Below, one piece after another: positions 1 through 64,000 of a DNA stretch of 64,000 bases. Each line of letters starts with the position of its first letter. Position 1 is the stretch's first letter. The notes under the pieces were generated by a model that was not told where the DNA came from, made no database searches, and worked only from the letters and a program-made list of their open reading frames with translations. Source of the DNA: Parachryseolinea silvisoli. Lineage in GTDB: Bacteria; Bacteroidota; Bacteroidia; Cytophagales; Cyclobacteriaceae. Location: the NCBI RefSeq assembly GCF_021190955.1, contig NZ_JAIOAO010000001.1, positions 1,054,001-1,118,000 on the forward strand, read 5' to 3'. The translations under genes were made by a program, and so were the position numbers.

Positions 1-199
1 AGATCCCTTCAAAAAAGCTCACAGCCAGCTTTGTGCCGATCTCTTCATGCTTCGCGGCATTACGCGTTGAAAAAAATCCTGTGATCCCGCTGCCGGCATG
101 CTGGCACTTGGCGTATGGGGGGGGTGTGATCAGATCATAATAATGGATAAGAAGCTTCTGGGCGCGCTCCCTGTCATTATGTTTATTGTCTTTTCGCAT
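1..199 (-). CDS. Unknown protein, N-terminal part only
   Basis: An uninterrupted reading frame of 66 codons runs off the left edge of the window. It starts at an ATG (199-197) preceded by a purine-rich AGAGG stretch, 27 bases after the fecR-like stop codon and on the same strand, so the two could be cotranscribed. The visible N-terminus begins MRKDNKHNDRERAQKLL and has no signal peptide or membrane segment. That argues against the TonB-dependent receptor that often follows a FecR gene. I do not recognise the family. Confidence 0.5.
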   Translation of the reverse strand, partial: MRKDNKHNDRERAQKLLIHYYDLITPPPYAKCQHAGSGITGFFSTRNAAKHEEIGTKLAVSFFEGI

Positions 200-226
200 T
201 CCTATGCCTCTTCTGTGTTATCGCCA

Positions 227-1426
227 CTACTCCGTCAAACAGTTCGGCAAGCTGCCACTGAGTATTACCGTATCCTTTTCAACCTTGAATTGCATGGTAG
301 GCTCTTTACCGACGCGGGACATAGTGCAGAATGAATTCAAAATAAAATTCAACGAGGTGTCTTTTGGATAGGCTGCTTCAATCACGCAGTTTTTCATTTC
401 CTCGTTTGCAATTTTCAAGTGAACATTGAATTTCTCTCCCAGGATCGCTGCGGCGTCTTCCAGACTCACGCGCGGAAGAACGATCATGGAGTAATACCAA
501 TCTACATTTGCCGGATTAAAGAGCTCGGGATTATAACGGCCGCTTTCGGTGTAGACCGTCAATCGCTGTCCCCGCACAAGCTCTCCAAGCTTTTCTCCTT
601 TGTAGCGTACAGCCACACGCCCATGTGCCACGGAGACCGTTAGGAAACCATCTTTCGGATTGGCGTCCACCTGGAACCCTGTACCGAGTACCTCGATCTC
701 TACATGCTGAGCAGTCTTCACGACGAATGGCAGCTGAGCATTTTTGGCAACGTCCAGGTAGAAGCTGCCTTCTGTAACACTGAGTTCCCGACGATTATCG
801 GTAAAGAAAGGTGTCGGTGTGCAATAGCTGGTCCCTTCGCGGATTATGGCCCAGGATCGATCCGGAAATTGTACGTACTGCGCAGGCAGCAGGACAGATT
901 CATCAGAGCAACTTTTGGGTTTAAACTGAATATGTTTTGAAGAAATCGAGATCATGAACGCAACGAAGATGGCAGCACCTACCAGCGCAACGATCTTTCC
1001 AGCCTTTCTATACGCGGAACGAGTTTCGTTGTCTCCCGGGGGCCCGGGAAGGTCGTTATTCGACAGACGCTGGTGAATTCTTATGGCCTCCCGAATAAGT
1101 GCCTCTTCAATTTTCGATTGGCTCATCACGGACAGTCGGGTATCGCGCTGGAGCTCATAGAGGCATTCCTTCCAGATCTCCAATTGCAGTTCTGTAGCAC
1201 CCCCCTCACGCAGAGCGTCGAGGATGCCATCGATGATGGCAACCATGTTGGTGATCTCTTGCTGCATAGAGCCCAGCCGGACACGCAGGACTGCCAGGAC
1301 AATAGCGACACTCTCCTCAGGTGAAAGTCTATAGGCATGAAACTCCCTCAGCACCCGTACTTGACGAATGCTCTTTGACCTGCCAGCAGTAAAATCAAAC
1401 TGCAGGTCATCACTATCTCCTCGCAT
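227..1426 (-). CDS. FecR-family anti-sigma-like membrane protein
   Basis: FecR proteins usually span the inner membrane, hold an ECF sigma factor in the cytoplasm and sense a partner receptor in the periplasm. This 399-residue protein has one membrane segment at about residues 144-163. A FecR domain follows at about 200-310 (TEGSFYLDV, VLGTGFQVDANP, VAHGRVAV, LVRGQRLTV), and then a DUF4974-type C-terminal domain containing VSLEDAAAILGEKFNVHLKI. The N-terminal 140 residues are unusually long for a FecR anti-sigma region and are mostly helical. No sigma factor gene lies next to it in this window. The start at 1426 has no clear ribosome binding site, and Met54 or Met61 are alternatives. The family is clear; the sigma-factor partner is unknown. 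Confidence 0.8.
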   Translation of the reverse strand: MRGDSDDLQFDFTAGRSKSIRQVRVLREFHAYRLSPEESVAIVLAVLRVRLGSMQQEITNMVAIIDGILDALREGGATELQLEIWKECLYELQRDTRLSVMSQSKIEEALIREAIRIHQRLSNNDLPGPPGDNETRSAYRKAGKIVALVGAAIFVAFMISISSKHIQFKPKSCSDESVLLPAQYVQFPDRSWAIIREGTSYCTPTPFFTDNRRELSVTEGSFYLDVAKNAQLPFVVKTAQHVEIEVLGTGFQVDANPKDGFLTVSVAHGRVAVRYKGEKLGELVRGQRLTVYTESGRYNPELFNPANVDWYYSMIVLPRVSLEDAAAILGEKFNVHLKIANEEMKNCVIEAAYPKDTSLNFILNSFCTMSRVGKEPTMQFKVEKDTVILSGSLPNCLTE

Positions 1427-1606
1427 ATGTCGACGAATTAATTAGCTAAAGTTGGGGTGGGCTCCCGGCAACGGACAATAACATCCGTCAACCTCTGTAT
1501 AATAAAAGAGTCAATACTACAGGAAAGGTATAAGAGATTTAGTAAGATAATGACACTTCATTCCAACTCCCATAAACACCATTTGTGTTATAGATTTCAT
1601 CTATGT

Positions 1607-3238
1607 CTAGGTCTGGATCACCCCGGCATTAAACCGCTCTACCGTTGCATGATTTGCGGCCTCGATGCCGGCCGAGATCACGTTGCGAGTCTCCAGCGGA
1701 TCGATCACGTTGTCTACCCAAATGCGTGCGGCCGCGTAATATGGACTTAACTGATCATTGTAACGATCGGTGATCTCTTTCAATAATTTGTCCTCCTCTT
1801 CTTTCGACAACGCCTGCCCTTGTGCTTTCATCGAGCTGACGCGAATCTGCAGTAGCGTCTTGGCGGCAGAGGCACCGCTCATCACAGCAATCTGTGCCGT
1901 GGGCCAGGCTACGATCAACCGGGGGTCGTAGGCTTTCCCACACATAGCGTAGTTGCCGGCGCCGTAAGAGTTGCCGACGATAACCGTAAACTTCGGCACG
2001 GTGGAGTTCGCCATGGCGTTCACCATCTTGGCGCCGTCTTTGATAATGCCGCCATGCTCTGCTTTGCTGCCAACCATGAAGCCGCTCACATCTTGCAAAA
2101 ACAATAGGGGTATTTTGCGTTGGTTGCAGTTCATGATAAAACGAGCTGCCTTATCCGCAGAGTCGGAATAGATCACGCCGCCCATCTGCATTTCGCCTTT
2201 TTTGTTCTTGACTACTTTGCGTTGATTCGCTACAATGCCCACTGCCCAGCCGTCTATACGGGCGGTGCCGCATAACAGCGACTTGCCGTACAAGGCTTTG
2301 TACTCGTCAAACTCAGAGTTGTCTACCAGGCGTTTAATCACTTCCAGCATGTCATAAGGTTTGACGCGGTCGCTGGGGACTATTCCATATATTTCGCGGG
2401 GTTCGAGCTTGGGAGCCTGGGGAGCAACACGATCGAAACCAGCTTTGTCAGATGCGCCCAGCTTGTCGAAGATGTTGCGTATATAATTAAGACAGCTCTT
2501 GTCGTCGGGGAACTTGTTGTCGGTTACGCCGGAAATCTCGCAGTGCGTGGTCGCGCCACCGAGGGTTTCATTGTCGATGTCTTCGCCGATGGCGGCCCTT
2601 ACCAGGTATGAGCCGGCCAGGAAGATGGAGCCGGTCTTGTCGACGATCATGGCTTCGTCGGACATGATGGGCAAGTAGGCGCCGCCGGCTACGCAGCTGC
2701 CCATGATGGCGGCAATCTGTACAATGCCCATGGAGGACATCCGCGCGTTGTTTCGGAACTGGCGACCGAAGTGTTCTTTGTCTGGAAATATTTCATCCTG
2801 CATGGGCAGGAATACGCCGGCACTGTCTACCAGGTATACAATCGGCAGACGGTTTTCCATGGCGATTTCTTGTGCCCGCAGGTTTTTCTTGGCGGTGATG
2901 GGAAACCAGGCTCCCGCTTTTACGGTGGCGTCATTGGCGACGATGACGGCGAGGCGGCCTTTGATGTGGCCTAACCCGGTCACGACTCCGCCAGAGGGAC
3001 AACCGCCATATTCTTTATACATGCCGTCGCCAGCAAACAAGCCCACTTCTATAAACTCCGATCCCTCGTCGATGAGGTAAGCGACGCGCTCGCGTGCGGT
3101 GAGCTTTCCTTTCTGATGTTGTTCTTCGATTTTTTTCTCGCCACCGCCTAACTGTATTTTTTTACTGCGGGCGTGAAGCTGCGTTACGAGCTGCTTGAGC
3201 TGGTCTTCGTTGCGGTTGAATTCCAAATCCTGGGCCAT
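1607..3238 (-). CDS. Acyl-CoA carboxylase beta subunit, methylcrotonyl-CoA type
   Basis: Carboxyltransferase subunit of a biotin-dependent acyl-CoA carboxylase, moving the carboxyl group from biotin to the acyl-CoA in the cytoplasm. The 543 residues fill both crotonase-like halves. Features typical of methylcrotonyl-CoA carboxylase beta (leucine degradation) include GGGEKKIEEQHQKGKLTARE near the N-terminus, the acyl-CoA site motif LVDSAGVFLPMQDEIFPD, MGSCVAGGAYLPIMSDE, and GNSYGAGNYAMCGKAYDP in the C-terminal half. The biotin-carrying alpha subunit is not in the window. It differs from the second beta subunit at 31343-32914, which has propionyl-CoA-type motifs. Substrate assignment comes from motif pattern only. 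Confidence 0.88.
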   Translation of the reverse strand: MAQDLEFNRNEDQLKQLVTQLHARSKKIQLGGGEKKIEEQHQKGKLTARERVAYLIDEGSEFIEVGLFAGDGMYKEYGGCPSGGVVTGLGHIKGRLAVIVANDATVKAGAWFPITAKKNLRAQEIAMENRLPIVYLVDSAGVFLPMQDEIFPDKEHFGRQFRNNARMSSMGIVQIAAIMGSCVAGGAYLPIMSDEAMIVDKTGSIFLAGSYLVRAAIGEDIDNETLGGATTHCEISGVTDNKFPDDKSCLNYIRNIFDKLGASDKAGFDRVAPQAPKLEPREIYGIVPSDRVKPYDMLEVIKRLVDNSEFDEYKALYGKSLLCGTARIDGWAVGIVANQRKVVKNKKGEMQMGGVIYSDSADKAARFIMNCNQRKIPLLFLQDVSGFMVGSKAEHGGIIKDGAKMVNAMANSTVPKFTVIVGNSYGAGNYAMCGKAYDPRLIVAWPTAQIAVMSGASAAKTLLQIRVSSMKAQGQALSKEEEDKLLKEITDRYNDQLSPYYAAARIWVDNVIDPLETRNVISAGIEAANHATVERFNAGVIQT

Positions 3239-3416
3239 GGGGAATATGATGGGTTAACAGGTACATGTTATCGCTAAAGATCGTGAATTGCAACTATAGG
3301 TCTGACGGAGCATGAAAAGATTTCGCCACACCGCCTGGAAGACCCGCACGCATTCATTCGTTTTTATTACATAGGTACCCGGCCGGCCATTTCCCCAGGG
3401 ATCCAGTGGTCTGCAT

Positions 3417-3444
3417 TTGGTAGTTTTATCTTACACTTAACTTG
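3417..3444 (+). promoter_or_regulatory. Bacteroidetes-type promoter, possibly leaderless
   Basis: A TTG (3417-3419) and TAACTTG (3438-3444), separated by 18 bases, approach the Bacteroidetes -33 TTTG / -7 TAnnTTTG pattern. The ATG of the next gene lies only 8 bases beyond the -7 box, so the transcript would have little or no leader. Confidence 0.35.
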
Positions 3445-3452
3445 TCAAAACC

Positions 3453-3797
3453 ATGGCATCTATCAAAAACATCGAAGGGTTGACCGTCGGCCAGCTAAAC
3501 ACGTTCATTGATCAAGGCGGTAGGTTTGCAATGTATCAGTACACCATTTCGGTTCTCGTGATGACATTCCGTCGCTCGTCGGATATCTACTTCATCCGCC
3601 CCGGCGAAAGCCGTGCTATAAAAGGACTTGGCTTTACATTCCTGACAGCACTTCTGGGCTGGTGGGGTATTCCCTGGGGCCCGATTTACAGTATCAGCAG
3701 TCTGTACACCAACCTCGCGGGTGGAAAAAACGTAACCCAGGAAGTGCTGATGTCAATAAATGGCAACGTCACTCAGCCCATAGTGGCAAACGCCTGA
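3453..3797 (+). CDS. Small conserved-looking membrane protein, unknown function
   Basis: A 114-residue protein that I do not recognise as a named family. The N-terminal part is polar (IEGLTVGQLNTFIDQGGRF) and contains a phrase about seeing structure-rich residues FRRSSDIYFIRPGES. It is followed by one hydrophobic hairpin (GLGFTFLTALLGWWGIPWG) and a tail with NLAGGKNVTQEVL. This arrangement resembles small DUF-type proteins with a glycine and tryptophan-rich membrane insertion. It is a lone gene transcribed away from the carboxylase gene, with a promoter-like motif immediately upstream. Coding is supported by its isolated position and the absence of a better frame. Confidence 0.7.
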   Translation: MASIKNIEGLTVGQLNTFIDQGGRFAMYQYTISVLVMTFRRSSDIYFIRPGESRAIKGLGFTFLTALLGWWGIPWGPIYSISSLYTNLAGGKNVTQEVLMSINGNVTQPIVANA

Positions 3798-3827
3798 TGA
3801 GTATCACCCTCTACGGATGTATAATAT

Positions 3828-3852
3828 AAAGCCCTCCACAAGAGGGTTTCAT
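3828..3852 (+). terminator. Weak hairpin terminator
   Basis: AAGCCCTC and GAGGGTTT form a short stem around a CACAA loop, 30 bases after the small membrane gene. The following tract is only partly T-rich, so efficiency is uncertain. Confidence 0.35.
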
Positions 3853-3879
3853 ATTGGCATGCACCGTGTAGGTAAGACG

Positions 3880-4851
3880 TTACTTTTTCTTCTTTTCTTC
3901 TTCTTTACGCTGACGCTCCTGGTCACGCGCGATTGTCTTGCTGCTTTTGCCCAAGGGGGATAGGAAATGCCGGGGGTTTTTATTGAAGTGCTTGGCCAGC
4001 GAGTCGAACGATACCAGCAGTTTGTTGAGATTCACGTATAGGGTGTCTTCTGTCAACAGTTTGCTGGCAGTGTTGTCGCCTTTGTGAAGGAGTGCCAGGG
4101 TCTCATTTAGCTTCGTCAGGCTTTGTTGTGCCTTCTTGACTGTGTGGTTAAGCTCCATTACCTTAAGGGAGTCCGACAATGTGTGGAAGTTAGCGATCGT
4201 CGGCTTCAGCTCTTCGAGGGTGCCGTTGAGGTTGGTCGCTACGGTCTTGAAGTTTGTGCCCAGATCATTGATGTTACTGTTGGCCGACCGCAGTGTCTGG
4301 TTCAGCAGGCCGGGGGTCGTTTGCAGTCCCTTCATCATCGTGTCGAGACGCGCGCTGTTGTTGTTAAGACCATCCAACAGGCGGTTTACATTTTTCAGTG
4401 TCGTAGTCAGGCTGGTGGCTACCGGCTCGGCATTTTGCGCGAGGAAGTCCATAATGCCTTTGGCTACCTCTGACCGGATGGTGTCGTCAGCCTCCAGCGC
4501 GCGGCCACCGGTGCCGTGCATATCGAGTTGAATGAACCGGCCGCCCAGGAGCTCGCCGTTCAGCATGGCGACAGACGAGTCTGTCAGCACAATGTCCGAA
4601 TCAATATCCAACTCCACAACCACGCGGTCGAGGTGTTGCTGGATTTGGATGTCGCTGACGCGGCCCACGGCGTAGCCGTTGAGGAAGATTTGGTTGGACT
4701 CCGTCAGCTTGTCGACGTTTTGGTAAACGGCGTAGTATTTATTGCTGGACGACAAGAAGTCGGAGCCTTTGAGAAAGTTGAAGCCAAAGTACAGCAATGT
4801 GAAGGCCACTACCATAAAGAGGCCTACCTTAAATTCCTTCGATAATTTCAT
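3880..4851 (-). CDS. MlaD/MCE-family lipid-transport protein
   Basis: MCE proteins bind lipids in the periplasm and deliver them between membranes with an MlaE/MlaF ABC transporter. This 323-residue protein has an N-terminal membrane anchor (VGLFMVVAFTLLYFGFNFL, about residues 9-27). The single MCE domain at about 37-115 contains VDKLTESNQIFLNGYAVGRV and LLGGRFIQL. A long helical region with many Asn, Leu and Thr repeats and a lysine-rich C-terminus follow. The permease and ATPase genes are not adjacent. It lies 66 bases downstream of the amidase gene on the same strand and could share its transcript, which fits an envelope role. Confidence 0.85.
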   Translation of the reverse strand: MKLSKEFKVGLFMVVAFTLLYFGFNFLKGSDFLSSSNKYYAVYQNVDKLTESNQIFLNGYAVGRVSDIQIQQHLDRVVVELDIDSDIVLTDSSVAMLNGELLGGRFIQLDMHGTGGRALEADDTIRSEVAKGIMDFLAQNAEPVATSLTTTLKNVNRLLDGLNNNSARLDTMMKGLQTTPGLLNQTLRSANSNINDLGTNFKTVATNLNGTLEELKPTIANFHTLSDSLKVMELNHTVKKAQQSLTKLNETLALLHKGDNTASKLLTEDTLYVNLNKLLVSFDSLAKHFNKNPRHFLSPLGKSSKTIARDQERQRKEEEKKKK

Positions 4852-4917
4852 GCGTCTAAAATGCGGTTGCTGTAAAGTCCATGGATTCCCGCCCAGGCCG
4901 TGTACCGTTTCCGGTGG

Positions 4918-5709
4918 TCAATTTAGGGATTTTATGGATTCCACTTCGTTTTTGTATTCTTTGAAAGCGCGGTAGATGCCCGAAGCTACCAGGTCCTGGC
5001 CCTGTTCGGTGGCCAAAAAATCCTCTTCTGCCGTGTTGGAGAGGAAGCCTGTCTCGATCAGCACGCTGGGCATGGTGGTGCGCCAGAGCACGACAAATCC
5101 AGCCTGCTTCACACCACGGCTTACTCGGCCCACTTTATTTTTAAATTGTCCCTCCACCTTTTGGGCAAACTTGAGACTGCTTTCCTGGTAGGCGCTTTGA
5201 ATGAGTGTAAAAAGTATATACGATTCGGGGCTGTTAGGCTCAAAACCCTCATAACGTTCCTTATAATCTTTATCCATGAGGATCACGGAGTTCTCGCGCT
5301 TGGCGACATCGAGATTTTTTTCGTCCACGTGCATTCCCATGACAAAGGTCTCGGTACCATAGGCCTTCGCGTTGGGGTTGGCATTGGCGTGGATACATAT
5401 AAAGAGATCGGCTTTGGCCTTGTTGGCAATGGCCGCCCGTTCGTCCAGGGGCAGGTACCGATCGTCCTTACGCGTATAGATCACCTTTACGTCAGGGACA
5501 TTTTTTTCAATATACTCCCCTACCATCAGGGCGATCTTGAGGGCCAGGTCCTTTTCTTTTACTTTCTTGCCCCGGGTACCGTTGTCTTTTCCTCCATGAC
5601 CGGCGTCGATAACGATCACATCGACCTTCGAATCGTGCTGAGCAGAGACGGGTAAATAATTTAGCAAGGTTATTGCTATCAGAAGCAGGGTTAGTCCAAT
5701 ATTCCTCAC
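4918..5709 (-). CDS. N-acetylmuramoyl-L-alanine amidase (Amidase_3)
   Basis: Zinc amidase that cleaves the bond between muramic acid and the stem peptide of peptidoglycan in the periplasm. VIDAGHGGKDNGTRG carries the first zinc histidine, FICIHANANP another, and SVLIETGFLSN the catalytic glutamate. The open frame continues upstream to 6003, but that part lies antisense to lptD and looks non-coding. I place the start at GTG 5709, which yields a clean signal peptide (RNIGLTLLLIAITLLNYLPVSA). A TTG 24 bases upstream is another option. The gene is divergent from lptD and followed by the MlaD gene. Family certain, start inferred. Confidence 0.9.
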   Translation of the reverse strand: MRNIGLTLLLIAITLLNYLPVSAQHDSKVDVIVIDAGHGGKDNGTRGKKVKEKDLALKIALMVGEYIEKNVPDVKVIYTRKDDRYLPLDERAAIANKAKADLFICIHANANPNAKAYGTETFVMGMHVDEKNLDVAKRENSVILMDKDYKERYEGFEPNSPESYILFTLIQSAYQESSLKFAQKVEGQFKNKVGRVSRGVKQAGFVVLWRTTMPSVLIETGFLSNTAEEDFLATEQGQDLVASGIYRAFKEYKNEVESIKSLN

Positions 5710-5719
5710 AGGCCTTACA

Positions 5720-8536
5720 ATGTTCAATGTATTTGCAATAACTTTACGCAAAAATGTGAATTTTTCACTAAAAGCTAAAAACCTGACCTTTAACCCGGTA
5801 TTTGTGCGGCATTTTAGTATTCTTCTTTTTTTCCTCATCAGCACCGTCGCCGCCGCGCAAGTGGAACCCCGTGTTAAAACCCCACAGGAGGTTATTAGTG
5901 TTCCGAACGATTCCATTCCGCCGCTAGCGGTAGCCAAGGATACGCTCAAATCCGATACGGTCAAAACTCCACCACCCAAGGGTGACATCGAGACTACTAT
6001 CAATTATTCGGCCAAGGACTCGATCCGGGCCACCCTCGACAACCAGATGGTCTGGCTGTATGGTGACGCCAAGATCAAATACGGCGAGATTGAGCTGGAG
6101 GCCGAAGAGATTATTATTGACTACGCCAACAACACACTGACGGCCCACGGCCGCCGCGACTCGCTTGGCCACCGTGTGGGATATCCGATCTTTAAAAATG
6201 GTGCCGAGCTGTATGAGACCAAAGACATTGTCTATAACTTCAAGACCCGACGGGCACGTATCAGCGAGGTTGTAACCACGCAGGGCGAGGGCTATGTCAG
6301 CTCGCGCGCCGCGTTCAAAAATGAAAAGAATGAGGTTCTCAGCCTTCACAACTCCTACACCACCTGTAATCTCGAGCATCCGCACTTCCGCATTATTTCC
6401 AGTAAGGCCAAAGCCATACCCCATGACAAGATCGTTTCGGGGCCTTTTTATTTTGAGTTTAACGAGATCCCTCTCCCAATAGGTTTCCTGTTCGGTATGT
6501 TCCCCTCGCCACGCAAGAGCTCGTCGGGTATTATCTTCCCGTCCTACGGCGAAGAGCGCCGCCGCGGCTTTAACCTGCGCAACGGTGGATATTTCTTCGA
6601 CATCAGCGAGTATGTCAAGCTGGCCCTAACGGGCGATATTTACTCGAAGGGAGGCCACGCCGTGTACGCTAACTCCAGTTATCTGAAGCGGTACGCCTAC
6701 AGCGGCACAGTGAACTTTGCCTATTCACGTAACTCGGATACCGACGATAAGATCGAGACCAACAATTATACGGAAGACTTCCGACTGACGTGGAGCCACT
6801 CGCCCCAGTCAAAGGGCAATGGTCGTTTCTCGGCCTCCGTTAACGCTGCCACATCTACCTTCAACCGGAACAACTTCTTGTCGTATGGTAGTCCCAACGC
6901 CCAGTATACAGCATCACTGAGCAACATCTCTACGAAGCTGAGCTCCAACGTGTCGTATAGCCATCGCTTTGCCGGCACTCCTTTTACCATGGCCCTTAAT
7001 GCCAGCCACAACCAGGACATTGTTACAAAAAATGTGGACCTCGCGCTGCCGACCCTGACGGCCAACATGACCAATATTTATCCGTTCCAAAAGAAATCGG
7101 GCGAGACAGGTCCGCTGGACAACTTTTCACTTTCGTATTCGCTGACCGCGCAGAACCGTGTAACCAACAATTTGGGGCGGCGCACCATTACCGCCACACA
7201 GGATAGCATCGCGCCGTTTACCGCCGCTAATTTTACCCGATTCTTTGCCGATGGACGAAAAGGTATTCGTCAATCGGTACCGATATCGTACTCTTTTAAG
7301 GCGTTCAAGTATTTTACGATGTCGCCGTCGATTTCGGTAGAAGCGAAATCGTATTGGGAAAAGCTGGACTATGACTATAACAGCCGGGGCCAGGTATATG
7401 TCAGGGATACCACGAATGGATTTAATACCATCGTGAACTATTCTGTCAGTACGAGCCTTACCACCCGCATGTATGGCACCTACTTCTTTAAGAAAGGAAA
7501 GGTCAAGGCTATCCGTCACGTGGTCAATCCGTCTGTGTCCTTCGGTTATACTCCCGACTTCACGGGAAACAGGAATTATTTTGCCATACTTTTCCCGCAA
7601 ATAGAGCAAAAAGACGAAGATGGTAACGTTGTGTTAGACAGCGATGGCAACCCTATATTAGTACCCGACAAAAGCCGGCCCTATTATAAATCAAGGCACG
7701 AGGGCTCCGTTTACGGCGGCTCTACCACAGGCCGGAGCGGCTCGATTGGTTTCAGCCTGGGTAACAACGTTGAAATGAAGGTACAAGGGGCGCAAGATTC
7801 TGTTGCCCGCAAGGTGATGCTGCTGAACAACCTTTCGTTTAACACCAGCTATAACCTGATGGCTGACTCGTTCAAGCTGGCGCCGATAGGTATTGCCGCG
7901 AACACCAACATTCTCGATAACATGTTTAACCTGAACGCGTCTGCTACATTGGATCCGTATGTGTATGAAGACACTATCGCGAATGTTGAAACGGGCCGCA
8001 CCATCGAGCGTCGTATGAAACAGTATGCCTGGAACAAAGGAAAAGCCGGCCGGATCACCAGTGCCACCGTAGCGATTAGTACTAACCTGAACCCCAAGGC
8101 CCGCGATAAGAATAATAGCACCCGCGATAAAATTTCTAAATCCGATTTGCCACAGCAAGAGAAAGATTTTCTCATTGAAAACCCCGATGCTTACGTCGAT
8201 TTTGACATACCGTGGAGCTTGAACCTGAGCTATAACGCCGCGTACTCTCACCCGGTCAACGCCGCCGCCAGGATTACGCAGACCGTTACCGCCAATGGTG
8301 ACTTTTCGCTCTCGAAGCAATGGAAGTTTACCTATAGCACGGGCTACCACTTTGAAGACGGCGAGTTTTCGATTACACAGCTGGGCATTAACCGCGACCT
8401 GCACTGCTGGACCATGAGCGTAAACTGGACGCCCTTCGGTCAGTTCCAGCAGTTCTACTTTGTCATTAATGTGAAGTCCAGTTTGCTTCAAGACCTGAAG
8501 CTGGAGCGGCGCAAGCCTTTCTTTGACAACCTATAA
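5720..8536 (+). CDS. lptD: LPS-assembly protein LptD (Bacteroidetes form)
   Basis: Outer-membrane barrel that inserts lipopolysaccharide into the outer leaflet, working with LptE. The N-terminal OstA-like domain is recognisable (DNQMVWLYGDAKIKYGEIEL, IDYANNTLTAHG), followed by a barrel of several hundred residues that includes FGMFPSPRKSSSGIIFPSYG. Total length is 938 residues from ATG 5720. A GTG at 5804 would instead give MRHFSILLFFLISTVAAAQ, a textbook signal peptide, and is the likelier start because the extra 28 residues are polar. The amidase gene is divergent with start codons only 10-94 bases apart. A second OstA-domain protein is encoded at 51833-53587. Confidence 0.88.
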   Translation: MFNVFAITLRKNVNFSLKAKNLTFNPVFVRHFSILLFFLISTVAAAQVEPRVKTPQEVISVPNDSIPPLAVAKDTLKSDTVKTPPPKGDIETTINYSAKDSIRATLDNQMVWLYGDAKIKYGEIELEAEEIIIDYANNTLTAHGRRDSLGHRVGYPIFKNGAELYETKDIVYNFKTRRARISEVVTTQGEGYVSSRAAFKNEKNEVLSLHNSYTTCNLEHPHFRIISSKAKAIPHDKIVSGPFYFEFNEIPLPIGFLFGMFPSPRKSSSGIIFPSYGEERRRGFNLRNGGYFFDISEYVKLALTGDIYSKGGHAVYANSSYLKRYAYSGTVNFAYSRNSDTDDKIETNNYTEDFRLTWSHSPQSKGNGRFSASVNAATSTFNRNNFLSYGSPNAQYTASLSNISTKLSSNVSYSHRFAGTPFTMALNASHNQDIVTKNVDLALPTLTANMTNIYPFQKKSGETGPLDNFSLSYSLTAQNRVTNNLGRRTITATQDSIAPFTAANFTRFFADGRKGIRQSVPISYSFKAFKYFTMSPSISVEAKSYWEKLDYDYNSRGQVYVRDTTNGFNTIVNYSVSTSLTTRMYGTYFFKKGKVKAIRHVVNPSVSFGYTPDFTGNRNYFAILFPQIEQKDEDGNVVLDSDGNPILVPDKSRPYYKSRHEGSVYGGSTTGRSGSIGFSLGNNVEMKVQGAQDSVARKVMLLNNLSFNTSYNLMADSFKLAPIGIAANTNILDNMFNLNASATLDPYVYEDTIANVETGRTIERRMKQYAWNKGKAGRITSATVAISTNLNPKARDKNNSTRDKISKSDLPQQEKDFLIENPDAYVDFDIPWSLNLSYNAAYSHPVNAAARITQTVTANGDFSLSKQWKFTYSTGYHFEDGEFSITQLGINRDLHCWTMSVNWTPFGQFQQFYFVINVKSSLLQDLKLERRKPFFDNL

Positions 8537-8538
8537 AA

Positions 8539-8569
8539 AAAGGCGGTCTCTATTCGAGGCCGCCTTTTT
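8539..8569. terminator. Bidirectional terminator between lptD and lysS
   Basis: AAGGCGGTCTC and GAGGCCGCCTT form an 11-bp stem with one G-U pair around a TATTC loop. It is flanked by A-rich and T-rich tracts and so can serve both converging genes. Confidence 0.85.
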
Positions 8570-8588
8570 CATGATGGTCAATACGGTA

Positions 8589-10319
8589 TTATTTCAACCA
8601 ACCTTCCACTTCTTCCATGGTAGGGTTGATGATCTCAAGCTTCATCTTTTTGCGTGTACCGCATACGTCGTTGAAGAGCTTGGAGGCTTTCATCTCTTTC
8701 ATCTGTGCCAGCGACTGAATGCCCAGCTTTTGCAGCACCGGAATCAACTCGGGGCGCACGCCTGCATCTTCAAATTCTTTCTCATTAAAGCCTGCCGCAG
8801 GCTTTTCGGGTTTCATTTGCGGGAAGAACAGCACGTCCTGGATCGATGCCGAGTTGGTCATGATCATGGACAGGCGGTCGATACCGATGCCCAGGCCAGC
8901 CGTCGGCGGCATGCCGTATTCCAATGCGCGGAGGAAGTCTTCGTCCAGTGTCATGGCTTCCTCGTCGCCACGTTTGCCCAGTTCCAGCTGCTCTTCAAAG
9001 CGTTGGCGTTGGTCGATGGGGTCGTTCAGCTCGGAGAACGAGTTAGCAATCTCCTTGCGATTACAGATGGCTTCAAAGCGTTCCACCAGGCCGGGCTTGC
9101 TGCGATGTTTCTTTGCCAGCGGCGACATCTCTACCGGATAGTCGGTAATAAAGGTCGGTTGAATCAGGTTAGGCTCGCACTTCTCTCCAAAGATCTGGTC
9201 GATCAGCTTGCCTTTGCCCATCGTCTCGTCCATCGGCACGTTCAGCTGGCGGCAGGTGTCGCGTAGCTGTACTTCGTCCATGGCGGATATGTCAATGCCT
9301 GTAAAGTGCCTGATGGCGTCAAACATCGTGAAGCGTGTCCACGGCCGTTTGAAGTCGATGATGTTCTCGCCTACGTTCACCTGGGTGGTGCCGTGCAGGT
9401 CCAGCGCTACGCGCTCGACCATTTCTTCCACGAGGTCCATCATCCAGTTGTAGTCTTTGTAGGCTACGTACAGCTCGATCTGGGTGAATTCGGGGTTGTG
9501 GAACCGCGACATACCTTCGTTGCGGAAGTCTTTCGAGAATTCGTAGACGCCCTTGAAGCCACCGACAATGAGACGCTTGAGGTATAGCTCATTGGCAATA
9601 CGCAGGTACAGCGTCATGTCCAGCGTATTGTGGTGTGTCTTGAAAGGACGCGCCGCGGCACCGCCGTACAACGGCTGCAGAATAGGCGTTTCTACTTCCA
9701 GGTATTCTTTGGCGTTGAGGTATTGACGCATCGAGTTCACCAGCTGCGTGCGCTTGATGAAGGTATCGCGTACCCCTGGGTTTACGATCATGTCGACATA
9801 CCGCATGCGGTACCGTTGCTCGGAATCTGTGAAAGCGTCGTGGCGGTGCGTGACGCCTTGCTCGTCGACAGTCTCTTTCGTGATCGGCAACGGGCGCAGC
9901 GATTTGGTCAATACTGTAAGCGCAGTGACATGTATAGACGTTTCGCCGGTTTGGGTAACGAAGGCGTAGCCCTTCACACCGATAATGTCGCCGATGTCGA
10001 GCAGTTTTTTAAAGACAGTATTGTAAAGGGTTTTGTCTTCGGTGGGGCACAAATCGTCGCGGCGCAGGTAAAGTTGAATGCGACCGGTCTCGTCTTGCAG
10101 CTCCACAAACGAAGCATTGCCCATGACACGCGTATTCATGATACGGCCAGCGAGGGAGACGTCCTTGAAATTGTTTTCGTCCTGTTTATATTTTTCCAGG
10201 ATCTCTTTGGCAGAGGTGCTGATTTCAAAAAGATCGGCCGGATAGGGATCAATCCCTAGTTTCCTGAGCTCATCCATCTTTTGCCGGCGGATGATCTCCT
10301 GTTCGCTGAGTTGCATCAA
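8589..10319 (-). CDS. lysS: Lysyl-tRNA synthetase, class II
   Basis: Charges tRNA-Lys with lysine. The 576-residue protein has the N-terminal OB-fold anticodon-binding domain ([21 protein letters not shown] at about 54-75). The class II core follows, with motif 2 ([20 protein letters not shown]) and motif 3 ([14 protein letters not shown]). About 75 residues extend beyond the usual end ([20 protein letters not shown]), a helical addition seen in Bacteroidetes LysS. A TATTTTTG -7 box lies 13 bases upstream of the ATG. It converges on lptD over a shared terminator. Confidence 0.97.
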
Positions 10320-10332
10320 TTAGAATTTTCCG

Positions 10333-10340
10333 CAAAAATA
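10333..10340 (-). promoter_or_regulatory. -7 box of the lysS promoter
   Basis: TATTTTTG on the minus strand fits TAnnTTTG exactly and sits 13 bases before the lysS start codon. I find no convincing -33 element. Confidence 0.4.
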
Positions 10341-10367
10341 CGCGAAATAGGGAGAAAAGGAAGATGG

Positions 10368-11555
10368 CTATTTTGCCGATCTTCGCCGTTGCAGCTCTTT
10401 CCGGATTAAAGTCAGCTCGCGGCTGCTCTGGCCCGCCACCGATGTGTTTTCCTGCGCCCGGCGAAACAGATAGGGCATAACCGACCGCACAGGCCCGTAG
10501 GGCATGTATTTGGCCACTTTGTAGCCTGCCTTCGCCAGATTAAAAGAAATATTGTCGCTCATGCCGTACAGTTGCGCAAACCATACGCGTTCGTCGTTGC
10601 TGGAAATGCCGTGTTGCTCCATGAGCTGCGTGAGATACAAGTTGCTCTGCTCGTTGTGCGAACCGCACATAAAGGCCATCTGTCGCAGGTTGACGACACA
10701 AAATTCCAGGGCTTCGGTAAAGGCTTTGTCGGATGCGACCTTGTCGGGCTGAATCGGGTCTTCGTAGCCCATTTCTGCGGCCCGCGCCCGCTCTTTCTCC
10801 ATGTACGCGCCCCGCACCAGTTTGGCGCCAAGGTGGTAGCCTTTTTCCGATGCCTCGCGAAAAGCATCTTTCAGGTTTTGCAACGTGGCCTTGCGGTACA
10901 GCTGGAAGGTGTTGAAGACAATGGCTTTTTCACGGTTATAGCGGGCCATCATTTCATATGCCAACGCATCGACGGGCTCCTGGATCCAGGTTTCTTCAGC
11001 ATCGATCAGCACAGGAATGCCGCTGGCGTGGGCCAGGCTGCAGATCGCATCCACGCGTTTTTGTATGCGTTGGTAGGCCTCGTTCTCGGCAGGGCTAAGC
11101 GCTTCCTGGCGTTGAATCTTTTCCAGCAGTTCCATGCTGGCCAGGCCGGTTACTTTAAACACCGAGAACGGAATGCCTTGTGGATTGCTTTTTGCTTTGC
11201 GAATGGTGCGCAGCGTTTCTTCCAGCGTCTGGTCAAAGCCCGTTTCGGAGGCTTCTCCTTCTACCGAATAGTCGAGAATGGTGCCGACACCGTAACGCGA
11301 CAGCGTATGGACTTCATCGTCACAGTTGTCAATGCTTACGCCGCCACAGAAATGGTCGAACGCTGTTTTTTTGATCAGCCCCTCTACCGGCAAGTGTAGC
11401 TTCAACGCCAGCTTTGTCGACCCGATAGCCATGGACGAGATCCATGGATGGTTGACGAGCGAGAATATAAAGTTGGCTTTTCGAAGGGCGGCATTGGACT
11501 TGTAAGAAAATGCCACCGAGGTGTCTTCAAATGAAATCCTGGGATGTGCCTGCAT
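10368..11555 (-). CDS. Proline dehydrogenase
   Basis: FAD enzyme oxidising proline to pyrroline-5-carboxylate, the first step of proline degradation. The 395 residues form one PRODH barrel. Conserved parts are VLIDAEETWIQEPVD, LGAKLVRGAYMEKERA and the C-terminal substrate-binding stretch YMPYGPVRSVMPYLFRRAQE. It is a stand-alone enzyme without the P5C dehydrogenase half of PutA; that partner is not in the window. A strong promoter match lies 18 bases upstream. The gene is divergent from aroB. Confidence 0.93.
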   Translation of the reverse strand: MQAHPRISFEDTSVAFSYKSNAALRKANFIFSLVNHPWISSMAIGSTKLALKLHLPVEGLIKKTAFDHFCGGVSIDNCDDEVHTLSRYGVGTILDYSVEGEASETGFDQTLEETLRTIRKAKSNPQGIPFSVFKVTGLASMELLEKIQRQEALSPAENEAYQRIQKRVDAICSLAHASGIPVLIDAEETWIQEPVDALAYEMMARYNREKAIVFNTFQLYRKATLQNLKDAFREASEKGYHLGAKLVRGAYMEKERARAAEMGYEDPIQPDKVASDKAFTEALEFCVVNLRQMAFMCGSHNEQSNLYLTQLMEQHGISSNDERVWFAQLYGMSDNISFNLAKAGYKVAKYMPYGPVRSVMPYLFRRAQENTSVAGQSSRELTLIRKELQRRRSAK

Positions 11556-11573
11556 ACGCTGTTAAAAGTGGCG

Positions 11574-11603
11574 CAAATATACCCGCTTACAGACGTTAGC
11601 AAA
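11574..11603 (-). promoter_or_regulatory. Promoter of the proline dehydrogenase gene
   Basis: On the minus strand TTTG (11603-11600) and TATATTTG (11581-11574) are separated by 18 bases, a near-consensus Bacteroidetes primary-sigma promoter. The start codon follows 18 bases later. Confidence 0.6.
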
Positions 11604-11666
11604 AACGAGGGGCCCGGAGTTGTCAGGTTTTTAATAACTTTCGAAAAAAAGTTTACGCAAAGACTG

Positions 11667-12710
11667 ATGCTGCCCGATAACATTTTGTTTTCCGCCGATC
11701 CTACCAATGATTTATTGGCAATCCTTCAGAAAAAAAATTACAGCCAGGTGGCCGTTCTCACGGACGAGAACTGCCGGCGGCATTGCTACCCGCTGTTGGA
11801 GCGGGCGTTGCCGCCGCACCAGGTCATTGAAGTGAAAAGCGGTGAGGAGCAGAAGAACCTCGACACCTGCACATATATCTGGCAAGCCATGACGGAACAG
11901 GCGCTGGATCGCCACGCGGTGCTGATTGTATTGGGGGGGGGCGTGCTGGGCGACATGGGCGGATTTTGTGCCGCAACGTACAAGCGCGGTATTGATTTCA
12001 TTCTTGTACCCACTACGTTGCTGGCGCAGGTCGATGCCAGCATCGGGGGCAAGCTGGGGGTAGACTTTCAACACCTGAAAAATCATATCGGCGTTTTTCA
12101 GGTACCGGTGATGACGTTACTTTATAGCGGCTTTCTGAAGACTTTACCCACCGCTGAGCTTCGTTCGGGGTATGCCGAAGTGATCAAGCATACGCTGATC
12201 TCCGACCGCGCCATGTGGGATGTGATTGTGCGCAATTCATTTACCGATCAGGATTGGAACACACTGGTACGTCACTCGGTGGCATTCAAGGCGCGTGTCA
12301 CCACCGAAGATCCGACTGAAAAAGGTCTGCGTAAAATCCTCAACGCCGGCCACACCATTGGTCACGCCGTGGAGAGTTATTTATTGGGTAGCAACCGACG
12401 CATTTTACATGGCGAGGCTGTGGCGTTGGGGCTTATTGCCGAGGGATATATTGCCGAGGTACGGGGCATGTTGTCCCCGACGGATTTTCAACAACTATAC
12501 CGGTATATTCTTTCTGTATATGGAAAAGTAGCGCTGACGGAAGAGGATATTGAAGCGGCTACGACGTTGACGGTGCAAGACAAGAAAAATAAAGGCAACA
12601 AAGTACTGTGCGTTCTCCAGGAAGGTATCGGAAACGCGCGATGGGATTGTGAGATCAGCCCTGAGGCGGTAAAAGAAGCACTGCGTTTTTACCGTTCACT
12701 TCAGATATAA
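11667..12710 (+). CDS. aroB: 3-dehydroquinate synthase
   Basis: Second step of the shikimate pathway, converting DAHP to 3-dehydroquinate with NAD and a divalent metal. Motifs include GGGVLGDMGGFCAATYKRGI, VPTTLLAQVDASIGGK, ELRSGYAEVIKH and the metal-binding NAGHTIGHAVE. The open frame begins at 11544, but the first 41 residues do not resemble the family and overlap the divergent proline dehydrogenase start. ATG 11667 (MLPDNILFSADPTND) gives 347 residues, the normal length. aroA lies about 230 bases downstream, separated by an opposing small gene. Confidence 0.95.
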   Translation: MLPDNILFSADPTNDLLAILQKKNYSQVAVLTDENCRRHCYPLLERALPPHQVIEVKSGEEQKNLDTCTYIWQAMTEQALDRHAVLIVLGGGVLGDMGGFCAATYKRGIDFILVPTTLLAQVDASIGGKLGVDFQHLKNHIGVFQVPVMTLLYSGFLKTLPTAELRSGYAEVIKHTLISDRAMWDVIVRNSFTDQDWNTLVRHSVAFKARVTTEDPTEKGLRKILNAGHTIGHAVESYLLGSNRRILHGEAVALGLIAEGYIAEVRGMLSPTDFQQLYRYILSVYGKVALTEEDIEAATTLTVQDKKNKGNKVLCVLQEGIGNARWDCEISPEAVKEALRFYRSLQI

Positions 12711-12898
12711 TAAATCTCTGAATCGTCGAAGTTTTTTTCGTCTTCTGTTTTCTGAACCTTGCGCAGATTGACCGAATTACGGGCAACGAAATGTCTGGTT
12801 CTGACCTTACGATCGCCTGTAAGTAGCCATGCCGCTAACAAGGCCCCGGAAGCCAGGCTTAAGACTGCTATTTTTGAAGATGTTCTCATACTTTGCAT
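12701..12898 (-). CDS. Small single-span membrane protein
   Basis: A 65-residue ORF (or 62 from Met4) with a basic N-terminus and one membrane segment (SKIAVLSLASGALLAAWLLTG). A basic stretch (RKVRTRHFVARN) and an acidic C-terminus (EDEKNFDDSEIYYI) follow. It overlaps the end of aroB by 10 bases in the opposite direction. The signal-anchor layout and charge pattern support it as a real gene. I do not recognise the family. Confidence 0.55.
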   Translation of the reverse strand: MQSMRTSSKIAVLSLASGALLAAWLLTGDRKVRTRHFVARNSVNLRKVQKTEDEKNFDDSEIYYI

Positions 12899-12942
12899 AA
12901 CTTGAATTCATTTGCAAATGTTTCAAAGGATGAGAAAATATC

Positions 12943-14205
12943 TTGGAACAAACTGTAATTTGCCCATCCAAATTTTATAGTCCATTGAGCACGACCATTC
13001 ACCTGAAGCGAACGAATGTTTTGAAGGGCACTGCTTCACTTCTTCCGGCCTCGAAAAGCATTAGCAACCGGGCGCTTATTATCAACGCGCTGGCAGGCGG
13101 CACAGCCGAGCTGCACAATTTATCAGACGCCAACGATACGCAGCTCATGCTGCGGCGCGTGGGGTCGCCTGACGCGGTCATCGATGTGGAAGATGCCGGT
13201 ACTACCATGCGTTTCCTTACAGCATATTTTACCGTTACCAAACAGCAGAAAACGCTCACCGGCACCGACCGTATGCAGGAGCGCCCCATTGGCATTCTGG
13301 TAGATGCCCTTCGCAGCCTGGGCGCCGACATTGTATATATCGGTCGCGAGGGTTATCCGCCACTTCGTACACAAGGTTTCGCCGGCCAGCAACGCAACTC
13401 CATTCGCATTCGCGGTGATGTGAGCAGCCAGTTTATTTCTGCGCTGATGATGGTTGCACCGATGCTGCCGCAAGGCCTGACACTGGAACTGGAAGGCAAG
13501 GTGGGCAGCCGTCCATACATTGAAATGACGGCTGCGCTGATGAAACACTTCGGGGCCTCCTCCACCCTACTCGACGATAAAGTCATTATTCCTGCACAGC
13601 ATTATACGCCAGCTCCTTTTACTGTAGAGTCGGATTGGTCTGCCGCCAGCTATTGGTTTGCCTTTACCGCATTGGCGCAAGATGCAACGGTATCGCTGCC
13701 GCGTCTTTTCCAGTCATCGCTGCAAGGCGATTCCGTGGTTGTACAAATCATGGATATACTTGGCGTCCGCGCGGTATATGAAGGTGGTCTGCTGACGCTT
13801 ACTAAAAAAGAAAGTGCAGCTACCCTGTCGTGGGATTTTACACACTGTCCCGACCTGGCCCAAACCGTAGCGGTGGTGTGCGCCGCGAAAGGCATTCGCG
13901 GTTCTTTTACGGGTTTGGAAAGCCTGCGCATCAAAGAGACTGACCGCATCGCGGCGTTGCAACATGAGCTGCGGAAGATCGGAGCTGATTTGGTAGAGGA
14001 CTCCACTGAACACTGGACATTAGTGCCTTCTCGACAACTGCCGGCGTCGGCGTCGTTTGCTACGTACAAAGATCACCGTATGGCGATGGCGTTCGCTCCT
14101 CTCGTCACCGTCATGGACGTAGCGATCGAGCAACCCGACGTAGTGCGGAAATCATACCCCAATTATTGGAACGATCTGCACGCGTTTGGCATTACATCAG
14201 CGTAA
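12943..14205 (+). CDS. aroA: 3-phosphoshikimate 1-carboxyvinyltransferase
   Basis: EPSP synthase, joining phosphoenolpyruvate to shikimate-3-phosphate. Visible motifs are LPASKSISNRALIINALAGG, VEDAGTTMRFLTAYF, GDVSSQFISALMM and SLRIKETDRIAALQHELRKIGA. At 420 residues from TTG 12943 it is close to the family length. No ATG is available in frame before the conserved region. TTG 12985 (MSTTIHLKRTNVLKG) matches family N-termini better and may be the true start. The 3' end overlaps the convergent metal-receptor gene by 14 bases. Confidence 0.93.
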   Translation: MEQTVICPSKFYSPLSTTIHLKRTNVLKGTASLLPASKSISNRALIINALAGGTAELHNLSDANDTQLMLRRVGSPDAVIDVEDAGTTMRFLTAYFTVTKQQKTLTGTDRMQERPIGILVDALRSLGADIVYIGREGYPPLRTQGFAGQQRNSIRIRGDVSSQFISALMMVAPMLPQGLTLELEGKVGSRPYIEMTAALMKHFGASSTLLDDKVIIPAQHYTPAPFTVESDWSAASYWFAFTALAQDATVSLPRLFQSSLQGDSVVVQIMDILGVRAVYEGGLLTLTKKESAATLSWDFTHCPDLAQTVAVVCAAKGIRGSFTGLESLRIKETDRIAALQHELRKIGADLVEDSTEHWTLVPSRQLPASASFATYKDHRMAMAFAPLVTVMDVAIEQPDVVRKSYPNYWNDLHAFGITSA

Positions 14206-14965
14206 GGCTGTTGAAGTAGGCCGGCGCTTGTATGAGTCGGCTGCCATACCACGAGAACATTTCGCCATCGACCAATATGCGCTGGGAGGTGGGGCATAGT
14301 TGCCGTAATTCTTCCATATGCTTTTCCTGGAACGGGTACGGTTCTGATGACAATAAAATATAGTCAGCCGCTAAGGCAGCGAGTGCGACCGGCGTTAGCG
14401 TGGGATAGCGCGATTGCTGTACAGCGTTGATCAATGCGAGGCCGGTTAGCATAGTATCAATGAAAGTACCGGGGCCGGCAGCCATCCAGGGGTCGCGCCA
14501 GATGAGGTATACTACGCGCTTTGGCGGTAGGGGCCTAAGTGTCGCAAACGCTTTGTTGATGCGGTCTACGATGGTAGTGGCAACTTGTTGGCGGGCTGTA
14601 AGCGTGCCGATGGCTAAGATCATCTGCCGGGCGTCTTCCAATGTCACAATGTCGCTTAGCCATACCGGATATGTCTCCTGTAAGGTTACAATTCCCTCCT
14701 GATAATTCTCTTCTTTATTGCCGATGATCAGGTCGGGCTTCAGGCTATGAATGGTATCGAAGTGAAAGTTCTTTGTACCGCCAACGATCGTTTTGGTTTT
14801 GCGCCAGGACGGCGGATATATACAAAACTTTGTAATGCCCACCACTTGCTGTTCAAGGCCGAGGTCGGCCAGCAGCTCGGTTTGCGATGGCACCAGGGAT
14901 ACAATCCTTTCAGGGGTGCCGTTGTATGTAGTAACATTGTTTCCTACCTGATCGGTGTAGGTCAT
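14192..14965 (-). CDS. Helical-backbone metal receptor, BtuF-like, no signal peptide
   Basis: Resembles periplasmic-binding-protein fold II receptors for cobalamin or iron chelates: ERIVSLVPSQTELLADLGL, VVGITKFCIYPP, LKPDLIIGNKEEN and VYLIWRDPWMAAGPGTFI. Its 257 residues begin directly with the fold (MTYTDQVGNNVTTY) and lack a signal sequence or lipobox. It should therefore stay in the cytoplasm unless exported by another route. No ABC permease or ATPase is adjacent. The ligand cannot be read from the sequence. It converges on aroA with a 14-base overlap. Confidence 0.82.
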   Translation of the reverse strand: MTYTDQVGNNVTTYNGTPERIVSLVPSQTELLADLGLEQQVVGITKFCIYPPSWRKTKTIVGGTKNFHFDTIHSLKPDLIIGNKEENYQEGIVTLQETYPVWLSDIVTLEDARQMILAIGTLTARQQVATTIVDRINKAFATLRPLPPKRVVYLIWRDPWMAAGPGTFIDTMLTGLALINAVQQSRYPTLTPVALAALAADYILLSSEPYPFQEKHMEELRQLCPTSQRILVDGEMFSWYGSRLIQAPAYFNSLTLM

Positions 14966-15047
14966 GGCGATAAAGTTACTAACAAAACAACTGTAAATTT
15001 TTGGGGAAATGTATAGTGTAAAAAAGTTGCACGAGGGGGTAAAAAGG

Positions 15048-15218
15048 AACGCACAGAGCGCGCAGAGAAAAGACCCTCTCTATAAAAACTCTGCGACCCC
15101 GTGCGTGTTTCTTCGCGTGGAAGGCTCGTTTGCCATCCATAAGACCTTAAAAACGCACAGAGCACACAAAGAAAAGACCCTCTCTATAAAAACTCTGTGA
15201 CCCCGTGCGTGTATCTTC
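15048..15218. repeat. Two direct copies of a 67-bp imperfect palindromic repeat
   Basis: Copies at 15048-15114 and 15152-15218 are offset by exactly 104 bases and differ at only a few positions. Each begins AACGCACAGAG and ends with CTCTGyGACCCCGTGCGTGT, so the ends are inverted. The middle AAAAGACCCTCTCTATAAAA is identical in both copies. The second copy reaches the stop codon of the histidine kinase gene. The composition (CACAGAG/CTCTGTG ends) is like dispersed intergenic repeats seen in various bacteria. No transposase is nearby. Confidence 0.85.
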
Positions 15219-16284
15219 ATCCAATCTCTACGGACTGGTGTATTTGATTTGGTATTCTGACATGGAACGTCGTTCCCTGTCCTTGATTTGAAACTACTTT
15301 AACCTCTCCCCCCAATCGCTCCAGTGTGTCTTTAACAATAAACAGGCCGAGGCCAGTTCCTTGCGATCGGTCTGTTGCTCTAAAGAACAGATCGAAGATT
15401 TTCTCCTGGTATAAAGGGTCGATGCCGATCCCGTTATCCTCGAAGCTTATGTCGCAAAACTCTTCCGTAACTCGCGCTGCAATTTTGATAAATCGGTTTT
15501 GCTTTTGCAAGTCCATGTACTTTATAGCGTTCGAAAGTATATTTGTAACGACTGTTTTTACTCTTAAACGGTCGGAATGCCATTCGCAGTCTTCGTGGAT
15601 GTCCCAAAAAACATCAACGGCATTGTCGGGGTAGAGGTTTTTAAGATTATCCCACTCTTCCAGCAAAAGTTGCTCGATACTTACTTTTTCGCGTTGTACG
15701 GCCAGCTTCTCGTTGCGATAAAAGTCATTCATTTCCTCGATAAAGGAGTCTAGGCGGAGCAGGCTTTTTTTGATCATGCCGATGTACTGGTCCTTTTCCC
15801 CATCCGGCACCATCTCAGCGATTTTAACCAATCCCAGCGCCGACATTACGGGGGCCTTCAGGTCGTGGGTGGTTTTATAGATGACCTGGTCCAGCTGGCG
15901 ATTGGAGCGGATCAGCTGGTCTTCACGCAATTTTTTTTCGGTAATGTCGTTGAGCTTAAAAATGACGCCCGTGAACTCCTGCCGGTCGAGCAGCTGGGAA
16001 GCCGAAACGTCGAAGTATACCATCTGCGCGTCGGCGCCGGGCAGCATAAATTCATGGGTGAATTTGCCCGTCCCCTCGCGGAGGTGTGTTGTAAGGTTTT
16101 CAAACTTTTCGCGCTGAATGAACTCGCGGATGTTGCGGCCCATTAAAGAAACGGGTTCTATGCCCAGGATTTTGGCTACGGACGAAGAAACGTAACGAAT
16201 GATTAATCCCTTATCTGCGACGATATGAATATCCTCGGAATGCTCTACCAACTCTCTAAAAAATCCATCTCTCCAGTCCATCAC
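15217..16284 (-). CDS. PAS-domain sensor histidine kinase, soluble
   Basis: Two-component kinase of 355 residues without a membrane segment. An N-terminal PAS domain occupies about residues 10-120 (VADKGLIIRYVSSSVAKILGI, GVIFKLNDITEKK). A dimerisation and phosphoacceptor helix follows with THDLKAPVMSALGLV. The ATPase domain has NILSNAIKYM (N box), FEDNGIGID (G1) and GTGLGLFIVKDTLERLGG (G2). The reading frame opens with two methionines (16284, 16281). It lies 39 bases downstream of a DUF4154 gene and is probably cotranscribed with it. No response regulator is adjacent. Confidence 0.9.
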   Translation of the reverse strand: MMDWRDGFFRELVEHSEDIHIVADKGLIIRYVSSSVAKILGIEPVSLMGRNIREFIQREKFENLTTHLREGTGKFTHEFMLPGADAQMVYFDVSASQLLDRQEFTGVIFKLNDITEKKLREDQLIRSNRQLDQVIYKTTHDLKAPVMSALGLVKIAEMVPDGEKDQYIGMIKKSLLRLDSFIEEMNDFYRNEKLAVQREKVSIEQLLLEEWDNLKNLYPDNAVDVFWDIHEDCEWHSDRLRVKTVVTNILSNAIKYMDLQKQNRFIKIAARVTEEFCDISFEDNGIGIDPLYQEKIFDLFFRATDRSQGTGLGLFIVKDTLERLGGEVKVVSNQGQGTTFHVRIPNQIHQSVEIG

Positions 16285-16323
16285 CCTAGCAACGAATTTT
16301 ATCGCTGCTCTGTTCCCCTGACG

Positions 16324-16836
16324 TTAGATAAGTATGGCCATACTGCTGAGCTGTGTTGATACTTTGAGGTTTGCGGCACCGACCGTGGCCTGATTGAGCT
16401 CAAATTTGAGCTTTCCATCTATGACCTTGAAGTTGATGCAGCTTCCTTTTTGACCGAGACCGTTCCCATCCGTAATGGTGAGGATAGATTTCCCGGTAAC
16501 GCTACTTTTAATAGTATCAAAATCTCTGTTCTTTGATTTTCCGACGTACACGACTTGGCAGTCGGCGGCTTCAGCAGGGCTGCTGAGTTTTTTGATCACG
16601 TATTTTTTACTCCCTTTAGGCTTCCCGTCGTACCACTGTTTGAGTGTATTGAAGACGTTATCGTCACCGATAACTCCTACAACAAACTCTCCGGCCTCCC
16701 CTTCGTTCGGCCACTGTACATACTTAATAAAGTTGTACAGCATCGCAGAGTGGATTTCGTGCGGCGGGCGTTCCTGAGCTTTGGCACTGATCGCAACAAT
16801 TATTGTTGCGATGGCAATTAAAACAAGGCGTTTCAT
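16324..16836 (-). CDS. DUF4154/YfiR-family periplasmic protein, copy 1
   Basis: The YfiR family includes a periplasmic repressor of the diguanylate cyclase YfiN in Pseudomonas. This 170-residue protein has a signal peptide (RLVLIAIATIIVAISAKA). The family pattern follows: HEIHSAMLYNFIKYVQWP, GVIGDDNVFNTLKQWYDGK, DCQVVYVGKSKNRDF, SILTITDGNGLGQKGSCINF, and the C-terminal LSSMAILI. It sits directly upstream of the PAS kinase and downstream of a closely similar paralogue. Whether it acts on that kinase is inference from gene order. Confidence 0.88.
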   Translation of the reverse strand: MKRLVLIAIATIIVAISAKAQERPPHEIHSAMLYNFIKYVQWPNEGEAGEFVVGVIGDDNVFNTLKQWYDGKPKGSKKYVIKKLSSPAEAADCQVVYVGKSKNRDFDTIKSSVTGKSILTITDGNGLGQKGSCINFKVIDGKLKFELNQATVGAANLKVSTQLSSMAILI

Positions 16837-16879
16837 AGACTAAAGTTTAGGGAATACTACCAATCTACGAATTAATGAG

Positions 16880-16912
16880 AAAAAACCCCGGGGAGTAACC
16901 CCCGAGGCTTTC
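16880..16912 (-). terminator. Terminator between the two DUF4154 genes
   Basis: On the minus strand GCCTCGGGG and CCCCGGGG pair (one G-U) around GTTACT and are followed by a run of six T. It ends the upstream paralogue's transcript, so the second copy may have its own promoter. Confidence 0.75.
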
Positions 16913-16923
16913 CAAACAACCCA

Positions 16924-17439
16924 TTAAATCAATATCGCCATGGAAGAAAGCGAACCGGAAACTTTCAAGTTTGACGCTTCTATTGCTTTCTGATTAAGTT
17001 CGAATTTAAGTTTGTTATCTACGGTTTTGAAGTTGATACCACTTCCTTTCTCTCCTAAACCGTTTTTGTCGGTGATCACCAGCGTGCCTTTGCCTTTTAC
17101 TTTTGCGTTGGCAGCGTCAAACTCACCGCTCTTTGCCTTGTCTATATAAAGAACATGGCAATCCGTAATTTCTGCAGCAGAGCTGAATTTTTTGATCACA
17201 TACGTTTTTGATCCGCGGGGTTTGCCGCCGTACCAATCTGTCAGCGTTTTGTAAATCTCGTTACTGCCGACTACACCAATCACAAATTCACCTGAAGCCG
17301 CCTGATCGGGCCATTGTACGTACCGGGTGAAATTAAAGACCATCATGGAGTATACCTCGTGCATGGGCCTATCTTGAGCAAAGACGCTTCCACAAGCCAG
17401 GAAGGAAGCGAGTGCCAGGACCTGAATTTTTTTAATCAT
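16924..17439 (-). CDS. DUF4154/YfiR-family periplasmic protein, copy 2
   Basis: A 171-residue paralogue of the downstream gene, with a signal peptide (VLALASFLACGSVFA) and the same landmarks: MHEVYSMMVFNFTRYVQWP, GVVGSNEIYKTLTDWYGGKP, CHVLYIDKAKSGEF, TDKNGLGEKGSGINFKTVDN, SSMAILI. The two proteins are similar along their whole length, which points to tandem duplication. A strong terminator separates them, so they need not be expressed together. The ligand or partner is unknown. Confidence 0.88.
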   Translation of the reverse strand: MIKKIQVLALASFLACGSVFAQDRPMHEVYSMMVFNFTRYVQWPDQAASGEFVIGVVGSNEIYKTLTDWYGGKPRGSKTYVIKKFSSAAEITDCHVLYIDKAKSGEFDAANAKVKGKGTLVITDKNGLGEKGSGINFKTVDNKLKFELNQKAIEASNLKVSGSLSSMAILI

Positions 17440-17467
17440 TCTGATAGGTTGTTTGATTTCTACAACA

Positions 17468-17507
17468 CAAAAATAGGCTCCCCCAGCTGCCTGGAAGAGC
17501 CTATTCA
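17468..17507 (-). terminator. Terminator of the M42 peptidase gene
   Basis: On the minus strand AATAGGCTCTTCC and GGGGGAGCCTATT form a long stem followed by TTTTTG. It lies 38 bases after the peptidase stop codon. Confidence 0.75.
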
Positions 17508-17544
17508 GAAGCTTACCTTAGCGATGTAAGTTTTTCGCCCAGGA

Positions 17545-18615
17545 TTACTTAATATACCGGAAATCGTGGCCCGGCTTGAGCTGGAGCAGGAATTCGTAAA
17601 TCAGGTTGATAACGTTTTCGACATCGTCTTTATGCACCATTTCTACGGTAGTGTGCATGTATTTCAAAGGTAAGGAAATGAGCGCAGAGGCCACTCCTTC
17701 GGCAGAATATGCAAAAGAGTCGGTATCTGTGCCGGTGGAGCGTGAAACAGCCTGGCGCTGGAAGGGAATCTTACGCTTCTGGGCGGTCTCAATTACCATC
17801 TTCAACACGTTATTCTGCACGGCGGGGCCATAGCACACGACGGGGCCGCTTCCAGCCTTCAGGTTGCCACTTTCACGCTTGTTATACATGGGTGATTGGG
17901 TGTCGTGCGTCACGTCGGTACAGATGGCCAAATCAGGCTTTAGGCGGCGGGAAATCATTTCCGCACCCCGCAAGCCGATTTCCTCTTGTACAGCATTTAC
18001 CACGTACAGGCCGTAGGGCAATTTCTTCTTGTTTTCGTGCAGGCGACGGGCTACCTCCGCAATCATGAAGCCACCCATGCGGTTGTCCAGCGCGCGACCT
18101 ACCAGCCAGTGTTTGTTCATTTCCATCAGCTCGTCTTCAAAGGTGATAACGCAGCCCACGTGTATGCCGAGGTCATCTACTTCTTTTTTATTGGCGGCAC
18201 CGATGTCTATAAAAATGTTCTTCAGCGACGGCGCCTCTTCGCGCGCTGCATCCCGTACGTGAATGGCAGGCCACCCAAATACGCCTTTTACCATACCCCG
18301 CTCAGTATGAATATTTACACGCTTGGAGGGCGCTATCTGGTGGTCGGAGCCACCGTTGCGGCGTACGTAGATATAGCCGTCGTCTGTGATGTAGTTTACG
18401 AACCAGGAGATCTCGTCGGCGTGTGCCTCGATAACCACCTTGTATGTTGCCTTGGGGTTGATAACTCCTACGGCTGTGCCATATACATCCACGATCTGAT
18501 CACTGATATAGGGTTTGAGATAGTCCAGCCAGATCTGTTGGCCCGAGCTTTCAAAACCCGTCGGGGATGCATTGTTCAGGTACTCGTACAGGAATTCTTT
18601 GCTTTTTTTATCCAT
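17545..18615 (-). CDS. M42-family metallopeptidase
   Basis: Cytoplasmic two-metal aminopeptidase family (PepA/FrvX/endoglucanase-like). Metal-binding landmarks are VVIEAHADEISWFVNYI, LVGRALDNRMGGFMIAE, VNAVQEEIGLRGAEMISRRL and CTDVTHDTQSP; VSRSTGTDTDSF and the MHTTVEMVHKDDVENV histidine are near the C-terminus. The frame extends eight codons upstream to 18639, but MDKKSKEFLYEYL (start 18615) is the usual family N-terminus, giving 356 residues. It is flanked by terminators on both sides and so is a single-gene unit. Confidence 0.92.
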   Translation of the reverse strand: MDKKSKEFLYEYLNNASPTGFESSGQQIWLDYLKPYISDQIVDVYGTAVGVINPKATYKVVIEAHADEISWFVNYITDDGYIYVRRNGGSDHQIAPSKRVNIHTERGMVKGVFGWPAIHVRDAAREEAPSLKNIFIDIGAANKKEVDDLGIHVGCVITFEDELMEMNKHWLVGRALDNRMGGFMIAEVARRLHENKKKLPYGLYVVNAVQEEIGLRGAEMISRRLKPDLAICTDVTHDTQSPMYNKRESGNLKAGSGPVVCYGPAVQNNVLKMVIETAQKRKIPFQRQAVSRSTGTDTDSFAYSAEGVASALISLPLKYMHTTVEMVHKDDVENVINLIYEFLLQLKPGHDFRYIK

Positions 18616-18659
18616 AGTGAATATGCTGTTTCGGGCCACAAGGTAATAAATTCGGCCAA

Positions 18660-18702
18660 AAAGAAAGCCCGCCTGCCCTGCCGGAGGCGGGCGGGCTTTG
18701 CC
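18660..18702 (-). terminator. Strong terminator after the phosphatase gene
   Basis: AAAGCCCGCCTGCC pairs with GGAGGCGGGCGGGCTTT around a short loop in the space between two co-directional genes. It would end the phosphatase transcript. Confidence 0.8.
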
Positions 18703-18727
18703 GCAAGTGTCTTATCGCACGAACCGG

Positions 18728-20371
18728 TTATTCAAACAGCTCCTCGATGGGCTGACCCGTGCAGCCACTCGGGAACTTGATGTTGAGCAAAAGCGATACG
18801 GTCGGGGCTACATCAGTTATGGTGTGGTAGCGCGCGGACGCGCCTTTGCGAATGCCGGCACCGTAGAAGAGGATCGGCACGTTGGTGTCATACGTATAGG
18901 GTGAACCGTGGGTAGTACCTTGAATCGAACCCGACTCAAACCAACCGGGTTGCAACACGATGGCAATATCACCCGACCGACGGGGGTTATACCCGCGGAT
19001 CATCATGCCCTTGATGCCCTTCTCATCATAGCTGCCCTGCCGAAGCTCGGCCTGCGTGTAATAATTGGCTACGCCGTCCATCGTCATCAGGTATTTGCCG
19101 ATGAGCTCGCTCGCGATCATCATTTCGATGCCCGACGACTTCGGGTCTTTCTGAAAGGCGTCGTGGTTGAGGAACACTTGTTCGTTGCCGATGCCGGCAA
19201 TGATTTTACGACCGGGGAAGTAACTCTCTAAATATCCTTCCAGCTTTGCCTGCGCAAATTCGTTGCTGAAGTAGCCAGCCGGCATTTTGCTGTCTTTCAG
19301 GTATTGGGGTACGTCGGCGACGGCGTGATCCGCCGTTAAGAAAACGGTATACTTGCCAGCGCCCACTTCTTTGTCGAGTGTCTTGAGCAGGTCAGCCAGG
19401 TTGCGGTCGAGGCGGAGGTATATATCTTCGAGCTCCACAGCTTGCGGGCCAACGGCATGACCGACGGCATCGGTAGTTGAGTACGAGATGCAAAGGAAGT
19501 CGGTGATGTCGTCCTTACCGAGACTCTCGCCCGCCAGGCTGGCCTTCGACATTTCCGTGAGGAAGTCGTTCGCAAAGGGCGTTACGTAGAGCAGATCATA
19601 GCTCGTACTCTTACCTCTAAGGGCAGGCAAGTCGTAGGGAAACACAGGTTTGGCTTTGCCGCCGATCTTCTTTTCATATGGCGAATCGTCGGGACCGCTT
19701 TCGGTATACTGCGCAATAGGCAGAAGCGTATTCCACGTTTGGTTGAGGTACTGCGCGGGCAGGTTGAGCGAGTTGAATTTTGTTACCCATGCTGGCAGTT
19801 GGGTCATGTAGTAGCTACTGGTCATAAAGGTGCCGGTCTTGCCATCAAACCAATAAGCGCCGTCGGCCATGTGGCCGGCCGGTAATACGGCACCGCGGTC
19901 TTTGAAAGAGATGCCGATTACTTTTGCACGCTTCTGGGTGAAGAGCTTTAACTCGTCTGTGACGGTGGATGACAGCATGCGCCAGGGCGATACATCGCCG
20001 TTGCCGTCTGCACCAACCGCTTTGCATGTTGAATCCTCCACGCAGTTAACAGTCTTGCGGGTATCTTTATCGTAGAAGTCGTTGCCGATGATGCCGTGTA
20101 TGGCAGGCGTCGAGCCGCTATATACTGAAGCGTGACCGGGGCCAGTCACGGTAGGCGCATAATTATAGTGTGCGTTGCGCAGCATGAAGCCATCGCCCAT
20201 CAGGCGCTTAAAGCCGCCGTCACCAAATTTTGAGTAATAACGAGAGAGGTATTCCTGGCGCATTTGGTCGACTACAATACCCACAACAAGCTTGGGTTTT
20301 GTCGTTGCGCCCGGCTGAGCCCAGGCAGTGTTAGCCAGGGCCACCAATACTAGTACAATGATTCTTCGCAT
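18728..20371 (-). CDS. PafA-like alkaline phosphatase/phosphodiesterase
   Basis: Secreted phosphatase of the alkaline-phosphatase superfamily, releasing phosphate from monoesters in the periplasm or outside. The chosen start (ATG 20371) gives a signal peptide ending TAWAQ; the frame begins five codons earlier at 20386. The nucleophilic threonine lies in YAPTVTGPGHASVYSG. Metal-binding motifs include VVDQMRQEYLSRY, TADHAVADVPQYL, CISYSTTDAVGHAVGP and GTTHGSPYTYDTNVPILFYG. Length of 547 residues fits the PafA group, which uses Thr instead of Ser. It is a single gene with its own terminator. Confidence 0.9.
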   Translation of the reverse strand: MRRIIVLVLVALANTAWAQPGATTKPKLVVGIVVDQMRQEYLSRYYSKFGDGGFKRLMGDGFMLRNAHYNYAPTVTGPGHASVYSGSTPAIHGIIGNDFYDKDTRKTVNCVEDSTCKAVGADGNGDVSPWRMLSSTVTDELKLFTQKRAKVIGISFKDRGAVLPAGHMADGAYWFDGKTGTFMTSSYYMTQLPAWVTKFNSLNLPAQYLNQTWNTLLPIAQYTESGPDDSPYEKKIGGKAKPVFPYDLPALRGKSTSYDLLYVTPFANDFLTEMSKASLAGESLGKDDITDFLCISYSTTDAVGHAVGPQAVELEDIYLRLDRNLADLLKTLDKEVGAGKYTVFLTADHAVADVPQYLKDSKMPAGYFSNEFAQAKLEGYLESYFPGRKIIAGIGNEQVFLNHDAFQKDPKSSGIEMMIASELIGKYLMTMDGVANYYTQAELRQGSYDEKGIKGMMIRGYNPRRSGDIAIVLQPGWFESGSIQGTTHGSPYTYDTNVPILFYGAGIRKGASARYHTITDVAPTVSLLLNIKFPSGCTGQPIEELFE

Positions 20372-20512
20372 GCATGTTAAATTCATGCAGCAAGATAGAG
20401 AATCACCCTAATACTGGCATTAAACTTTTATGAACGGATTGTTGCGTCCTGATAAAGATACGGTGTACAATCAACACCGACTATAGCTTGATTAGAACGC
20501 GCGCAAGACTGT

Positions 20513-20608
20513 TTAAAAAATCACGATGGCGAGCAGCGCCATAGAAATCACAGAGCTTGCAAACATGAGCGCCAGGCCCAGAAAGTGATATACATTGATC
20601 TGCTTCAT
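20513..20608 (-). CDS. Possible 31-residue single-span membrane protein
   Basis: A short ORF starting MKQINVYHF and continuing with one uninterrupted hydrophobic segment of about 20 residues that ends IVIF before TAA. It lies alone in a 650-base gap. The codons are ordinary for this genome and the product has the typical basic N-terminus plus single span of bacterial small membrane proteins. There is no clear ribosome binding site. Small size makes coding uncertain. Confidence 0.4.
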   Translation of the reverse strand: MKQINVYHFLGLALMFASSVISMALLAIVIF

Positions 20609-21023
20609 AGTAGATAAAAAAGGTTAGGTCCAAAAAATAAATACTACGCGTAAGCGTATGACCAAAGCAGACTAAAGACATGAACAGAGATTACGATTTG
20701 GTGCTGCAGCATTTTTTCTGCGTCATGCCTTGTTAAAGCCGTAAGGTCACACACAGATTTAAAACACTATCGTTTGCAGCATTGTTCGCAAACCGTTGCA
20801 ATATATAAAAAAATCAATTTGACACATTATTTCGCGAAAAAAAATTGAGGAAAAAGAGCCCCGTTTTGCCCCTGGCATAAAAAATCCAGGTCAATCTGTC
20901 GATAGCGTCGCCCAACGCGGTCGGCCAAAGTGTCGTAAAAGGCCTTTTCAGCGAGCCATTCTTTCCGAAAAATATTGCTGGCGGCGAATTTGACGCCCCT
21001 CTCCCATATTTAGGGAATACAAT
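20609..21023. other. Intergenic region, no gene seen
   Basis: AT-rich spacer upstream of the HtrA gene. It holds an imperfect inverted repeat, GTTTGC and GCAAAC separated by 10 bases (20772-20793), which could be an operator. I see no convincing RNA gene or ORF. Confidence 0.4.
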
Positions 21024-21953
21024 ATGGATGCTTTTTCGACAATGATCATCGACGCCGTGGAGAAGACCAAGAATGCCGTGGTAAAGATCGATGTGTTTAA
21101 GCGCGACGCGCAAGGTATACTGCGGGCCGCAGGGTCGGGATCAGGCTTTATCTTTTCGTCGGACGGACTGGTGTTTACCAACAGCCATGTCGTAGACGGC
21201 GCCGAAAAGATCATGGTGAGCTTGCTGAACGAAAACGAGATCGAGGGCTTTTTAGTAGGTAAAGATCCTGATACGGATCTGGCCATTCTCAAGATCTATA
21301 GTGAAGGATATTCGGTGGCGCGTTTGGGTGATGCGCAGCACTTACAAATCGGCCAGCTGGTAATCGCCATTGGCAATCCCTATGGATACCAGCACACCGT
21401 CACCACCGGTGTCGTCAGTGCTTTGGGGCGCACATTGCAAACGCAGTCGGGGCGGCTGATCGATAATGTAATTCAGTCCGACGCGGCCTTGAACCCCGGC
21501 AACTCCGGCGGGCCCATGATCACGACGGAGGGTGATGTGATCGGAGTCAACACGGCGGTGATACAAGGAGCGCAGGGACTGAGCTTTTCCGTTGACATCA
21601 ACACGGCAAAGGAGATCGCGCAACAACTGCTGCGCGATGGTAAGGTGTTTAAAGCATACCTGGGTGTGATGCTGCAAGAAGTAACCTTGAATCCCAAGGT
21701 GAAACAGCACCACGACCTACGGAATAAACGCGGATTGTTCATTACACGCATGGAGCCTGACTCACCGGCATCGCGCTCGCAATTACAGGAAGGCGATATA
21801 CTGGTAGCCTTTAACGATAAGGTAATCAACAGCTCGCATGAGCTCTTCAAGGAGCTAAGCCACCGCGCCATCTTAACCACCACAAACGTATCGGTGATCC
21901 GGCACACCGAGCTGCTGCACTTCAGTATTTTTCCCGCGGACCGGAAAGGGTAA
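21024..21953 (+). CDS. HtrA/DegP-type serine protease, no signal peptide
   Basis: S1C protease of 309 residues with one PDZ domain. The catalytic triad is readable: His55 (FTNSHVVDGA), Asp85 (DPDTDLAILK) and Ser161 (NPGNSGGP). PDZ landmarks follow in the C-terminal third (YLGVMLQEV, GLFITRMEPDSPASRSQLQEGDIL). Unlike DegP or DegS it begins directly with the protease fold (MDAFSTMIIDAVEKTKNAVV) and has neither a signal peptide nor a membrane anchor. A stop codon lies just upstream in frame. It is probably cytoplasmic, or exported in another way. Confidence 0.92.
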   Translation: MDAFSTMIIDAVEKTKNAVVKIDVFKRDAQGILRAAGSGSGFIFSSDGLVFTNSHVVDGAEKIMVSLLNENEIEGFLVGKDPDTDLAILKIYSEGYSVARLGDAQHLQIGQLVIAIGNPYGYQHTVTTGVVSALGRTLQTQSGRLIDNVIQSDAALNPGNSGGPMITTEGDVIGVNTAVIQGAQGLSFSVDINTAKEIAQQLLRDGKVFKAYLGVMLQEVTLNPKVKQHHDLRNKRGLFITRMEPDSPASRSQLQEGDILVAFNDKVINSSHELFKELSHRAILTTTNVSVIRHTELLHFSIFPADRKG

Positions 21954-21954
21954 A

Positions 21955-21993
21955 AAGCAAAGCGCGCTGCCCAATAGGACAGCGCGCTTTATT
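21955..21993. terminator. Bidirectional terminator
   Basis: AAAGCGCGCTGTCC-type arms (AAAGCGCGCTG and CAGCGCGCTTT) form an 11-bp stem between the converging protease and helicase genes, flanked by A and T tracts. Confidence 0.85.
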
Positions 21994-22012
21994 ATGTCAC
22001 AGGCTGGTGGAA

Positions 22013-23740
22013 CTACCACCGTTTCTTTTGACCCGTGCGGGCGGGTCCTTTGCTATAGCTACCGCCACCTTTTCCATAGCTACCTTTGCTTTTCCTATAC
22101 GGCCTGTCGCCATCGCCGCCGCCGGAAGATTCCTTACCATCGGTCACCTCCACGCGTACGGGACGTCCTTTGTAAGTACCACCATTCAGGGCTTCGACCA
22201 CGCGGGCAGCTTGATCTTTCTCCACTTCGAAGAACGAATACGCGCCTTTCAAGTCTATCCGACCGATATCTTTCTTGCCAAGACCTGTTTGTTCGTCCAC
22301 CAGCTCCAGCAGGCCGGGCACATCGAGGCCATCCATCTTACCCAGGTTGATAAAGAGACGCGAACCGGAGGATACATACTTCTCGTCTGCAGCCCCTCCT
22401 TCACTACGCTCGCCTTTAGCGTTCAGGTCGGGCGCATTGCGGTAGTAGTCGAGGAATCGATTAAACTCGATTGACGCGAACCGCTTTATAAGCTCCTGCT
22501 TGGTGAGGTCGGCGAGCTGTTCTTCGATGGCGGGCAAGAACTCGGCGATCTCCGCATCGTTCACCTTAACTTCGTGTACGCGGTTCATCAGGGCCAGCAA
22601 CTGCTTTTGGCAGACTTCCTGTCCTGTGGGAATCATCATACGCTTGAACGGGGACTTTAGCGTCTTTTCGATATGCTTTACCTTGCCGAGCTCACGCTTG
22701 GAGATCATGGCAATTGATATACCCTTTTTACCGGCGCGCGCCGTACGACCGCTGCGGTGGGTATAGAATTCCATTTCGTCCGGGATGTTGAGGTGGATAA
22801 CGTGTGTGATGTCATCCACGTCGATACCGCGGGCGGCTACGTCGGTCGCCACCAGGATCTGTAAACTACGCTGACGGAATTTAATCATCACGCGATCACG
22901 CTGCTGCTGGGTCAAATCGCCGTGGAGTGAGTCGGCGTTATAGCCATCTTTCATCAAACCTTCGGCGATCTTCTGGGTGTCAATGCGCGTGCGACAAAAG
23001 ATGAGGCCGAATATCTCGGGCGTGTAGTCCAGGATGCGCTTGAGCGCTGCGTACCGATCTTTTTCTTGAATAAGGACGTACTGGTGCTCGATATTTACGT
23101 TGCCAGTGTTCTTCTCGCCGACCGTCAGTTCGAACGGGTCGGTCATGTAGTTTTTCATGATGGCCCGCACTTCACGTGGCATCGTGGCGGAGAACAACCA
23201 GGTGAATTTAGTTTTCGGCGTAAACGACAGGATTTTGTCCAGGTCGTCTTTAAAACCCATGTTTAGCATTTCGTCGGCCTCGTCGAGTACGACAAAGCGT
23301 ATAGTGCTCAGGTTGATGGCCTTGCGGTCGATCAGGTCAATGAGGCGACCGGGAGTCGCGACGATGATCTGTGCCCCCTTTTTCACTTTACGAATCTGCT
23401 CGCTAATGCTGGAGCCACCATAGACGGCGACGATATTAAAACGCTTTACTTTTTCGGAGAAGTTCTCGAGGTCGTTGGCGATTTGCAGACCAAGTTCACG
23501 TGTGGGGGCAAGCACCAGGGCTTGTGTGTCGCGGCTCTTGTCGTCTACAAGGTCGAGCAGCGGCAGGCCGAAAGCGGCAGTCTTACCGGTTCCCGTCTGG
23601 GCGAGACCCACAAAATCACGATTTCCATTCAACAGGACGGGAATGGCTTGTTCCTGTATGGGAGTAGGTGTTTCGAAGCCGATTAATTGCACCGACTCCA
23701 CCAGTCCCCTGGACAGGCCCAGGGATTCAAAAGATTTCAT
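22013..23740 (-). CDS. DEAD-box RNA helicase with DbpA-type RNA-binding domain
   Basis: ATP-dependent RNA helicase of the DeaD/CsdA type, acting in ribosome assembly, RNA turnover or cold adaptation. Motifs in order: Q motif (FETPTPIQEQAIP), Walker A AQTGTGKT (47-54), PTREL, TPGR, DEAD (VLDEADEMLNMGF), SAT (FSATMP), and HRSGRTARAG. A C-terminal DbpA-like RNA-binding domain (LFINLGKMDGLDVPGLLELV, FFEVEKDQAARVVEAL) precedes a Gly/Ser/Lys-rich basic tail. A TACCTTTG -7 box lies 20 bases upstream of the ATG. Confidence 0.95.
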   Translation of the reverse strand: MKSFESLGLSRGLVESVQLIGFETPTPIQEQAIPVLLNGNRDFVGLAQTGTGKTAAFGLPLLDLVDDKSRDTQALVLAPTRELGLQIANDLENFSEKVKRFNIVAVYGGSSISEQIRKVKKGAQIIVATPGRLIDLIDRKAINLSTIRFVVLDEADEMLNMGFKDDLDKILSFTPKTKFTWLFSATMPREVRAIMKNYMTDPFELTVGEKNTGNVNIEHQYVLIQEKDRYAALKRILDYTPEIFGLIFCRTRIDTQKIAEGLMKDGYNADSLHGDLTQQQRDRVMIKFRQRSLQILVATDVAARGIDVDDITHVIHLNIPDEMEFYTHRSGRTARAGKKGISIAMISKRELGKVKHIEKTLKSPFKRMMIPTGQEVCQKQLLALMNRVHEVKVNDAEIAEFLPAIEEQLADLTKQELIKRFASIEFNRFLDYYRNAPDLNAKGERSEGGAADEKYVSSGSRLFINLGKMDGLDVPGLLELVDEQTGLGKKDIGRIDLKGAYSFFEVEKDQAARVVEALNGGTYKGRPVRVEVTDGKESSGGGDGDRPYRKSKGSYGKGGGSYSKGPARTGQKKRW

Positions 23741-23760
23741 TAATTTTTTTCAGTAAGCGG

Positions 23761-23768
23761 CAAAGGTA
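23761..23768 (-). promoter_or_regulatory. -7 box of the helicase promoter
   Basis: TACCTTTG on the minus strand is an exact TAnnTTTG match, 20 bases before the helicase start. A TTG lies 14 bases further upstream, closer than the usual spacing. Confidence 0.45.
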
Positions 23769-23881
23769 CGGCTATTAATTGACAATTTGGGGAAAAGCTG
23801 CATTGTGCCGGCGACACCGGCTTTGTCAAAATAAATGCAGGACAGAATAGCTCGGAACAGGTGTTTTGTTCGGGGCAAAAC

Positions 23882-23911
23882 AAAAAAAAGAGGCCCTGGG
23901 ACCTCTTTTTA
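23882..23911 (-). terminator. Terminator of tRNA-Ala
   Basis: Immediately after the tRNA on the minus strand, AAAAAGAGGTCCC and GGGCCTCTTTTT pair to form a stem followed by eight T. Confidence 0.8.
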
Positions 23912-23912
23912 G

Positions 23913-23986
23913 TGGAGAATATCGGAGTCGAACCGATGACCTCTTCCATGCCATGGAAGCGCTCTAGCCAGCTGAGCTAATCCCCC
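23913..23986 (-). tRNA. tRNA-Ala (anticodon GGC)
   Basis: The minus strand folds as a complete cloverleaf. The acceptor arm is GGGGGAT with ATTCTCC (two G-U pairs), the D arm GCTC...GAGC, and the anticodon stem CTTCC/GGAAG holds loop ATGGCAT with anticodon GGC. The T loop contains GGTTCGACTCC. The discriminator is A and CCA is not encoded. It reads alanine codons GCC and GCU. It is a single tRNA gene with its own terminator. Confidence 0.95.
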
Positions 23987-24171
23987 GAAAACGATGCTTT
24001 CCGGAAAAAGCGAGCGCAAATATATTTTAATTTGGCTATCAACCAAAATGCGGGGAGAGTTTAAAAATGCGAGGAAGTTTAAAAACTGGATTTTTATATC
24101 CGCCCGAATCGACTGGCGTCAATCAAGGTAGACTCTTCTGCACCATCGGCGTAATTTAATCACCATCCGTC

Positions 24172-24239
24172 CTAGTACTTTTAGGACTAGCTTATCACTA
24201 GCATAAGTCTAGGTTAATACTAGCTTGAATCTAGCTCAT
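24172..24239 (-). repeat. Degenerate tandem array, exact 11-bp period, CTAG core
   Basis: CTAG occurs at 24187, 24198, 24209, 24220 and 24231, each exactly 11 bases apart, with one more at 24172. Read on the minus strand the units follow a pattern such as aaGCTAGnn or aaCCTAGnn, while the flanking bases differ between units. The array begins about 66 bases after the LytTR gene stop and lies about 186 bases before tRNA-Ala, both on the minus strand. A related array is at 54429-54498. Confidence 0.8.
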
Positions 24240-24304
24240 CCCCCCTTTATCCAAGCCGTTGGAAAACGTCTCCAAAACTACACGAGAAGAACCCAGGCAG
24301 GTAT

Positions 24305-25033
24305 TTACATCATCTGATTCCGGTCTGTGAAATCCTTAAACTGCTTTCGATACGAATCGCTTACGGGCAGGGTTACGTTGCCAATCTGCACTTCGCCTTT
24401 ATGTACGACGTCGATGGCATCTACTGCTACAATATAAGAATGATGGATCCGAATAAATTTATCCGTCGGTAATTGTTCCTCCAAAGTTTTCAGGCGCTGC
24501 AGCGTAACAATCTTTTGCTGGCGGGTGTGGATGGTGACGTAGTCTTTCAGTCCCTCCACATACAATATATCAGCCCAACGTACCTTGACGAGCTTGGTGC
24601 CGTCCTTCACAAATACAAAGGGTTGCTGCTCGGTTGGTTCTGTGCGAGGCGCTTGCACGGATGGCGGCGTAGTGGGTGTTAAGCGCTGGCCGGCTTTCTC
24701 GACTGCGCGTAGAAAACGTTCAAATGTGACGGGCTTAAGCAGGTAGTCCACCACGTCGAGGTCATATCCTTCCAGGGCATACTCAGAGTACGCTGTTGTG
24801 AGTACGACCAGGGGGCGTTTCTGTAATGTTCGCAGCAGCGAAATGCCGGTGATCTCGGGCATCTGAATGTCAAGGAACAACAGGTCCACCGGGTTAGAGC
24901 GTAGCACTTCGATCGCCGCCAGGGGGCTGGCACATGCTTGCAGCAACTGCAGCGAGGGCACCTTGCTTACATAGTCGGTCAGCAGGTTGCGTGCCAGGGG
25001 CTCGTCGTCGACGATCAGGCAGGTGATGCTCAT
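24305..25033 (-). CDS. LytTR-type response regulator
   Basis: Two-component regulator of 242 residues. The receiver domain has the acidic pair in IVDDEPLARNLL, the phosphoacceptor Asp55 (LLFLDIQMPEITG) and the KPV lysine (DYLLKPVTFERFLRAVEKA). The C-terminal LytTR DNA-binding domain includes FVKDGTKLVKVRWADILYVE, IHTRQQKIVTLQRLKTLEEQL and FIRIHHSYIVAVDAI. Its start overlaps the end of the kinase gene by 4 bases (ATGA), so they are translationally coupled. Targets are unknown; the receptor gene at 26344 is the nearest divergent candidate. Confidence 0.95.
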   Translation of the reverse strand: MSITCLIVDDEPLARNLLTDYVSKVPSLQLLQACASPLAAIEVLRSNPVDLLFLDIQMPEITGISLLRTLQKRPLVVLTTAYSEYALEGYDLDVVDYLLKPVTFERFLRAVEKAGQRLTPTTPPSVQAPRTEPTEQQPFVFVKDGTKLVKVRWADILYVEGLKDYVTIHTRQQKIVTLQRLKTLEEQLPTDKFIRIHHSYIVAVDAIDVVHKGEVQIGNVTLPVSDSYRKQFKDFTDRNQMM

Positions 25034-26073
25034 GCCAAAGTGATTTTTAGTGTGAGCGTATAACGGTCGGCATTTTTCTCTGTGGTGAGGGTATGGCGAC
25101 CGGGGTAGCTTAAGGCTAATCTACGCTGAACATTCTGTAATCCAATGCCGGACTTGCCTTGCTCGCTGGCGGTGACGGCGTGGTTGCTATTTTCTACCGT
25201 GTAGATACATTCGTTGTCGCTTACGCGGATGCTAACCTTGATCCATGCATCGCCGGGACTTGCGCCGATGCCATGTTTAAAGGCGTTTTCCAGGAATGTG
25301 ATAAAGATGAGGGGCGTGATGCGTACATTCTGCACATCGCCGTGTACTTCAAAGCCGATGGGAATCTGTCCGTTCAGGCGCAGGCGTTCGAGGCTGATGT
25401 AATTTTCCATGTATTCGATCTCCTTCATCAGCGGCACGTCTGCGTGGTTGGTTTCGTAGATCATGTAGCGCATCATTTGCGAAAGCTTGGCAATGACCTC
25501 GGTGGTATTGGGAGATTGTGAATAGGCCAGGTAATAGAGGTTATTAAGCGTATTGAACAAAAAGTGGGGATTGATCTGCTCTTTCAGGAAGTTGAGCTCG
25601 GAAATGAGCTTTTCATTTTCGATGGCCTTTTTACGGGATTCGAATTCAAACCATTCCTGTACAAAGCGCAGCATGGCCACAAAGATGACGACGAAGAGGC
25701 TCGTGGCTGCAACTTGCACCACAAACGTTGTACTGTATAAATAACCGGCTTTGTGCGTGTAGCCGTCGACCAGGTAGCGCTGCATGTGCACGCGTCCGAA
25801 CATGAGGATTGCAAAGGGAATAAAAAACTCAAGCAGGTAACGGCCGGTGTTTTTGTGTTTGAGAAAGCGTGGTAGAACAATGAAATAGTTGAAGTAAGCG
25901 ACGGCCATATTAAACGCCACGTGGAAGCCTGCCTGGGTAAAAACTTCCAACATTTCGACTTCGCGTTCGCGGTGGCGGAACGACGAGAACTGGTAGACGA
26001 AAAACGATAGATACGCGCACCAGAAGGAAAGGTGCAGCAGGAAAACACGGTGACGTTGAAAGAAGGATTGCAT
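25030..26073 (-). CDS. LytS-type membrane sensor histidine kinase
   Basis: Partner of the LytTR regulator. Four membrane segments occupy about the first 140 residues (FLLHLSFWCAYLSFFVYQF, GFHVAFNMAVAYFNYFIVL, FFIPFAILMFGRVHMQ, VVQVAATSLFVVIFVAML). The His_kinase region follows with phosphoacceptor EQINPHFLFNTLNNLYYLA and an ATPase domain (FLENAFKHGIG, GIGLQNVQRRLALSYPG). At 347 residues it has the usual minimal form without an extracytoplasmic sensor domain. It is divergent from the outer-membrane receptor gene, 270 bases away. Confidence 0.94.
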   Translation of the reverse strand: MQSFFQRHRVFLLHLSFWCAYLSFFVYQFSSFRHREREVEMLEVFTQAGFHVAFNMAVAYFNYFIVLPRFLKHKNTGRYLLEFFIPFAILMFGRVHMQRYLVDGYTHKAGYLYSTTFVVQVAATSLFVVIFVAMLRFVQEWFEFESRKKAIENEKLISELNFLKEQINPHFLFNTLNNLYYLAYSQSPNTTEVIAKLSQMMRYMIYETNHADVPLMKEIEYMENYISLERLRLNGQIPIGFEVHGDVQNVRITPLIFITFLENAFKHGIGASPGDAWIKVSIRVSDNECIYTVENSNHAVTASEQGKSGIGLQNVQRRLALSYPGRHTLTTEKNADRYTLTLKITLA

Positions 26074-26343
26074 GCTGCGGGTTAACGCAATAAATTTACG
26101 GCATCGTACGGCGCGGGTATGGTCTTTTTCACATTTTTCTACCGTTGGCGGAAATTCATCGACCGGTGCGCCGGGTTGTCCGTACTTTTCGGGAAAGTCG
26201 AGTTTTTACCCGAAATGTCGAAGCAATCAGCCCATTGGTATAATACGTACCGGCAGCCATTAACAAAAGATTTCCTTTGCCGTTGACCTATGAAATAACG
26301 GATTTCCCACATCCCTTTTAACAATTTACCTGAGAGATTTAAT

Positions 26344-29268
26344 ATGAAAAAAGCACTTTTTTTCCTGGTGATCACTATGCTCCATGCCGGTGTGTTTGCG
26401 CAGGGCCAAGGTGGAGGCAGTGTAGCGGTTGGGGCCAGCAAACCTATTGCGGGTAGCAAGATTACCGGTACAGTGCTCGACGCCGAGACCCAACAGCCTG
26501 TCGAGTTCGCGACGGTAGCGCTGGCAGCAGTCGGCACAGAAAAACCGCTTGACGGCACCGTCTGCGATGACAAAGGAAAGTTTACGATCAGCAAAGTGAA
26601 CCCGGGCACCTACGATGTGATCGTTTCTTTTATTGGCTATGAAACCCAAACGGTCAAGCAGATCAATGTACCGGAGAAAAAAGATGAAGTTAACCTGGGC
26701 GTGATCAAGCTCAGTACCGGCACCAAGGTGCTGAAAGAAGTGGTCGTAGAAGGACAGAAGGCATTGATCGAGGAGCGTGTAGACCGCACTGTATACAATG
26801 CTGAAAACGACCAGACTGCCCGTGGTGGCGATGGCACCGATGTGTTGAAGCGTGTGCCGATGCTGTCGGTAGACCTGGACGGCAACGTCACGATGCGGGG
26901 CAGCTCGAATGTACGGGTGTTGATCAACAACAAACCTTCTACGATCATGGCCTCCAGCGTGGGCGACGCGCTCAAGCAAATTCCCGCCGACCAGATTAAA
27001 TCCGTCGAAGTGATCACCTCCCCTTCTGCTAAATACGATGCAGAAGGTTCTGCCGGTATCATCAACATCATTACGAAAAAGAATACACTGGAAGGCCTGA
27101 CGTTAGGGGTAGACGCCGGTGTGGGTACACGCGGTTCTAACCTGGGCCTGAACGGAAACTACCGTCGCGGCAAGATGGGCTTTTCCCTGGGCGGCTGGGG
27201 CCGTTCCAACTACAATGTGAAAGGAAGTTTTCGAAGCGACCAGATCACCCAATCAGGCGATGGCGACGTTACCAATATACAAAGTGCCGATACCCGCAAC
27301 CGCGGACTGTTTGGCAACTACAACCTGGGCTGGGATTACGACATCAATGACAAAAACTACATGACAGCGTCGGTGCGCTTTGGCGCCCGCAACGGTACAA
27401 ACTTTCAAGACAATCTTTTCAGCCAGATCACCAACAGCCAGGGTGTCACCAGCAGCTTGCGGGACGCTACGTCTGAAGATCTCTCCAATTCCGTAGACGC
27501 AAACGTTACGTTTACGCACTTGTATGAAAAACCTCAGCGCGAGCTGAGCATCATGGGGAGCTACGGCATCAACAATCGCACAAACTTCTTTGAAAACATT
27601 CTCCGCGAGCAGGATGGCGCGGTGGCGCGGTCGGGCTTTAAAAATGACAACGACAGCTATAACGAAGAAATAACCTTTCAGGTAGACTACCAAACTCCGA
27701 TCAGCACCAATCAAATGCTGGAATTTGGCGGAAAGGATATTGTGCGTAAAGTATACAGCAATTATACCTACCTGATCGACAGCGAGGGCGACGGCACGTA
27801 TATACCGTCGGCAAGCTCTTCTTTATCCAATAACCTGAACTACGACCAGAATGTTGTAGCAGGCTATCTGTCATACACCTATACGACACCCAGCAATTAT
27901 AGCTTCAAGGGCGGTGCACGGTATGAGTATACGACTATCGATGCGTATACCCAAACCGAAGACAATATCGACATTCCGGCCTATGGCTCATTGGTACCCA
28001 GCCTGAACATATCAAAGAAGTTTGCAAACGGCAAAACGGTGAAGGCCGCCTACAACCGTCGTATCCAGCGGCCGTCCATCCGGTTCCTGAACCCCAACAT
28101 CCAGGCGTCCAACCCGTATGATATTACCGAGGGTAACCCGACATTGGATCCGGAGTATACAAACAACTATGAGCTGTCGTACAGCACGTTTATCGGCGGT
28201 ACTACGTTAAACTTCTCTACCTTCTGGCGTAACACGAACAACGCCATTCAGGACGTACGCAACGTCATCGGCAATAATCCAGCCGACCCTGACACGGTAC
28301 GCACTACGTATCGTAATATAGGGCAGGAAGATGCAGTGGGTCTGAACTTCTTCGCGAACGTAAACGTAGGCAAGCTGTCGCTGAATGGTGGTACAGATTT
28401 GTTCTACTCTATGCTGAAGAATCGTACGAACGACGCGCAGTCGAACGCTACCAACTCGGGTTGGGTAATGGGCTATCGTTTATTTGGCAGCTATAACCTC
28501 TCCAAAGGCTGGGGCTTCCAATTCTTTGGTTTCTACCGCGGACGCCAGGTGCAGCTGCAGGGCACACAGGGCGGCTTCGGTATCTATAGCCTGGGCCTGA
28601 AGAAGGACTTCAACAATAAGAAAGGCAGTGTAGGTTTTGGCGCAGAGAACTTCTTTACGCCGGAGTTCAAGATCCGCAGCGAGGTGAACACACCGACGAT
28701 CGACCGCAACAGCATGACCAGCATGCGTAATATGAGCTTCCGCGTTAACTTCAGCTACCGCATCGGCAAAATGAGTGTTGATTCGAAACCGAAGCGCCGT
28801 CGTTCCATCAACAACGACGACCTGAAAGAAGGCGGTGGCGGTGACATGGGCGGTGGTATGCAGGGTGGAGGCGGTGGTGGCCAGGGCGGCGGCACACAAC
28901 GCGGCAGTGGCACCGCTCCGACTGTTCCTGTTAAACCGCTTGCTCCCGTGGATACCGCAGCGCAAATAGATGCTACCGGTTCATGGAACTATACGGTTGA
29001 TTCCCCGCAAGGCGGCGAAGGCACACTGGTAATCAAGAAAGAAGGCGCCGTCTATAGCGGTACGATCAACAATAAACGCTTTAGCAAGGAGCTGCCATTG
29101 TCGTCGGTAAAAGTCAATGGCAATGAGCTGTCGCTGGAATACGAAGTGTCATTTGGTGGTAACACCATGATGATTCTCGTGAAGGCCATCATTACGGGTG
29201 ATACCTTTAGTGGAAACATGGCCGTGGGGCAGTTTGGAACCTTCCCGATTCAAGCAAAGAAGAACTAG
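26344..29268 (+). CDS. TonB-receptor-like outer-membrane beta-barrel protein with extra C-terminal domain
   Basis: A 974-residue outer-membrane protein. A signal peptide (ALFFLVITMLHAGVFAQ) is followed by a carboxypeptidase-regulatory-like domain (KITGTVLDAETQQPVEFATV). A plug region (VLKRVPMLSVDLDGNVTMRG, VEVITSPSAKYDAEGSAGII) and a long barrel follow. The barrel appears to end near FRVNFSYRIGKM. A glycine-rich linker (EGGGGDMGGGMQGGGGG) and a further domain of about 95 residues (ATGSWNYTVDSPQGGEGTL to FPIQAKKN) are appended. No SusD partner is present. It is divergent from the LytS/LytTR operon, which may regulate it. Confidence 0.88.
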   Translation: MKKALFFLVITMLHAGVFAQGQGGGSVAVGASKPIAGSKITGTVLDAETQQPVEFATVALAAVGTEKPLDGTVCDDKGKFTISKVNPGTYDVIVSFIGYETQTVKQINVPEKKDEVNLGVIKLSTGTKVLKEVVVEGQKALIEERVDRTVYNAENDQTARGGDGTDVLKRVPMLSVDLDGNVTMRGSSNVRVLINNKPSTIMASSVGDALKQIPADQIKSVEVITSPSAKYDAEGSAGIINIITKKNTLEGLTLGVDAGVGTRGSNLGLNGNYRRGKMGFSLGGWGRSNYNVKGSFRSDQITQSGDGDVTNIQSADTRNRGLFGNYNLGWDYDINDKNYMTASVRFGARNGTNFQDNLFSQITNSQGVTSSLRDATSEDLSNSVDANVTFTHLYEKPQRELSIMGSYGINNRTNFFENILREQDGAVARSGFKNDNDSYNEEITFQVDYQTPISTNQMLEFGGKDIVRKVYSNYTYLIDSEGDGTYIPSASSSLSNNLNYDQNVVAGYLSYTYTTPSNYSFKGGARYEYTTIDAYTQTEDNIDIPAYGSLVPSLNISKKFANGKTVKAAYNRRIQRPSIRFLNPNIQASNPYDITEGNPTLDPEYTNNYELSYSTFIGGTTLNFSTFWRNTNNAIQDVRNVIGNNPADPDTVRTTYRNIGQEDAVGLNFFANVNVGKLSLNGGTDLFYSMLKNRTNDAQSNATNSGWVMGYRLFGSYNLSKGWGFQFFGFYRGRQVQLQGTQGGFGIYSLGLKKDFNNKKGSVGFGAENFFTPEFKIRSEVNTPTIDRNSMTSMRNMSFRVNFSYRIGKMSVDSKPKRRRSINNDDLKEGGGGDMGGGMQGGGGGGQGGGTQRGSGTAPTVPVKPLAPVDTAAQIDATGSWNYTVDSPQGGEGTLVIKKEGAVYSGTINNKRFSKELPLSSVKVNGNELSLEYEVSFGGNTMMILVKAIITGDTFSGNMAVGQFGTFPIQAKKN

Positions 29269-29286
29269 CGCATTCGGCTAACAGGA

Positions 29287-29328
29287 ATAAAAAAGCGGTG
29301 TCGATTAAATCGGCACCGCTTTTTTTAT
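29287..29328. terminator. Bidirectional terminator
   Basis: AAAAAAGCGGTGTCGAT and ATCGGCACCGCTTTTTTT form a long stem between the converging receptor and cutC genes, with A and T tracts on either side. Confidence 0.85.
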
Positions 29329-29339
29329 ATGCCGGTATA

Positions 29340-30080
29340 TTATGCTTTCTCCGCCAACGTACGGAGGTTGCGAACGATCTGCGGATCGACAGTGCGTAGT
29401 TTAAATTCAGAGCCTTCTTCAGAGCCCATGCCGGCGATGGCCAGGTTCTTGTACTCCATGGCGCTGGCGGTGTATGCCACGGCAGCCGAATGTATTTCCC
29501 GGGCGCCTGACTTGCGGACAATATCTTGTACGGTTTCTTCATTTACACCTGAGCCGGGCATGATAGCGATGCGGCCCGCGGCACGTTTTATCAGTTCGCC
29601 AATAAGGTCGGCGCCCTGCAACGCCTTGGGTTGCTGGCCTGAAGTAAGAATGCGATCGAAACCTACTTCAATACAATCTTCCAGCGCTTCGAACGGATCG
29701 CGGGTCATATCAAACGCGCGATGGCATGTTACTTTGAGCGGCCGCGCTTTTTCAATGAGTTCGCGGCAACGTTTCTTATCGATTGTGCCGTCGGGGTTTA
29801 ATATGCCAAAGACAACGCCATCGACACTGAGTTTTTGACATTGGAAGATATCACGCTTCATGGCGTGGTACTCATAGCTGTTATAGTGGAAGTCGCCGCC
29901 GCGCGGGCGAATCATCACAAACACATCGATGTTCAGATGCTGGCGGATTACTTCGATGGTTCCATGCGACGGTGTGGTTCCTCCGTCGCCCGGGCTATCA
30001 CACAACTCAATGCGGTCTGCGCCGCCTTCCTGCGCCTTGAGGGCAGAATCAATGTTGTACGCTACTATCTCGATTTTCAT
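29340..30080 (-). CDS. CutC-family copper homeostasis protein
   Basis: TIM-barrel protein of the CutC family, classically linked to copper tolerance although the biochemical role remains unsettled. Landmarks: IEIVAYNIDSALKAQEGGADRIELC, VFVMIRPRGGDFHY, DGVVFGILNPDGTID, TCHRAFDMTRDPFEALEDC, ILTSGQQPKALQGADL and MPGSGVNEETV. The frame begins at 30131, but ATG 30080 (MKIEIVAYN) matches the family start, giving 246 residues. No copper transporter is adjacent. Confidence 0.92.
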   Translation of the reverse strand: MKIEIVAYNIDSALKAQEGGADRIELCDSPGDGGTTPSHGTIEVIRQHLNIDVFVMIRPRGGDFHYNSYEYHAMKRDIFQCQKLSVDGVVFGILNPDGTIDKKRCRELIEKARPLKVTCHRAFDMTRDPFEALEDCIEVGFDRILTSGQQPKALQGADLIGELIKRAAGRIAIMPGSGVNEETVQDIVRKSGAREIHSAAVAYTASAMEYKNLAIAGMGSEEGSEFKLRTVDPQIVRNLRTLAEKA

Positions 30081-30126
30081 ATATGTCATTTGTTGGGGCC
30101 GAAAATAGGTAAAAACGACCGGGAAG

Positions 30127-30166
30127 GGCAAAAAAGAAGAGTCCCCGGTTACGGAGACTCTCTATA
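30127..30166 (-). terminator. Terminator after the glycosylasparaginase gene
   Basis: On the minus strand GAGTCTCCG and CGGGGACTC pair around GTAAC and are followed by TTCTTTTTT. It lies about 145 bases downstream of the glycosylasparaginase stop codon; the interval holds no convincing ORF. Confidence 0.65.
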
Positions 30167-30310
30167 GAACTAGGTTTAGGTAAGACGAAATTTTTAACTG
30201 GCGTTACTTTCGATGAGCCAGCATTCGTTTGGTTTATAACGAACTTTACCAAAGATATTTCTTTTACCATTACCTTCAAACTCCTACACCGGATTTTTCA
30301 GGGGCATGGA

Positions 30311-31279
30311 TTAAAAGTGGCTCTTGCCGTCAAAAAGTTGGTTTCCTTCGGCAGTGTGAACAGCGTAGGTAAAGCCTTTTTGCAAACAATAGGCTCCATA
30401 TTCACCTTGTTTGTTCAGCGCCAGAAATCCTACCTGCACTTGCTTCGCTTTTTCGGGATTCTTTTTGAGTATCCGCTCCACGGCCAGGCGGCACGCATCC
30501 TGCGGTGAGTTGCCCTGACGCATGAGCTCTACCACCAGGTGGCAACCCACAATGCGGATCACCTCCTCGCCTACTCCCGTAGCCGTAGCAGCACCCACCT
30601 CGTTGTCGACGTACAGACCGGCACCAATGATGGGCGAGTCGCCTACGCGACCATGTAATTTATAGGCCATGCCGCTGGTGGTACAGGCGCCAGACAGGTT
30701 GCCGGCGGCGTCCATGGCAATGATACCGATGGTATCATGGTTCTCGATGTTGGCTACTGGTTTATATTCTGCCTTTTTCAGCCACTCTTTCCACGCCTTT
30801 TCGGATTCTTTCGTCAATAGCTTTTCTTTCTTAAAGCCATTAGCCAATGCAAACTGTAAAGCACCATCACCAACCAGCATGACGTGGGGCGTTGTCTCCA
30901 TCACTTTACGGGCTACGGAAATAGGATGGACAATGTGTTCAAGACCGGCTACGGAACCGCAGCTGCCATGTTCATCCATGATACAGGCATCGAGCGTCAC
31001 GTGGCCATCACGGTCGGGTAAGCCTCCCAGGCCGACGGAGGTTTCTTTGGGATCAGCCTCCGGCACGCGGGCGCCGGCCTCTACGGCGTCGAGCGCGCGA
31101 CCGCCGGTGGACAGAACTTTCCAGGCCTCCACGTTGGCCCCCAGGCCAAAGTTCCAGGTCGATAGTACAATGGGCTTGGCGCCGTTACCGGCCGACGATT
31201 GGGCCAGGGCTGATTTCGCAAACGGCAGGGCAGCAGCACCCAGGGCCGTCAGTTTAATAAATTTTCTACGTGAAGTCAT
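30311..31279 (-). CDS. Tat-exported N4-(beta-N-acetylglucosaminyl)-L-asparaginase
   Basis: Ntn hydrolase that splits the GlcNAc-asparagine bond of glycosylated asparagine. A twin-arginine signal (TSRRKFIKLTALGAAALPFA) directs the folded protein to the periplasm. Self-cleavage would expose Thr183 in ENHDTIGIIAMDAAGNLSG, creating alpha and beta chains. Substrate-site motifs are GRVGDSPIIGAGLYVDN and ATATGVGEEVIR. The length of 322 residues fits. It could alternatively act as an isoaspartyl peptidase, but the NHDT motif favours glycosylasparaginase. Confidence 0.9.
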   Translation of the reverse strand: MTSRRKFIKLTALGAAALPFAKSALAQSSAGNGAKPIVLSTWNFGLGANVEAWKVLSTGGRALDAVEAGARVPEADPKETSVGLGGLPDRDGHVTLDACIMDEHGSCGSVAGLEHIVHPISVARKVMETTPHVMLVGDGALQFALANGFKKEKLLTKESEKAWKEWLKKAEYKPVANIENHDTIGIIAMDAAGNLSGACTTSGMAYKLHGRVGDSPIIGAGLYVDNEVGAATATGVGEEVIRIVGCHLVVELMRQGNSPQDACRLAVERILKKNPEKAKQVQVGFLALNKQGEYGAYCLQKGFTYAVHTAEGNQLFDGKSHF

Positions 31280-31342
31280 AGACTCGTGTTATCGGTATAG
31301 GATTCGTATCATCAAAACGACTGACACCCTGCCGTTATAACC

Positions 31343-32914
31343 CTACAGCGGTATATTTCCGTGTTTCTTTTTTGGCCGTGTTACGACCTTGTTTTCCAGC
31401 ATGGCAAACGCGCGGATAAGTTTCTCGCGGGTCTGGTCGGGGTAGATCACCTCGTCGATATATCCGCGGTGCGCGGCGCGGTAAGGGTTCGCAAATTTTT
31501 GCGTGTACTCGGCCACTTTTTCGTCCAATTTTGCCGCAGGGTCCTCTGCCTCGGCAATCTCTTTTTTGAAGATGATCTCGGCAGCACCTTTGGCCCCCAT
31601 GACAGCGATCTCGGCGGTAGGCCAGGCGTAGTTCAGATCGGCACCAATATGTTTGGAATTCATGACGTCGTATGCACCGCCATACGCCTTGCGGGTGATG
31701 ACCGTCACGCGGGGTACAGTGGCCTCGGAGAAGGCGTACAGCAGCTTGGCTCCGTTGGTGATAATCGCGTTCCATTCCTGGTCGGTACCGGGCAGGAAGC
31801 CAGGCACGTCTTCAAACACCAGCAGCGGTATATTAAAGCAGTCGCAGAACCTTACAAAGCGCGCGCCTTTTACACTGGCATCAATGTCCAGTACGCCGGC
31901 AAGTGACGCCGGCTGGTTACCGACGATGCCGATGCTGCGGCCGGCGATGCGGGCAAAGCCCACCACGATGTTTTCCGCAAAGTTCTTATGCACTTCGAAA
32001 AACGTTCCATCGTCTACCACGCCGGCAATTACCTCGCGCATGTCGTACGGCTGGTTGGGATTAGCCGGTATGATGTTATTCAGCACCGAACGTTTTTCAT
32101 TTCCAGCCGTGTAGGGAAGCCGCGGTGCGTCGTCCTCGCAGTTCTGTGGAATATAGCTCAGCAGCGTTTTGATATAGGTGATACACTCTACTTCGTTTGC
32201 ACAGGCAAAGTGTGTCACGCCGCTTTTAGAGCTGTGGGTAAAGGCGCCGCCGAGCTCTTCCGACGTAACGTTTTCGTGGGTCACCGTCTTTACCACGTTG
32301 GGGCCGGTCACAAACATGAACGACGTCTTTTCGACCATCAGGATAAAGTCGGTAATGGCGGGTGAATATACTGCGCCGCCTGCGCAGGGGCCCATGACGG
32401 CGGAGATTTGCGGAATTACACCCGAGGCCAACGTGTTGCGGTAAAATATATCGGCATAGCCACCGAGTGATACGACACCTTCCTGAATGCGCGCGCCGCC
32501 GGAGTCGTTCAAGCCAATGACGGGGGCGCCGTTCTTCATGGCCAGCTCCATGATCTTCACGATCTTTTCGGCATGTGTTTCGGAAAGCGATCCACCGAAG
32601 ACGGTAAAGTCCTGGGAGAACACATAGATCAGCCGGCCGTTTACTGTACCGTAACCTGTTACGACACCGTCGCCGAGGTAATATTCTTTATCGAGACCAA
32701 AGTCTTTGCTGCGGTGCATGACGAATTTTCCCAGTTCCTCAAAAGAGCCTTCGTCTACCAATAAGAGGATGCGCTCGCGTGCGCTGAGCTTCCCTTTGGC
32801 GTGTTGTTGCTCGATGCGTTTTTCGCCTCCACCGACGAGGGCTTCCTGATTTTTACGTTCGAGCTCGGCAAACTTCTGCTGGAGGGAGGGTTCTTCAACT
32901 ACTTGTTTGGGCAT
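31343..32914 (-). CDS. Acyl-CoA carboxylase beta subunit, propionyl-CoA type
   Basis: Carboxyltransferase subunit, 523 residues, for propionyl-CoA or acetyl-CoA carboxylation to methylmalonyl-CoA or malonyl-CoA. Landmarks: [76 protein letters not shown] and [19 protein letters not shown]. These fit propionyl-CoA carboxylase beta better than methylcrotonyl-CoA carboxylase. No biotin carboxylase subunit is adjacent. Upstream lies a TTTG and TATCTTTA pair with 16-base spacing that may be its promoter. Confidence 0.92.
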
Positions 32915-33004
32915 GTGCTTGGGTTAATTCCCTAAAGATAGAAAAAGTAGAGAGTCCAAACCTATAACCGGAAATTCGTATCTTCACGCCCTTTCTAACC
33001 ACCC

Positions 33005-33946
33005 ATGTACGCAAAAATCGCCATTATCGATATGGGAACGAACACGTTCCACCTGCTTATGGCAGGGGCGGACGAACGCGGCTACCACATTCTCTCGCGC
33101 GACCGGCTGGCCGTGAAGATTGGCATGGGCGGCATTAACGAGGGCTATATTACCGAAGCCGGCATTCACCGCGCGCTGCTGGCCATGCAAAGCTTCAAGA
33201 ACATCATCTACGAAGCCGGCGTGCAAAAAGTGTATGCCTTTGGCACCAGCGCGTTGCGCAATGCCCGCAACAACCACGAGGTGGTGGCACGCATCAAAGC
33301 CCTGACAGACCTGGACGTCGACATTATTTCCGGCGACCGCGAAGCAGAGTTTATCTACTATGGTGTGAAGTCGGCACTACACCTGGAAAGCGACCGATCG
33401 CTCATAGTCGATATCGGCGGCGGCAGTGTGGAATTTATTATTGGCGACAACGATACTATCTACTGGAAAAAGAGCCTGGAGATCGGCGCGCAGCGGCTAC
33501 TGGAAAAATTTCACCAGCACGACCCGATCACGCCGGCCGATATACAAGCGCTCGATGTTTATTTCGACACGATGTTGGTGCCGTTGTTTGAAGCATTGGA
33601 GCAATACCCCACCCGTGTACTCGTCGGGTCTTCCGGCACCTTTGACACGTTAAGCGACATTTTCTGCATCCGTCACGATATTCACAAAACTGCCGAAGAG
33701 ATTGAAACGCCGTTGTCATTGGGAGGGTTCTGGGAAATCTACGACGAGCTAATTCACAAGGACCGCGCCGCACGCATGCAAATGCCCGGCATGATTGACA
33801 TGCGCGTCGACATGATTGTTGTGGCTTGTTGCTTAATTCGGTATTTGTTGGAACGTCACGACTTTAATCGCATTCGTGTATCAACGTATTCCCTGAAGGA
33901 GGGTGTGCTGGCGGCACTTATTCAGGAGATGAAGTTGCTGGCCTGA
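33005..33946 (+). CDS. Exopolyphosphatase/pppGpp phosphatase family protein
   Basis: Ppx/GppA protein with the actin-like ATPase fold, hydrolysing terminal phosphates of polyphosphate or pppGpp. The two phosphate-binding loops are clear: AIIDMGTNTFHLLMAG at the N-terminus and IVDIGGGSVEFIIGD near residue 140. FGTSALRNARN and ISGDREAEFIYYGV are also family motifs. At 313 residues it contains only the catalytic half and lacks the C-terminal HD region of longer Ppx enzymes. It converges on the DedA gene with one base between stop codons. Confidence 0.92.
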   Translation: MYAKIAIIDMGTNTFHLLMAGADERGYHILSRDRLAVKIGMGGINEGYITEAGIHRALLAMQSFKNIIYEAGVQKVYAFGTSALRNARNNHEVVARIKALTDLDVDIISGDREAEFIYYGVKSALHLESDRSLIVDIGGGSVEFIIGDNDTIYWKKSLEIGAQRLLEKFHQHDPITPADIQALDVYFDTMLVPLFEALEQYPTRVLVGSSGTFDTLSDIFCIRHDIHKTAEEIETPLSLGGFWEIYDELIHKDRAARMQMPGMIDMRVDMIVVACCLIRYLLERHDFNRIRVSTYSLKEGVLAALIQEMKLLA

Positions 33947-33947
33947 G

Positions 33948-34511
33948 TTACGGCGTATGCATCTCGCGCATCGCAAGCCGTTTTACAATATACCCCACCA
34001 ATAGTCCAAAGCACGCAAAGCCCAGCACGATATAGAGTATATTTTCCTCAAACGCGGCAGTCGTTAGATTTAGAAAACGCCCCACGAGATAGCCTGCCGT
34101 GCTGACGGTCGTAGCCCACAGCAATCCACTTACGACACTATATACTAAGAATTGCGCCGGACGAATATGACTCATGCCAATGACGACAGGGATCAACACC
34201 CGAAACCCATAAAGAAACCGATAGGTTAATAAGATCTGGAACTGGTGACGGGCAAAGAACTTCTGTACGGGACTAAAACGTGCCTGCAGTTTTGGACGGT
34301 GAGCAATGAAATATTTACCGTTCAGCCGACCGACCATGTAGTACACCCAATCGCTGATAAAAGAACCGGCGAAACCGAAGAGCATGGTGTAGGGGCCTTC
34401 AAAAAGCCCCTTGTGAATGAGGGACGAGGCCACCAGGATAGCGGTCTCACCTTCGAAAAACGTTCCGATAGTCAAGGCCAGGTATCCGTATTTGTCTAAG
34501 AATGCCTCCAC
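33948..34511 (-). CDS. DedA-family membrane protein
   Basis: Polytopic inner-membrane protein (187 residues) of the DedA/SNARE-associated family, members of which flip lipid carriers or support membrane potential. Landmarks are GTFFEGETAILVASSLIHKG, GFAGSFISDWVYYMVGRLNG, and FLYGFRVLIPVVIGMSHIRPAQF with the conserved arginine and G-x-x-P. It is last in an apparent four-gene operon with the RimB-like, rimK and AstE-like genes; only one base separates it from the AstE-like gene. Confidence 0.92.
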   Translation of the reverse strand: MEAFLDKYGYLALTIGTFFEGETAILVASSLIHKGLFEGPYTMLFGFAGSFISDWVYYMVGRLNGKYFIAHRPKLQARFSPVQKFFARHQFQILLTYRFLYGFRVLIPVVIGMSHIRPAQFLVYSVVSGLLWATTVSTAGYLVGRFLNLTTAAFEENILYIVLGFACFGLLVGYIVKRLAMREMHTP

Positions 34512-34512
34512 G

Positions 34513-35487
34513 TTAATCGTCGCCTATGCTCTCCAGCTTACAGAATGTATCGGTGCCGATGTGCATCAGGGCATCGCCGGCATTGATGACAGGTATATTG
34601 TTCAGACCGATTACGTAGCCGGTCTCTATGGCCAGGATTTTTTCCTGAAACTCTCCAAAAGGATCTGTCACCGTTCCCACCCAGTCACCCTTTTGTACGT
34701 GCTGTCCGCAGATGACGTTGGGCTGAAAGAGGCCAGGCGTTTTTGCCCGAATCCATCCCGTACTCCAAATCACTTTGTTTTCTACCTCGGGATGTGGCGC
34801 GTCGTCGATCATGTTGAGGTACTTCATCAACCGCAGAGTGCCGGCAATGCCTTCTTTGATAGCATGCTGGTCAAACCGGAGGGACTCGCCACCCTCATAT
34901 ACAATAATATTTTTACCCTTGCGGGAAGCTTCCTTGCGCAGTGAGTTAGGTCGGAACGGCGCATCGATCGTGAAGGGCGCCGCGAAGGCCTGGGCCAATT
35001 CGAAGTTAATCTTGTCTTTGAGCTCGGCGCGTACCTGCGGATAGTTTGCGCGCATGGCACCACCGGTATGAAAGTCGACGCCGAAGTCGATAATAGGTAC
35101 TACCTCGTGCATCATGTGATACGCCACCCGACTCGCCAGCGAGCCGTTTCGGTTACCGGGGAACGAGCGGTTTATATCCTTACCATCGGGCACTTCGCGC
35201 GAGTAGTTCAGGAAGCCGTACATGTTGATGATCGGCATACACACCACGGTACCACGTTTGGGCTGATGTAAACCGCTTTCCAGCATCCGACGGACAATCT
35301 CCATACCGTTAATCTCATCGCCATGCATACCTGCCATCAGCGCCAGCACGGGGCCTTCTTCGAGTGCTCGCGATACATAGATGGGCGTGTTAATAACGGT
35401 GTGCGACGGAAGCCGGGCGATGTTGATGTTGATGGTCTTTGATTCGCCTGCCTGGATGGTATGGTCCGCTATCGTGATGTCTTTCAT
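34513..35487 (-). CDS. Succinylglutamate desuccinylase/aspartoacylase-family enzyme
   Basis: Zinc carboxypeptidase-fold hydrolase (AstE/AspA family) of 324 residues. Zinc ligands lie in ALMAGMHGDEINGMEIVRRML and in DFGVDFHTGGAMRANYPQV. The C-terminal beta-rich part (WVGTVTDPFGEFQEKIL, ETGYVIGLNNIPVINAGDAL) is typical. The gene sits between rimK and dedA in one operon. With a glutamate ligase next door, removal of added glutamate or another N-acyl amide is a reasonable guess, not shown by the sequence. Confidence 0.88.
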   Translation of the reverse strand: MKDITIADHTIQAGESKTININIARLPSHTVINTPIYVSRALEEGPVLALMAGMHGDEINGMEIVRRMLESGLHQPKRGTVVCMPIINMYGFLNYSREVPDGKDINRSFPGNRNGSLASRVAYHMMHEVVPIIDFGVDFHTGGAMRANYPQVRAELKDKINFELAQAFAAPFTIDAPFRPNSLRKEASRKGKNIIVYEGGESLRFDQHAIKEGIAGTLRLMKYLNMIDDAPHPEVENKVIWSTGWIRAKTPGLFQPNVICGQHVQKGDWVGTVTDPFGEFQEKILAIETGYVIGLNNIPVINAGDALMHIGTDTFCKLESIGDD

Positions 35488-35596
35488 AAGGAGTTTTCCT
35501 ACCCGACCAAAAGTCGGGATTTATGCTGGCTTAGGTTAAGAACAGCCCTAAGATAGCAAATATTAGCGACTCGCGCCGCCGTTACAGGGGGAGCCG

Positions 35597-36508
35597 TTAA
35601 GCGTTGATGCGATCTTTCTGGATCTTTTTCTTAAGCGCGTTCTTCTCCAGATAGTGAAAGATTTTGCCCGCGATGTCTACTTTGGTAGCGCCTTCGATCC
35701 CTTCCAATCCTGGTGAGGAGTTTACTTCGATAATGAGCGGCCCCCGGTTGGAGGGCAACAAGTCTACACCCGCTACTCCCAGTCCCATCTTTTTAGCAGC
35801 CTTCAGGGCCGCCGACTTCTCTGCGCGCGTGAGCTTTACCACGGTGGCCACACCACCACGGTGGAGGTTGGAACGAAACTCGCCGTCACGGGTTGCCTGG
35901 CGGCGCATGGCACCGACCACTTCACCATCGACAATAAACGCGCGTATATCGATGCCGCGGGCTTCTTTGATAAATTCTTGTACGATGATGCGCGCATGTA
36001 ACCCGTGAAACGCTTCGATTACCGATTGCGCGGCCTTTTCATTTTCGGCCAGCACAACGCCCAGGCCCTGCGTGCCTTCGAGCAACTTAATGACCACCGG
36101 CGCACCGCCTACGGCTTCCACGATACCTTCGGTGTCGCGTGAGTAGTCCATGAAGATGGTCTTGGGCAGGTCGAGCCCGGCACGCGAAAGAATCTGCAAG
36201 CTGCGAAGTTTATCGCGCGAGCGTATGAGCGCTTGCGACTCTATCGCTGTAAAAACTTTCATCATTTCAAACTGCCGCACAACGGCTGCACCATAGAACG
36301 TCACGGATGCACCGATGCGGGGAATGATGGCGTCGAAATAATCCAGACGACGCCCCTGGTATAATACTACCGGCTTTTTCTTTTCAATAAAGAGCACGCA
36401 TTTCATGTGGTCGATGATCTCAACTTTATGTCCGCGTGCTTCCCCGGCCTGCTTGAGGCGTATGGTAGAATACAACTTCGGATTGCGCGACAATATGGCA
36501 ATATTCAT
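35597..36508 (-). CDS. rimK: RimK-family ATP-grasp alpha-L-glutamate ligase
   Basis: ATP-grasp ligase that adds glutamates to the C-terminus of ribosomal protein S6 in Escherichia coli. The 303 residues show the N-terminal [40 protein letters not shown], the ATP-grasp lysine region [18 protein letters not shown], and the magnesium-binding [22 protein letters not shown]. It follows the RimB-like gene by 24 bases on the same strand and precedes the AstE-like gene. Together they suggest a reversible protein-glutamylation module. Confidence 0.94.
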
Positions 36509-36532
36509 AGGGGAAATCGGTCTAAAGAGAAA

Positions 36533-36982
36533 CTAGCTTTTTTTCTGTTTCAGGGCACGTTGCAATCGCCGCTTTTCACGGTACGAAACATTCTTTTGTT
36601 TAACGTCTATCAGGAAGCGATCACGCAGGATCTTTCTTCCTATCAAGATCGGAAATTTAAGGGAACCCCGGTTGCTCAGCGAGAACTCGGTCGTTATTTC
36701 TTCGTTAAAAATTTTAAGCGTTGAAACAATCACAAAACGTCGCTCCAGATCACCAAAAGAATTTTTGACATCACGTTCTTCGAACTCGGTCACTGAAAAT
36801 TTCATGCCTGTAAATTCAGGATGTTCTTCGTCGAGGAGAATAAATTCCAGACGGCCGTCTACCACCCGCGCCTGGCGACAGTGCAGGCTACTGGTATACG
36901 CCCCGGTGTCGATCTTCGCATGAATGTTGGTCAGGCCTAACATGGGTAGGTCGACGCGATCGTAACGGCCGAGAATCTTCAT
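36533..36982 (-). CDS. RimB-like retropepsin-fold protease (PF05618)
   Basis: A 149-residue protein of the family often labelled ATP-dependent zinc protease. Its core has the aspartic-protease-like motif HAKIDTGAYTSSLHC at about residues 23-37 and a C-terminal region FSLSNRGSLKFPILIGRKIL typical of retropepsin folds. In Pseudomonas the homologue RimB works with RimK and RimA to control S6 glutamylation. Here it heads the operon rimB-like, rimK, AstE-like, dedA. The ATP requirement and zinc in the old name are not visible in the sequence. Confidence 0.9.
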   Translation of the reverse strand: MKILGRYDRVDLPMLGLTNIHAKIDTGAYTSSLHCRQARVVDGRLEFILLDEEHPEFTGMKFSVTEFEERDVKNSFGDLERRFVIVSTLKIFNEEITTEFSLSNRGSLKFPILIGRKILRDRFLIDVKQKNVSYREKRRLQRALKQKKS

Positions 36983-37020
36983 GAATCATTGTAGTGGCTT
37001 AAATATAGCGGGCCGGCCGG

Positions 37021-37056
37021 ATAAAAAAAAAGCCCGGAGCGTGTGCTCCGGGCCGT
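37021..37056 (-). terminator. Terminator of the DUF2911 gene
   Basis: On the minus strand GCCCGGAGC and GCTCCGGGC form a perfect 9-bp stem around ACAC, followed by nine T. Confidence 0.88.
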
Positions 37057-37086
37057 TCATTTGTCTGGTTGCCGAAAGGGCCAGTG

Positions 37087-37590
37087 TTAGCCTTTTATTT
37101 TTACGGGAACGGCTGTGTTTTCCCACTTCAATACAATCTCGTCTTTGCCGGTGCTGATGTTGAAAGTTTCCACAAAGGCAGGAGTCTTGGTGGGCTTCAC
37201 GGTCACACGAAGCACGTCGTCCTTGTCATTATACTTATACGCACCCCACTGCTTGGCATCTTTGTTCAAGATGATGGTCCACTCATTTTCGCCAGGGATG
37301 GTGAACAGCGCATATTTACCTGCTGGTAAATCTTTGCCCTCTATTTTTACCGGCTTGTCAAATTCCAGCGTGGTCGCCTCGTTGGCACCGGTTCTCCAAA
37401 CTTCACCATACGGAACAAGACCACCCATAATCTTGCGACTCCGGGCAGAGGGTTGGCAGTATGTAATTTTTACGGTGGCGGCACCTACCTTACCAGAAGT
37501 TTCTGACTTGGGGCTGGCAGGTTTATCCTGGGCGCACGCAAGCGATACGACGGAAAGGAAAGTGATCATTAAAAATGCTGCACGTTTCAT
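37087..37590 (-). CDS. DUF2911 periplasmic protein
   Basis: A 167-residue protein with a signal peptide (AFLMITFLSVVSLACAQ) and the DUF2911 domain: VKITYCQPSARSRKIMGGLV, PYGEVWRTGANEATTLEFDK, DLPAGKYALFTIPGENEWTI. The family is common in Bacteroidetes and lacks an assigned function. The cysteine near position 19 could mark a lipoprotein, but the alanine and glutamine after it fit ordinary cleavage too. It is a single-gene unit with a strong terminator. Confidence 0.9.
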   Translation of the reverse strand: MKRAAFLMITFLSVVSLACAQDKPASPKSETSGKVGAATVKITYCQPSARSRKIMGGLVPYGEVWRTGANEATTLEFDKPVKIEGKDLPAGKYALFTIPGENEWTIILNKDAKQWGAYKYNDKDDVLRVTVKPTKTPAFVETFNISTGKDEIVLKWENTAVPVKIKG

Positions 37591-37644
37591 AAAGCTGTAG
37601 TTTTTGGTGTGTAAAGGGTTTAAAACTGGGTTTCAATATGTAAA

Positions 37645-37678
37645 AATGCCCCCGCTGCGCGGAGGCATTTTCTTAACT
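37645..37678 (-). terminator. Terminator of ffh
   Basis: On the minus strand AATGCCTCCGC and GCGGGGGCATT pair around a short loop, followed by TTTTAC. It lies about 110 bases after the ffh stop codon. Confidence 0.65.
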
Positions 37679-37783
37679 ATTATAGAAATATTACCTGTAA
37701 ACTATTTTAGAGAACGCTATGTACGCGTAAAAGTTTCCCTAAGCGGTTAATTTAATATGTTAATTTGTGTTAAATCTCTGCTC

Positions 37784-39115
37784 TTAGCGCCCGAACGGAT
37801 TCAAGGCTGAAAGTGCCCGTTTTCCGCCACCCATTTTATTCATGGTTTTCATCATTTTGCGCATGTCACTGAATTGCTTCAGCAACTGGTTGACCTGCTG
37901 CACTGACGTGCCGCTACCCACTGCGATGCGGTTCTTGCGGCTCGCGTTGATGATGTCTGGATTCTCGCGCTCGCTTAACGTCATAGAGCGAATAATGGCC
38001 TCGATGGGCTTGAAAGAATTGTCGTCAATGTCGATATCCTTAATAGCCTTTCCCATACCGGGGATCATGCCCAGCAGGTCTTTCATATTACCCATTTTCT
38101 TAACCTGCTCGAGCTGCGACAGGAAGTCGTTAAAATCGAACTGGTTTTTGCGGATCTTCTTATTGAGGCGTGCGGCTTCTTCCTGGTCGAAAGCCTGCTG
38201 CGCTTTTTCTACGAGGGTCACCACGTCACCCATGCCGAGGATACGGCTGGCCATACGGTCGGGGTAGAAGCGGTCAATCGCATCCATCTTTTCACCGGTG
38301 CTGATGAACTTGATTGGCTTGTCTACCACACGGCGAATCGAGAGGGCGGCACCACCGCGGGTGTCACCGTCGAGCTTGGTAAGCACCACGCCGTTAAAGT
38401 TCAGGCGCTCGTTGAAAGCCTTGGCGGTATTCACCGCATCCTGACCAGTCATGGAGTCAACCACGAACAGTGTCTCGGAAGGGTTCAGGGCTTCCTTCAA
38501 TCGCGCGATCTCATCCATCATCTGCTCGTCTACGGCCAGACGGCCGGCGGTATCGACAATGACGATGCGGTGGTTATTTTTCCTGGCGTGCTCGATCGCC
38601 GCCTTCGCAATTTTAACAGCGTCTTTATTCTTGGGCTCGGCGTACACTTCGACTCCTACTTGCTCGCCCAGCACTTTCAGCTGGTCAATCGCGGCGGGAC
38701 GGTAAATATCGCAGGCCGTCAGCATAACGGAGCGGCCCTGACGCTTGAGGTAACTTGCCAGCTTGCCGGAAAATGTCGTTTTACCTGAACCCTGCAGACC
38801 GGCAATCAGGATAATGGCCGGCGAACCGTCGATCTTGATGTCTTCGCTCTGGCCGCCCATGAGGCCGGTCAGCTCGTCGTTCGTAATCTTCACCAACAGC
38901 TGCCCCGGCGAGAGCGAGGTCAGTACGTCCTGGCCCATGGCCTTTTCCTTGATGTCGTCTGTTACCTCCTTGGCTACTTTATAGTTAACGTCGGCATCGA
39001 TCAGAGCCTTGCGGATCTCTTTCACGGTGGACGCCACGTTGATTTCGGTGATCTGCCCCTGACCTTTCAGGGTCTGAAAGGCTTTATCGAGTTTGAAACT
39101 TAAATTATCAAACAT
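37784..39115 (-). CDS. ffh: Signal recognition particle protein Ffh
   Basis: SRP GTPase that binds signal sequences and 4.5S RNA and docks with FtsY for cotranslational membrane targeting. The 443 residues contain the N domain, G1 (GLQGSGKTTFSGKLASYL), G3 (DTAGRLAVDEQMM), TKLDGDTRGGAALSIRRV and the methionine-rich M domain ending MRKMMKTMNKMGGGKRA. Length is normal. It is separated from neighbours by a terminator downstream and a short promoter-sized gap upstream. Confidence 0.97.
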   Translation of the reverse strand: MFDNLSFKLDKAFQTLKGQGQITEINVASTVKEIRKALIDADVNYKVAKEVTDDIKEKAMGQDVLTSLSPGQLLVKITNDELTGLMGGQSEDIKIDGSPAIILIAGLQGSGKTTFSGKLASYLKRQGRSVMLTACDIYRPAAIDQLKVLGEQVGVEVYAEPKNKDAVKIAKAAIEHARKNNHRIVIVDTAGRLAVDEQMMDEIARLKEALNPSETLFVVDSMTGQDAVNTAKAFNERLNFNGVVLTKLDGDTRGGAALSIRRVVDKPIKFISTGEKMDAIDRFYPDRMASRILGMGDVVTLVEKAQQAFDQEEAARLNKKIRKNQFDFNDFLSQLEQVKKMGNMKDLLGMIPGMGKAIKDIDIDDNSFKPIEAIIRSMTLSERENPDIINASRKNRIAVGSGTSVQQVNQLLKQFSDMRKMMKTMNKMGGGKRALSALNPFGR

Positions 39116-39197
39116 GGATGTATCGGTATTTGAGTGATGAGCTTCGTTTTACAATTATTCGGGGGGCTAAGGTAAGCAAAATGTTGGGGAGTCCGCA

Positions 39198-40391
39198 TCA
39201 GCCGCGAAAAGGCCAATATGGAAATACTTCGCCGGCCTGAAACTGGGTCCGTTCCAACGGCAGCTCCAGAAAGCCCGTCACCTTTTTAAGGTTGGCAAAG
39301 TCGCCCGAGCCGCCGCCGGCGTCGGGATAGGCCATGAGCCGACCCTGTTCGTTCCGCACACTCACCTGCAGGAAGTAGGTCACCCTGGGCGAAAACGAAA
39401 ATGGCTGGGCCAGCACCGCAAACGCCGGCGCCGCCTGCACGCCGAGGCTTTGTAGCAGCCAGGGTTTGACATACCGCTGAAAGCACAGAAACGTCGAGAC
39501 CGGATTGCCGGGCAATGCAAAGACCGTCTTACCGCCGGCCGACGCCCCAAACCAGAAAGGCTTGCCCGGCCGCTGACTCACCTGGTGGAAATGCTTGACC
39601 ACACCCAGCGACTCGAGCACCTCCGGCACAAAGTCGAACTTGCCTTTTGACACGCCACCCGATAAAATAATGACATCATTTGCCTCCACCAGGTCGCGAA
39701 GGTTAGCCTGCAACACATCCTTGTCATCCGGCAGGTGTGAGAGCGAAGCGTTAACATACAGTGCCCCCAGCGCGGCCACCAACGCATAGCCATTGGAGCG
39801 TCGCACCTGGTGCAGCAGTGGCGTTTCGTCAACATCTACCAATTCGTCGCCTGTTGACACCACCGCCGTACGTGGTGGGGCAAATACCGCTACAAAAGAT
39901 TTCCCCACTGAAGCGAGCAAGGCAACTTCTGCCGGCGACAAAACAAGGCCGGGCTCTAACAGTGATGCTTCCTGACGGGCATCGCTCCCTTGATAGTGGA
40001 TGCTCTGTCCACGCTCCACGGTGGCCATGGTGATGGTCGCTACGTTGTCCTGGATCGATATATCTTCATAACGCACCACGGTATCGGTACCCCTCGGCAG
40101 CACAGCGCCGGTCATTACTTCGAACGCATGCGCGGGATTGCTGAGCGTCTGCGCCGGCATGCCGGCGGCCTGCGTACCTTCCAGGGAAAATCTGCGTTGG
40201 CCTTCGTGCCACGCCTGGTAGGCGATGGCAATGCCGTCCATTGTGGCCCGATCAAACGGGGGCAGGTCGCGGTCGGCGGTAATCTTTTCAGCCAGCACAC
40301 GGCCATTGGCCTGCGCCAGGGGAATGCTTTCGGTGCGCGGTGTATACAGTGCCTGCAAAATGCGGGCGGTGGCCTCCTGAACAGTTACCAT
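39198..40391 (-). CDS. moeA: Molybdopterin molybdotransferase MoeA
   Basis: Inserts molybdate into adenylylated molybdopterin, the last general step of Mo-cofactor synthesis. 397 residues with the usual landmarks: DRDLPPFDRATMDGIAIAY, TDTVVRYEDI, VVSTGDELVDVD, IILSGGVSKGKFDFVPEVL and FALPGNPVSTFLCFQRYVKP. The frame has no visible MoaB/MogA domain. It is divergent from moaC, with start codons 39 bases apart, inside a cluster that also carries moaE, moaD and moaA. Confidence 0.95.
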   Translation of the reverse strand: MVTVQEATARILQALYTPRTESIPLAQANGRVLAEKITADRDLPPFDRATMDGIAIAYQAWHEGQRRFSLEGTQAAGMPAQTLSNPAHAFEVMTGAVLPRGTDTVVRYEDISIQDNVATITMATVERGQSIHYQGSDARQEASLLEPGLVLSPAEVALLASVGKSFVAVFAPPRTAVVSTGDELVDVDETPLLHQVRRSNGYALVAALGALYVNASLSHLPDDKDVLQANLRDLVEANDVIILSGGVSKGKFDFVPEVLESLGVVKHFHQVSQRPGKPFWFGASAGGKTVFALPGNPVSTFLCFQRYVKPWLLQSLGVQAAPAFAVLAQPFSFSPRVTYFLQVSVRNEQGRLMAYPDAGGGSGDFANLKKVTGFLELPLERTQFQAGEVFPYWPFRG

Positions 40392-40403
40392 AGCAATTAT
40401 CGT

Positions 40404-40411
40404 TACCTTTG
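40404..40411 (+). promoter_or_regulatory. -7 box upstream of moaC
   Basis: TACCTTTG matches TAnnTTTG exactly, 19 bases before the moaC ATG, inside the 39-base space shared with moeA. No good -33 element is visible. Confidence 0.4.
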
Positions 40412-40430
40412 TTTACGATCCGAAAGTTAC

Positions 40431-40907
40431 ATGCCTAAAAAACAATTTACACATATCGATGATGCCGGCAACCCACAAATGGTTGACGTCAGTGCCAAAG
40501 CCGTTACGCGCCGTACCGCCCGGGCCCAGGCTGTGATCACGGTGGGCAGCGCCATTCTCAAACAAATCAAAAACAACGAGCTGATTACCAAAAAAGGCCC
40601 GGTGTTCCAGACGGCAATCATTGCCGGTGTGATGGGTGCCAAGAAAACCTCGGAGCTCATCCCCTTCTGCCATCCGCTGGGGTTGGAAGACTGCCAGGTG
40701 AAGATCACCACCGCGAAGAATAAGATCGTAATCACCACGGAAGCAACCGTTACCGCCAAGACCGGTGTAGAGATGGAAGCACTCACGGCGGCGTCAGTAG
40801 CGGCGCTTACCGTATACGATATGTGCAAAGCACTTTCACACGACATGGTCATTGGCGAAATACAATTGCTTGAAAAAACAGGCGGAAAGAAGGACTTCCG
40901 CCGTTAA
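40431..40907 (+). CDS. moaC: Cyclic pyranopterin monophosphate synthase MoaC
   Basis: Works with MoaA to turn GTP into cyclic pyranopterin monophosphate (precursor Z). The 158 residues from ATG 40431 start MPKKQFTHIDDAGNPQMVDV. They contain the signature TSELIPFCHPLGLEDCQV and KTGVEMEALTAASVAALTVYDMCKA and the catalytic end HDMVIGEIQLLEKTGGKKDF. The open frame extends back to 39990, but that part lies antisense to moeA and is not family-like. Confidence 0.96.
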   Translation: MPKKQFTHIDDAGNPQMVDVSAKAVTRRTARAQAVITVGSAILKQIKNNELITKKGPVFQTAIIAGVMGAKKTSELIPFCHPLGLEDCQVKITTAKNKIVITTEATVTAKTGVEMEALTAASVAALTVYDMCKALSHDMVIGEIQLLEKTGGKKDFRR

Positions 40908-41362
40908 CGCAGAAGTGTTGATCGTTGCCTGAGAAGACTGGCAAGTCCTTTCTGTCATTTTATAGTAAAAAATGCCCGCGCTGGCGGTGACCTTACGTCT
41001 TCTTACCCGGATGTATGCCGCGACCGTACAACGCCCCTCAAAATTCAGGTTTGCAAAATGCCGCGCCGGCAAACGAGAAAAACATCATTCTGAAATACTT
41101 TTCCTGGTCTTCGCTAAACAACTATAAATCAGCCAGTGATCCCCCACCCGATACGTTGATACCCCGCTTTCTGGCGACCGTTGATCGAAACACGCTATAG
41201 GCGGCGTCGACATTTTATAAAACCCGGGTGAAACATTTCAGAAGCTACCGATTATGAAAAGAAATATTTATGGGTAATTATTACGCGCCTTGTCGGGACA
41301 ACTTTTTACCCAACTTTTATCGCTATGTCTACATTACCTTGGGGCTATAATTCTACTGTGTC
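40908..41362. other. Intergenic region, no gene seen
   Basis: A spacer of 455 bases between moaC and a small ORF. I see no tRNA, clear hairpin terminator or repeat. A 61-codon plus-strand frame at 41015-41200 has an unlikely composition and no start signal, and I do not call it. Confidence 0.4.
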
Positions 41363-41482
41363 ATGAAACCGCTTATCAAGCTTAGCATCAATCCGATTCA
41401 TCGCGACCTGGTCATTGTTCTGCTGGCGAGTTTGCTCGTCGCCGTCCTGATGGTATCGATGGCTATACTGATCTTTGGATAA
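41363..41482 (+). CDS. Possible 39-residue single-span membrane protein
   Basis: ORF starting MKPLIKLSINPIHRDL, followed by a hydrophobic span of about 20 residues (VIVLLASLLVAVLMVSMAIL) and ending IFG before TAA. The basic N-terminus and single span match small membrane proteins. It ends 21 bases before the convergent moaE stop codon. No ribosome binding site is clear. It may be a real short gene; conservation would decide. Confidence 0.45.
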   Translation: MKPLIKLSINPIHRDLVIVLLASLLVAVLMVSMAILIFG

Positions 41483-41503
41483 TACCCTATATCAGCATGC
41501 CGA

Positions 41504-41914
41504 TCAGGGATGTGCCGAGATCCATTCCTCGCCGTCTTCCAGCACTTCCTTTTTCCAGATAGGAACCGTCTCTTTCAGGGTATCGATGATATACTGACAG
41601 GCAGCAAAAGAATCGGCCCGGTGCGGCGTCGACACCGCTACGACCACGGCGACGTCTCCCGGCTCCAATACTCCCACCCGATGGCTTATCGCATATGCTT
41701 GTAACGGCCACTTCGCTGCCGCTGCATCCACTATCTTTTGTATCTCGGCTACAGCCATGGACTCGTATGCTTCATACTCCAGGCGCAGTACCTGTTTGCC
41801 TTTGGCGTTGTCGCGTACGGTTCCTATAAAGGCGTTTATAGCGCCGGCTTGCAGGCGGGTGGCTGCTTGTATTATTTGTTGTACATCGAGTGGTGTTTCG
41901 GATAGGGTAATCAT
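41504..41914 (-). CDS. moaE: Molybdopterin synthase catalytic subunit MoaE
   Basis: Large subunit of molybdopterin synthase, transferring sulfur from MoaD thiocarboxylate to precursor Z. Of 136 residues, landmarks are INAFIGTVRDNAKGKQVLRL, EYEAYESMAVAEIQKI, ISHRVGVLEPGDVAVVV, HRADSFAACQYIIDTLKETV and PIWKKEVLEDGEEWI with the conserved lysines. It follows moaD by 24 bases and belongs to the same operon. Confidence 0.95.
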   Translation of the reverse strand: MITLSETPLDVQQIIQAATRLQAGAINAFIGTVRDNAKGKQVLRLEYEAYESMAVAEIQKIVDAAAAKWPLQAYAISHRVGVLEPGDVAVVVAVSTPHRADSFAACQYIIDTLKETVPIWKKEVLEDGEEWISAHP

Positions 41915-41938
41915 AGTTCAAAAATGCAAAAGTATTCT

Positions 41939-42193
41939 TCACCCGCCACTTACCGGCGGTATCAACGCAATCTCATCCCGCTCCTCCAACAACACCCCAT
42001 CCTCCGCATATTCACTATTTACAGCAATCAACAATGACCGCAATCCTGCCAGTGCGGGATACTGCCCCACGAGGGCTGTACGAAGCGCCGACACAGTATT
42101 ACCGGGAAGCTCGATCTCGCACTGCCGCCCCCCCAGAATGTCCTTGGCGATGCCAAAGGCCAGTACGGTGTATTTTTTCATGTTTGTATTCAT
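41939..42193 (-). CDS. moaD: Molybdopterin synthase sulfur-carrier subunit MoaD
   Basis: Ubiquitin-like sulfur carrier of 84 residues. VLAFGIAKDILGGRQCEIEL opens the beta-grasp fold, LLIAVNSEYAEDGVLLEERD is typical of the family, and the C-terminal ALIPPVSGG ends in the Gly-Gly that is activated and thiocarboxylated. The start may be Met1 (42193) or Met5 (42181). The activating enzyme MoeB is not in the window. It is divergent from moaA. Confidence 0.95.
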   Translation of the reverse strand: MNTNMKKYTVLAFGIAKDILGGRQCEIELPGNTVSALRTALVGQYPALAGLRSLLIAVNSEYAEDGVLLEERDEIALIPPVSGG

Positions 42194-42296
42194 TTTTATG
42201 CCGTTAGACCGCTCCAGGTCGTTTTCCAGCCCGTATCCCTGGTGGAACCGATCGTATCAGCAAATTTGTTCGTAATTTGAGCTTTTCTTTTGACAT

Positions 42297-43289
42297 CTGA
42301 CACTCTACGACAACCATAACAGGCCCCTGACCTACGTACGGCTCGCTGTAACCGACCGGTGCAACCTGCGCTGCTTTTACTGCATGCCGGCGGAGGGTAT
42401 CCAGTACCTGCCTAAACGGGAGCTGCTAACGTTTGAAGAGATCGAACGCACCATCGCCCTGCTGGCAAGACTTGGTATCAGCAAGGTGCGCCTGACCGGC
42501 GGCGAGCCTTTCGTGCGCATGGACCTTATGCGCCTGATTCGCAACCTGGTAGAGATCCCCGGTGTCAATGACCTGCACATCACCACCAACGGTGTGCTAA
42601 CGGCGCCCCATGTTGCTGAGCTTAAACGGCTCGGCATTGCCTCGGTCAATCTTAGCCTGGATACACTGAATGCGGACCGCTTTAAGCTGATCACCCGGCG
42701 CGCCGAGTTCGGCCCGGTCATGCGTACGCTCGAGCTTCTGCTGAAGCACGACATTCCCACCAAGATCAATGCCGTGGTCATGGAAGGAAAAAACATTGAA
42801 GACATCCTTCCCCTTGTCGAGCTTACGCGGCAACAAGCCGTGGAAGTACGATTTATTGAAGAGATGCCGTTTAACGGCGAGGGCAGCCATTACCCGACGC
42901 TGCATTGGAACTATGCGCGCATCCATTCATACCTGAAAGAGCATTTCCCCGACCTGCACAAGATACCTGACCCTGCCAACGCCACGGCTACGCAATACGC
43001 CATCCCGGGCTACAAAGGCAGTGTAGGCATCATCGCAGCCTTTAGCCGCACCTTCTGCGGCACCTGCAACCGCATCCGCATTACCGCACAAGGCACGTTA
43101 AAAACCTGTCTCTATGACGAGGGCGTGCTCGACATCCGGCAGTTGCTGCGGTCAGGCGATAGTGACGATGTTATTACCGAAAAACTCCTGCAAGCATTTC
43201 GCCAGCGGCCTAAAGATGGGTTTGAAGCCGAGGCTTCGCGCAGCAATCACCTGCCCGCGCACGAATCGATGTCGACCATCGGGGGATAG
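42297..43289 (+). CDS. moaA: GTP 3',8-cyclase MoaA (radical SAM), CTG start
   Basis: Radical-SAM enzyme that begins molybdopterin synthesis from GTP. The first ATG in frame (42384) lies inside the FeS motif, so translation must begin upstream. The frame back to a stop at 42291 encodes LYDNHNRPLTYVRLAVTDRC and CNLRCFYC, the CxxxCxxC cluster. CTG 42297 is the only start-like codon, giving 330 residues, the normal size. The second cluster motif (FCGTCNRIRITAQGTLKTCLY) and the C-terminal GG follow. The TauE-like gene begins 8 bases downstream. Confidence 0.92.
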   Translation: MTLYDNHNRPLTYVRLAVTDRCNLRCFYCMPAEGIQYLPKRELLTFEEIERTIALLARLGISKVRLTGGEPFVRMDLMRLIRNLVEIPGVNDLHITTNGVLTAPHVAELKRLGIASVNLSLDTLNADRFKLITRRAEFGPVMRTLELLLKHDIPTKINAVVMEGKNIEDILPLVELTRQQAVEVRFIEEMPFNGEGSHYPTLHWNYARIHSYLKEHFPDLHKIPDPANATATQYAIPGYKGSVGIIAAFSRTFCGTCNRIRITAQGTLKTCLYDEGVLDIRQLLRSGDSDDVITEKLLQAFRQRPKDGFEAEASRSNHLPAHESMSTIGG

Positions 43290-43297
43290 ATAACACC

Positions 43298-44050
43298 ATG
43301 GACAGCAACGTTCTTCTTGCCGCTTCCTTTTTTCTCATTGCGCTCATCTATGCTTCCGTCGGCTTCGGCGGTGGCTCCAGCTACCTGGCGCTGCTGGCGC
43401 AACCACTCTTCATGCTGACACCCGAGGTTATACGTCCCACAGCATTGCTATGTAATGTCATTGTCGTCACCGGGGGCGCGCTGATCTTTTACCGCGAAAA
43501 ACAAATTGTATGGAAAGAAATCTGGCCCTTTCTTGTCGTCAGTATTCCTATGGCATTCATCGGCGGCCTGTGGAAATTACAAGACGATACTTTCTTTATC
43601 ATCCTGGGCGTTACACTATTTGTTGCCTCGGTATTATTATGGATACAACCCGAAGAAATACCGACCACCAAACGGAAGTATAACACTACCCGTTCGAATA
43701 TACTACTCGGAGGAGGCATAGGCTTTCTCTCCGGACTGGTGAGCATTGGTGGTGGGATTTTCCTCTCTCCCATTCTACATCTACTGCGATGGGGCGATGC
43801 GAGACGTATTTCGGCGCTCGCCAGTTTGTTTATACTTGTCAACTCGATCAGTGGTCTGGCAGGTCAATTTTCAAAAGGTATACCCGATATTCGCATGGGT
43901 TTCCTCTTGCCCTTGTTGTTAGCGGTTGGCGTGGGGGGCCAGATCGGCTCCCGTCTGGGTGCGCAGCGATTTAATCCGATTTACATCAAACGCATTACAG
44001 CACTACTCATTCTGCTCGCCAGCATCAACATTTTGCGCGACCATGTGTAG
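43298..44050 (+). CDS. TauE/SafE-family sulfite/anion exporter-like permease
   Basis: Membrane permease of 250 residues with about eight segments, including LIALIYASVGFGGGSSYLALL at the N-terminus and ILLGGGIGFLSGLVSIGGGIF in the middle, the two GG-rich repeats of the family. It exports sulfite, sulfoacetate or related anions in characterised members. Placement 8 bases after moaA suggests cotranscription. A role with a molybdenum-dependent sulfite enzyme is possible but not shown. Confidence 0.9.
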   Translation: MDSNVLLAASFFLIALIYASVGFGGGSSYLALLAQPLFMLTPEVIRPTALLCNVIVVTGGALIFYREKQIVWKEIWPFLVVSIPMAFIGGLWKLQDDTFFIILGVTLFVASVLLWIQPEEIPTTKRKYNTTRSNILLGGGIGFLSGLVSIGGGIFLSPILHLLRWGDARRISALASLFILVNSISGLAGQFSKGIPDIRMGFLLPLLLAVGVGGQIGSRLGAQRFNPIYIKRITALLILLASINILRDHV

Positions 44051-44065
44051 TCCGCATGTGTTTGC

Positions 44066-45376
44066 CTAGTATGTGCCGTCGGCAAAAGGGCGTGAACCTA
44101 AAAAGAAGAAAGACGCCAGGATATACCGGCGTCCACGTGTTATCGGACGGGCGCCATGTAAATATCCCAATAAGCCTGGATGTACCGACGCATAACCCAC
44201 CTGTTCGGGCTTGATCAGTTTTTTATACTTCGGAAAGAATGTTCCGCCGCCATCATAGTCGAGATTTAGCGTCACGATCAGCGACACATAGCTACCATCG
44301 TTATGAAGACCAAGGTGCCCCTGCCGTTCGGCCAGGTACCGTACAATGAAATTCTGCGACGTCAGGCTCTCCCAGCCTTGTCCATGTAGCTGATATTTAT
44401 GAAACAGCAATGGATGCAGGTATTTGCGCAGCGCGTGGTTGAACACCTCATCCAGCCCGAACGAGCTCAGTTTAATATCGATCGGATCACCGTCTTTTTC
44501 GCGATAGTTAGTCCATTCACCAAAGTGTTCGGCTTCCTCGATGATTTCCTGGCAGAACGTGGGCGTAAAAAATGGAAAGGTATATACGTTGTCAATCGGC
44601 TCATCGCAGATCAAATCAAACTCGCGGTGCACCAGTTGCGGGTTGACATACCGCTTTACCCAGGCGGCCTCGTGTTCGCCAAAGGCCTGGTATAATTGTG
44701 GGTGCAGGGGTATATAACCTCCGGCGGCTTGCAGCGAAGCGTGCCAGTTGCCATCGGGCGAAATAAAGTTCTTCATCGGCGCCAGTACTTCGAGCCGGCC
44801 GGTATACGCCTCCTTTACCTCACGGTCGGGATGCTGGCCGCTGAGAGCGCTGAACAATTCGCCAGCGGGTATAACTTTTTGTGCAAAACCCGACGCTGTC
44901 AACGTTTCGAGCGCGCGCTGGTCGAGGCGGTAAGCATAGGCCCCCTGACTATATCCTGGTCGTACTAGTCCTCCGGTGTCGGTTGGGCGGTCCCCATCAC
45001 TGGCATACCGGCCGAGGTATAACAAGTTCGATGTCTCCGCGGCATTCAGAATGTGGTAGTGTGTACCCGTGGGCAGGAAGTCTTCTTCCAACACCACAAC
45101 GGATTGTCTTCCCTCCTGTAGCGCCTGTTGCCACACACGCCAGTGACCGATGGCCAGACTCACATCTCTCTTTTCGTCGGGATGGTACCCCTCCATCAGT
45201 TTCATACCGGCAGCTTTCAATGCGGTCAGGGCATCGATCTCGCGCGGCACCTCTACCACTTCGAGTGGTGTATTTTCCGGCAGCGGCAATAATCGCAGGC
45301 GTTCTGCGAAGAGCTTTTCCTTATTGGCTCCGTTACCGGGAAATGTGAGGATGAAGACTTTCTCTGTCGTGATCAT
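44066..45376 (-). CDS. GT25-like glycosyltransferase fused to lysyl-hydroxylase-like 2OG-Fe(II) dioxygenase
   Basis: A 436-residue two-domain protein. The N-terminal half resembles glycosyltransferase family 25: LAIGHWRVWQQALQEG, VVVLEEDFLPTG (Glu97, Glu98, Asp99) and GYSQGAYAYRLDQRALETL. The C-terminal half (about 258-425) matches the procollagen lysyl hydroxylase (PLOD) fold: FPFFTPTFCQEIIEEAEHFG, NFIVRYLAERQGHLGLHND and LDYDGGGTFFPKY, then VHPGLLGYLHGARPITRGRR. Iron ligands are His358, Asp360 and His407; Arg417 should bind 2-oxoglutarate. No signal peptide is present. The substrate is unknown. Two small membrane proteins lie upstream in the same orientation. Confidence 0.85.
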   Translation of the reverse strand: MITTEKVFILTFPGNGANKEKLFAERLRLLPLPENTPLEVVEVPREIDALTALKAAGMKLMEGYHPDEKRDVSLAIGHWRVWQQALQEGRQSVVVLEEDFLPTGTHYHILNAAETSNLLYLGRYASDGDRPTDTGGLVRPGYSQGAYAYRLDQRALETLTASGFAQKVIPAGELFSALSGQHPDREVKEAYTGRLEVLAPMKNFISPDGNWHASLQAAGGYIPLHPQLYQAFGEHEAAWVKRYVNPQLVHREFDLICDEPIDNVYTFPFFTPTFCQEIIEEAEHFGEWTNYREKDGDPIDIKLSSFGLDEVFNHALRKYLHPLLFHKYQLHGQGWESLTSQNFIVRYLAERQGHLGLHNDGSYVSLIVTLNLDYDGGGTFFPKYKKLIKPEQVGYASVHPGLLGYLHGARPITRGRRYILASFFFLGSRPFADGTY

Positions 45377-45384
45377 ACGGTGTA

Positions 45385-45702
45385 TTACACTTCTGCCGGA
45401 GTAGAGAACAACTGGTACGCAAACACAAAAAAGCCCACAAAAAAGGCGACGACACCCAAGTAGGCCAGGATCTGAAAAGGCATCCCCACCATGGCGTACC
45501 GCTCATAGTCGTTGTCAAAAAAATAGATTCCAACAGAGAAGAATAGGCCACACACCAATCGTGCAAATGCACCGAATAGCATCAGGCCCGTAGCGATCGA
45601 TGGTCGTGTAGCAATGGCGTACACCGTAGCGCCCACTATCAGCAGGTTGGCAATCACGCCAATAGACTGGGGAAGAAGGGCAAAGAGTTGATATTCATCC
45701 AT
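45385..45702 (-). CDS. Small four-span membrane protein, copy A
   Basis: A 105-residue protein with about four hydrophobic segments (IGVIANLLIVGATVYAIA, LMLFGAFARLVCGLFFSVGI, PFQILAYLGVVAFFVGFFVF). It is related in layout and in spots of sequence to its upstream neighbour at 45715-46047 (LP..G, ..RP....LM..G). It lies 8 bases upstream of the hydroxylase/glycosyltransferase gene, so cotranscription is likely. I do not recognise the family. Confidence 0.8.
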   Translation of the reverse strand: MDEYQLFALLPQSIGVIANLLIVGATVYAIATRPSIATGLMLFGAFARLVCGLFFSVGIYFFDNDYERYAMVGMPFQILAYLGVVAFFVGFFVFAYQLFSTPAEV

Positions 45703-45714
45703 AGGTAACAGGTA

Positions 45715-46047
45715 TTATATAGACACTCGCTTTCTTAATGCATCGTGCAGGAAGAGTAAAAAGCCACAGGCAAACATCAGCGCACCAATGTTCGAGATAA
45801 CACCCATGACACCAAAATACCGGGAGATTTCTTCCATCGGCAGATTTGCATGTATACCCCACACGCCGAACCACGCTGAGAAAAATGCGCTGGGTATGCC
45901 CACCGCTTCACCCACCAGCATCACGTACGCCGGCGCCGTTGGACGTTTGATGACACAATAAAGCGGCACGGCCAGCAGCGCTACGTGAAACAATATTCCA
46001 AAAAGAGCCGGCAGTGCTCTCAGTAGATCCGAAGTAGTTTCTTCCAT
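45715..46047 (-). CDS. Small four-span membrane protein, copy B
   Basis: A 110-residue protein with segments LPALFGILFHVALLAVPLYC, VMLVGEAVGIPSAFFSAWFG and VISNIGALMFACGFLLFLHD, ending in a basic tail (RKRVSI). It is probably a diverged paralogue of the next gene downstream (copy A), 12 bases away. First gene of an apparent three-gene unit with the hydroxylase/glycosyltransferase fusion. Function unknown. Confidence 0.8.
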   Translation of the reverse strand: MEETTSDLLRALPALFGILFHVALLAVPLYCVIKRPTAPAYVMLVGEAVGIPSAFFSAWFGVWGIHANLPMEEISRYFGVMGVISNIGALMFACGFLLFLHDALRKRVSI

Positions 46048-46187
46048 ATCGATAAGTGACGTTCGGGCGAATATAATGAAAACCGCTAATGTACCTACGA
46101 CCGATGGACAAACCTGCCGGACGAACCTGTAAGCCGGGCGCGGGTTTTTAGCTAATCCTTCCTATTTTGCACCGATAATCCGCCTGC

Positions 46188-48629
46188 ATGAAAAAAATCA
46201 ACTTCGCCCGGCACGTTCTTCCCCACATCGTTGCCATCGCCGCGTTCCTATTGGTTACCGTCGTATTCTTTAGCCCCTTTTTCTTCGACAACAAGGTTCT
46301 GTCGCAATACGATATCCAGCAATGGGAGGGCTCATCCAAGACCTTGCGCGACTACCGCGAAGCCACCGGCCAGGAGGGGCTTTGGGCCGACAATATGTTT
46401 AGCGGCATGCCCGCATACCTCGTCAACGTACATTGGAGCAACTACCCCATTACCTTTCTGAAGAAGGCATTGTCACTTGGGCTGGCCCACCCCTACGCCA
46501 ACATCTTCATCGCGTTCATTTCCTATTACATCATGCTGCTGGCCTTCCGCGTACGGCCTTACCTCGCCATCGGGGCGGCCATTGCGTTCGGACTTTCATC
46601 GTATATGATCGTCGGGCTTGCCGCCGGCCACAACGGCCGTATCGGCGCCATCGCGTTTATGCCGCTGGTCATCGCGGGTATACACCTGGCCTACTCCGGC
46701 CGACGGCTACTGGGCTTTGGCCTTTCCACCACTGCAATAGCCCTGGAATTGAAGGAGAATCACTTGCAGGTAACATTTTACCTCATGCTCATTGTACTGC
46801 TCTACGGGGTCGTACAGCTCATCTTCGCGTTGCGTGAAAAAAAAATCGCCGGTTTTCTGACTGCTACGGCACTGTTGATCCTTGCTGCCATTATTGCCGC
46901 CGGTACTTTTATCGGGCAACTGTGGGGTGTGACCGAACAAAGCACATACTCCATCCGTGGTAAGTCCGACCTGGCAACGCCTTCGACGCAAGGTGCTTCC
47001 GGTCTTACGCGTGAATACGCCTTCGACGCCAGCAATGGCATCTGGGAACCGTTTATGATGCTAATGCCCAACTTTTACGGCGGTAGTGCTGCCAATTATT
47101 TAGTGAGTGATCGCAAAAGCGAAGTATACCAGGCCCTGGCTCGCTCGGGCGATGAGCAAGCCGCCAACCAACTGGCCAACTTTACGTCCGGCTACTGGGG
47201 ACCGCAATCTTATACTGTTCCTTATTACGCCGGGGCTACCATCATCTTTTTGTTTGCCGTCGGCCTGGCCTTTGCCGATCGTAGATACATCTGGTGGCTT
47301 GTGCCCACCGCCATCCTCGGCATCATGCTCAGTTGGGGCAGCAGCTTTGGCGCATTCAACTATTTCTTATTCGACCACGTACCGGGCTTTAACAAATTCC
47401 GGTCCGTCACTTTTGCGCTGACCATCACACTCTTTACACTGCCCCTGTTGGGCGTGCTGGGCGTTGAAAAGCTGCTGGAAACAGGGCTGGACAAAGTCGC
47501 GAAAAAGAAATTGCTCATCGCCTTTGGCGCCACGGGGGGGCTGTGCCTGCTGTTGCTGCTCTTTGCCGGTGCGTTCAGCTTTACCCGCGCAGGTGAAGAA
47601 CAGCTGCCGTCGTGGTTTACCGGCGCGTTGATCGATGACCGCAAGAGCCTGTTCCGCAGCGATGCGTTCCGGTCATTCGCGTTTATTGCCGCACTCTTTA
47701 TCATGCTATACTTTGCCGTATGGAAAAAAGTACCGGCCGGATTCTATGCTTTTGTAGCCATCATGATTGTGTTCGACGTAAGCCTCGTAGACCGCCGTTA
47801 CTTTACGAAAGACAACTACGTGCGCAAGCGTGAAACTACTGCACCCGAAATGACGCCCGCCGACCAGGCCATCCGGCGTGATACGTCGTACTACCGCGTG
47901 TACAACATTCAGCCCGGTGCATTTACCAGCGAAGCCCGTACAGCGCTTTATCACTACTCTGTGGGCGGCTACCACGGCGCCAAGCTTCGCCGCTACCAGG
48001 ACCTGTACGATTCCTGCTTATCGCAGCAAACCGTCGCGTTGATACAAGGCATCCGGGCTGGCGATTTAAACTTTCGGCCGTACGGAGTCATCAACATGTT
48101 GAACGTAAAATACATGGTGTATGGACAGCAGGCCAACCAGATCATTCCCAACGAACAGACCAATGGTCCTGCATGGTTTGTACGGGATGTAAAGAAGACC
48201 AACTCACCTGCCGAAGAGCTGGCGACACTGTGCGACACCGACACAAAAACGACGGCCGTAGTCAACACCGCTGCCGTGACAGTGCCCGAATTTGGATACG
48301 ACAGTGCGGCCACCATTTCAATCGTGACACACAAGCCACCCTACCTGAAGTATCAAAGTCACTCGGCGCAAAGCGGCCTGGCGGTATTTTCGGAAATATA
48401 TTATCCCAAAGGCTGGCGGGCTTTTATCGATGGCAAGGAAGTGCCTATCCTACAAGTAAACTATGTACTGCGCGCGTTGGCTGTGCCGGCGGGTGATCAC
48501 ACCATTGAATTCCGCTACGAGCCTGCTCCGTATACAGTAGGCAACAAAGTGATGATGGCCTCCACGTGGCTCACCGTATTGATACTGCTGGGCAGCCTTG
48601 GCTGGAGCTTGCGCCGTGAGGATATATAA
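46188..48629 (+). CDS. YfhO-family polytopic membrane protein
   Basis: An 813-residue membrane protein of the YfhO family, large multi-span proteins with a GT-C-like topology; Bacillus members help modify lipoteichoic acid. Landmarks: QYDIQQWEGSSKTLRDYREA near the N-terminus, FAFDASNGIW-like loop YAFDASNGIWEPFMML, and a C-terminal soluble part (FSEIYYPKGWRAFIDGKEV, DHTIEFRYEPAPY). It may transfer a sugar from a lipid carrier to a surface polymer; that is inference. It is not in an obvious operon. Confidence 0.9.
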   Translation: MKKINFARHVLPHIVAIAAFLLVTVVFFSPFFFDNKVLSQYDIQQWEGSSKTLRDYREATGQEGLWADNMFSGMPAYLVNVHWSNYPITFLKKALSLGLAHPYANIFIAFISYYIMLLAFRVRPYLAIGAAIAFGLSSYMIVGLAAGHNGRIGAIAFMPLVIAGIHLAYSGRRLLGFGLSTTAIALELKENHLQVTFYLMLIVLLYGVVQLIFALREKKIAGFLTATALLILAAIIAAGTFIGQLWGVTEQSTYSIRGKSDLATPSTQGASGLTREYAFDASNGIWEPFMMLMPNFYGGSAANYLVSDRKSEVYQALARSGDEQAANQLANFTSGYWGPQSYTVPYYAGATIIFLFAVGLAFADRRYIWWLVPTAILGIMLSWGSSFGAFNYFLFDHVPGFNKFRSVTFALTITLFTLPLLGVLGVEKLLETGLDKVAKKKLLIAFGATGGLCLLLLLFAGAFSFTRAGEEQLPSWFTGALIDDRKSLFRSDAFRSFAFIAALFIMLYFAVWKKVPAGFYAFVAIMIVFDVSLVDRRYFTKDNYVRKRETTAPEMTPADQAIRRDTSYYRVYNIQPGAFTSEARTALYHYSVGGYHGAKLRRYQDLYDSCLSQQTVALIQGIRAGDLNFRPYGVINMLNVKYMVYGQQANQIIPNEQTNGPAWFVRDVKKTNSPAEELATLCDTDTKTTAVVNTAAVTVPEFGYDSAATISIVTHKPPYLKYQSHSAQSGLAVFSEIYYPKGWRAFIDGKEVPILQVNYVLRALAVPAGDHTIEFRYEPAPYTVGNKVMMASTWLTVLILLGSLGWSLRREDI

Positions 48630-48727
48630 CCGGTAACCGGACCGCCGTTTTGTACAACTGGACCCAAGTATGTACAATTGAGGTTTTCATTACATGCGGC
48701 AGGTGAGGTTTGTTAAGACAGAAATAC

Positions 48728-48750
48728 AGCCCGTGAAGGGCTATATTTTT
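48728..48750 (+). terminator. Hairpin terminator after the YfhO gene
   Basis: AGCCC and GGGCT pair around GTGAA, followed by ATATTTTT. The stem is short, so it could be a weak terminator or attenuator just before the lipoprotein gene. Confidence 0.5.
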
Positions 48751-48781
48751 GCCCTATAACCAAATAAACACTTTATCCTTC

Positions 48782-49261
48782 ATGAAAAAAATCTATTCAA
48801 TCCTCTCTATCGCAGTGGCATTCTCTATGCTTGCCCTTGTTACGTCGTGTAGCGATGACGACGGTGAAGACATCAACCGTACGGAGGTATTAACCTCAAA
48901 AAAATGGACCATATTAAAAATCGAGGCAGGAATGGCCAATGAATATGAAGACATAACAGATGCTCAACTGTATGAGTGTGAGAGAGACGACATCGAAACC
49001 TATAGCACAGACAACATTTACACAAAGTCACCCGGCGAAGATAATTGTGACGGTGATGCAACTGGATATACAGGTACATGGGCGTGGAAAGACGGCGAGA
49101 AGATCTTAACAACTACAACATTTGGTGATACTGAAGATTATATCGTGGAGAGCATGTCGGCTTCACAGTTGAAACTGAAAAGCGAAGACAAAGACATTTC
49201 CGTAGAGGTGGGTGGTACAACCTACTATTACACCGTAATCGTAACGTATACCGGCAAATAG
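48782..49261 (+). CDS. Lipoprotein of lipocalin-like type, unknown function
   Basis: From ATG 48782 (MKKIYSILSIAVAFSMLALV) a lipoprotein signal ends at SCSDDDGED. The mature part of about 130 residues is acidic and beta-rich. Lipocalin-like DUF5004 features include LTSKKWTILKIEAG and, later, TWAWKDGEKILTTTTFGD and YIVESMSASQLKLKSED. The frame opens 11 codons earlier at 48749, but those residues do not look like a signal. By eye the gene is more AT-rich than its neighbours. Confidence 0.82.
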   Translation: MKKIYSILSIAVAFSMLALVTSCSDDDGEDINRTEVLTSKKWTILKIEAGMANEYEDITDAQLYECERDDIETYSTDNIYTKSPGEDNCDGDATGYTGTWAWKDGEKILTTTTFGDTEDYIVESMSASQLKLKSEDKDISVEVGGTTYYYTVIVTYTGK

Positions 49262-49272
49262 TGCTGCACAAA

Positions 49273-49312
49273 CAAAAGGCCGTTTCCGGAAAGAAACGGC
49301 CTTCTTATTGTT
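49273..49312. terminator. Bidirectional terminator
   Basis: AAAAGGCCGTTTC and GAAACGGCCTT form a long perfect stem around CGGAAA between the converging lipoprotein and mdh genes. Confidence 0.85.
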
Positions 49313-49331
49313 TAAAAAGCTTAGTAAGTGA

Positions 49332-50261
49332 TTAGCCGAGCTTCTCCAGCACATCCATCACTTCTTTCACCGCCTTGCGGCTGGCTTCGAGCAGTGCTTT
49401 TTCTTCGCTGTTCAGATCGAGCTCGATAACTTTCTCAACACCGTTCTTACCGAGGATAACCGGTACGCCCAGGTAGCAATCTTTAATGCCATACTCGCCT
49501 TCCAGTTTGATACAAACCGGGAATACGCGACGCTGATCTTTTACGATCGCTTCTACCATTTGCGCAGCTGCAGAGCCCGGCGCATACCACGCCGATGTGC
49601 CCATTAGTTTTACCAGCTCGCCACCGCCCACTTTCGTACGCTCAAGGATAGCGTTCAGCTTGTCTTTGTCGATCAGCTCTGTAACAGGAATACCCGCCAC
49701 TGTCGTGTAGCGCGGCAGCGGCACCATCGTGTCGCCGTGGCCACCCATCAGGATAGCCTGGATATCTTTCGGCGATACGTTCAGGGCTTCTGCCAGGAAT
49801 GCGCGGTAACGCGCTGTATCCAGGATACCAGCCATGCCGATTACGCGGTTACGTGGAAATTTGGAAGTGATGTGTGCCTGGTAGGTCATTACGTCCAGCG
49901 GATTGCTGACGACGATAATGATGGCATTCGGTGAATGCTTCACAACATTTTCTGTCACCGACTTCACGATGCCGGCGTTGGTTCCGATAAGGTCGTCGCG
50001 GCTCATGCCCGGTTTGCGCGGCAGACCGGAAGTGATCACGACCACATCCGAGTTGGCCGATTTCGAATAATCGTTGGTGGCGCCGACCGTGCGGCTGTCA
50101 TACAGGTCGATCGGAGCTTTCTGCCAGATATCCAGGGCCTTGCCTTCGGCAAAACCTTCTTTGATATCTATCAGCACGATCTCGTTAGCCACCTCGCGGT
50201 AGGCCAGCACATCGGCACACGTAGCGCCCACATTGCCAGCGCCTACTACTGTTACTTTCAT
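49332..50261 (-). CDS. mdh: Malate dehydrogenase (LDH-like type)
   Basis: TCA-cycle enzyme, oxidising malate to oxaloacetate with NAD. The 309 residues carry the nucleotide-binding VVGAGNVGATCADVLAYRE, the arginine-rich substrate loop SGLPRKPGMSRDDLIGTNAG, VVSNPLDVMTYQAH and the catalytic histidine in LMGGHGDTMVPLPRYTTV. It is of the LDH-like tetrameric group common in Bacteroidetes. The start ATG is preceded by an AT-rich stretch without a clear ribosome binding site. Confidence 0.97.
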   Translation of the reverse strand: MKVTVVGAGNVGATCADVLAYREVANEIVLIDIKEGFAEGKALDIWQKAPIDLYDSRTVGATNDYSKSANSDVVVITSGLPRKPGMSRDDLIGTNAGIVKSVTENVVKHSPNAIIIVVSNPLDVMTYQAHITSKFPRNRVIGMAGILDTARYRAFLAEALNVSPKDIQAILMGGHGDTMVPLPRYTTVAGIPVTELIDKDKLNAILERTKVGGGELVKLMGTSAWYAPGSAAAQMVEAIVKDQRRVFPVCIKLEGEYGIKDCYLGVPVILGKNGVEKVIELDLNSEEKALLEASRKAVKEVMDVLEKLG

Positions 50262-50443
50262 ATGGATATAATTTTTAGTGTTGGAAAATCGATGAAAAAT
50301 ACGCCGCTGATCCGGGTGCTAAACGGGGACAGATGAACCAATATCGCTTTGATAATCAGCAATTTTAGGGTAAAGGCAGGAATTACGCTCCAAATAAACC
50401 GGGGCGAATTTATCACTCCACGCGCCAAAAGAAAAAGGTTATT

Positions 50444-51769
50444 CTATAAAATGTGCGGGCGGATTGTAAACGTCAGCACCTGTTTGGTCGCCGCGGTAAC
50501 TTTAAACCGGTCGTCCAGACGATGCCCCACCACCCAAAAAATCCGTTCCCCGGCTTCCAACACGGTCACAGCAGCCTTGTCCGCACGTGCCACCTTGCTG
50601 TCAATCAGAAAGTCGCTGATCTTTTTACCATGATTCATGCCCAACGGGTAAAATACATCGCCGGCACGCCACCGGCGCCAGGTAATGGGAAAGGTGATGC
50701 GATCGGCGTCCACCGTGGCGTGCCACGCACCACCCATCAGCGGCCGGCCGGCCTCACTCCTTTCCACCGCGAGCGTCCAATCGCCCAACACCACATGCTG
50801 GTGCTCCGTAGCCAACGTTACCACGTCCCACGCGGCCCTGTGCGGTGTCAGGATCAGGGCTTCGCGATCGATCATGACGGTATAGGCTTCTGCCAGGAAC
50901 TGCTTGCCAGGCTGCCCCGCTAAGGCGTATACCATATCTTCACACTGACTATAATGAAATCCAAAAGGACGCAGGTAACGCGCCAGGATGGCCACCGCGT
51001 GTGGCGCTGCCGCAAAAGCTTTGCGTATAGCGATACGGTTCCCCGCCGCAGTAGTGTATATGGTTTTCCAGTGTTCGAGGCCTGCGGCTGCTAGCGACAA
51101 TACCCCTTCCATACTCGCCAGGCCGCGCGACACGGTTTGCTCCAGCGACGGATTTAATTCCTTCAAACGCGGCACGACCTGGTGTCGTATAAAATTGCGC
51201 GCATAGTCATCGGTCTGGTTGCTGGCATCTTCGCGCCAGGCGAAATCTTTGGATGCCGCGTATGCTTCTACTGCGGCGCGGGTAGCAAATAACAGGGGCC
51301 GAATAATGACACCCTGCTGCACAGGTATACCCGCCAGGCCATCGGGATTCGCACTGCGTGTCCAATTCAGCAAAACTGTTTCGAGGGCATCGTTCAGATG
51401 ATGTGCCGTAGCGATGCGATCAAAGCCCTCGCGCACCCTTACCTCTTCAAACCAGGCATACCGCAATGCCCGCGCGGCGAGCTGTGTCGACAGCCCCTCG
51501 GTTTCGGCATAGGCAGCCGTATCCATACGCTTTACAAAACAAGGTACGTCCAGGTCGTGGCAGAGTGTCGCTACAAATTGCTGGTCGCCGTCGGAGGCCT
51601 CACCCCGCAGCTGAAAATTACAGTGCGCGACGGCGACAGGCTGCCCCGTTTCATGGAAAAGCCGCAGCATAACAACGGAATCAATTCCCCCGCTTACCGC
51701 CAGTAAAATGCGATCGGCCGGGCCGCACAGGCGATGTTCACGAATGTGGTTCAGAAATTGCTCTAGCAT
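50444..51769 (-). CDS. tilS: tRNA(Ile)-lysidine synthase TilS
   Basis: Modifies C34 of tRNA-Ile(CAU) to lysidine so it reads AUA codons. The N-terminal PP-loop ATPase has LLAVSGGIDSVVMLRLFHET, AVAHCNFQLRGEASDGDQQF and RIATAHHLNDALETVLLNWT. The C-terminal TilS substrate-binding domain contains GMNHGKKISDFLIDSKVARA. ATG 51769 (MLEQFLNHIREH) gives 441 residues; a TTG three codons earlier is possible but overlaps the -7 box. The gene is divergent from the OstA gene. Confidence 0.95.
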   Translation of the reverse strand: MLEQFLNHIREHRLCGPADRILLAVSGGIDSVVMLRLFHETGQPVAVAHCNFQLRGEASDGDQQFVATLCHDLDVPCFVKRMDTAAYAETEGLSTQLAARALRYAWFEEVRVREGFDRIATAHHLNDALETVLLNWTRSANPDGLAGIPVQQGVIIRPLLFATRAAVEAYAASKDFAWREDASNQTDDYARNFIRHQVVPRLKELNPSLEQTVSRGLASMEGVLSLAAAGLEHWKTIYTTAAGNRIAIRKAFAAAPHAVAILARYLRPFGFHYSQCEDMVYALAGQPGKQFLAEAYTVMIDREALILTPHRAAWDVVTLATEHQHVVLGDWTLAVERSEAGRPLMGGAWHATVDADRITFPITWRRWRAGDVFYPLGMNHGKKISDFLIDSKVARADKAAVTVLEAGERIFWVVGHRLDDRFKVTAATKQVLTFTIRPHIL

Positions 51770-51775
51770 GGGCTT

Positions 51776-51783
51776 CAAAGGTA
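51776..51783 (-). promoter_or_regulatory. -7 box of the tilS promoter, adjacent to start codon
   Basis: TACCTTTG on the minus strand is an exact TAnnTTTG match ending 6 bases before the tilS ATG, which predicts a leaderless or nearly leaderless transcript. Confidence 0.45.
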
Positions 51784-51832
51784 CGATTATAGTTATTCGT
51801 GCCCATATGACAGATCATTTGTAGCTTGCATC

Positions 51833-53587
51833 ATGAAAAACTCGGAAAGCATCGCCCGCCGGGGATCCCGGATCGTCTGGTTGCTGTTAGCAGGATTTCT
51901 GCTGATGGGCAGCCCGCTGCTGGCCCAAAAGCGCGTCCATCTCAAACAGGCCGACAAACTACGCGGCGGCCGCCTGGGCGACGAACGTTTTGACCGCCTG
52001 CTGGGCAATGTTATCATGACCCAGAACAAAACCACTATCTATTGCGACTCCGCCTATTTCTTCAAAAAAAGAAACTATGTAGAGGCCTTCGGCCGCGTGC
52101 GCATCCTGGAAGGTGACTCCGTGACCATCACCGGCCGCAAGCTGGAATACGATGGCAACACCAAGCTCGCACGCCTGCGCAACAACGTTGTCTTTACCAA
52201 GCTTGCAACCGCCACGCTATACACCGAATACCTCGACTTCGACCGCAACCGGAATCTCGCCTACTATAAAACCGGTGGCCGCCTGGTCGATAGTGTCAAC
52301 ACCCTCACCAGCGTACGCGGATATTACAACGTATCCAACAACCTCGCATCTTTCAAAAAGAACGTAGACGTAAAGAACCCGGATTATACCATGACGGCCG
52401 ACAGCCTTCAATATAATTCGCGAAGCAAGACCATTTATTTCGTAAGCCCCACCAACGTAGTACGCAGTGACAGCAGCACCATTGTGTACGAAAGTGGCTT
52501 TTACGAAACCACCACCAAACGCTCAGACCTTAAGCTCGGTCAAGCGGAAACACAAGACTACACGCTCGACGCCGAAGACTACAAGCTGGACGACTTTCAT
52601 AAACGCTACCTTTTCCGGCGCAATGTGGTGATGACCTATAAAAAAGAAAGTCTTATCATCTACGGACAGGCCGCCGATTATTACCGAACCAAAGGCATTG
52701 CCAAAGTCTACAACAACGCCTACCTCGCCAAGGTGGCCGACAACGGCGACACCCTCTTCATGTCAGCCGATACGTTGGTATCGATCGATAGTCCCGACCC
52801 CGCCAGGAAAAGATTGCTGGCATACAACAACGTCAAGATCTATAAACGCGACATGCAGGGCCTGGCCGATTCTGTTGAATATCGCGCCATCGACTCCACC
52901 ATCTACTTTTATGAAAAGCCTGTACTCTGGTCAGAAGGCAATCAAATGACCGCGGACTCCATTCGCGCGGTGATGAAGAATAATACCATCGACCGCATCC
53001 ATATGGTGGCGAACTCCTTTGTGATCTCGCGCGATACGTTGATAAATTACAACCAGATCAAAGGGCGGCTCATGACCACTTACTTCCGTGACCAGAAGAT
53101 CAGTCATGTGTATGTAGAAGGTAACGGCGAGAGCCTTTATTTCTTGCTGGACGAGAAGACCAACGTCTCATCGGGCATGAACAAGATCATTTGCAGTAAC
53201 ATCATGATCCGCTTCAAGCAAGGCAAAGTGAATAATCTTACTTTTTACAAAAAGCCCGAGGCCAGTGTTATTCCACCGCACGAGCTCAAGATTGAAGACA
53301 CGAAGCTCAAAGGCTTTGAGTGGCGCGGCAAGGAGAAGCCTGCCCGTGAAGACGTTGTAAAACCGCAAGTCCCATCAATCAGTACCAAAAAGGCGACAAG
53401 TGTTAACAAAAAAGAATTGCCCCCCCCCCGCGTAGAACGCGACACCGCCACCATAACAGACAAAAAGGTTGTAGGTGAAGGCCTGGTCAAACCGTTACCC
53501 GGGTCAAGCATCGACAAAAAAGAAGTGGTCAGGCCTCGCGCCAAAAGCGATACTATTGCGATAACCGAAGATCGAAAACGTTTGTAA
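51833..53587 (+). CDS. OstA/LptA-domain periplasmic protein
   Basis: A 584-residue protein with a signal peptide (IVWLLLAGFLLMGSPLLAQ) followed by OstA-like beta-jellyroll repeats: NVIMTQNKTTIYCDSAYFF, SVTITGRKLEYDGNTKLARL, VDVKNPDYTMTADSLQYN, NNVKIYKRDMQGLADSVEYR. Such domains form the periplasmic lipopolysaccharide bridge in LptA and the N-terminus of LptD. The C-terminal 90 residues are Lys/Pro-rich with a duplicated KKE/KK-V pattern and seem unstructured. It may be the LptA-like partner of the LptD encoded at 5720-8536; that link is inference. Confidence 0.88.
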   Translation: MKNSESIARRGSRIVWLLLAGFLLMGSPLLAQKRVHLKQADKLRGGRLGDERFDRLLGNVIMTQNKTTIYCDSAYFFKKRNYVEAFGRVRILEGDSVTITGRKLEYDGNTKLARLRNNVVFTKLATATLYTEYLDFDRNRNLAYYKTGGRLVDSVNTLTSVRGYYNVSNNLASFKKNVDVKNPDYTMTADSLQYNSRSKTIYFVSPTNVVRSDSSTIVYESGFYETTTKRSDLKLGQAETQDYTLDAEDYKLDDFHKRYLFRRNVVMTYKKESLIIYGQAADYYRTKGIAKVYNNAYLAKVADNGDTLFMSADTLVSIDSPDPARKRLLAYNNVKIYKRDMQGLADSVEYRAIDSTIYFYEKPVLWSEGNQMTADSIRAVMKNNTIDRIHMVANSFVISRDTLINYNQIKGRLMTTYFRDQKISHVYVEGNGESLYFLLDEKTNVSSGMNKIICSNIMIRFKQGKVNNLTFYKKPEASVIPPHELKIEDTKLKGFEWRGKEKPAREDVVKPQVPSISTKKATSVNKKELPPPRVERDTATITDKKVVGEGLVKPLPGSSIDKKEVVRPRAKSDTIAITEDRKRL

Positions 53588-53677
53588 TTTAAAATTTCGC
53601 AAAGCCCAACGAAAAAGTTGTCCAGCTAGTATGAGATTCCCGTATAATGTTTAACTTTTGTAGACGATGCGGGGCCT

Positions 53678-54385
53678 ATGAGAAAATTTCTACTGCTGAC
53701 GATCTGTGCGCTGCTTTCCCGGTTTGCCTCCGGTCAGAGCTTCGAGGTCGTCGCCCTGCAAGACACGTATCGCGGCCTCATCGGCGAAACGATCAAAGCC
53801 CCCATCCGTTTTAAGAACACTTCCGACAAGCCTATTACGCTGATCATCAGAAAGATCGATAGCCAGATCGGGAGCACCCAGAAAAACTTCTTCTGCGTAG
53901 GCGAAAACTGCCTGGAACAAAAAGTCGAAGACTACATCATCAAAGTTGAGCCTGGACAAACGCTTAGTAGCCTGCAGGTTGCGTTAGAAGCAGGACTCGT
54001 GCCCGGCATTAGCTCGGTGCATTACCTGGCCTTCAGCCGTTCCAACCCCAGCCATACTGTCGAATTCCGCGTCAACTTCGCCGTAGACGAAAAACCCGAG
54101 AAACAAGACCTGTATTCATCCCGTTTTATCACCATCCACGACGTTTATCCCAACCCTGTTACCGACAACAACGCCTACATCGACTACAGCATGCTTAGCG
54201 AGCAGGTAAAAGCCAAGATCATCATGCACAACCTGCTGGGCAACCCTGTTGGCCTCTATCCACTCTCCAGCGCAGAAAATCGTGTGCGGTTGCGCACCGA
54301 TGAGCTGAGCGCCGGCATCTACTTCATCACGCTATACCTTGAAAATGAGAGCGTTATGACCCGCAAGCTGATTGTGAAGAAGTAA
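53678..54385 (+). CDS. Secreted protein with type IX (type A) sorting domain
   Basis: A 235-residue protein with a signal peptide (FLLLTICALLSRFASGQ). An immunoglobulin-like region of about 120 residues contains ETIKAPIRFKNTSDKPITL and a CxxxxC pair (FFCVGENCLEQK). The C-terminal domain (about 155-235) is of the Por secretion type A kind: VYPNPVTDNNAYIDY, IIMHNLLGNPVGLYPL, TDELSAGIYFITLYLENESV, MTRKLIVKK. The protein should be exported across the outer membrane by type IX secretion. Target and function are unknown. Confidence 0.88.
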   Translation: MRKFLLLTICALLSRFASGQSFEVVALQDTYRGLIGETIKAPIRFKNTSDKPITLIIRKIDSQIGSTQKNFFCVGENCLEQKVEDYIIKVEPGQTLSSLQVALEAGLVPGISSVHYLAFSRSNPSHTVEFRVNFAVDEKPEKQDLYSSRFITIHDVYPNPVTDNNAYIDYSMLSEQVKAKIIMHNLLGNPVGLYPLSSAENRVRLRTDELSAGIYFITLYLENESVMTRKLIVKK

Positions 54386-54428
54386 TCGGATTCCCCCACC
54401 TCAACGAGGGCCATACCCATACCAAAGC

Positions 54429-54498
54429 TACCACCATACCTATGCCATACCTATACCAAAGCTATGGCTGACTTATAGTAACCTTATATCGAAGCTAT
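54429..54498 (+). repeat. Degenerate tandem array, exact 11-bp period, CTAT core
   Basis: TAT occurs at 54441, 54452, 54463, 54474, 54485 and 54496, each exactly 11 bases apart. A related unit with CTAC sits 12 bases before the first. Units read like ccAAAGCTATg or ccATACCTATg. The core agrees with the minus-strand reading of the array at 24172-24239. It begins about 43 bases after the type IX cargo gene stop and ends about 130 bases before bamD, on the same strand as both. Confidence 0.8.
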
Positions 54499-54614
54499 TA
54501 TAATGATCGCCGGACTGTCCGAAGCCGCCAAAAGCGCTTTAAAAAGAACTTTTTTATCATTTCCGACATCTTAAAACGGGCAGAAAGGCGTTTTTCTGTT
54601 CTCTTCACTTGTAT

Positions 54615-54622
54615 TATATTTG
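54615..54622 (+). promoter_or_regulatory. -7 box of the bamD promoter, adjacent to start codon
   Basis: TATATTTG is an exact TAnnTTTG match ending 7 bases before the preferred bamD ATG at 54630. It supports that start over the earlier ATG at 54609 and predicts a leaderless mRNA. Confidence 0.5.
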
Positions 54623-54629
54623 CGGGCTT

Positions 54630-55442
54630 ATGCGAAAACTATCAGTAGCTTCATACTTTCTCGTCATTCTTCTGGCCGTTGCGGCATGCAGCAAGTTCCG
54701 GAAAATTGAAAAAAGCCCGGATTGGCGGGTAAAGTACGAGGCCGCCATGGTTTATTACGATAAGAAGGAGTATTACAGGGCCTCCGTGCTGTACGAACAG
54801 ATTCTGCCCGTAGTACGGGGCTTACCCGAAGGCGAGAAAGTGCAGTTTTACCTGGCGTACTGCCAGTTCTACGACAAGCTGTACCTCCTGGCTTCGGAGC
54901 AGTTTAAAACCTTCTATGAAACCTACGGACGAAGCACCCTGGCCGAAGAAGCGCGCTACATGTATGCATATTCGCAATACGCCTCCTCGCCCGACGCAAA
55001 CCTGGATCAGACCAACTCGATCAATGCCATGGCCGCCATGCAGGAGTTTTTGAACCGGTATCCTAACAGCACCTTTCGCGAAAAGGCCGTAGAGGTAATT
55101 TTCACGACGCAAGCCAAGCTGGAAACCAAAGGCTTCAACAACGCGTACCAGTACTACCGCATGCGCAGCTATAAAGCAGCGATTGTGGCATTAAATAACT
55201 TTAAAAATAACTTTCCCGATTCGCACTACCTGGAGCAGGCTTCATTTCTGGTCGTTTCGGCCGAGTATAAGCTGGCCCAGCAAAGCATTTACTCCAAGCA
55301 GGCGGAACGGTACAAGGCTGTAGTCGATCACTACAAGGATTATATCGACAAGTATCCGGAGGGCAAATACCTGCGCGATGCTGAAAAGTTCTACACCGAC
55401 AGCCTGGAAAAACTTAGTAAATTCAAAAATACAAATACATAA
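54630..55442 (+). CDS. bamD: Outer-membrane assembly lipoprotein BamD
   Basis: Lipoprotein of the BAM complex that helps fold outer-membrane barrels. The signal (RKLSVASYFLVILLAVAACS) ends with a lipobox cysteine. TPR-like helices follow: VYYDKKEYYRASVLYEQILP, FYLAYCQFYDKLYLLASEQF, TFYETYGRSTLAEEARYMYA, NNFKNNFPDSHYLEQASFLV and DHYKDYIDKYPEGKYLRDA. From ATG 54630 it has 270 residues. The frame starts 7 codons earlier, upstream of the likely promoter. It is followed 4 bases later by rpoZ. Confidence 0.92.
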   Translation: MRKLSVASYFLVILLAVAACSKFRKIEKSPDWRVKYEAAMVYYDKKEYYRASVLYEQILPVVRGLPEGEKVQFYLAYCQFYDKLYLLASEQFKTFYETYGRSTLAEEARYMYAYSQYASSPDANLDQTNSINAMAAMQEFLNRYPNSTFREKAVEVIFTTQAKLETKGFNNAYQYYRMRSYKAAIVALNNFKNNFPDSHYLEQASFLVVSAEYKLAQQSIYSKQAERYKAVVDHYKDYIDKYPEGKYLRDAEKFYTDSLEKLSKFKNTNT

Positions 55443-55446
55443 TACT

Positions 55447-55770
55447 ATGGCAGTTCAATCATCCATCATTACCCGCGACGTAGAAAAGATCGCAGCTGCA
55501 ACCGGCAACCTGTACGAGTCTGTCGTAGTGATCTCGAAACGCGCCCGTCAGATCGCCATAAACATGAAAGAAGAGCTCAACAACAAACTTGCTGAGTTCG
55601 CGACAACAGTAGACAACCTCGAAGAAGTATTCGAAAATCGCGAGCAGATCGAGATCTCGAAGTTCTACGAGCGCATGCCGAAGCCGACCAATATCGCTAC
55701 CGACGAGTTCCTCGATGGCGACCTGACCTTCCGTCGTCGTGGCATTGAAACTGATTTCAAACAAGACTAA
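55447..55770 (+). CDS. rpoZ: DNA-directed RNA polymerase omega subunit
   Basis: Small RNA-polymerase assembly subunit of the Bacteroidetes form. From ATG 55447 it has 107 residues starting MAVQSSIITRDVEKIAAATG. Omega landmarks include NLYESVVVISKRARQIAINM and a C-terminal acidic region FYERMPKPTNIATDEFLDGD. The frame can be extended upstream to 55378, inside bamD, but this is not family-like. It is cotranscribed after bamD and precedes coaBC by 86 bases that hold a 6-bp inverted repeat (CCGTTA/TAACGG). Confidence 0.93.
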   Translation: MAVQSSIITRDVEKIAAATGNLYESVVVISKRARQIAINMKEELNNKLAEFATTVDNLEEVFENREQIEISKFYERMPKPTNIATDEFLDGDLTFRRRGIETDFKQD

Positions 55771-55856
55771 GCGCGAGCCGTTAATCGTTATCTGTTGATT
55801 GTAATACAATAGCAGCCGTTAACGAATAACGGTCAACCTGTAACGAGATCCGGCGC

Positions 55857-57056
55857 ATGCAAGGCAAAAAAATCGTACTCGGCGTCAGCGGGAGCATCGC
55901 CGCCTATAAGTCGGCGATGCTCACACGCCTGCTGGTGAAGGCCGGCGCGACGGTAAAGGTCGTCATGACCCCCGCAGCCGGCGATTTCATCACGCCCCTG
56001 ACGCTCTCAACCCTCTCAAAAAATCCCGTTCTCACGGACTTTGTTCGTGACGAGACTGGTCAGTGGAACAACCACGTCGACCTCGGTCTGTGGGCCGACG
56101 CCCTTGTCATCGCTCCCGCCAGCGCCAACACCGTAGCCAAAATGGCCCACGGCCTCTGCGACAACCTGCTGCTGGCTGTATACCTCTCCGCACGCTGTCC
56201 AGTCTTCCTGGCCCCCGCCATGGACCTCGACATGCTGCAACACCCCGCTACACAGGGCAATCTCTCAATGCTTCATACCTACGGCAACACCATACTCGCA
56301 CCCGGTTATGGCGAACTGGCCAGCGGTCTTACCGGCCACGGACGCATGGCCGAGCCTGAAGAGATTCTCGATGCGCTGCAAAAGTTCTTTCAGGCCTCAG
56401 GCCGCCTCCACGGGAAATCCGTGCTGATCACAGCAGGTCCTACGCAAGAGGCGCTTGACCCGGTGCGATTTATCAGCAACCATTCCACGGGGAAAATGGG
56501 CTTCTCACTGGCTGAAGTTTTTGCACGCGAAGGCGCCCGCGTAAACCTGGTGAGTGGTCCGACGCAGCAACGCTCGCAACATCCCAACATCAAGGTAATT
56601 CCCGTCGTGTCGGCCGAAGACATGTACAACGCCAGCGCTGCGCTTTTCGCCGAAAGCGACATCGCCGTACTGGCTGCCGCCGTGGCAGACTACCGGCCCG
56701 TAGAGAAGGCTGAACAGAAAATCAAGAAGGCCGACGGAAACCTCACCCTGGCCCTGACCAAAACACGCGATATTGCAGCGTCGCTGGGACAGGTGAAACG
56801 CCCCGGGCAAATCATGGCGGGTTTTGCACTCGAAACAGAAAACGAGCAGCAAAATGCATTGAAAAAGCTCAACGCCAAGAATTTTGACCTCATTGTGTTA
56901 AATTCACTCAACGACAAAGGCGCCGGCTTCGGGCACGACACGAACAAAGTCACCATTCTCGATCATAAACACGGCGTGCGGACGTTCGAACTTAAAGATA
57001 AGAAGGATGTAGCGCTGGATATTGTCAACGCCATTATTGAAAAGCTGCATGATTAA
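55857..57056 (+). CDS. coaBC: Bifunctional phosphopantothenoylcysteine synthetase/decarboxylase
   Basis: Two steps of coenzyme A synthesis in one 399-residue chain. The N-terminal flavin decarboxylase (CoaC) shows LGVSGSIAAYKSAMLTRLL, MTPAAGDFITPLTLSTLS and the active-site region PAMDLDMLQHPATQGNL. The C-terminal ligase (CoaB) begins near residue 187 with VLITAGPTQEALDPVRFISN, HSTGKMGFSLAEVFAREGA and VVSAEDMYNASAALFAESD. The 3' end overlaps the DUF4835 gene by 8 bases. Confidence 0.96.
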   Translation: MQGKKIVLGVSGSIAAYKSAMLTRLLVKAGATVKVVMTPAAGDFITPLTLSTLSKNPVLTDFVRDETGQWNNHVDLGLWADALVIAPASANTVAKMAHGLCDNLLLAVYLSARCPVFLAPAMDLDMLQHPATQGNLSMLHTYGNTILAPGYGELASGLTGHGRMAEPEEILDALQKFFQASGRLHGKSVLITAGPTQEALDPVRFISNHSTGKMGFSLAEVFAREGARVNLVSGPTQQRSQHPNIKVIPVVSAEDMYNASAALFAESDIAVLAAAVADYRPVEKAEQKIKKADGNLTLALTKTRDIAASLGQVKRPGQIMAGFALETENEQQNALKKLNAKNFDLIVLNSLNDKGAGFGHDTNKVTILDHKHGVRTFELKDKKDVALDIVNAIIEKLHD

Positions 57057-57942
57057 GAAAGCACTCCTGGCAGGTTGTATTCTTTGGGCCGTTGTCGCAC
57101 AAGGCCAGGAACTGGCCTGCACCGTCTCCATTAACGCCACCGGTGCACAGAGCAATGACCGCACGGTCTTCGCCGACATGAAAAAAGCGATCGAACAGTT
57201 CATGAACACGCGCAAGTGGACGAACGATACGTACAAGAACTACGAGAAGATCGCCTGCAATATCCTCATTACGATCACGAAAATGAACTCACCGACCAGC
57301 TTTGAGGCCTCGGTGCAGGTACAGTCGGCACGACCGGTATATAATTCCAATTACTCGACCCTGGTATTCAATTTCGCCGACCGCGACTGGCAGTTTGACT
57401 ATATCGAGTCGCAGCCGCTGGAATACAACGACAACACGTTTACCAACAACCTCACCTCCATGCTGGCGATGTACGCGTATCTCATCATCGGCATTGACTA
57501 CGACACCTTTAGCGAGATGGGTGGCACACCGTTCTTCCAGCAAGCGCGCCAGGTCGTAAACAACGCGCAGCAGTCAAACCGCGAGGGGTGGAATTCACTG
57601 GGCAGCAACCGTAACCGTTACTGGATCGTCGAAAACCTCAATAACCCGCAGATGAACGACCTGCGCAAGGCTTACTATGCATACCACCGCCTTGCGCTCG
57701 ACATCTTTGACAAAGATCCTGACAAAAGCCGCGAGGTTATACTCAAAGGCCTGAAAGACATCAAGAAGGTGCGCGATATAAACCCTACGGCCGTGCTGCT
57801 GGTGAGCTTCCTGGACGCCAAAAACAAAGAGCTGGTAAACATATTCTCATCGGGTAATCTACCCGTGCGTCGCGAGGCGTACGACGTCATCAAAACGCTC
57901 GACCCCTCGGGTACCAACTACGACAAGATTATTCAGAACTAG
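57049..57942 (+). CDS. DUF4835 family exported protein
   Basis: A 297-residue protein with a signal peptide (KKALLAGCILWAVVAQGQE) and the DUF4835 fold: NATGAQSNDRTVFADMKKAI, FMNTRKWTNDTYKNYEKIAC, LVFNFADRDWQFDYIESQPL, MLAMYAYLIIGIDYDTFSEM, NNPQMNDLRKAYYAYHRLAL. The family is Bacteroidetes-specific, and I recall some annotations naming it type IX secretion protein PorD, which I cannot confirm here. ATG 57049 overlaps the coaBC end. The neighbouring set coaBC, DUF4835, Sm-like and recN is compact. Confidence 0.88.
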   Translation: MIKKALLAGCILWAVVAQGQELACTVSINATGAQSNDRTVFADMKKAIEQFMNTRKWTNDTYKNYEKIACNILITITKMNSPTSFEASVQVQSARPVYNSNYSTLVFNFADRDWQFDYIESQPLEYNDNTFTNNLTSMLAMYAYLIIGIDYDTFSEMGGTPFFQQARQVVNNAQQSNREGWNSLGSNRNRYWIVENLNNPQMNDLRKAYYAYHRLALDIFDKDPDKSREVILKGLKDIKKVRDINPTAVLLVSFLDAKNKELVNIFSSGNLPVRREAYDVIKTLDPSGTNYDKIIQN

Positions 57943-57961
57943 TTCTCCGCACTACAATTCC

Positions 57962-58186
57962 ATGGGTACCAAACAGCTTCGCCTGAGCGATCCGGAGCAA
58001 ATCCGAAAAAGAATCGATGAATTTGTGGGCAAACAAATTAATATTGTGCTTATGGATAGCACGGTTGTATTCGGCACGTTGGAGCGTGTAAACGCCACAG
58101 GCATCACCCTCCAAAACATGCGCCTGAAGAAAACGACTTACCCGTTTGTTACCCTGACAGAACTCTACTTCGATACGAACGCCTGA
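57962..58186 (+). CDS. Small Sm/Hfq-like protein, unnamed
   Basis: A 74-residue protein between DUF4835 and recN. After a short helix (DPEQIRKRIDEFV) it shows a pattern like an Sm fold: GKQINIVLMDSTVVFGTLER with hydrophobic alternation and central Gly, then VNATGITLQNMRLKKTTYPF, then VTLTELYFDT. These positions resemble the beta strands of Hfq or LSm proteins (compare Hfq [20 protein letters not shown]). Its stop codon overlaps the recN start by one base, so it is translationally coupled. RNA binding is inference. Confidence 0.75.
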   Translation: MGTKQLRLSDPEQIRKRIDEFVGKQINIVLMDSTVVFGTLERVNATGITLQNMRLKKTTYPFVTLTELYFDTNA

Positions 58187-59841
58187 TGCTGAAGCACCTG
58201 ACCATTAAAAATTACGCTCTCATCCGCCACCTGGAGCTCGAGCCGTCTGCGCACCTCAACGTTATCACCGGCGAGACTGGTGCCGGTAAATCCATTATGC
58301 TGGGCGCCCTGGGCCTGCTCATGGGCAACCGCGCAGAAAGCAAAGTGCTGTGGGATGAACAGGAAAAATGCGTCACCGAAGGCGTCTTCGACATCCGCCA
58401 CTACCGGCTGAAATCGTTCTTCAAAACCGAAGACCTCGACTACGACGACACCACGGTGATCCGACGCGAGATCAGCCCCGGCGGCAAATCCCGCGCGTTC
58501 ATCAACGACACCCCCGTTACCCTCGAGGTAATGAAAAAGCTCGGCGGCCTGCTCATGGACGTACACTCGCAGCACGAAACCCTGGCGCTGGGCAACCAGG
58601 CCTTTCAACTGCGGCTGATCGATGCCTATGCCGAGAACAACACGCTTACCGACAAGTACGCCGAAGACTGGTCCGCCTATACCAAAGCCAAAAAAGCATA
58701 CGAAAACCTGCGCGACGAGGCTGACACCCTTCGCCAGGAAGCCGACTATATCCGTTTCCAACTCGAGGAGCTGAACAAAGCGGCGCTGGAAGAAGGCAAT
58801 GAGCAAGAAAAGCTCGAATCGGAGCTTAAGATCATGGAGCATGCCGAAGAGATCAAAAGTCGCTTCCAGGGCTTCCTGGCTGTGCTCTCGACATCAGAGT
58901 ATGCCTCGCGCAACGGCCTAAGCGAAGCCCGCGGCCACCTGCAACACATCGCCTCCTACTCCGAGCAGTATACTACACTGCTGCAACGCCTTGACAGCGT
59001 CATCATTGAACTGGATGACATCTTAAACGAAGCAGAACGTGAAGAAGAGACTATCGAATTTGATCCCGGGCGTTCCGAGCTGATCAAAGAGCGCTTGAGC
59101 CTGTTCTACCGCCTGATCAAAAAACATGGCGTCGCCGATGTATCGGCGCTTATCGTCCTGCGCAACGGTCTGGAAGAAAAGAACAGCATTACCGGCAACC
59201 TCGACGAAGCACTGGCCAAGGTGAAAGCTGCCTTTGAAACTGCCGAAAAGAACGTACGGGCTACCGGTGCCAAACTGAGTGAGTCACGCCAGAAAGTATT
59301 TACTCCGCTTACAACACAGCTTGTCAAGCTGCTACAAGAGGTCGGCATTTTGAATGCCACGCTGACTGTAGACCGCCAACCCGCGGAGCCCTCGTCGTCC
59401 GGCATCGATAAAATCGAATTACTTTTCAGCGCCAACAAAGGCATTGCACCGCGCCCGCTGGCACAGGTAGCATCGGGTGGTGAATTCTCCCGCCTCATGT
59501 TCTGCATCAAATACGTCATGGCCGAAAAGACAGCGATGCCGACACTTGTACTCGACGAGATCGACACCGGTATCTCCGGCGAAGTAGCCATCAAGTTGGG
59601 CAACCTCATGAAGAGCATGTCGAAGAAACACCAGCTCATCACTATCAGCCACTTACCACAAATAGCCGCCAAAGGCGATGCACATTACTTCGTATATAAA
59701 GATCACTCGGCAGCCAAGACCATGAGTAACATCCGCGAGCTCAAAGCGCAGGATCGTGTACAAGAGATTGCCAAAATGATTGGTGGCGAGAAACCTTCAA
59801 AGATTGCGCTCGAAAACGCCCAGGAGCTGTTGACCCAATAA
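58186..59841 (+). CDS. recN: DNA repair protein RecN
   Basis: SMC-like ATPase in double-strand break repair. The 551-residue chain has Walker A GETGAGKSIMLGALGLLMGN near the N-terminus and long coiled coils (KKAYENLRDEADTLRQEADY, ELKIMEHAEEIKSRFQGFL). Near the C-terminus the ABC signature region (LAQVASGGEFSRLMFCIKYV) and Walker B VLDEIDTGISGEVAIKLGN precede the switch HQLITISHLPQIAAKGD. It ends a tight operon that begins at bamD or coaBC. Confidence 0.96.
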   Translation: MLKHLTIKNYALIRHLELEPSAHLNVITGETGAGKSIMLGALGLLMGNRAESKVLWDEQEKCVTEGVFDIRHYRLKSFFKTEDLDYDDTTVIRREISPGGKSRAFINDTPVTLEVMKKLGGLLMDVHSQHETLALGNQAFQLRLIDAYAENNTLTDKYAEDWSAYTKAKKAYENLRDEADTLRQEADYIRFQLEELNKAALEEGNEQEKLESELKIMEHAEEIKSRFQGFLAVLSTSEYASRNGLSEARGHLQHIASYSEQYTTLLQRLDSVIIELDDILNEAEREEETIEFDPGRSELIKERLSLFYRLIKKHGVADVSALIVLRNGLEEKNSITGNLDEALAKVKAAFETAEKNVRATGAKLSESRQKVFTPLTTQLVKLLQEVGILNATLTVDRQPAEPSSSGIDKIELLFSANKGIAPRPLAQVASGGEFSRLMFCIKYVMAEKTAMPTLVLDEIDTGISGEVAIKLGNLMKSMSKKHQLITISHLPQIAAKGDAHYFVYKDHSAAKTMSNIRELKAQDRVQEIAKMIGGEKPSKIALENAQELLTQ

Positions 59842-59852
59842 CGAAAGGTATA

Positions 59853-60539
59853 TTATTTCGCTTTCTTTGCCTCTTCTTCCTGACGGACTTCCTCTTTGAT
59901 CCGGTTACCCATCGTGCCCCGGAAGCGTTTCCAGAAAGACTCACGTTCGGTGATAGAGACAAAGTCGGGTACATATAACGTTGCTGTATCGACGATGGGC
60001 AGTGTTTTACCTTCCAGTTCGAGTATGTCGGTCACTACTGGCACCGACTTCACCCCGGGACAGTACTTGCGAATAAAACTTTTCAGCATGGCTGACTGAA
60101 AGGGGTCGGTAGCCAATGCGATCTTCTGAAAGCCCATCCCCTTCGCCAGCTTCCACGAGTAGTAAATATTTTCCGTGCTGTGCTCAGCCCTGGTTTCGGC
60201 AAATGTATGCTCGGGCGGTATACCCAATGAGTCGGCAATCATCTTCATCGCTTTACCTTCCACAAAATGGCTGTATACAGCCGATCCCGAAAAGATAATA
60301 TTGCGGGTATAGCCACTGTCGTATAAATGCTTGGCCCAGAAGATGCGCATGTTCATCACCCGTGTGGTATGCTCCTTCTCATACGGTACACCGGGCACAA
60401 TCACCACATCAAAGGGTTTCTCTTTCGCCGCTTCGACATAGAGCTTCCGCGCCTGGCGTTGAAAGGAGCAATGCGTCAACAACAAGGCAATACCGAGAAA
60501 TAACGGTATAGATAGTGTGATCTTGAGAAATCTTTTCAT
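59853..60539 (-). CDS. YdcF/DUF218-family protein
   Basis: A 228-residue protein with an N-terminal membrane/lipoprotein signal (IPLFLGIALLLTHCSFQ) and a DUF218 domain: DVVIVPGVPYEKEHTTRVMN, RIFWAKHLYDSGYTRNIIFSG, SAVYSHFVEGKAMKMIADSL, ENIYYSWKLAKGMGFQKIAL and ATDPFQSAMLKSFIRKY. The family includes ElyC and SanA, linked to envelope carrier lipids. The possible lipobox LTHC suggests anchoring. It converges on recN and is 18 bases downstream of recQ on the same strand. Confidence 0.86.
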   Translation of the reverse strand: MKRFLKITLSIPLFLGIALLLTHCSFQRQARKLYVEAAKEKPFDVVIVPGVPYEKEHTTRVMNMRIFWAKHLYDSGYTRNIIFSGSAVYSHFVEGKAMKMIADSLGIPPEHTFAETRAEHSTENIYYSWKLAKGMGFQKIALATDPFQSAMLKSFIRKYCPGVKSVPVVTDILELEGKTLPIVDTATLYVPDFVSITERESFWKRFRGTMGNRIKEEVRQEEEAKKAK

Positions 60540-60557
60540 AGGCTCCGTAGATAATCG

Positions 60558-62468
60558 TTATCGCGCATGTCGCAGCTTCCAGGTCTCATCATATACCAGC
60601 GTGCCTCCGTCTACCAATTCGCGTACGATGTCTACAAACAGCTCGCGATCGCGGGGTGCAATACGTTCTTCCAGTTCCTCCATGCTCATCGGCGTTGTCC
60701 GCAGCAGTGTTAGAATCTCAGCATGCAGCTCTTCCATCGCGGAGGCATCTTGCTCCTTCCGTTGGGCCAGACAGACGTCGCATAGTCCACAAACGCCAAT
60801 GGCTTCTTCCCCAAAGTATTCCTGCATCACCACCATTCGGCAACGCTCCGTCTGCTGGGCGTAGTGCGTAATAGCCTGCACTTTATCAAACGCCAACTTC
60901 TTGCGTGCCTCCAACCGCCCCAGATCAAGCGGCAGGCGGTCCGCATCCTGCCGTGGCAGAATGAAGGTCACCTGCGGCTTGTCTTTTAAGGGCTGGTATA
61001 GCACTACCTTCAACGAATCGAGGTGTTGCAACACCGCCCGAATATCTCCCTCGCGGGCACTCATGGCCCGCGCGATGAACGCTTCCGATATACGTACAAA
61101 GCCCGCCAGCAGCTCGCCACCATACAGGCGCAATAGCATCTTAATAATCGGATCAAACCGCGCATTGGCAATCTGAAATTCGTACAACCGCGCCTTGTCC
61201 ATCAGAAAATGCAAATGCGACGGGTTGTAAAAGCTCTCCGTAAACTGAATCAATCCCTCCTCTTCCAGCTTCTTTAACGCCACATATACTTCAGCCTGCT
61301 GGAATTGAAAGCGGTCGGCGAAGTCATGTAAGTCAAAGTCATAACTCTGTGCTTCACCACTCCCGATAGCCAGCTGGTAGTAATTGGCCAACGCCTGGTA
61401 CGTACGGCGAAGCACTTCCGGCGGCGGATGGTTCTGCGCAGCCTTAAACTGTAAACTCGTTACATCGCCATCCTGATAAAGAATTGTGGCAAACGAGCGC
61501 TCTCCATCGCGACCGGCGCGGCCGGCCTCCTGGTAATACGACTCGATATTCTCTGGCAGGTCCAAATGCACTACCAGTCGCACATCGGGTTTGTCAATGC
61601 CCATACCAAAGGCGTTGGTAGCCACCATCACGCGTGTACGATTCTTGAGCCAATCATCCTGCCGGCGACCGCGTTCGTCAAAGTCCAGCCCCGCATGATA
61701 ATACGACGCAGCGATGCGCCGACGCACCAGCCACTCGCTAATCTCCTGTGTGGCCTTGCGCGAACGCACATACAAGATGGCCGCACCCGGCACCTTCTGC
61801 AAAATCTCCAATAGCTTCTGCTCTTTGTTCTCCGCCTTCCGCACGACCAGCGATAGGTTGGCCCGAGCAAACGACTGTTGAAAAACACCCATCGGCTGCC
61901 GGAAGGCAAGCTTCTCCACAATATCCTGCCGTACAATCGGCGTAGCCGTAGCCGTCAGCCCTATGATCGGTACCTGGGGTAGGAGCTCCCGTAAGGCTGC
62001 AATGCGCATGTACGACGGACGAAAATCATACCCCCACTGCGAAATACAGTGGGCCTCATCCACTGCGATCAGGGACACCTTCATCTGCTTCACCCGTGCT
62101 ACAAAAAGCTCGGTATGCAGCCGCTCTGGCGAAACATATAAAAACTTAACCTGTCCGTAAATACAATTATCCAACAACACATCGATCTCTGCGCGCCGCA
62201 GCCCCGAGTGAATGGCCACGGCCTGAATCTCGCGTTTGTGCAGCTGCTCTACCTGGTCTTTCATCAAGGCAATAAGCGGCGTGATTACAATACAGATACC
62301 GTCCAGTACCATAGCAGGCACCTGAAAGCAAATAGACTTACCCCCACCCGTCGGCAAGAGGGCCAGTGTGTCCCGTCCCTCCAGCACCGATGCAATGATC
62401 TCCTCCTGTCCCGGGCGAAAGCTCGGGTACTGCCAGTATTGTTTTAAGATGGAAAGAGCTTGTTCCAC
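60558..62468 (-). CDS. recQ: RecQ-family ATP-dependent DNA helicase
   Basis: 3'-5' DNA helicase in recombination and repair. It starts at GTG 62468 (MEQALSILKQYWQY). Motifs: FRPGQEEIIASVLEGRDTL, Walker A LPTGGGKSICFQVPA, DEAHCISQWGYDFRPSYMRI, TATATPIVRQDI, TNAFGMGIDKPDVRLVVHLD and YQEAGRAGRDGERSFAT. A zinc-binding cluster (CRMVVMQEYFGEEAIGVCGL, CDVC) and a C-terminal winged-helix region follow. At 636 residues it lacks a clear HRDC domain, as in many Bacteroidetes RecQ paralogues. Confidence 0.95.
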   Translation of the reverse strand: MEQALSILKQYWQYPSFRPGQEEIIASVLEGRDTLALLPTGGGKSICFQVPAMVLDGICIVITPLIALMKDQVEQLHKREIQAVAIHSGLRRAEIDVLLDNCIYGQVKFLYVSPERLHTELFVARVKQMKVSLIAVDEAHCISQWGYDFRPSYMRIAALRELLPQVPIIGLTATATPIVRQDIVEKLAFRQPMGVFQQSFARANLSLVVRKAENKEQKLLEILQKVPGAAILYVRSRKATQEISEWLVRRRIAASYYHAGLDFDERGRRQDDWLKNRTRVMVATNAFGMGIDKPDVRLVVHLDLPENIESYYQEAGRAGRDGERSFATILYQDGDVTSLQFKAAQNHPPPEVLRRTYQALANYYQLAIGSGEAQSYDFDLHDFADRFQFQQAEVYVALKKLEEEGLIQFTESFYNPSHLHFLMDKARLYEFQIANARFDPIIKMLLRLYGGELLAGFVRISEAFIARAMSAREGDIRAVLQHLDSLKVVLYQPLKDKPQVTFILPRQDADRLPLDLGRLEARKKLAFDKVQAITHYAQQTERCRMVVMQEYFGEEAIGVCGLCDVCLAQRKEQDASAMEELHAEILTLLRTTPMSMEELEERIAPRDRELFVDIVRELVDGGTLVYDETWKLRHAR

Positions 62469-62501
62469 GGCAGGAAATATAACAAAAGAGGCGCGTACAC
62501 C

Positions 62502-63278
62502 CTACCAGAGTATCTTCTCCTTGTTCAGAAAGGCGTCGATGCCGCGCCGGCAGTCGGCGGATGCCCGCGCATCGGCATTGCGTTCCGCGGCAAAAGCCAG
62601 GGCCGCTTCCAACGGCATCTCGGGCACCCGGGCCATCATCTGTTTAGTCATCGCCATCGCACTGGCCGAGTTCGTCCGGCACAGGTGCTGGGCCAGCGCC
62701 ATAACCTCGCCCGCCAGCTGGTCGGCCGATGGCACCACCGTTGTCACCAGCCCGATCCGCCGCGCCTCCTCGGCACTGATCAAATCCCCCCGAAGCAACA
62801 GCTGCCGGGCCGGCGCCTCCCCCAGCTTGCGAAGCAAGAACACCATTACAATGGCCGGTATAAATCCAATCTTCACTTCTGTATATCCGAACTTGGCTTC
62901 CGGCACCGCATAGACGAAGTCGCACACCCCTGCCAGTCCGCAGCCACCGGCCAGCGCGTGGCCCTGCACCTGGGCAATAATAATCTTCGACAAAGTGTAC
63001 ATCTGCAGGTATAGCTCTTTCAGGTGTGTGGAGTCCGCCACGTTCTCCGCATGGGTGAAATTCCGTAATTGCTGCAAGTAGGCCAGGTCGGCCCCTGCAC
63101 AGAATGCCTCGCCGGCAGCCCGGAGGATGATGACCTTTACGGCGTCATCACCCTCTGCCAGCCGAAACGAATCTTTCAATTCAGCGATCAGCTCATGGCT
63201 TAGCGCATTGCGTTTGTCGGGCCGATTCAGGGTGATCGTCGCGATGCGATCGGCAACCGTGTAGTCTACGTACTGCAT
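62502..63278 (-). CDS. Enoyl-CoA hydratase/isomerase family protein
   Basis: Crotonase-fold enzyme of 258 residues acting on acyl-CoA thioesters. The oxyanion-hole regions are AAGEAFCAGADLAYLQQL and GHALAGGCGLAGVCDFVYAV. FGYTEVKIGFIPAIVMVFL and GDLISAEEARRIGLVTTVVP are also typical. The pattern is near methylglutaconyl-CoA hydratases of leucine degradation, which would connect with the methylcrotonyl-type carboxylase at 1607-3238, but the substrate cannot be fixed. It lies 21 bases downstream of the comEC end. Confidence 0.92.
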   Translation of the reverse strand: MQYVDYTVADRIATITLNRPDKRNALSHELIAELKDSFRLAEGDDAVKVIILRAAGEAFCAGADLAYLQQLRNFTHAENVADSTHLKELYLQMYTLSKIIIAQVQGHALAGGCGLAGVCDFVYAVPEAKFGYTEVKIGFIPAIVMVFLLRKLGEAPARQLLLRGDLISAEEARRIGLVTTVVPSADQLAGEVMALAQHLCRTNSASAMAMTKQMMARVPEMPLEAALAFAAERNADARASADCRRGIDAFLNKEKILW

Positions 63279-63299
63279 AAGTATGGATGGGTCGATGGT

Positions 63300-64000
63300 T
63301 TATCCGGTAATTTCTTGAAACGCGCCACGATGCCAGACAGAATGTACCCGCAACCCCAGCGGCACCGCATCGTTCAGGAGCTTCGTGGCAAAATAATATG
63401 TATTGCTGCTGTCCAGCAAGATTTGTTTGGCATCTATGTGCGCCGCCAGCAATTTTAGGTCTTTTAAAGAATTGTTGGAAATGATCAGGTAATCAACCGC
63501 CAGGCGCTCCGGCATCGGGAACTCCGGCCCGGTAATCTGCAAGATAATTTTTTTACGCCACACTATCAGCCGCGCCCCGGGCACAGCATGACTTCGCTCT
63601 ACCACATTGGGTACACCACCGGCAGCACCGCAACGTTGATGGTTAGGGTGTATATGAAACCGCTGCTTCCGTACATCCTTCATTAACGCGGTATCTGCAT
63701 ACAGGCTAACACGGCCTTCGGCCACGAGATCCCACGCACTATGACCCGGTACTTTGTAAACCGTCATGCGAGCAGGGCGAACTTCATCAAAGATATAGTG
63801 CCAACGGCTTGCTGAAAAAAGTATCGCCAGGCAAAGCATCGTCACGATATAAGCATAGTGACGGTGTTGCAACAATGCCGCACCGGCAATCCCCATGGCC
63901 AGCAGCAACCAGCATTGCAGCGGCGTGAGGTAAATATTACCCCACACACTAAATGGAAATGCCGCAACGACGGTGACGATACTATTGAGAAAATGAATAC
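63300..64000 (-). CDS. ComEC/Rec2-family competence protein, C-terminal part
   Basis: C-terminal 233 codons of a membrane protein in DNA uptake; the gene continues beyond the right edge. Just inside the edge the frame reads IHFLNSIVTVVAAFPFSVWG and NIYLTPLQCWLLLAMGIAGA, matching the last membrane part of the ComEC channel. The final part (DLVAEGRVSLYADTALMKDV, AVDYLIISNNSLKDLKLL) is a soluble domain as in Bacteroidetes ComEC. Treating the GTG at 63947 as a start would give a false short gene. No metallo-hydrolase motif HxHxDH is seen. Confidence 0.8.
   Translation of the reverse strand, partial: IHFLNSIVTVVAAFPFSVWGNIYLTPLQCWLLLAMGIAGAALLQHRHYAYIVTMLCLAILFSASRWHYIFDEVRPARMTVYKVPGHSAWDLVAEGRVSLYADTALMKDVRKQRFHIHPNHQRCGAAGGVPNVVERSHAVPGARLIVWRKKIILQITGPEFPMPERLAVDYLIISNNSLKDLKLLAAHIDAKQILLDSSNTYYFATKLLNDAVPLGLRVHSVWHRGAFQEITG

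Follow-up and report, generated by a model that had tools for sequence, protein, structure and literature searches.

Between a type IX secretion cargo gene and bamD in Parachryseolinea silvisoli lies a run of 11-bp direct repeats, and the question is what kind of element it represents and how it relates to a second such array near position 24172 of the same window, i.e. the whole stretch of 64,000 nucleotides that was analysed (C5:1054001-1118000 of genome G000, which has 7,945,725 bases). The trinucleotide TAT starts at 54441, 54452, 54463, 54474, 54485 and 54496, that is, at six successive 11-bp steps, and all six positions given in a preliminary description of this DNA were found again. The extent assigned there, 54429-54498, proved too short: a model of the family, denoted R2, matches at 54412-54507 on the plus strand (E = 3 × 10−27; as a training sequence, the array matches by construction), about 96 bp or nine 11-bp steps when written in 11-bp rows. 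The same rows delimit a left block of five units with CTAT-like cores (54412-54466, plus strand; in order, CATACCCATAC, CAAAGCTACCA, CCATACCTATG, CCATACCTATA and CCAAAGCTATG). To its right, 54467-54507 (plus strand) repeats TTATA every 11 bp (TTAT/TATA-type sites), and this right block has two subtypes among R2 copies. This order, CTAT-like left units and then a TTAT/TATA-type right block, is common to R2 copies; several copies in the congener G002 carry TTATAG units where G000 reads CTATAC or CTATGG, and other copies retain CTAT.

Both neighbouring genes lie on the plus strand, and their original identification was borne out by Pfam: the product of the upstream gene (53678-54385) has a type IX secretion C-terminal sorting domain (Por_Secre_tail), and the downstream gene (54630-55442) encodes BamD/YfiO, with orthologs in 12 of 12 genomes. 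The cargo stop codon (54385) lies 26 bp before the array, and 122 bp separate the end of the array from the bamD ATG (54630); the distances claimed earlier were 40-70 and 130-190 bases. Between array and bamD, the segment 54537-54629 (plus strand) is kept in congeners with or without the array, as judged by eye.

A chance origin of the 11-bp phasing was rejected, given that period 11 stands out at each of three scales. Across the whole 64-kb window, runs of at least five 3-mers at periods 8-24 occur at period 11 only, namely CTA/TAG at 24187/24188 and TAT at 54441. In 464 kb (the window plus 400 kb; periods 7-33 scanned), three arrays with at least 30 of 44 lag matches have period 11, all outside ORF calls, and the others, one at period 24 and one at period 27, are both inside ORF calls. 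Among noncoding arrays in 1.264 Mb of G000 (at least 28 of 44), eight have period 11 and two have period 22, with at most one at every other period from 5 to 40. The spelling CTAT alone is not enriched, because three exact CTAT at 11-bp steps are as frequent in the genome as the reversed pattern (5 vs. 5); enrichment was found for the looser pattern WWSCTAK (22 vs. 3 in the control) and for four CTA at 11-bp steps (33 vs. 5 for the reversed pattern).

The second array in the window (24169-24242, minus strand) belongs to the CTAG subfamily of a family denoted R1 and is a training sequence of the R1 model. It lies 62 bp from the stop codon of a LytTR response regulator gene (24305-25033, minus strand; Pfam), the 3′ end of which faces the array, and 182 bp from the next gene beyond, tRNA-Ala (ggc; 23912-23986, minus strand). 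A 19-bp tandem repeat of 2.2 copies (24045-24085) is found beside it. The two window arrays are separate families, alike in their 11-bp layout and in containing the letters CTA. The proposal that they form one element class stands insofar as a class of dispersed 11-bp arrays exists, and fails insofar as the two arrays are not copies of one element.

Both models were built from sequence only, and training copies match by construction. At E up to 1, the R1 model (CTAG type, 9 training copies) has 18 matches in G000 and the R2 model (3 training copies, including the window array) has 12. Since two of the R2 matches hit copies already matched on the other strand, the 12 fall at 10 places; 6 of them have E below 10−9. 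A mixed-core model, R3, with 16 training copies, brings R1 to 29 matches in G000 (E up to 0.1), 26 of them free of ORF calls and 3 overlapping one. In G002, there are 11 R2 matches, and the R3 model gives 12 R1 matches at E up to 0.1, including two that overlap on opposite strands; in G001 it gives one weak R1 match (E = 0.07) and in G003-G006 none. Array-free orthologous spacers combined with a lack of other copies, an outcome named beforehand as grounds for rejection, did not occur, although the bamD array is absent from five of the six congeners. R1 and R2 are two of several 11-bp families in G000: further arrays with other cores lie at L069:2560-2820, C5:1267133, C7:155410 and C6:5298, and some of the arrays with other cores adjoin R2-like copies.

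The distribution of the two families is narrow. At E up to 0.001 and with stricter filters, R1 or R2 was detected in G000 and G002 only, of 59 genomes taken as relatives (own included); the congeners G001 and G003-G006 have neither, bar the one weak R1 match. In a sample of the phylum, four CTAG at 11-bp steps occur in 2 of 198 genomes (14 times in G000 and once in G222), compared with a single match in one of the 198 for the reversed control and none in the 198 for 10-bp steps. In a named sequence collection, at least 120 stretches contain 11-bp CTAG arrays; among the 80 matches listed, 43 are from Bacteroidota, judging by titles, and none of the 80 is inside an ORF call. The Bacteroidota among the matches listed comprise 17 arrays between co-directional genes, 10 in divergent and 6 in convergent gaps, and 10 at the edge of the stretch. 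Many of the listed arrays resemble unrelated tandem repeats, so that they show only that 11-bp CTAG arrays occur beyond G000. Outside Bacteroidota, among the matches listed, CTAG arrays are found at or next to stop codons (L181, L197, L210, L215, L219, L220 and others), and 13 of the 28 such loci with both neighbours are between convergent genes. The listed Bacteroidota loci among L152-L228, which were fetched for their CTAG arrays, hold 43 other arrays, 22 of them with period 7, 7 with period 11 and 6 with period 22. No noncoding period-11 array was found in 100-kb samples of G003, G004 and G006; the same samples contain three period-7 arrays in G006 (L281-L285) and one period-8 array in G004.

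The strongest new fact is that the cores of R1 changed while the spacers were retained. The R1 scaffold, about 73 bp long, starts near GATG and has five direct 4-bp cores at 11-bp steps, with an inverted core about 15 bp beyond them. By core, the 29 copies divide into 11 CTAG, 8 YCAG, 9 YCCG and one poor copy, and 19 of the 28 typed copies have an inverted core that fits their type exactly. In the 27 of 29 copies used for the direct cores, 123 of 135 cores have the type assigned to their copy: all five agree in 17 copies, and three or four agree in the other 10. Within copies, agreement reaches 0.83, vs. 0.29 when shuffled, which is partly due to common descent. The core columns of YCAG copies are better conserved than the spacers (p = 0.009), whereas in YCCG copies the 4-bp core is not significantly better conserved (p = 0.17), with higher conservation of the last three core bases, chosen post hoc (p = 0.002); 15 of the 17 copies entered this test, C13_39841 and C5_211918 being left out. 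In CTAG copies, the cores hold 1.67 bits and the spacers 1.09 bits (p = 5 × 10−5), a statistic biased by the search, since a CTA pattern had served to find 9 of the 11 copies.

Spacers of YCAG and YCCG copies differ by 1.83 mismatches out of 7 at the same unit index and by 2.83 at different indices (p = 0.001, the floor of 1000 permutations). Unit-specific spacers are thus common to core subfamilies, which indicates that units kept their identity through the change of the R1 cores. Had a single unit re-expanded, the spacers, which differ among units with agreeing cores, would have become alike, so that re-expansion does not account for the change. Sorting by conversion from a mixed-core ancestor may instead have occurred, since mixed-core copies exist (C6_1680241 and, in G002, L124 and L125). 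L125 is mixed although its orthologous counterpart is a uniform CTAG array, and selection on the core is therefore not constant. Two neighbouring R1 pairs in the same direction with different core types were observed at C7:672453-672605 and C5:211708-211989.

With respect to genes, 13 of the 29 R1 copies lie between genes of their own direction, 7 between convergent genes, 6 between genes of the other direction and 3 between divergent genes. Divergent gaps are avoided (3 of 29 vs. 35% expected, p = 0.003), and a gene 3′ end lies no more than 80 bp away from 16 of 29 copies (expected 27%; p = 0.001). The preliminary description had the core of both arrays point consistently to the downstream gene behind a co-directional upstream one; what survives is a moderate bias, with 20 of 29 R1 copies (two-sided p = 0.06) and 4 of 9 YCCG copies following a co-oriented gene. 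For CTAG and YCAG subfamilies together, a split made post hoc, the count is 15 of 19 (p = 0.02); in the first R1 set it was 20 of 23, weaker on the recount given above, and for R2 it is 12 of 19. We also scanned 30 flanking proteins (28 of the 40 listed neighbours and two others): 24 have Pfam families of unrelated kinds, 6 have no family, and none of the 30 is a transposase. A function shared by the neighbours of the arrays was therefore rejected.

Positions persisted where compared. G002 is about 83-88% identical to the window, and over about 215 kb of synteny each genome has arrays in three spacers, the same three of 73. The naive chance of this coincidence (2 × 10−5 for 3 of 73 spacers) does not hold, since known arrays were the reason for fetching the bamD region and contig C60; given these two, about 1 in 71 is the chance that the third spacer, at lytTR, coincides. 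This third spacer is occupied by R1 in G000 but by an array of R2 type in G002. In the orthologs L115 and L128, the array of one has exactly one 11-bp unit more than that of the other, and the orthologs L113 and L130 differ in right-block subtype. In G001 and G003-G006, i.e. 5 of 6 congeners, the bamD spacer is short and lacks the array, and the bamD-proximal sequence is kept (by eye). Separately, spacers of G002 contig C56 (L271-L273) have a palindromic repeat of the TTACGCCC...CAGGGC type, absent from G000 at those places (opposite window positions 8558-8589 and 54387-54435), and C56 has extra stretches of about 0.7 and 1 kb, partly gene-like and with clean junctions, that are missing in G000 (opposite 33933-33949 and 41931-41933).

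The arrays can be compared with several described systems. Boxes of the OmpR/PhoB type repeat head to tail every 11 bp, and a promoter usually has two to a few of them. The arrays have the same head-to-tail 11-bp repeats but differ in having at least five sites, in tens of places, next to unrelated genes and mostly not between divergent genes. Regulated-promoter placement is not what they display: 3 of 29 R1 copies are in divergent gaps and 7 of 29 in convergent ones, and the bamD array is absent in five congeners. Long simple sequence repeats of 5-11 bp, reportedly described by Mrazek and others in 2007, are like the arrays in having tandem units of that size, in being intergenic and in their patchiness among lineages; in the arrays, however, units are degenerate outside the core, their order is common to dispersed copies, and core types change across the units. 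Familiar extragenic repeats are palindromes from proteobacteria. Like REP and BIME sequences, the arrays are short, dispersed noncoding repeats, often near gene ends, with several types per genome, and are presumed protein docking places; the R1 matches, mostly free of ORF calls, are indeed dispersed and extragenic. PMC2817692 and PMC3733652 describe REPs as palindromes of 20-40 bp with a tag and a RAYT, whereas the arrays consist of direct 11-bp units, with one inverted core in R1, and no fold beats shuffled sequences. Identity with a RAYT/REP system was rejected, the lone Y1_Tnp match in the genome lying in a 3.2-kb locus without an 11-bp array. PMC4679880 presents the TAACTGA heptamer arrays as intergenic direct repeats found also in some Bacteroidetes, absent from close relatives and proposed to be protein-binding sites; the 11-bp arrays resemble them in each of these respects, with the difference that the heptamer arrays have period 7, repeat one exact heptamer and, in the main genome studied there, lie mostly just upstream of start codons. 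In a collection covering only a minor part of the subscription literature, searches for tandem or intergenic repeats of 11 bp turned up nothing on such arrays, which does not prove novelty.

Our tentative interpretation is that the arrays would work like BIMEs, as extragenic platforms on which helically phased sites receive a putative DNA-binding protein; this reading is plausible but far from assured. In its favour count the prevalence of period 11, the agreement of cores within R1 copies, the unit-specific spacers retained through the change of core, the stronger conservation of cores than of spacers in CTAG and YCAG copies, the placement of R1 copies relative to genes, the three array-bearing spacers common to both genomes, the one-unit difference between L115 and L128 and the unrelated neighbours. 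Each array would be a dispersed element with one site per 11-bp turn, all facing the same side of the helix, and such spacing would suit protein binding head to tail along that face; a putative sequence-specific protein may bind the cores and assemble side by side past gene ends. The coexistence of core families (CTAG, YCAG and YCCG in R1; CTAT-type in R2) would then imply several related proteins, or one with moved specificity. Copies would keep their chromosomal places while their interior changes, by gaining or losing a single 11-bp unit, by block exchange or by replacement; instead of being operators of neighbouring genes, the arrays may offer docking places outside genes to a protein concerned with nucleoid structure or supercoiling. 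The avoidance of divergent gaps and the tens of unrelated neighbours disfavour a plain operator and fit such a platform. The argument from cores comes from R1 and would extend to R2, so that the reading of the window array leans on R1. Several findings go against a protein that reads the cores: the lack of significance in YCCG copies, the mixed-core copies, the inexact inverted core in 9 of the 28 typed copies, the confinement of R1 and R2 to two of 59 genomes and the origin of two of the three coinciding spacers in regions already known to hold arrays. Gyrase is a loose candidate for the reader: according to PMC6379681, its phased motif is degenerate with a 10-bp period, gyrase is enriched downstream of operons and in some BIME-2, and its attraction to downstream regions is not hard-wired in sequence. 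Such sites resemble the arrays in helical phasing and in enrichment downstream of transcription units, and differ in that the gyrase motif is a degenerate 10-bp variation in G/C.

The arrays might, instead, be neutral, minisatellite-like repeats, shaped by slippage, recombination or gene conversion and mutational decay with no protein involved, which we consider rather unlikely. The difference of exactly one unit between L115 and L128, the exchanged block subtype of L113 and L130, the five congeners without the bamD array, the unrelated neighbours and the mixed-core copies are all as expected from such processes, as are the periods of the other arrays in the Bacteroidota CTAG loci, with 7 ahead of 11 and 22; PMC4679880 summarises the slippage view of 5-11 bp repeats. 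Slippage, however, renews whole units, yet the spacers differ between units, the cores agree and unit-specific spacers outlast the core change, and period 11 dominates in G000. Less probable are MITE-like non-autonomous elements, in which the phased sites would bind a transposase and the subfamilies would answer to different transposases: the copies are dispersed, measure about 75-100 bp and form subfamilies, many R1 copies end in an inverted core, and copies of different subfamilies neighbour each other (C7_672534/C7_672453 and C5_211708/C5_211918), all of which is in line with mobility, but the places are common to G000 and G002, none of the 30 neighbours is a transposase, and the single Y1 transposase match of the genome lacks an 11-bp array in its locus. 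The inverted core of R1 is at one end only.

An OmpR/PhoB-type operator controlling the next gene, here bamD, would account for the 11-bp direct repeats and their place upstream of that gene; it is very improbable, as the placement of R1 copies (3 of 29 in divergent gaps, 7 of 29 convergent) and the unrelated neighbours speak against it, and control of bamD by the array is unlikely because five congeners without the array keep the promoter-proximal sequence. We give about as little credence to an RNA-level element of the 3′ UTR, i.e. a structure, a terminator or protein-binding RNA, to which the moderate preference for gene 3′ ends and the short terminal palindrome in R1 would point. A known RNA family or a strong single-strand structure was rejected: an Rfam scan of 54200-54800 gave no match at E up to 1, and five strands folded with DNA energy parameters behaved like their shuffles (z from +0.55 to −0.87). 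Neither a sigma-70-like promoter nor an intrinsic terminator was found in 54300-54700; for promoters this result is weak, since those of Bacteroidota differ.

A bolder version of the phased-platform reading, which we regard as doubtful, is that the arrays represent a novel class in Bacteroidota, in which helically phased multi-site arrays exist in several orthogonal versions per genome, switch cores in place and keep their positions between species despite replacement of one family by another, as though the spacer required some array, each version being read by its own member of a putative filament-forming protein family, as a centromere-like or nucleoid-organising code. Sites spaced by one turn, with three interchangeable cores on one scaffold, are a clean substrate for finding a reader, because each natural core version can act as a specificity control for the others. 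If no protein binds, the arrays would show how recombination alone can keep phased sites alike; if a protein family does bind them, they would belong to a new nucleoid or genome-organising system in Bacteroidota.
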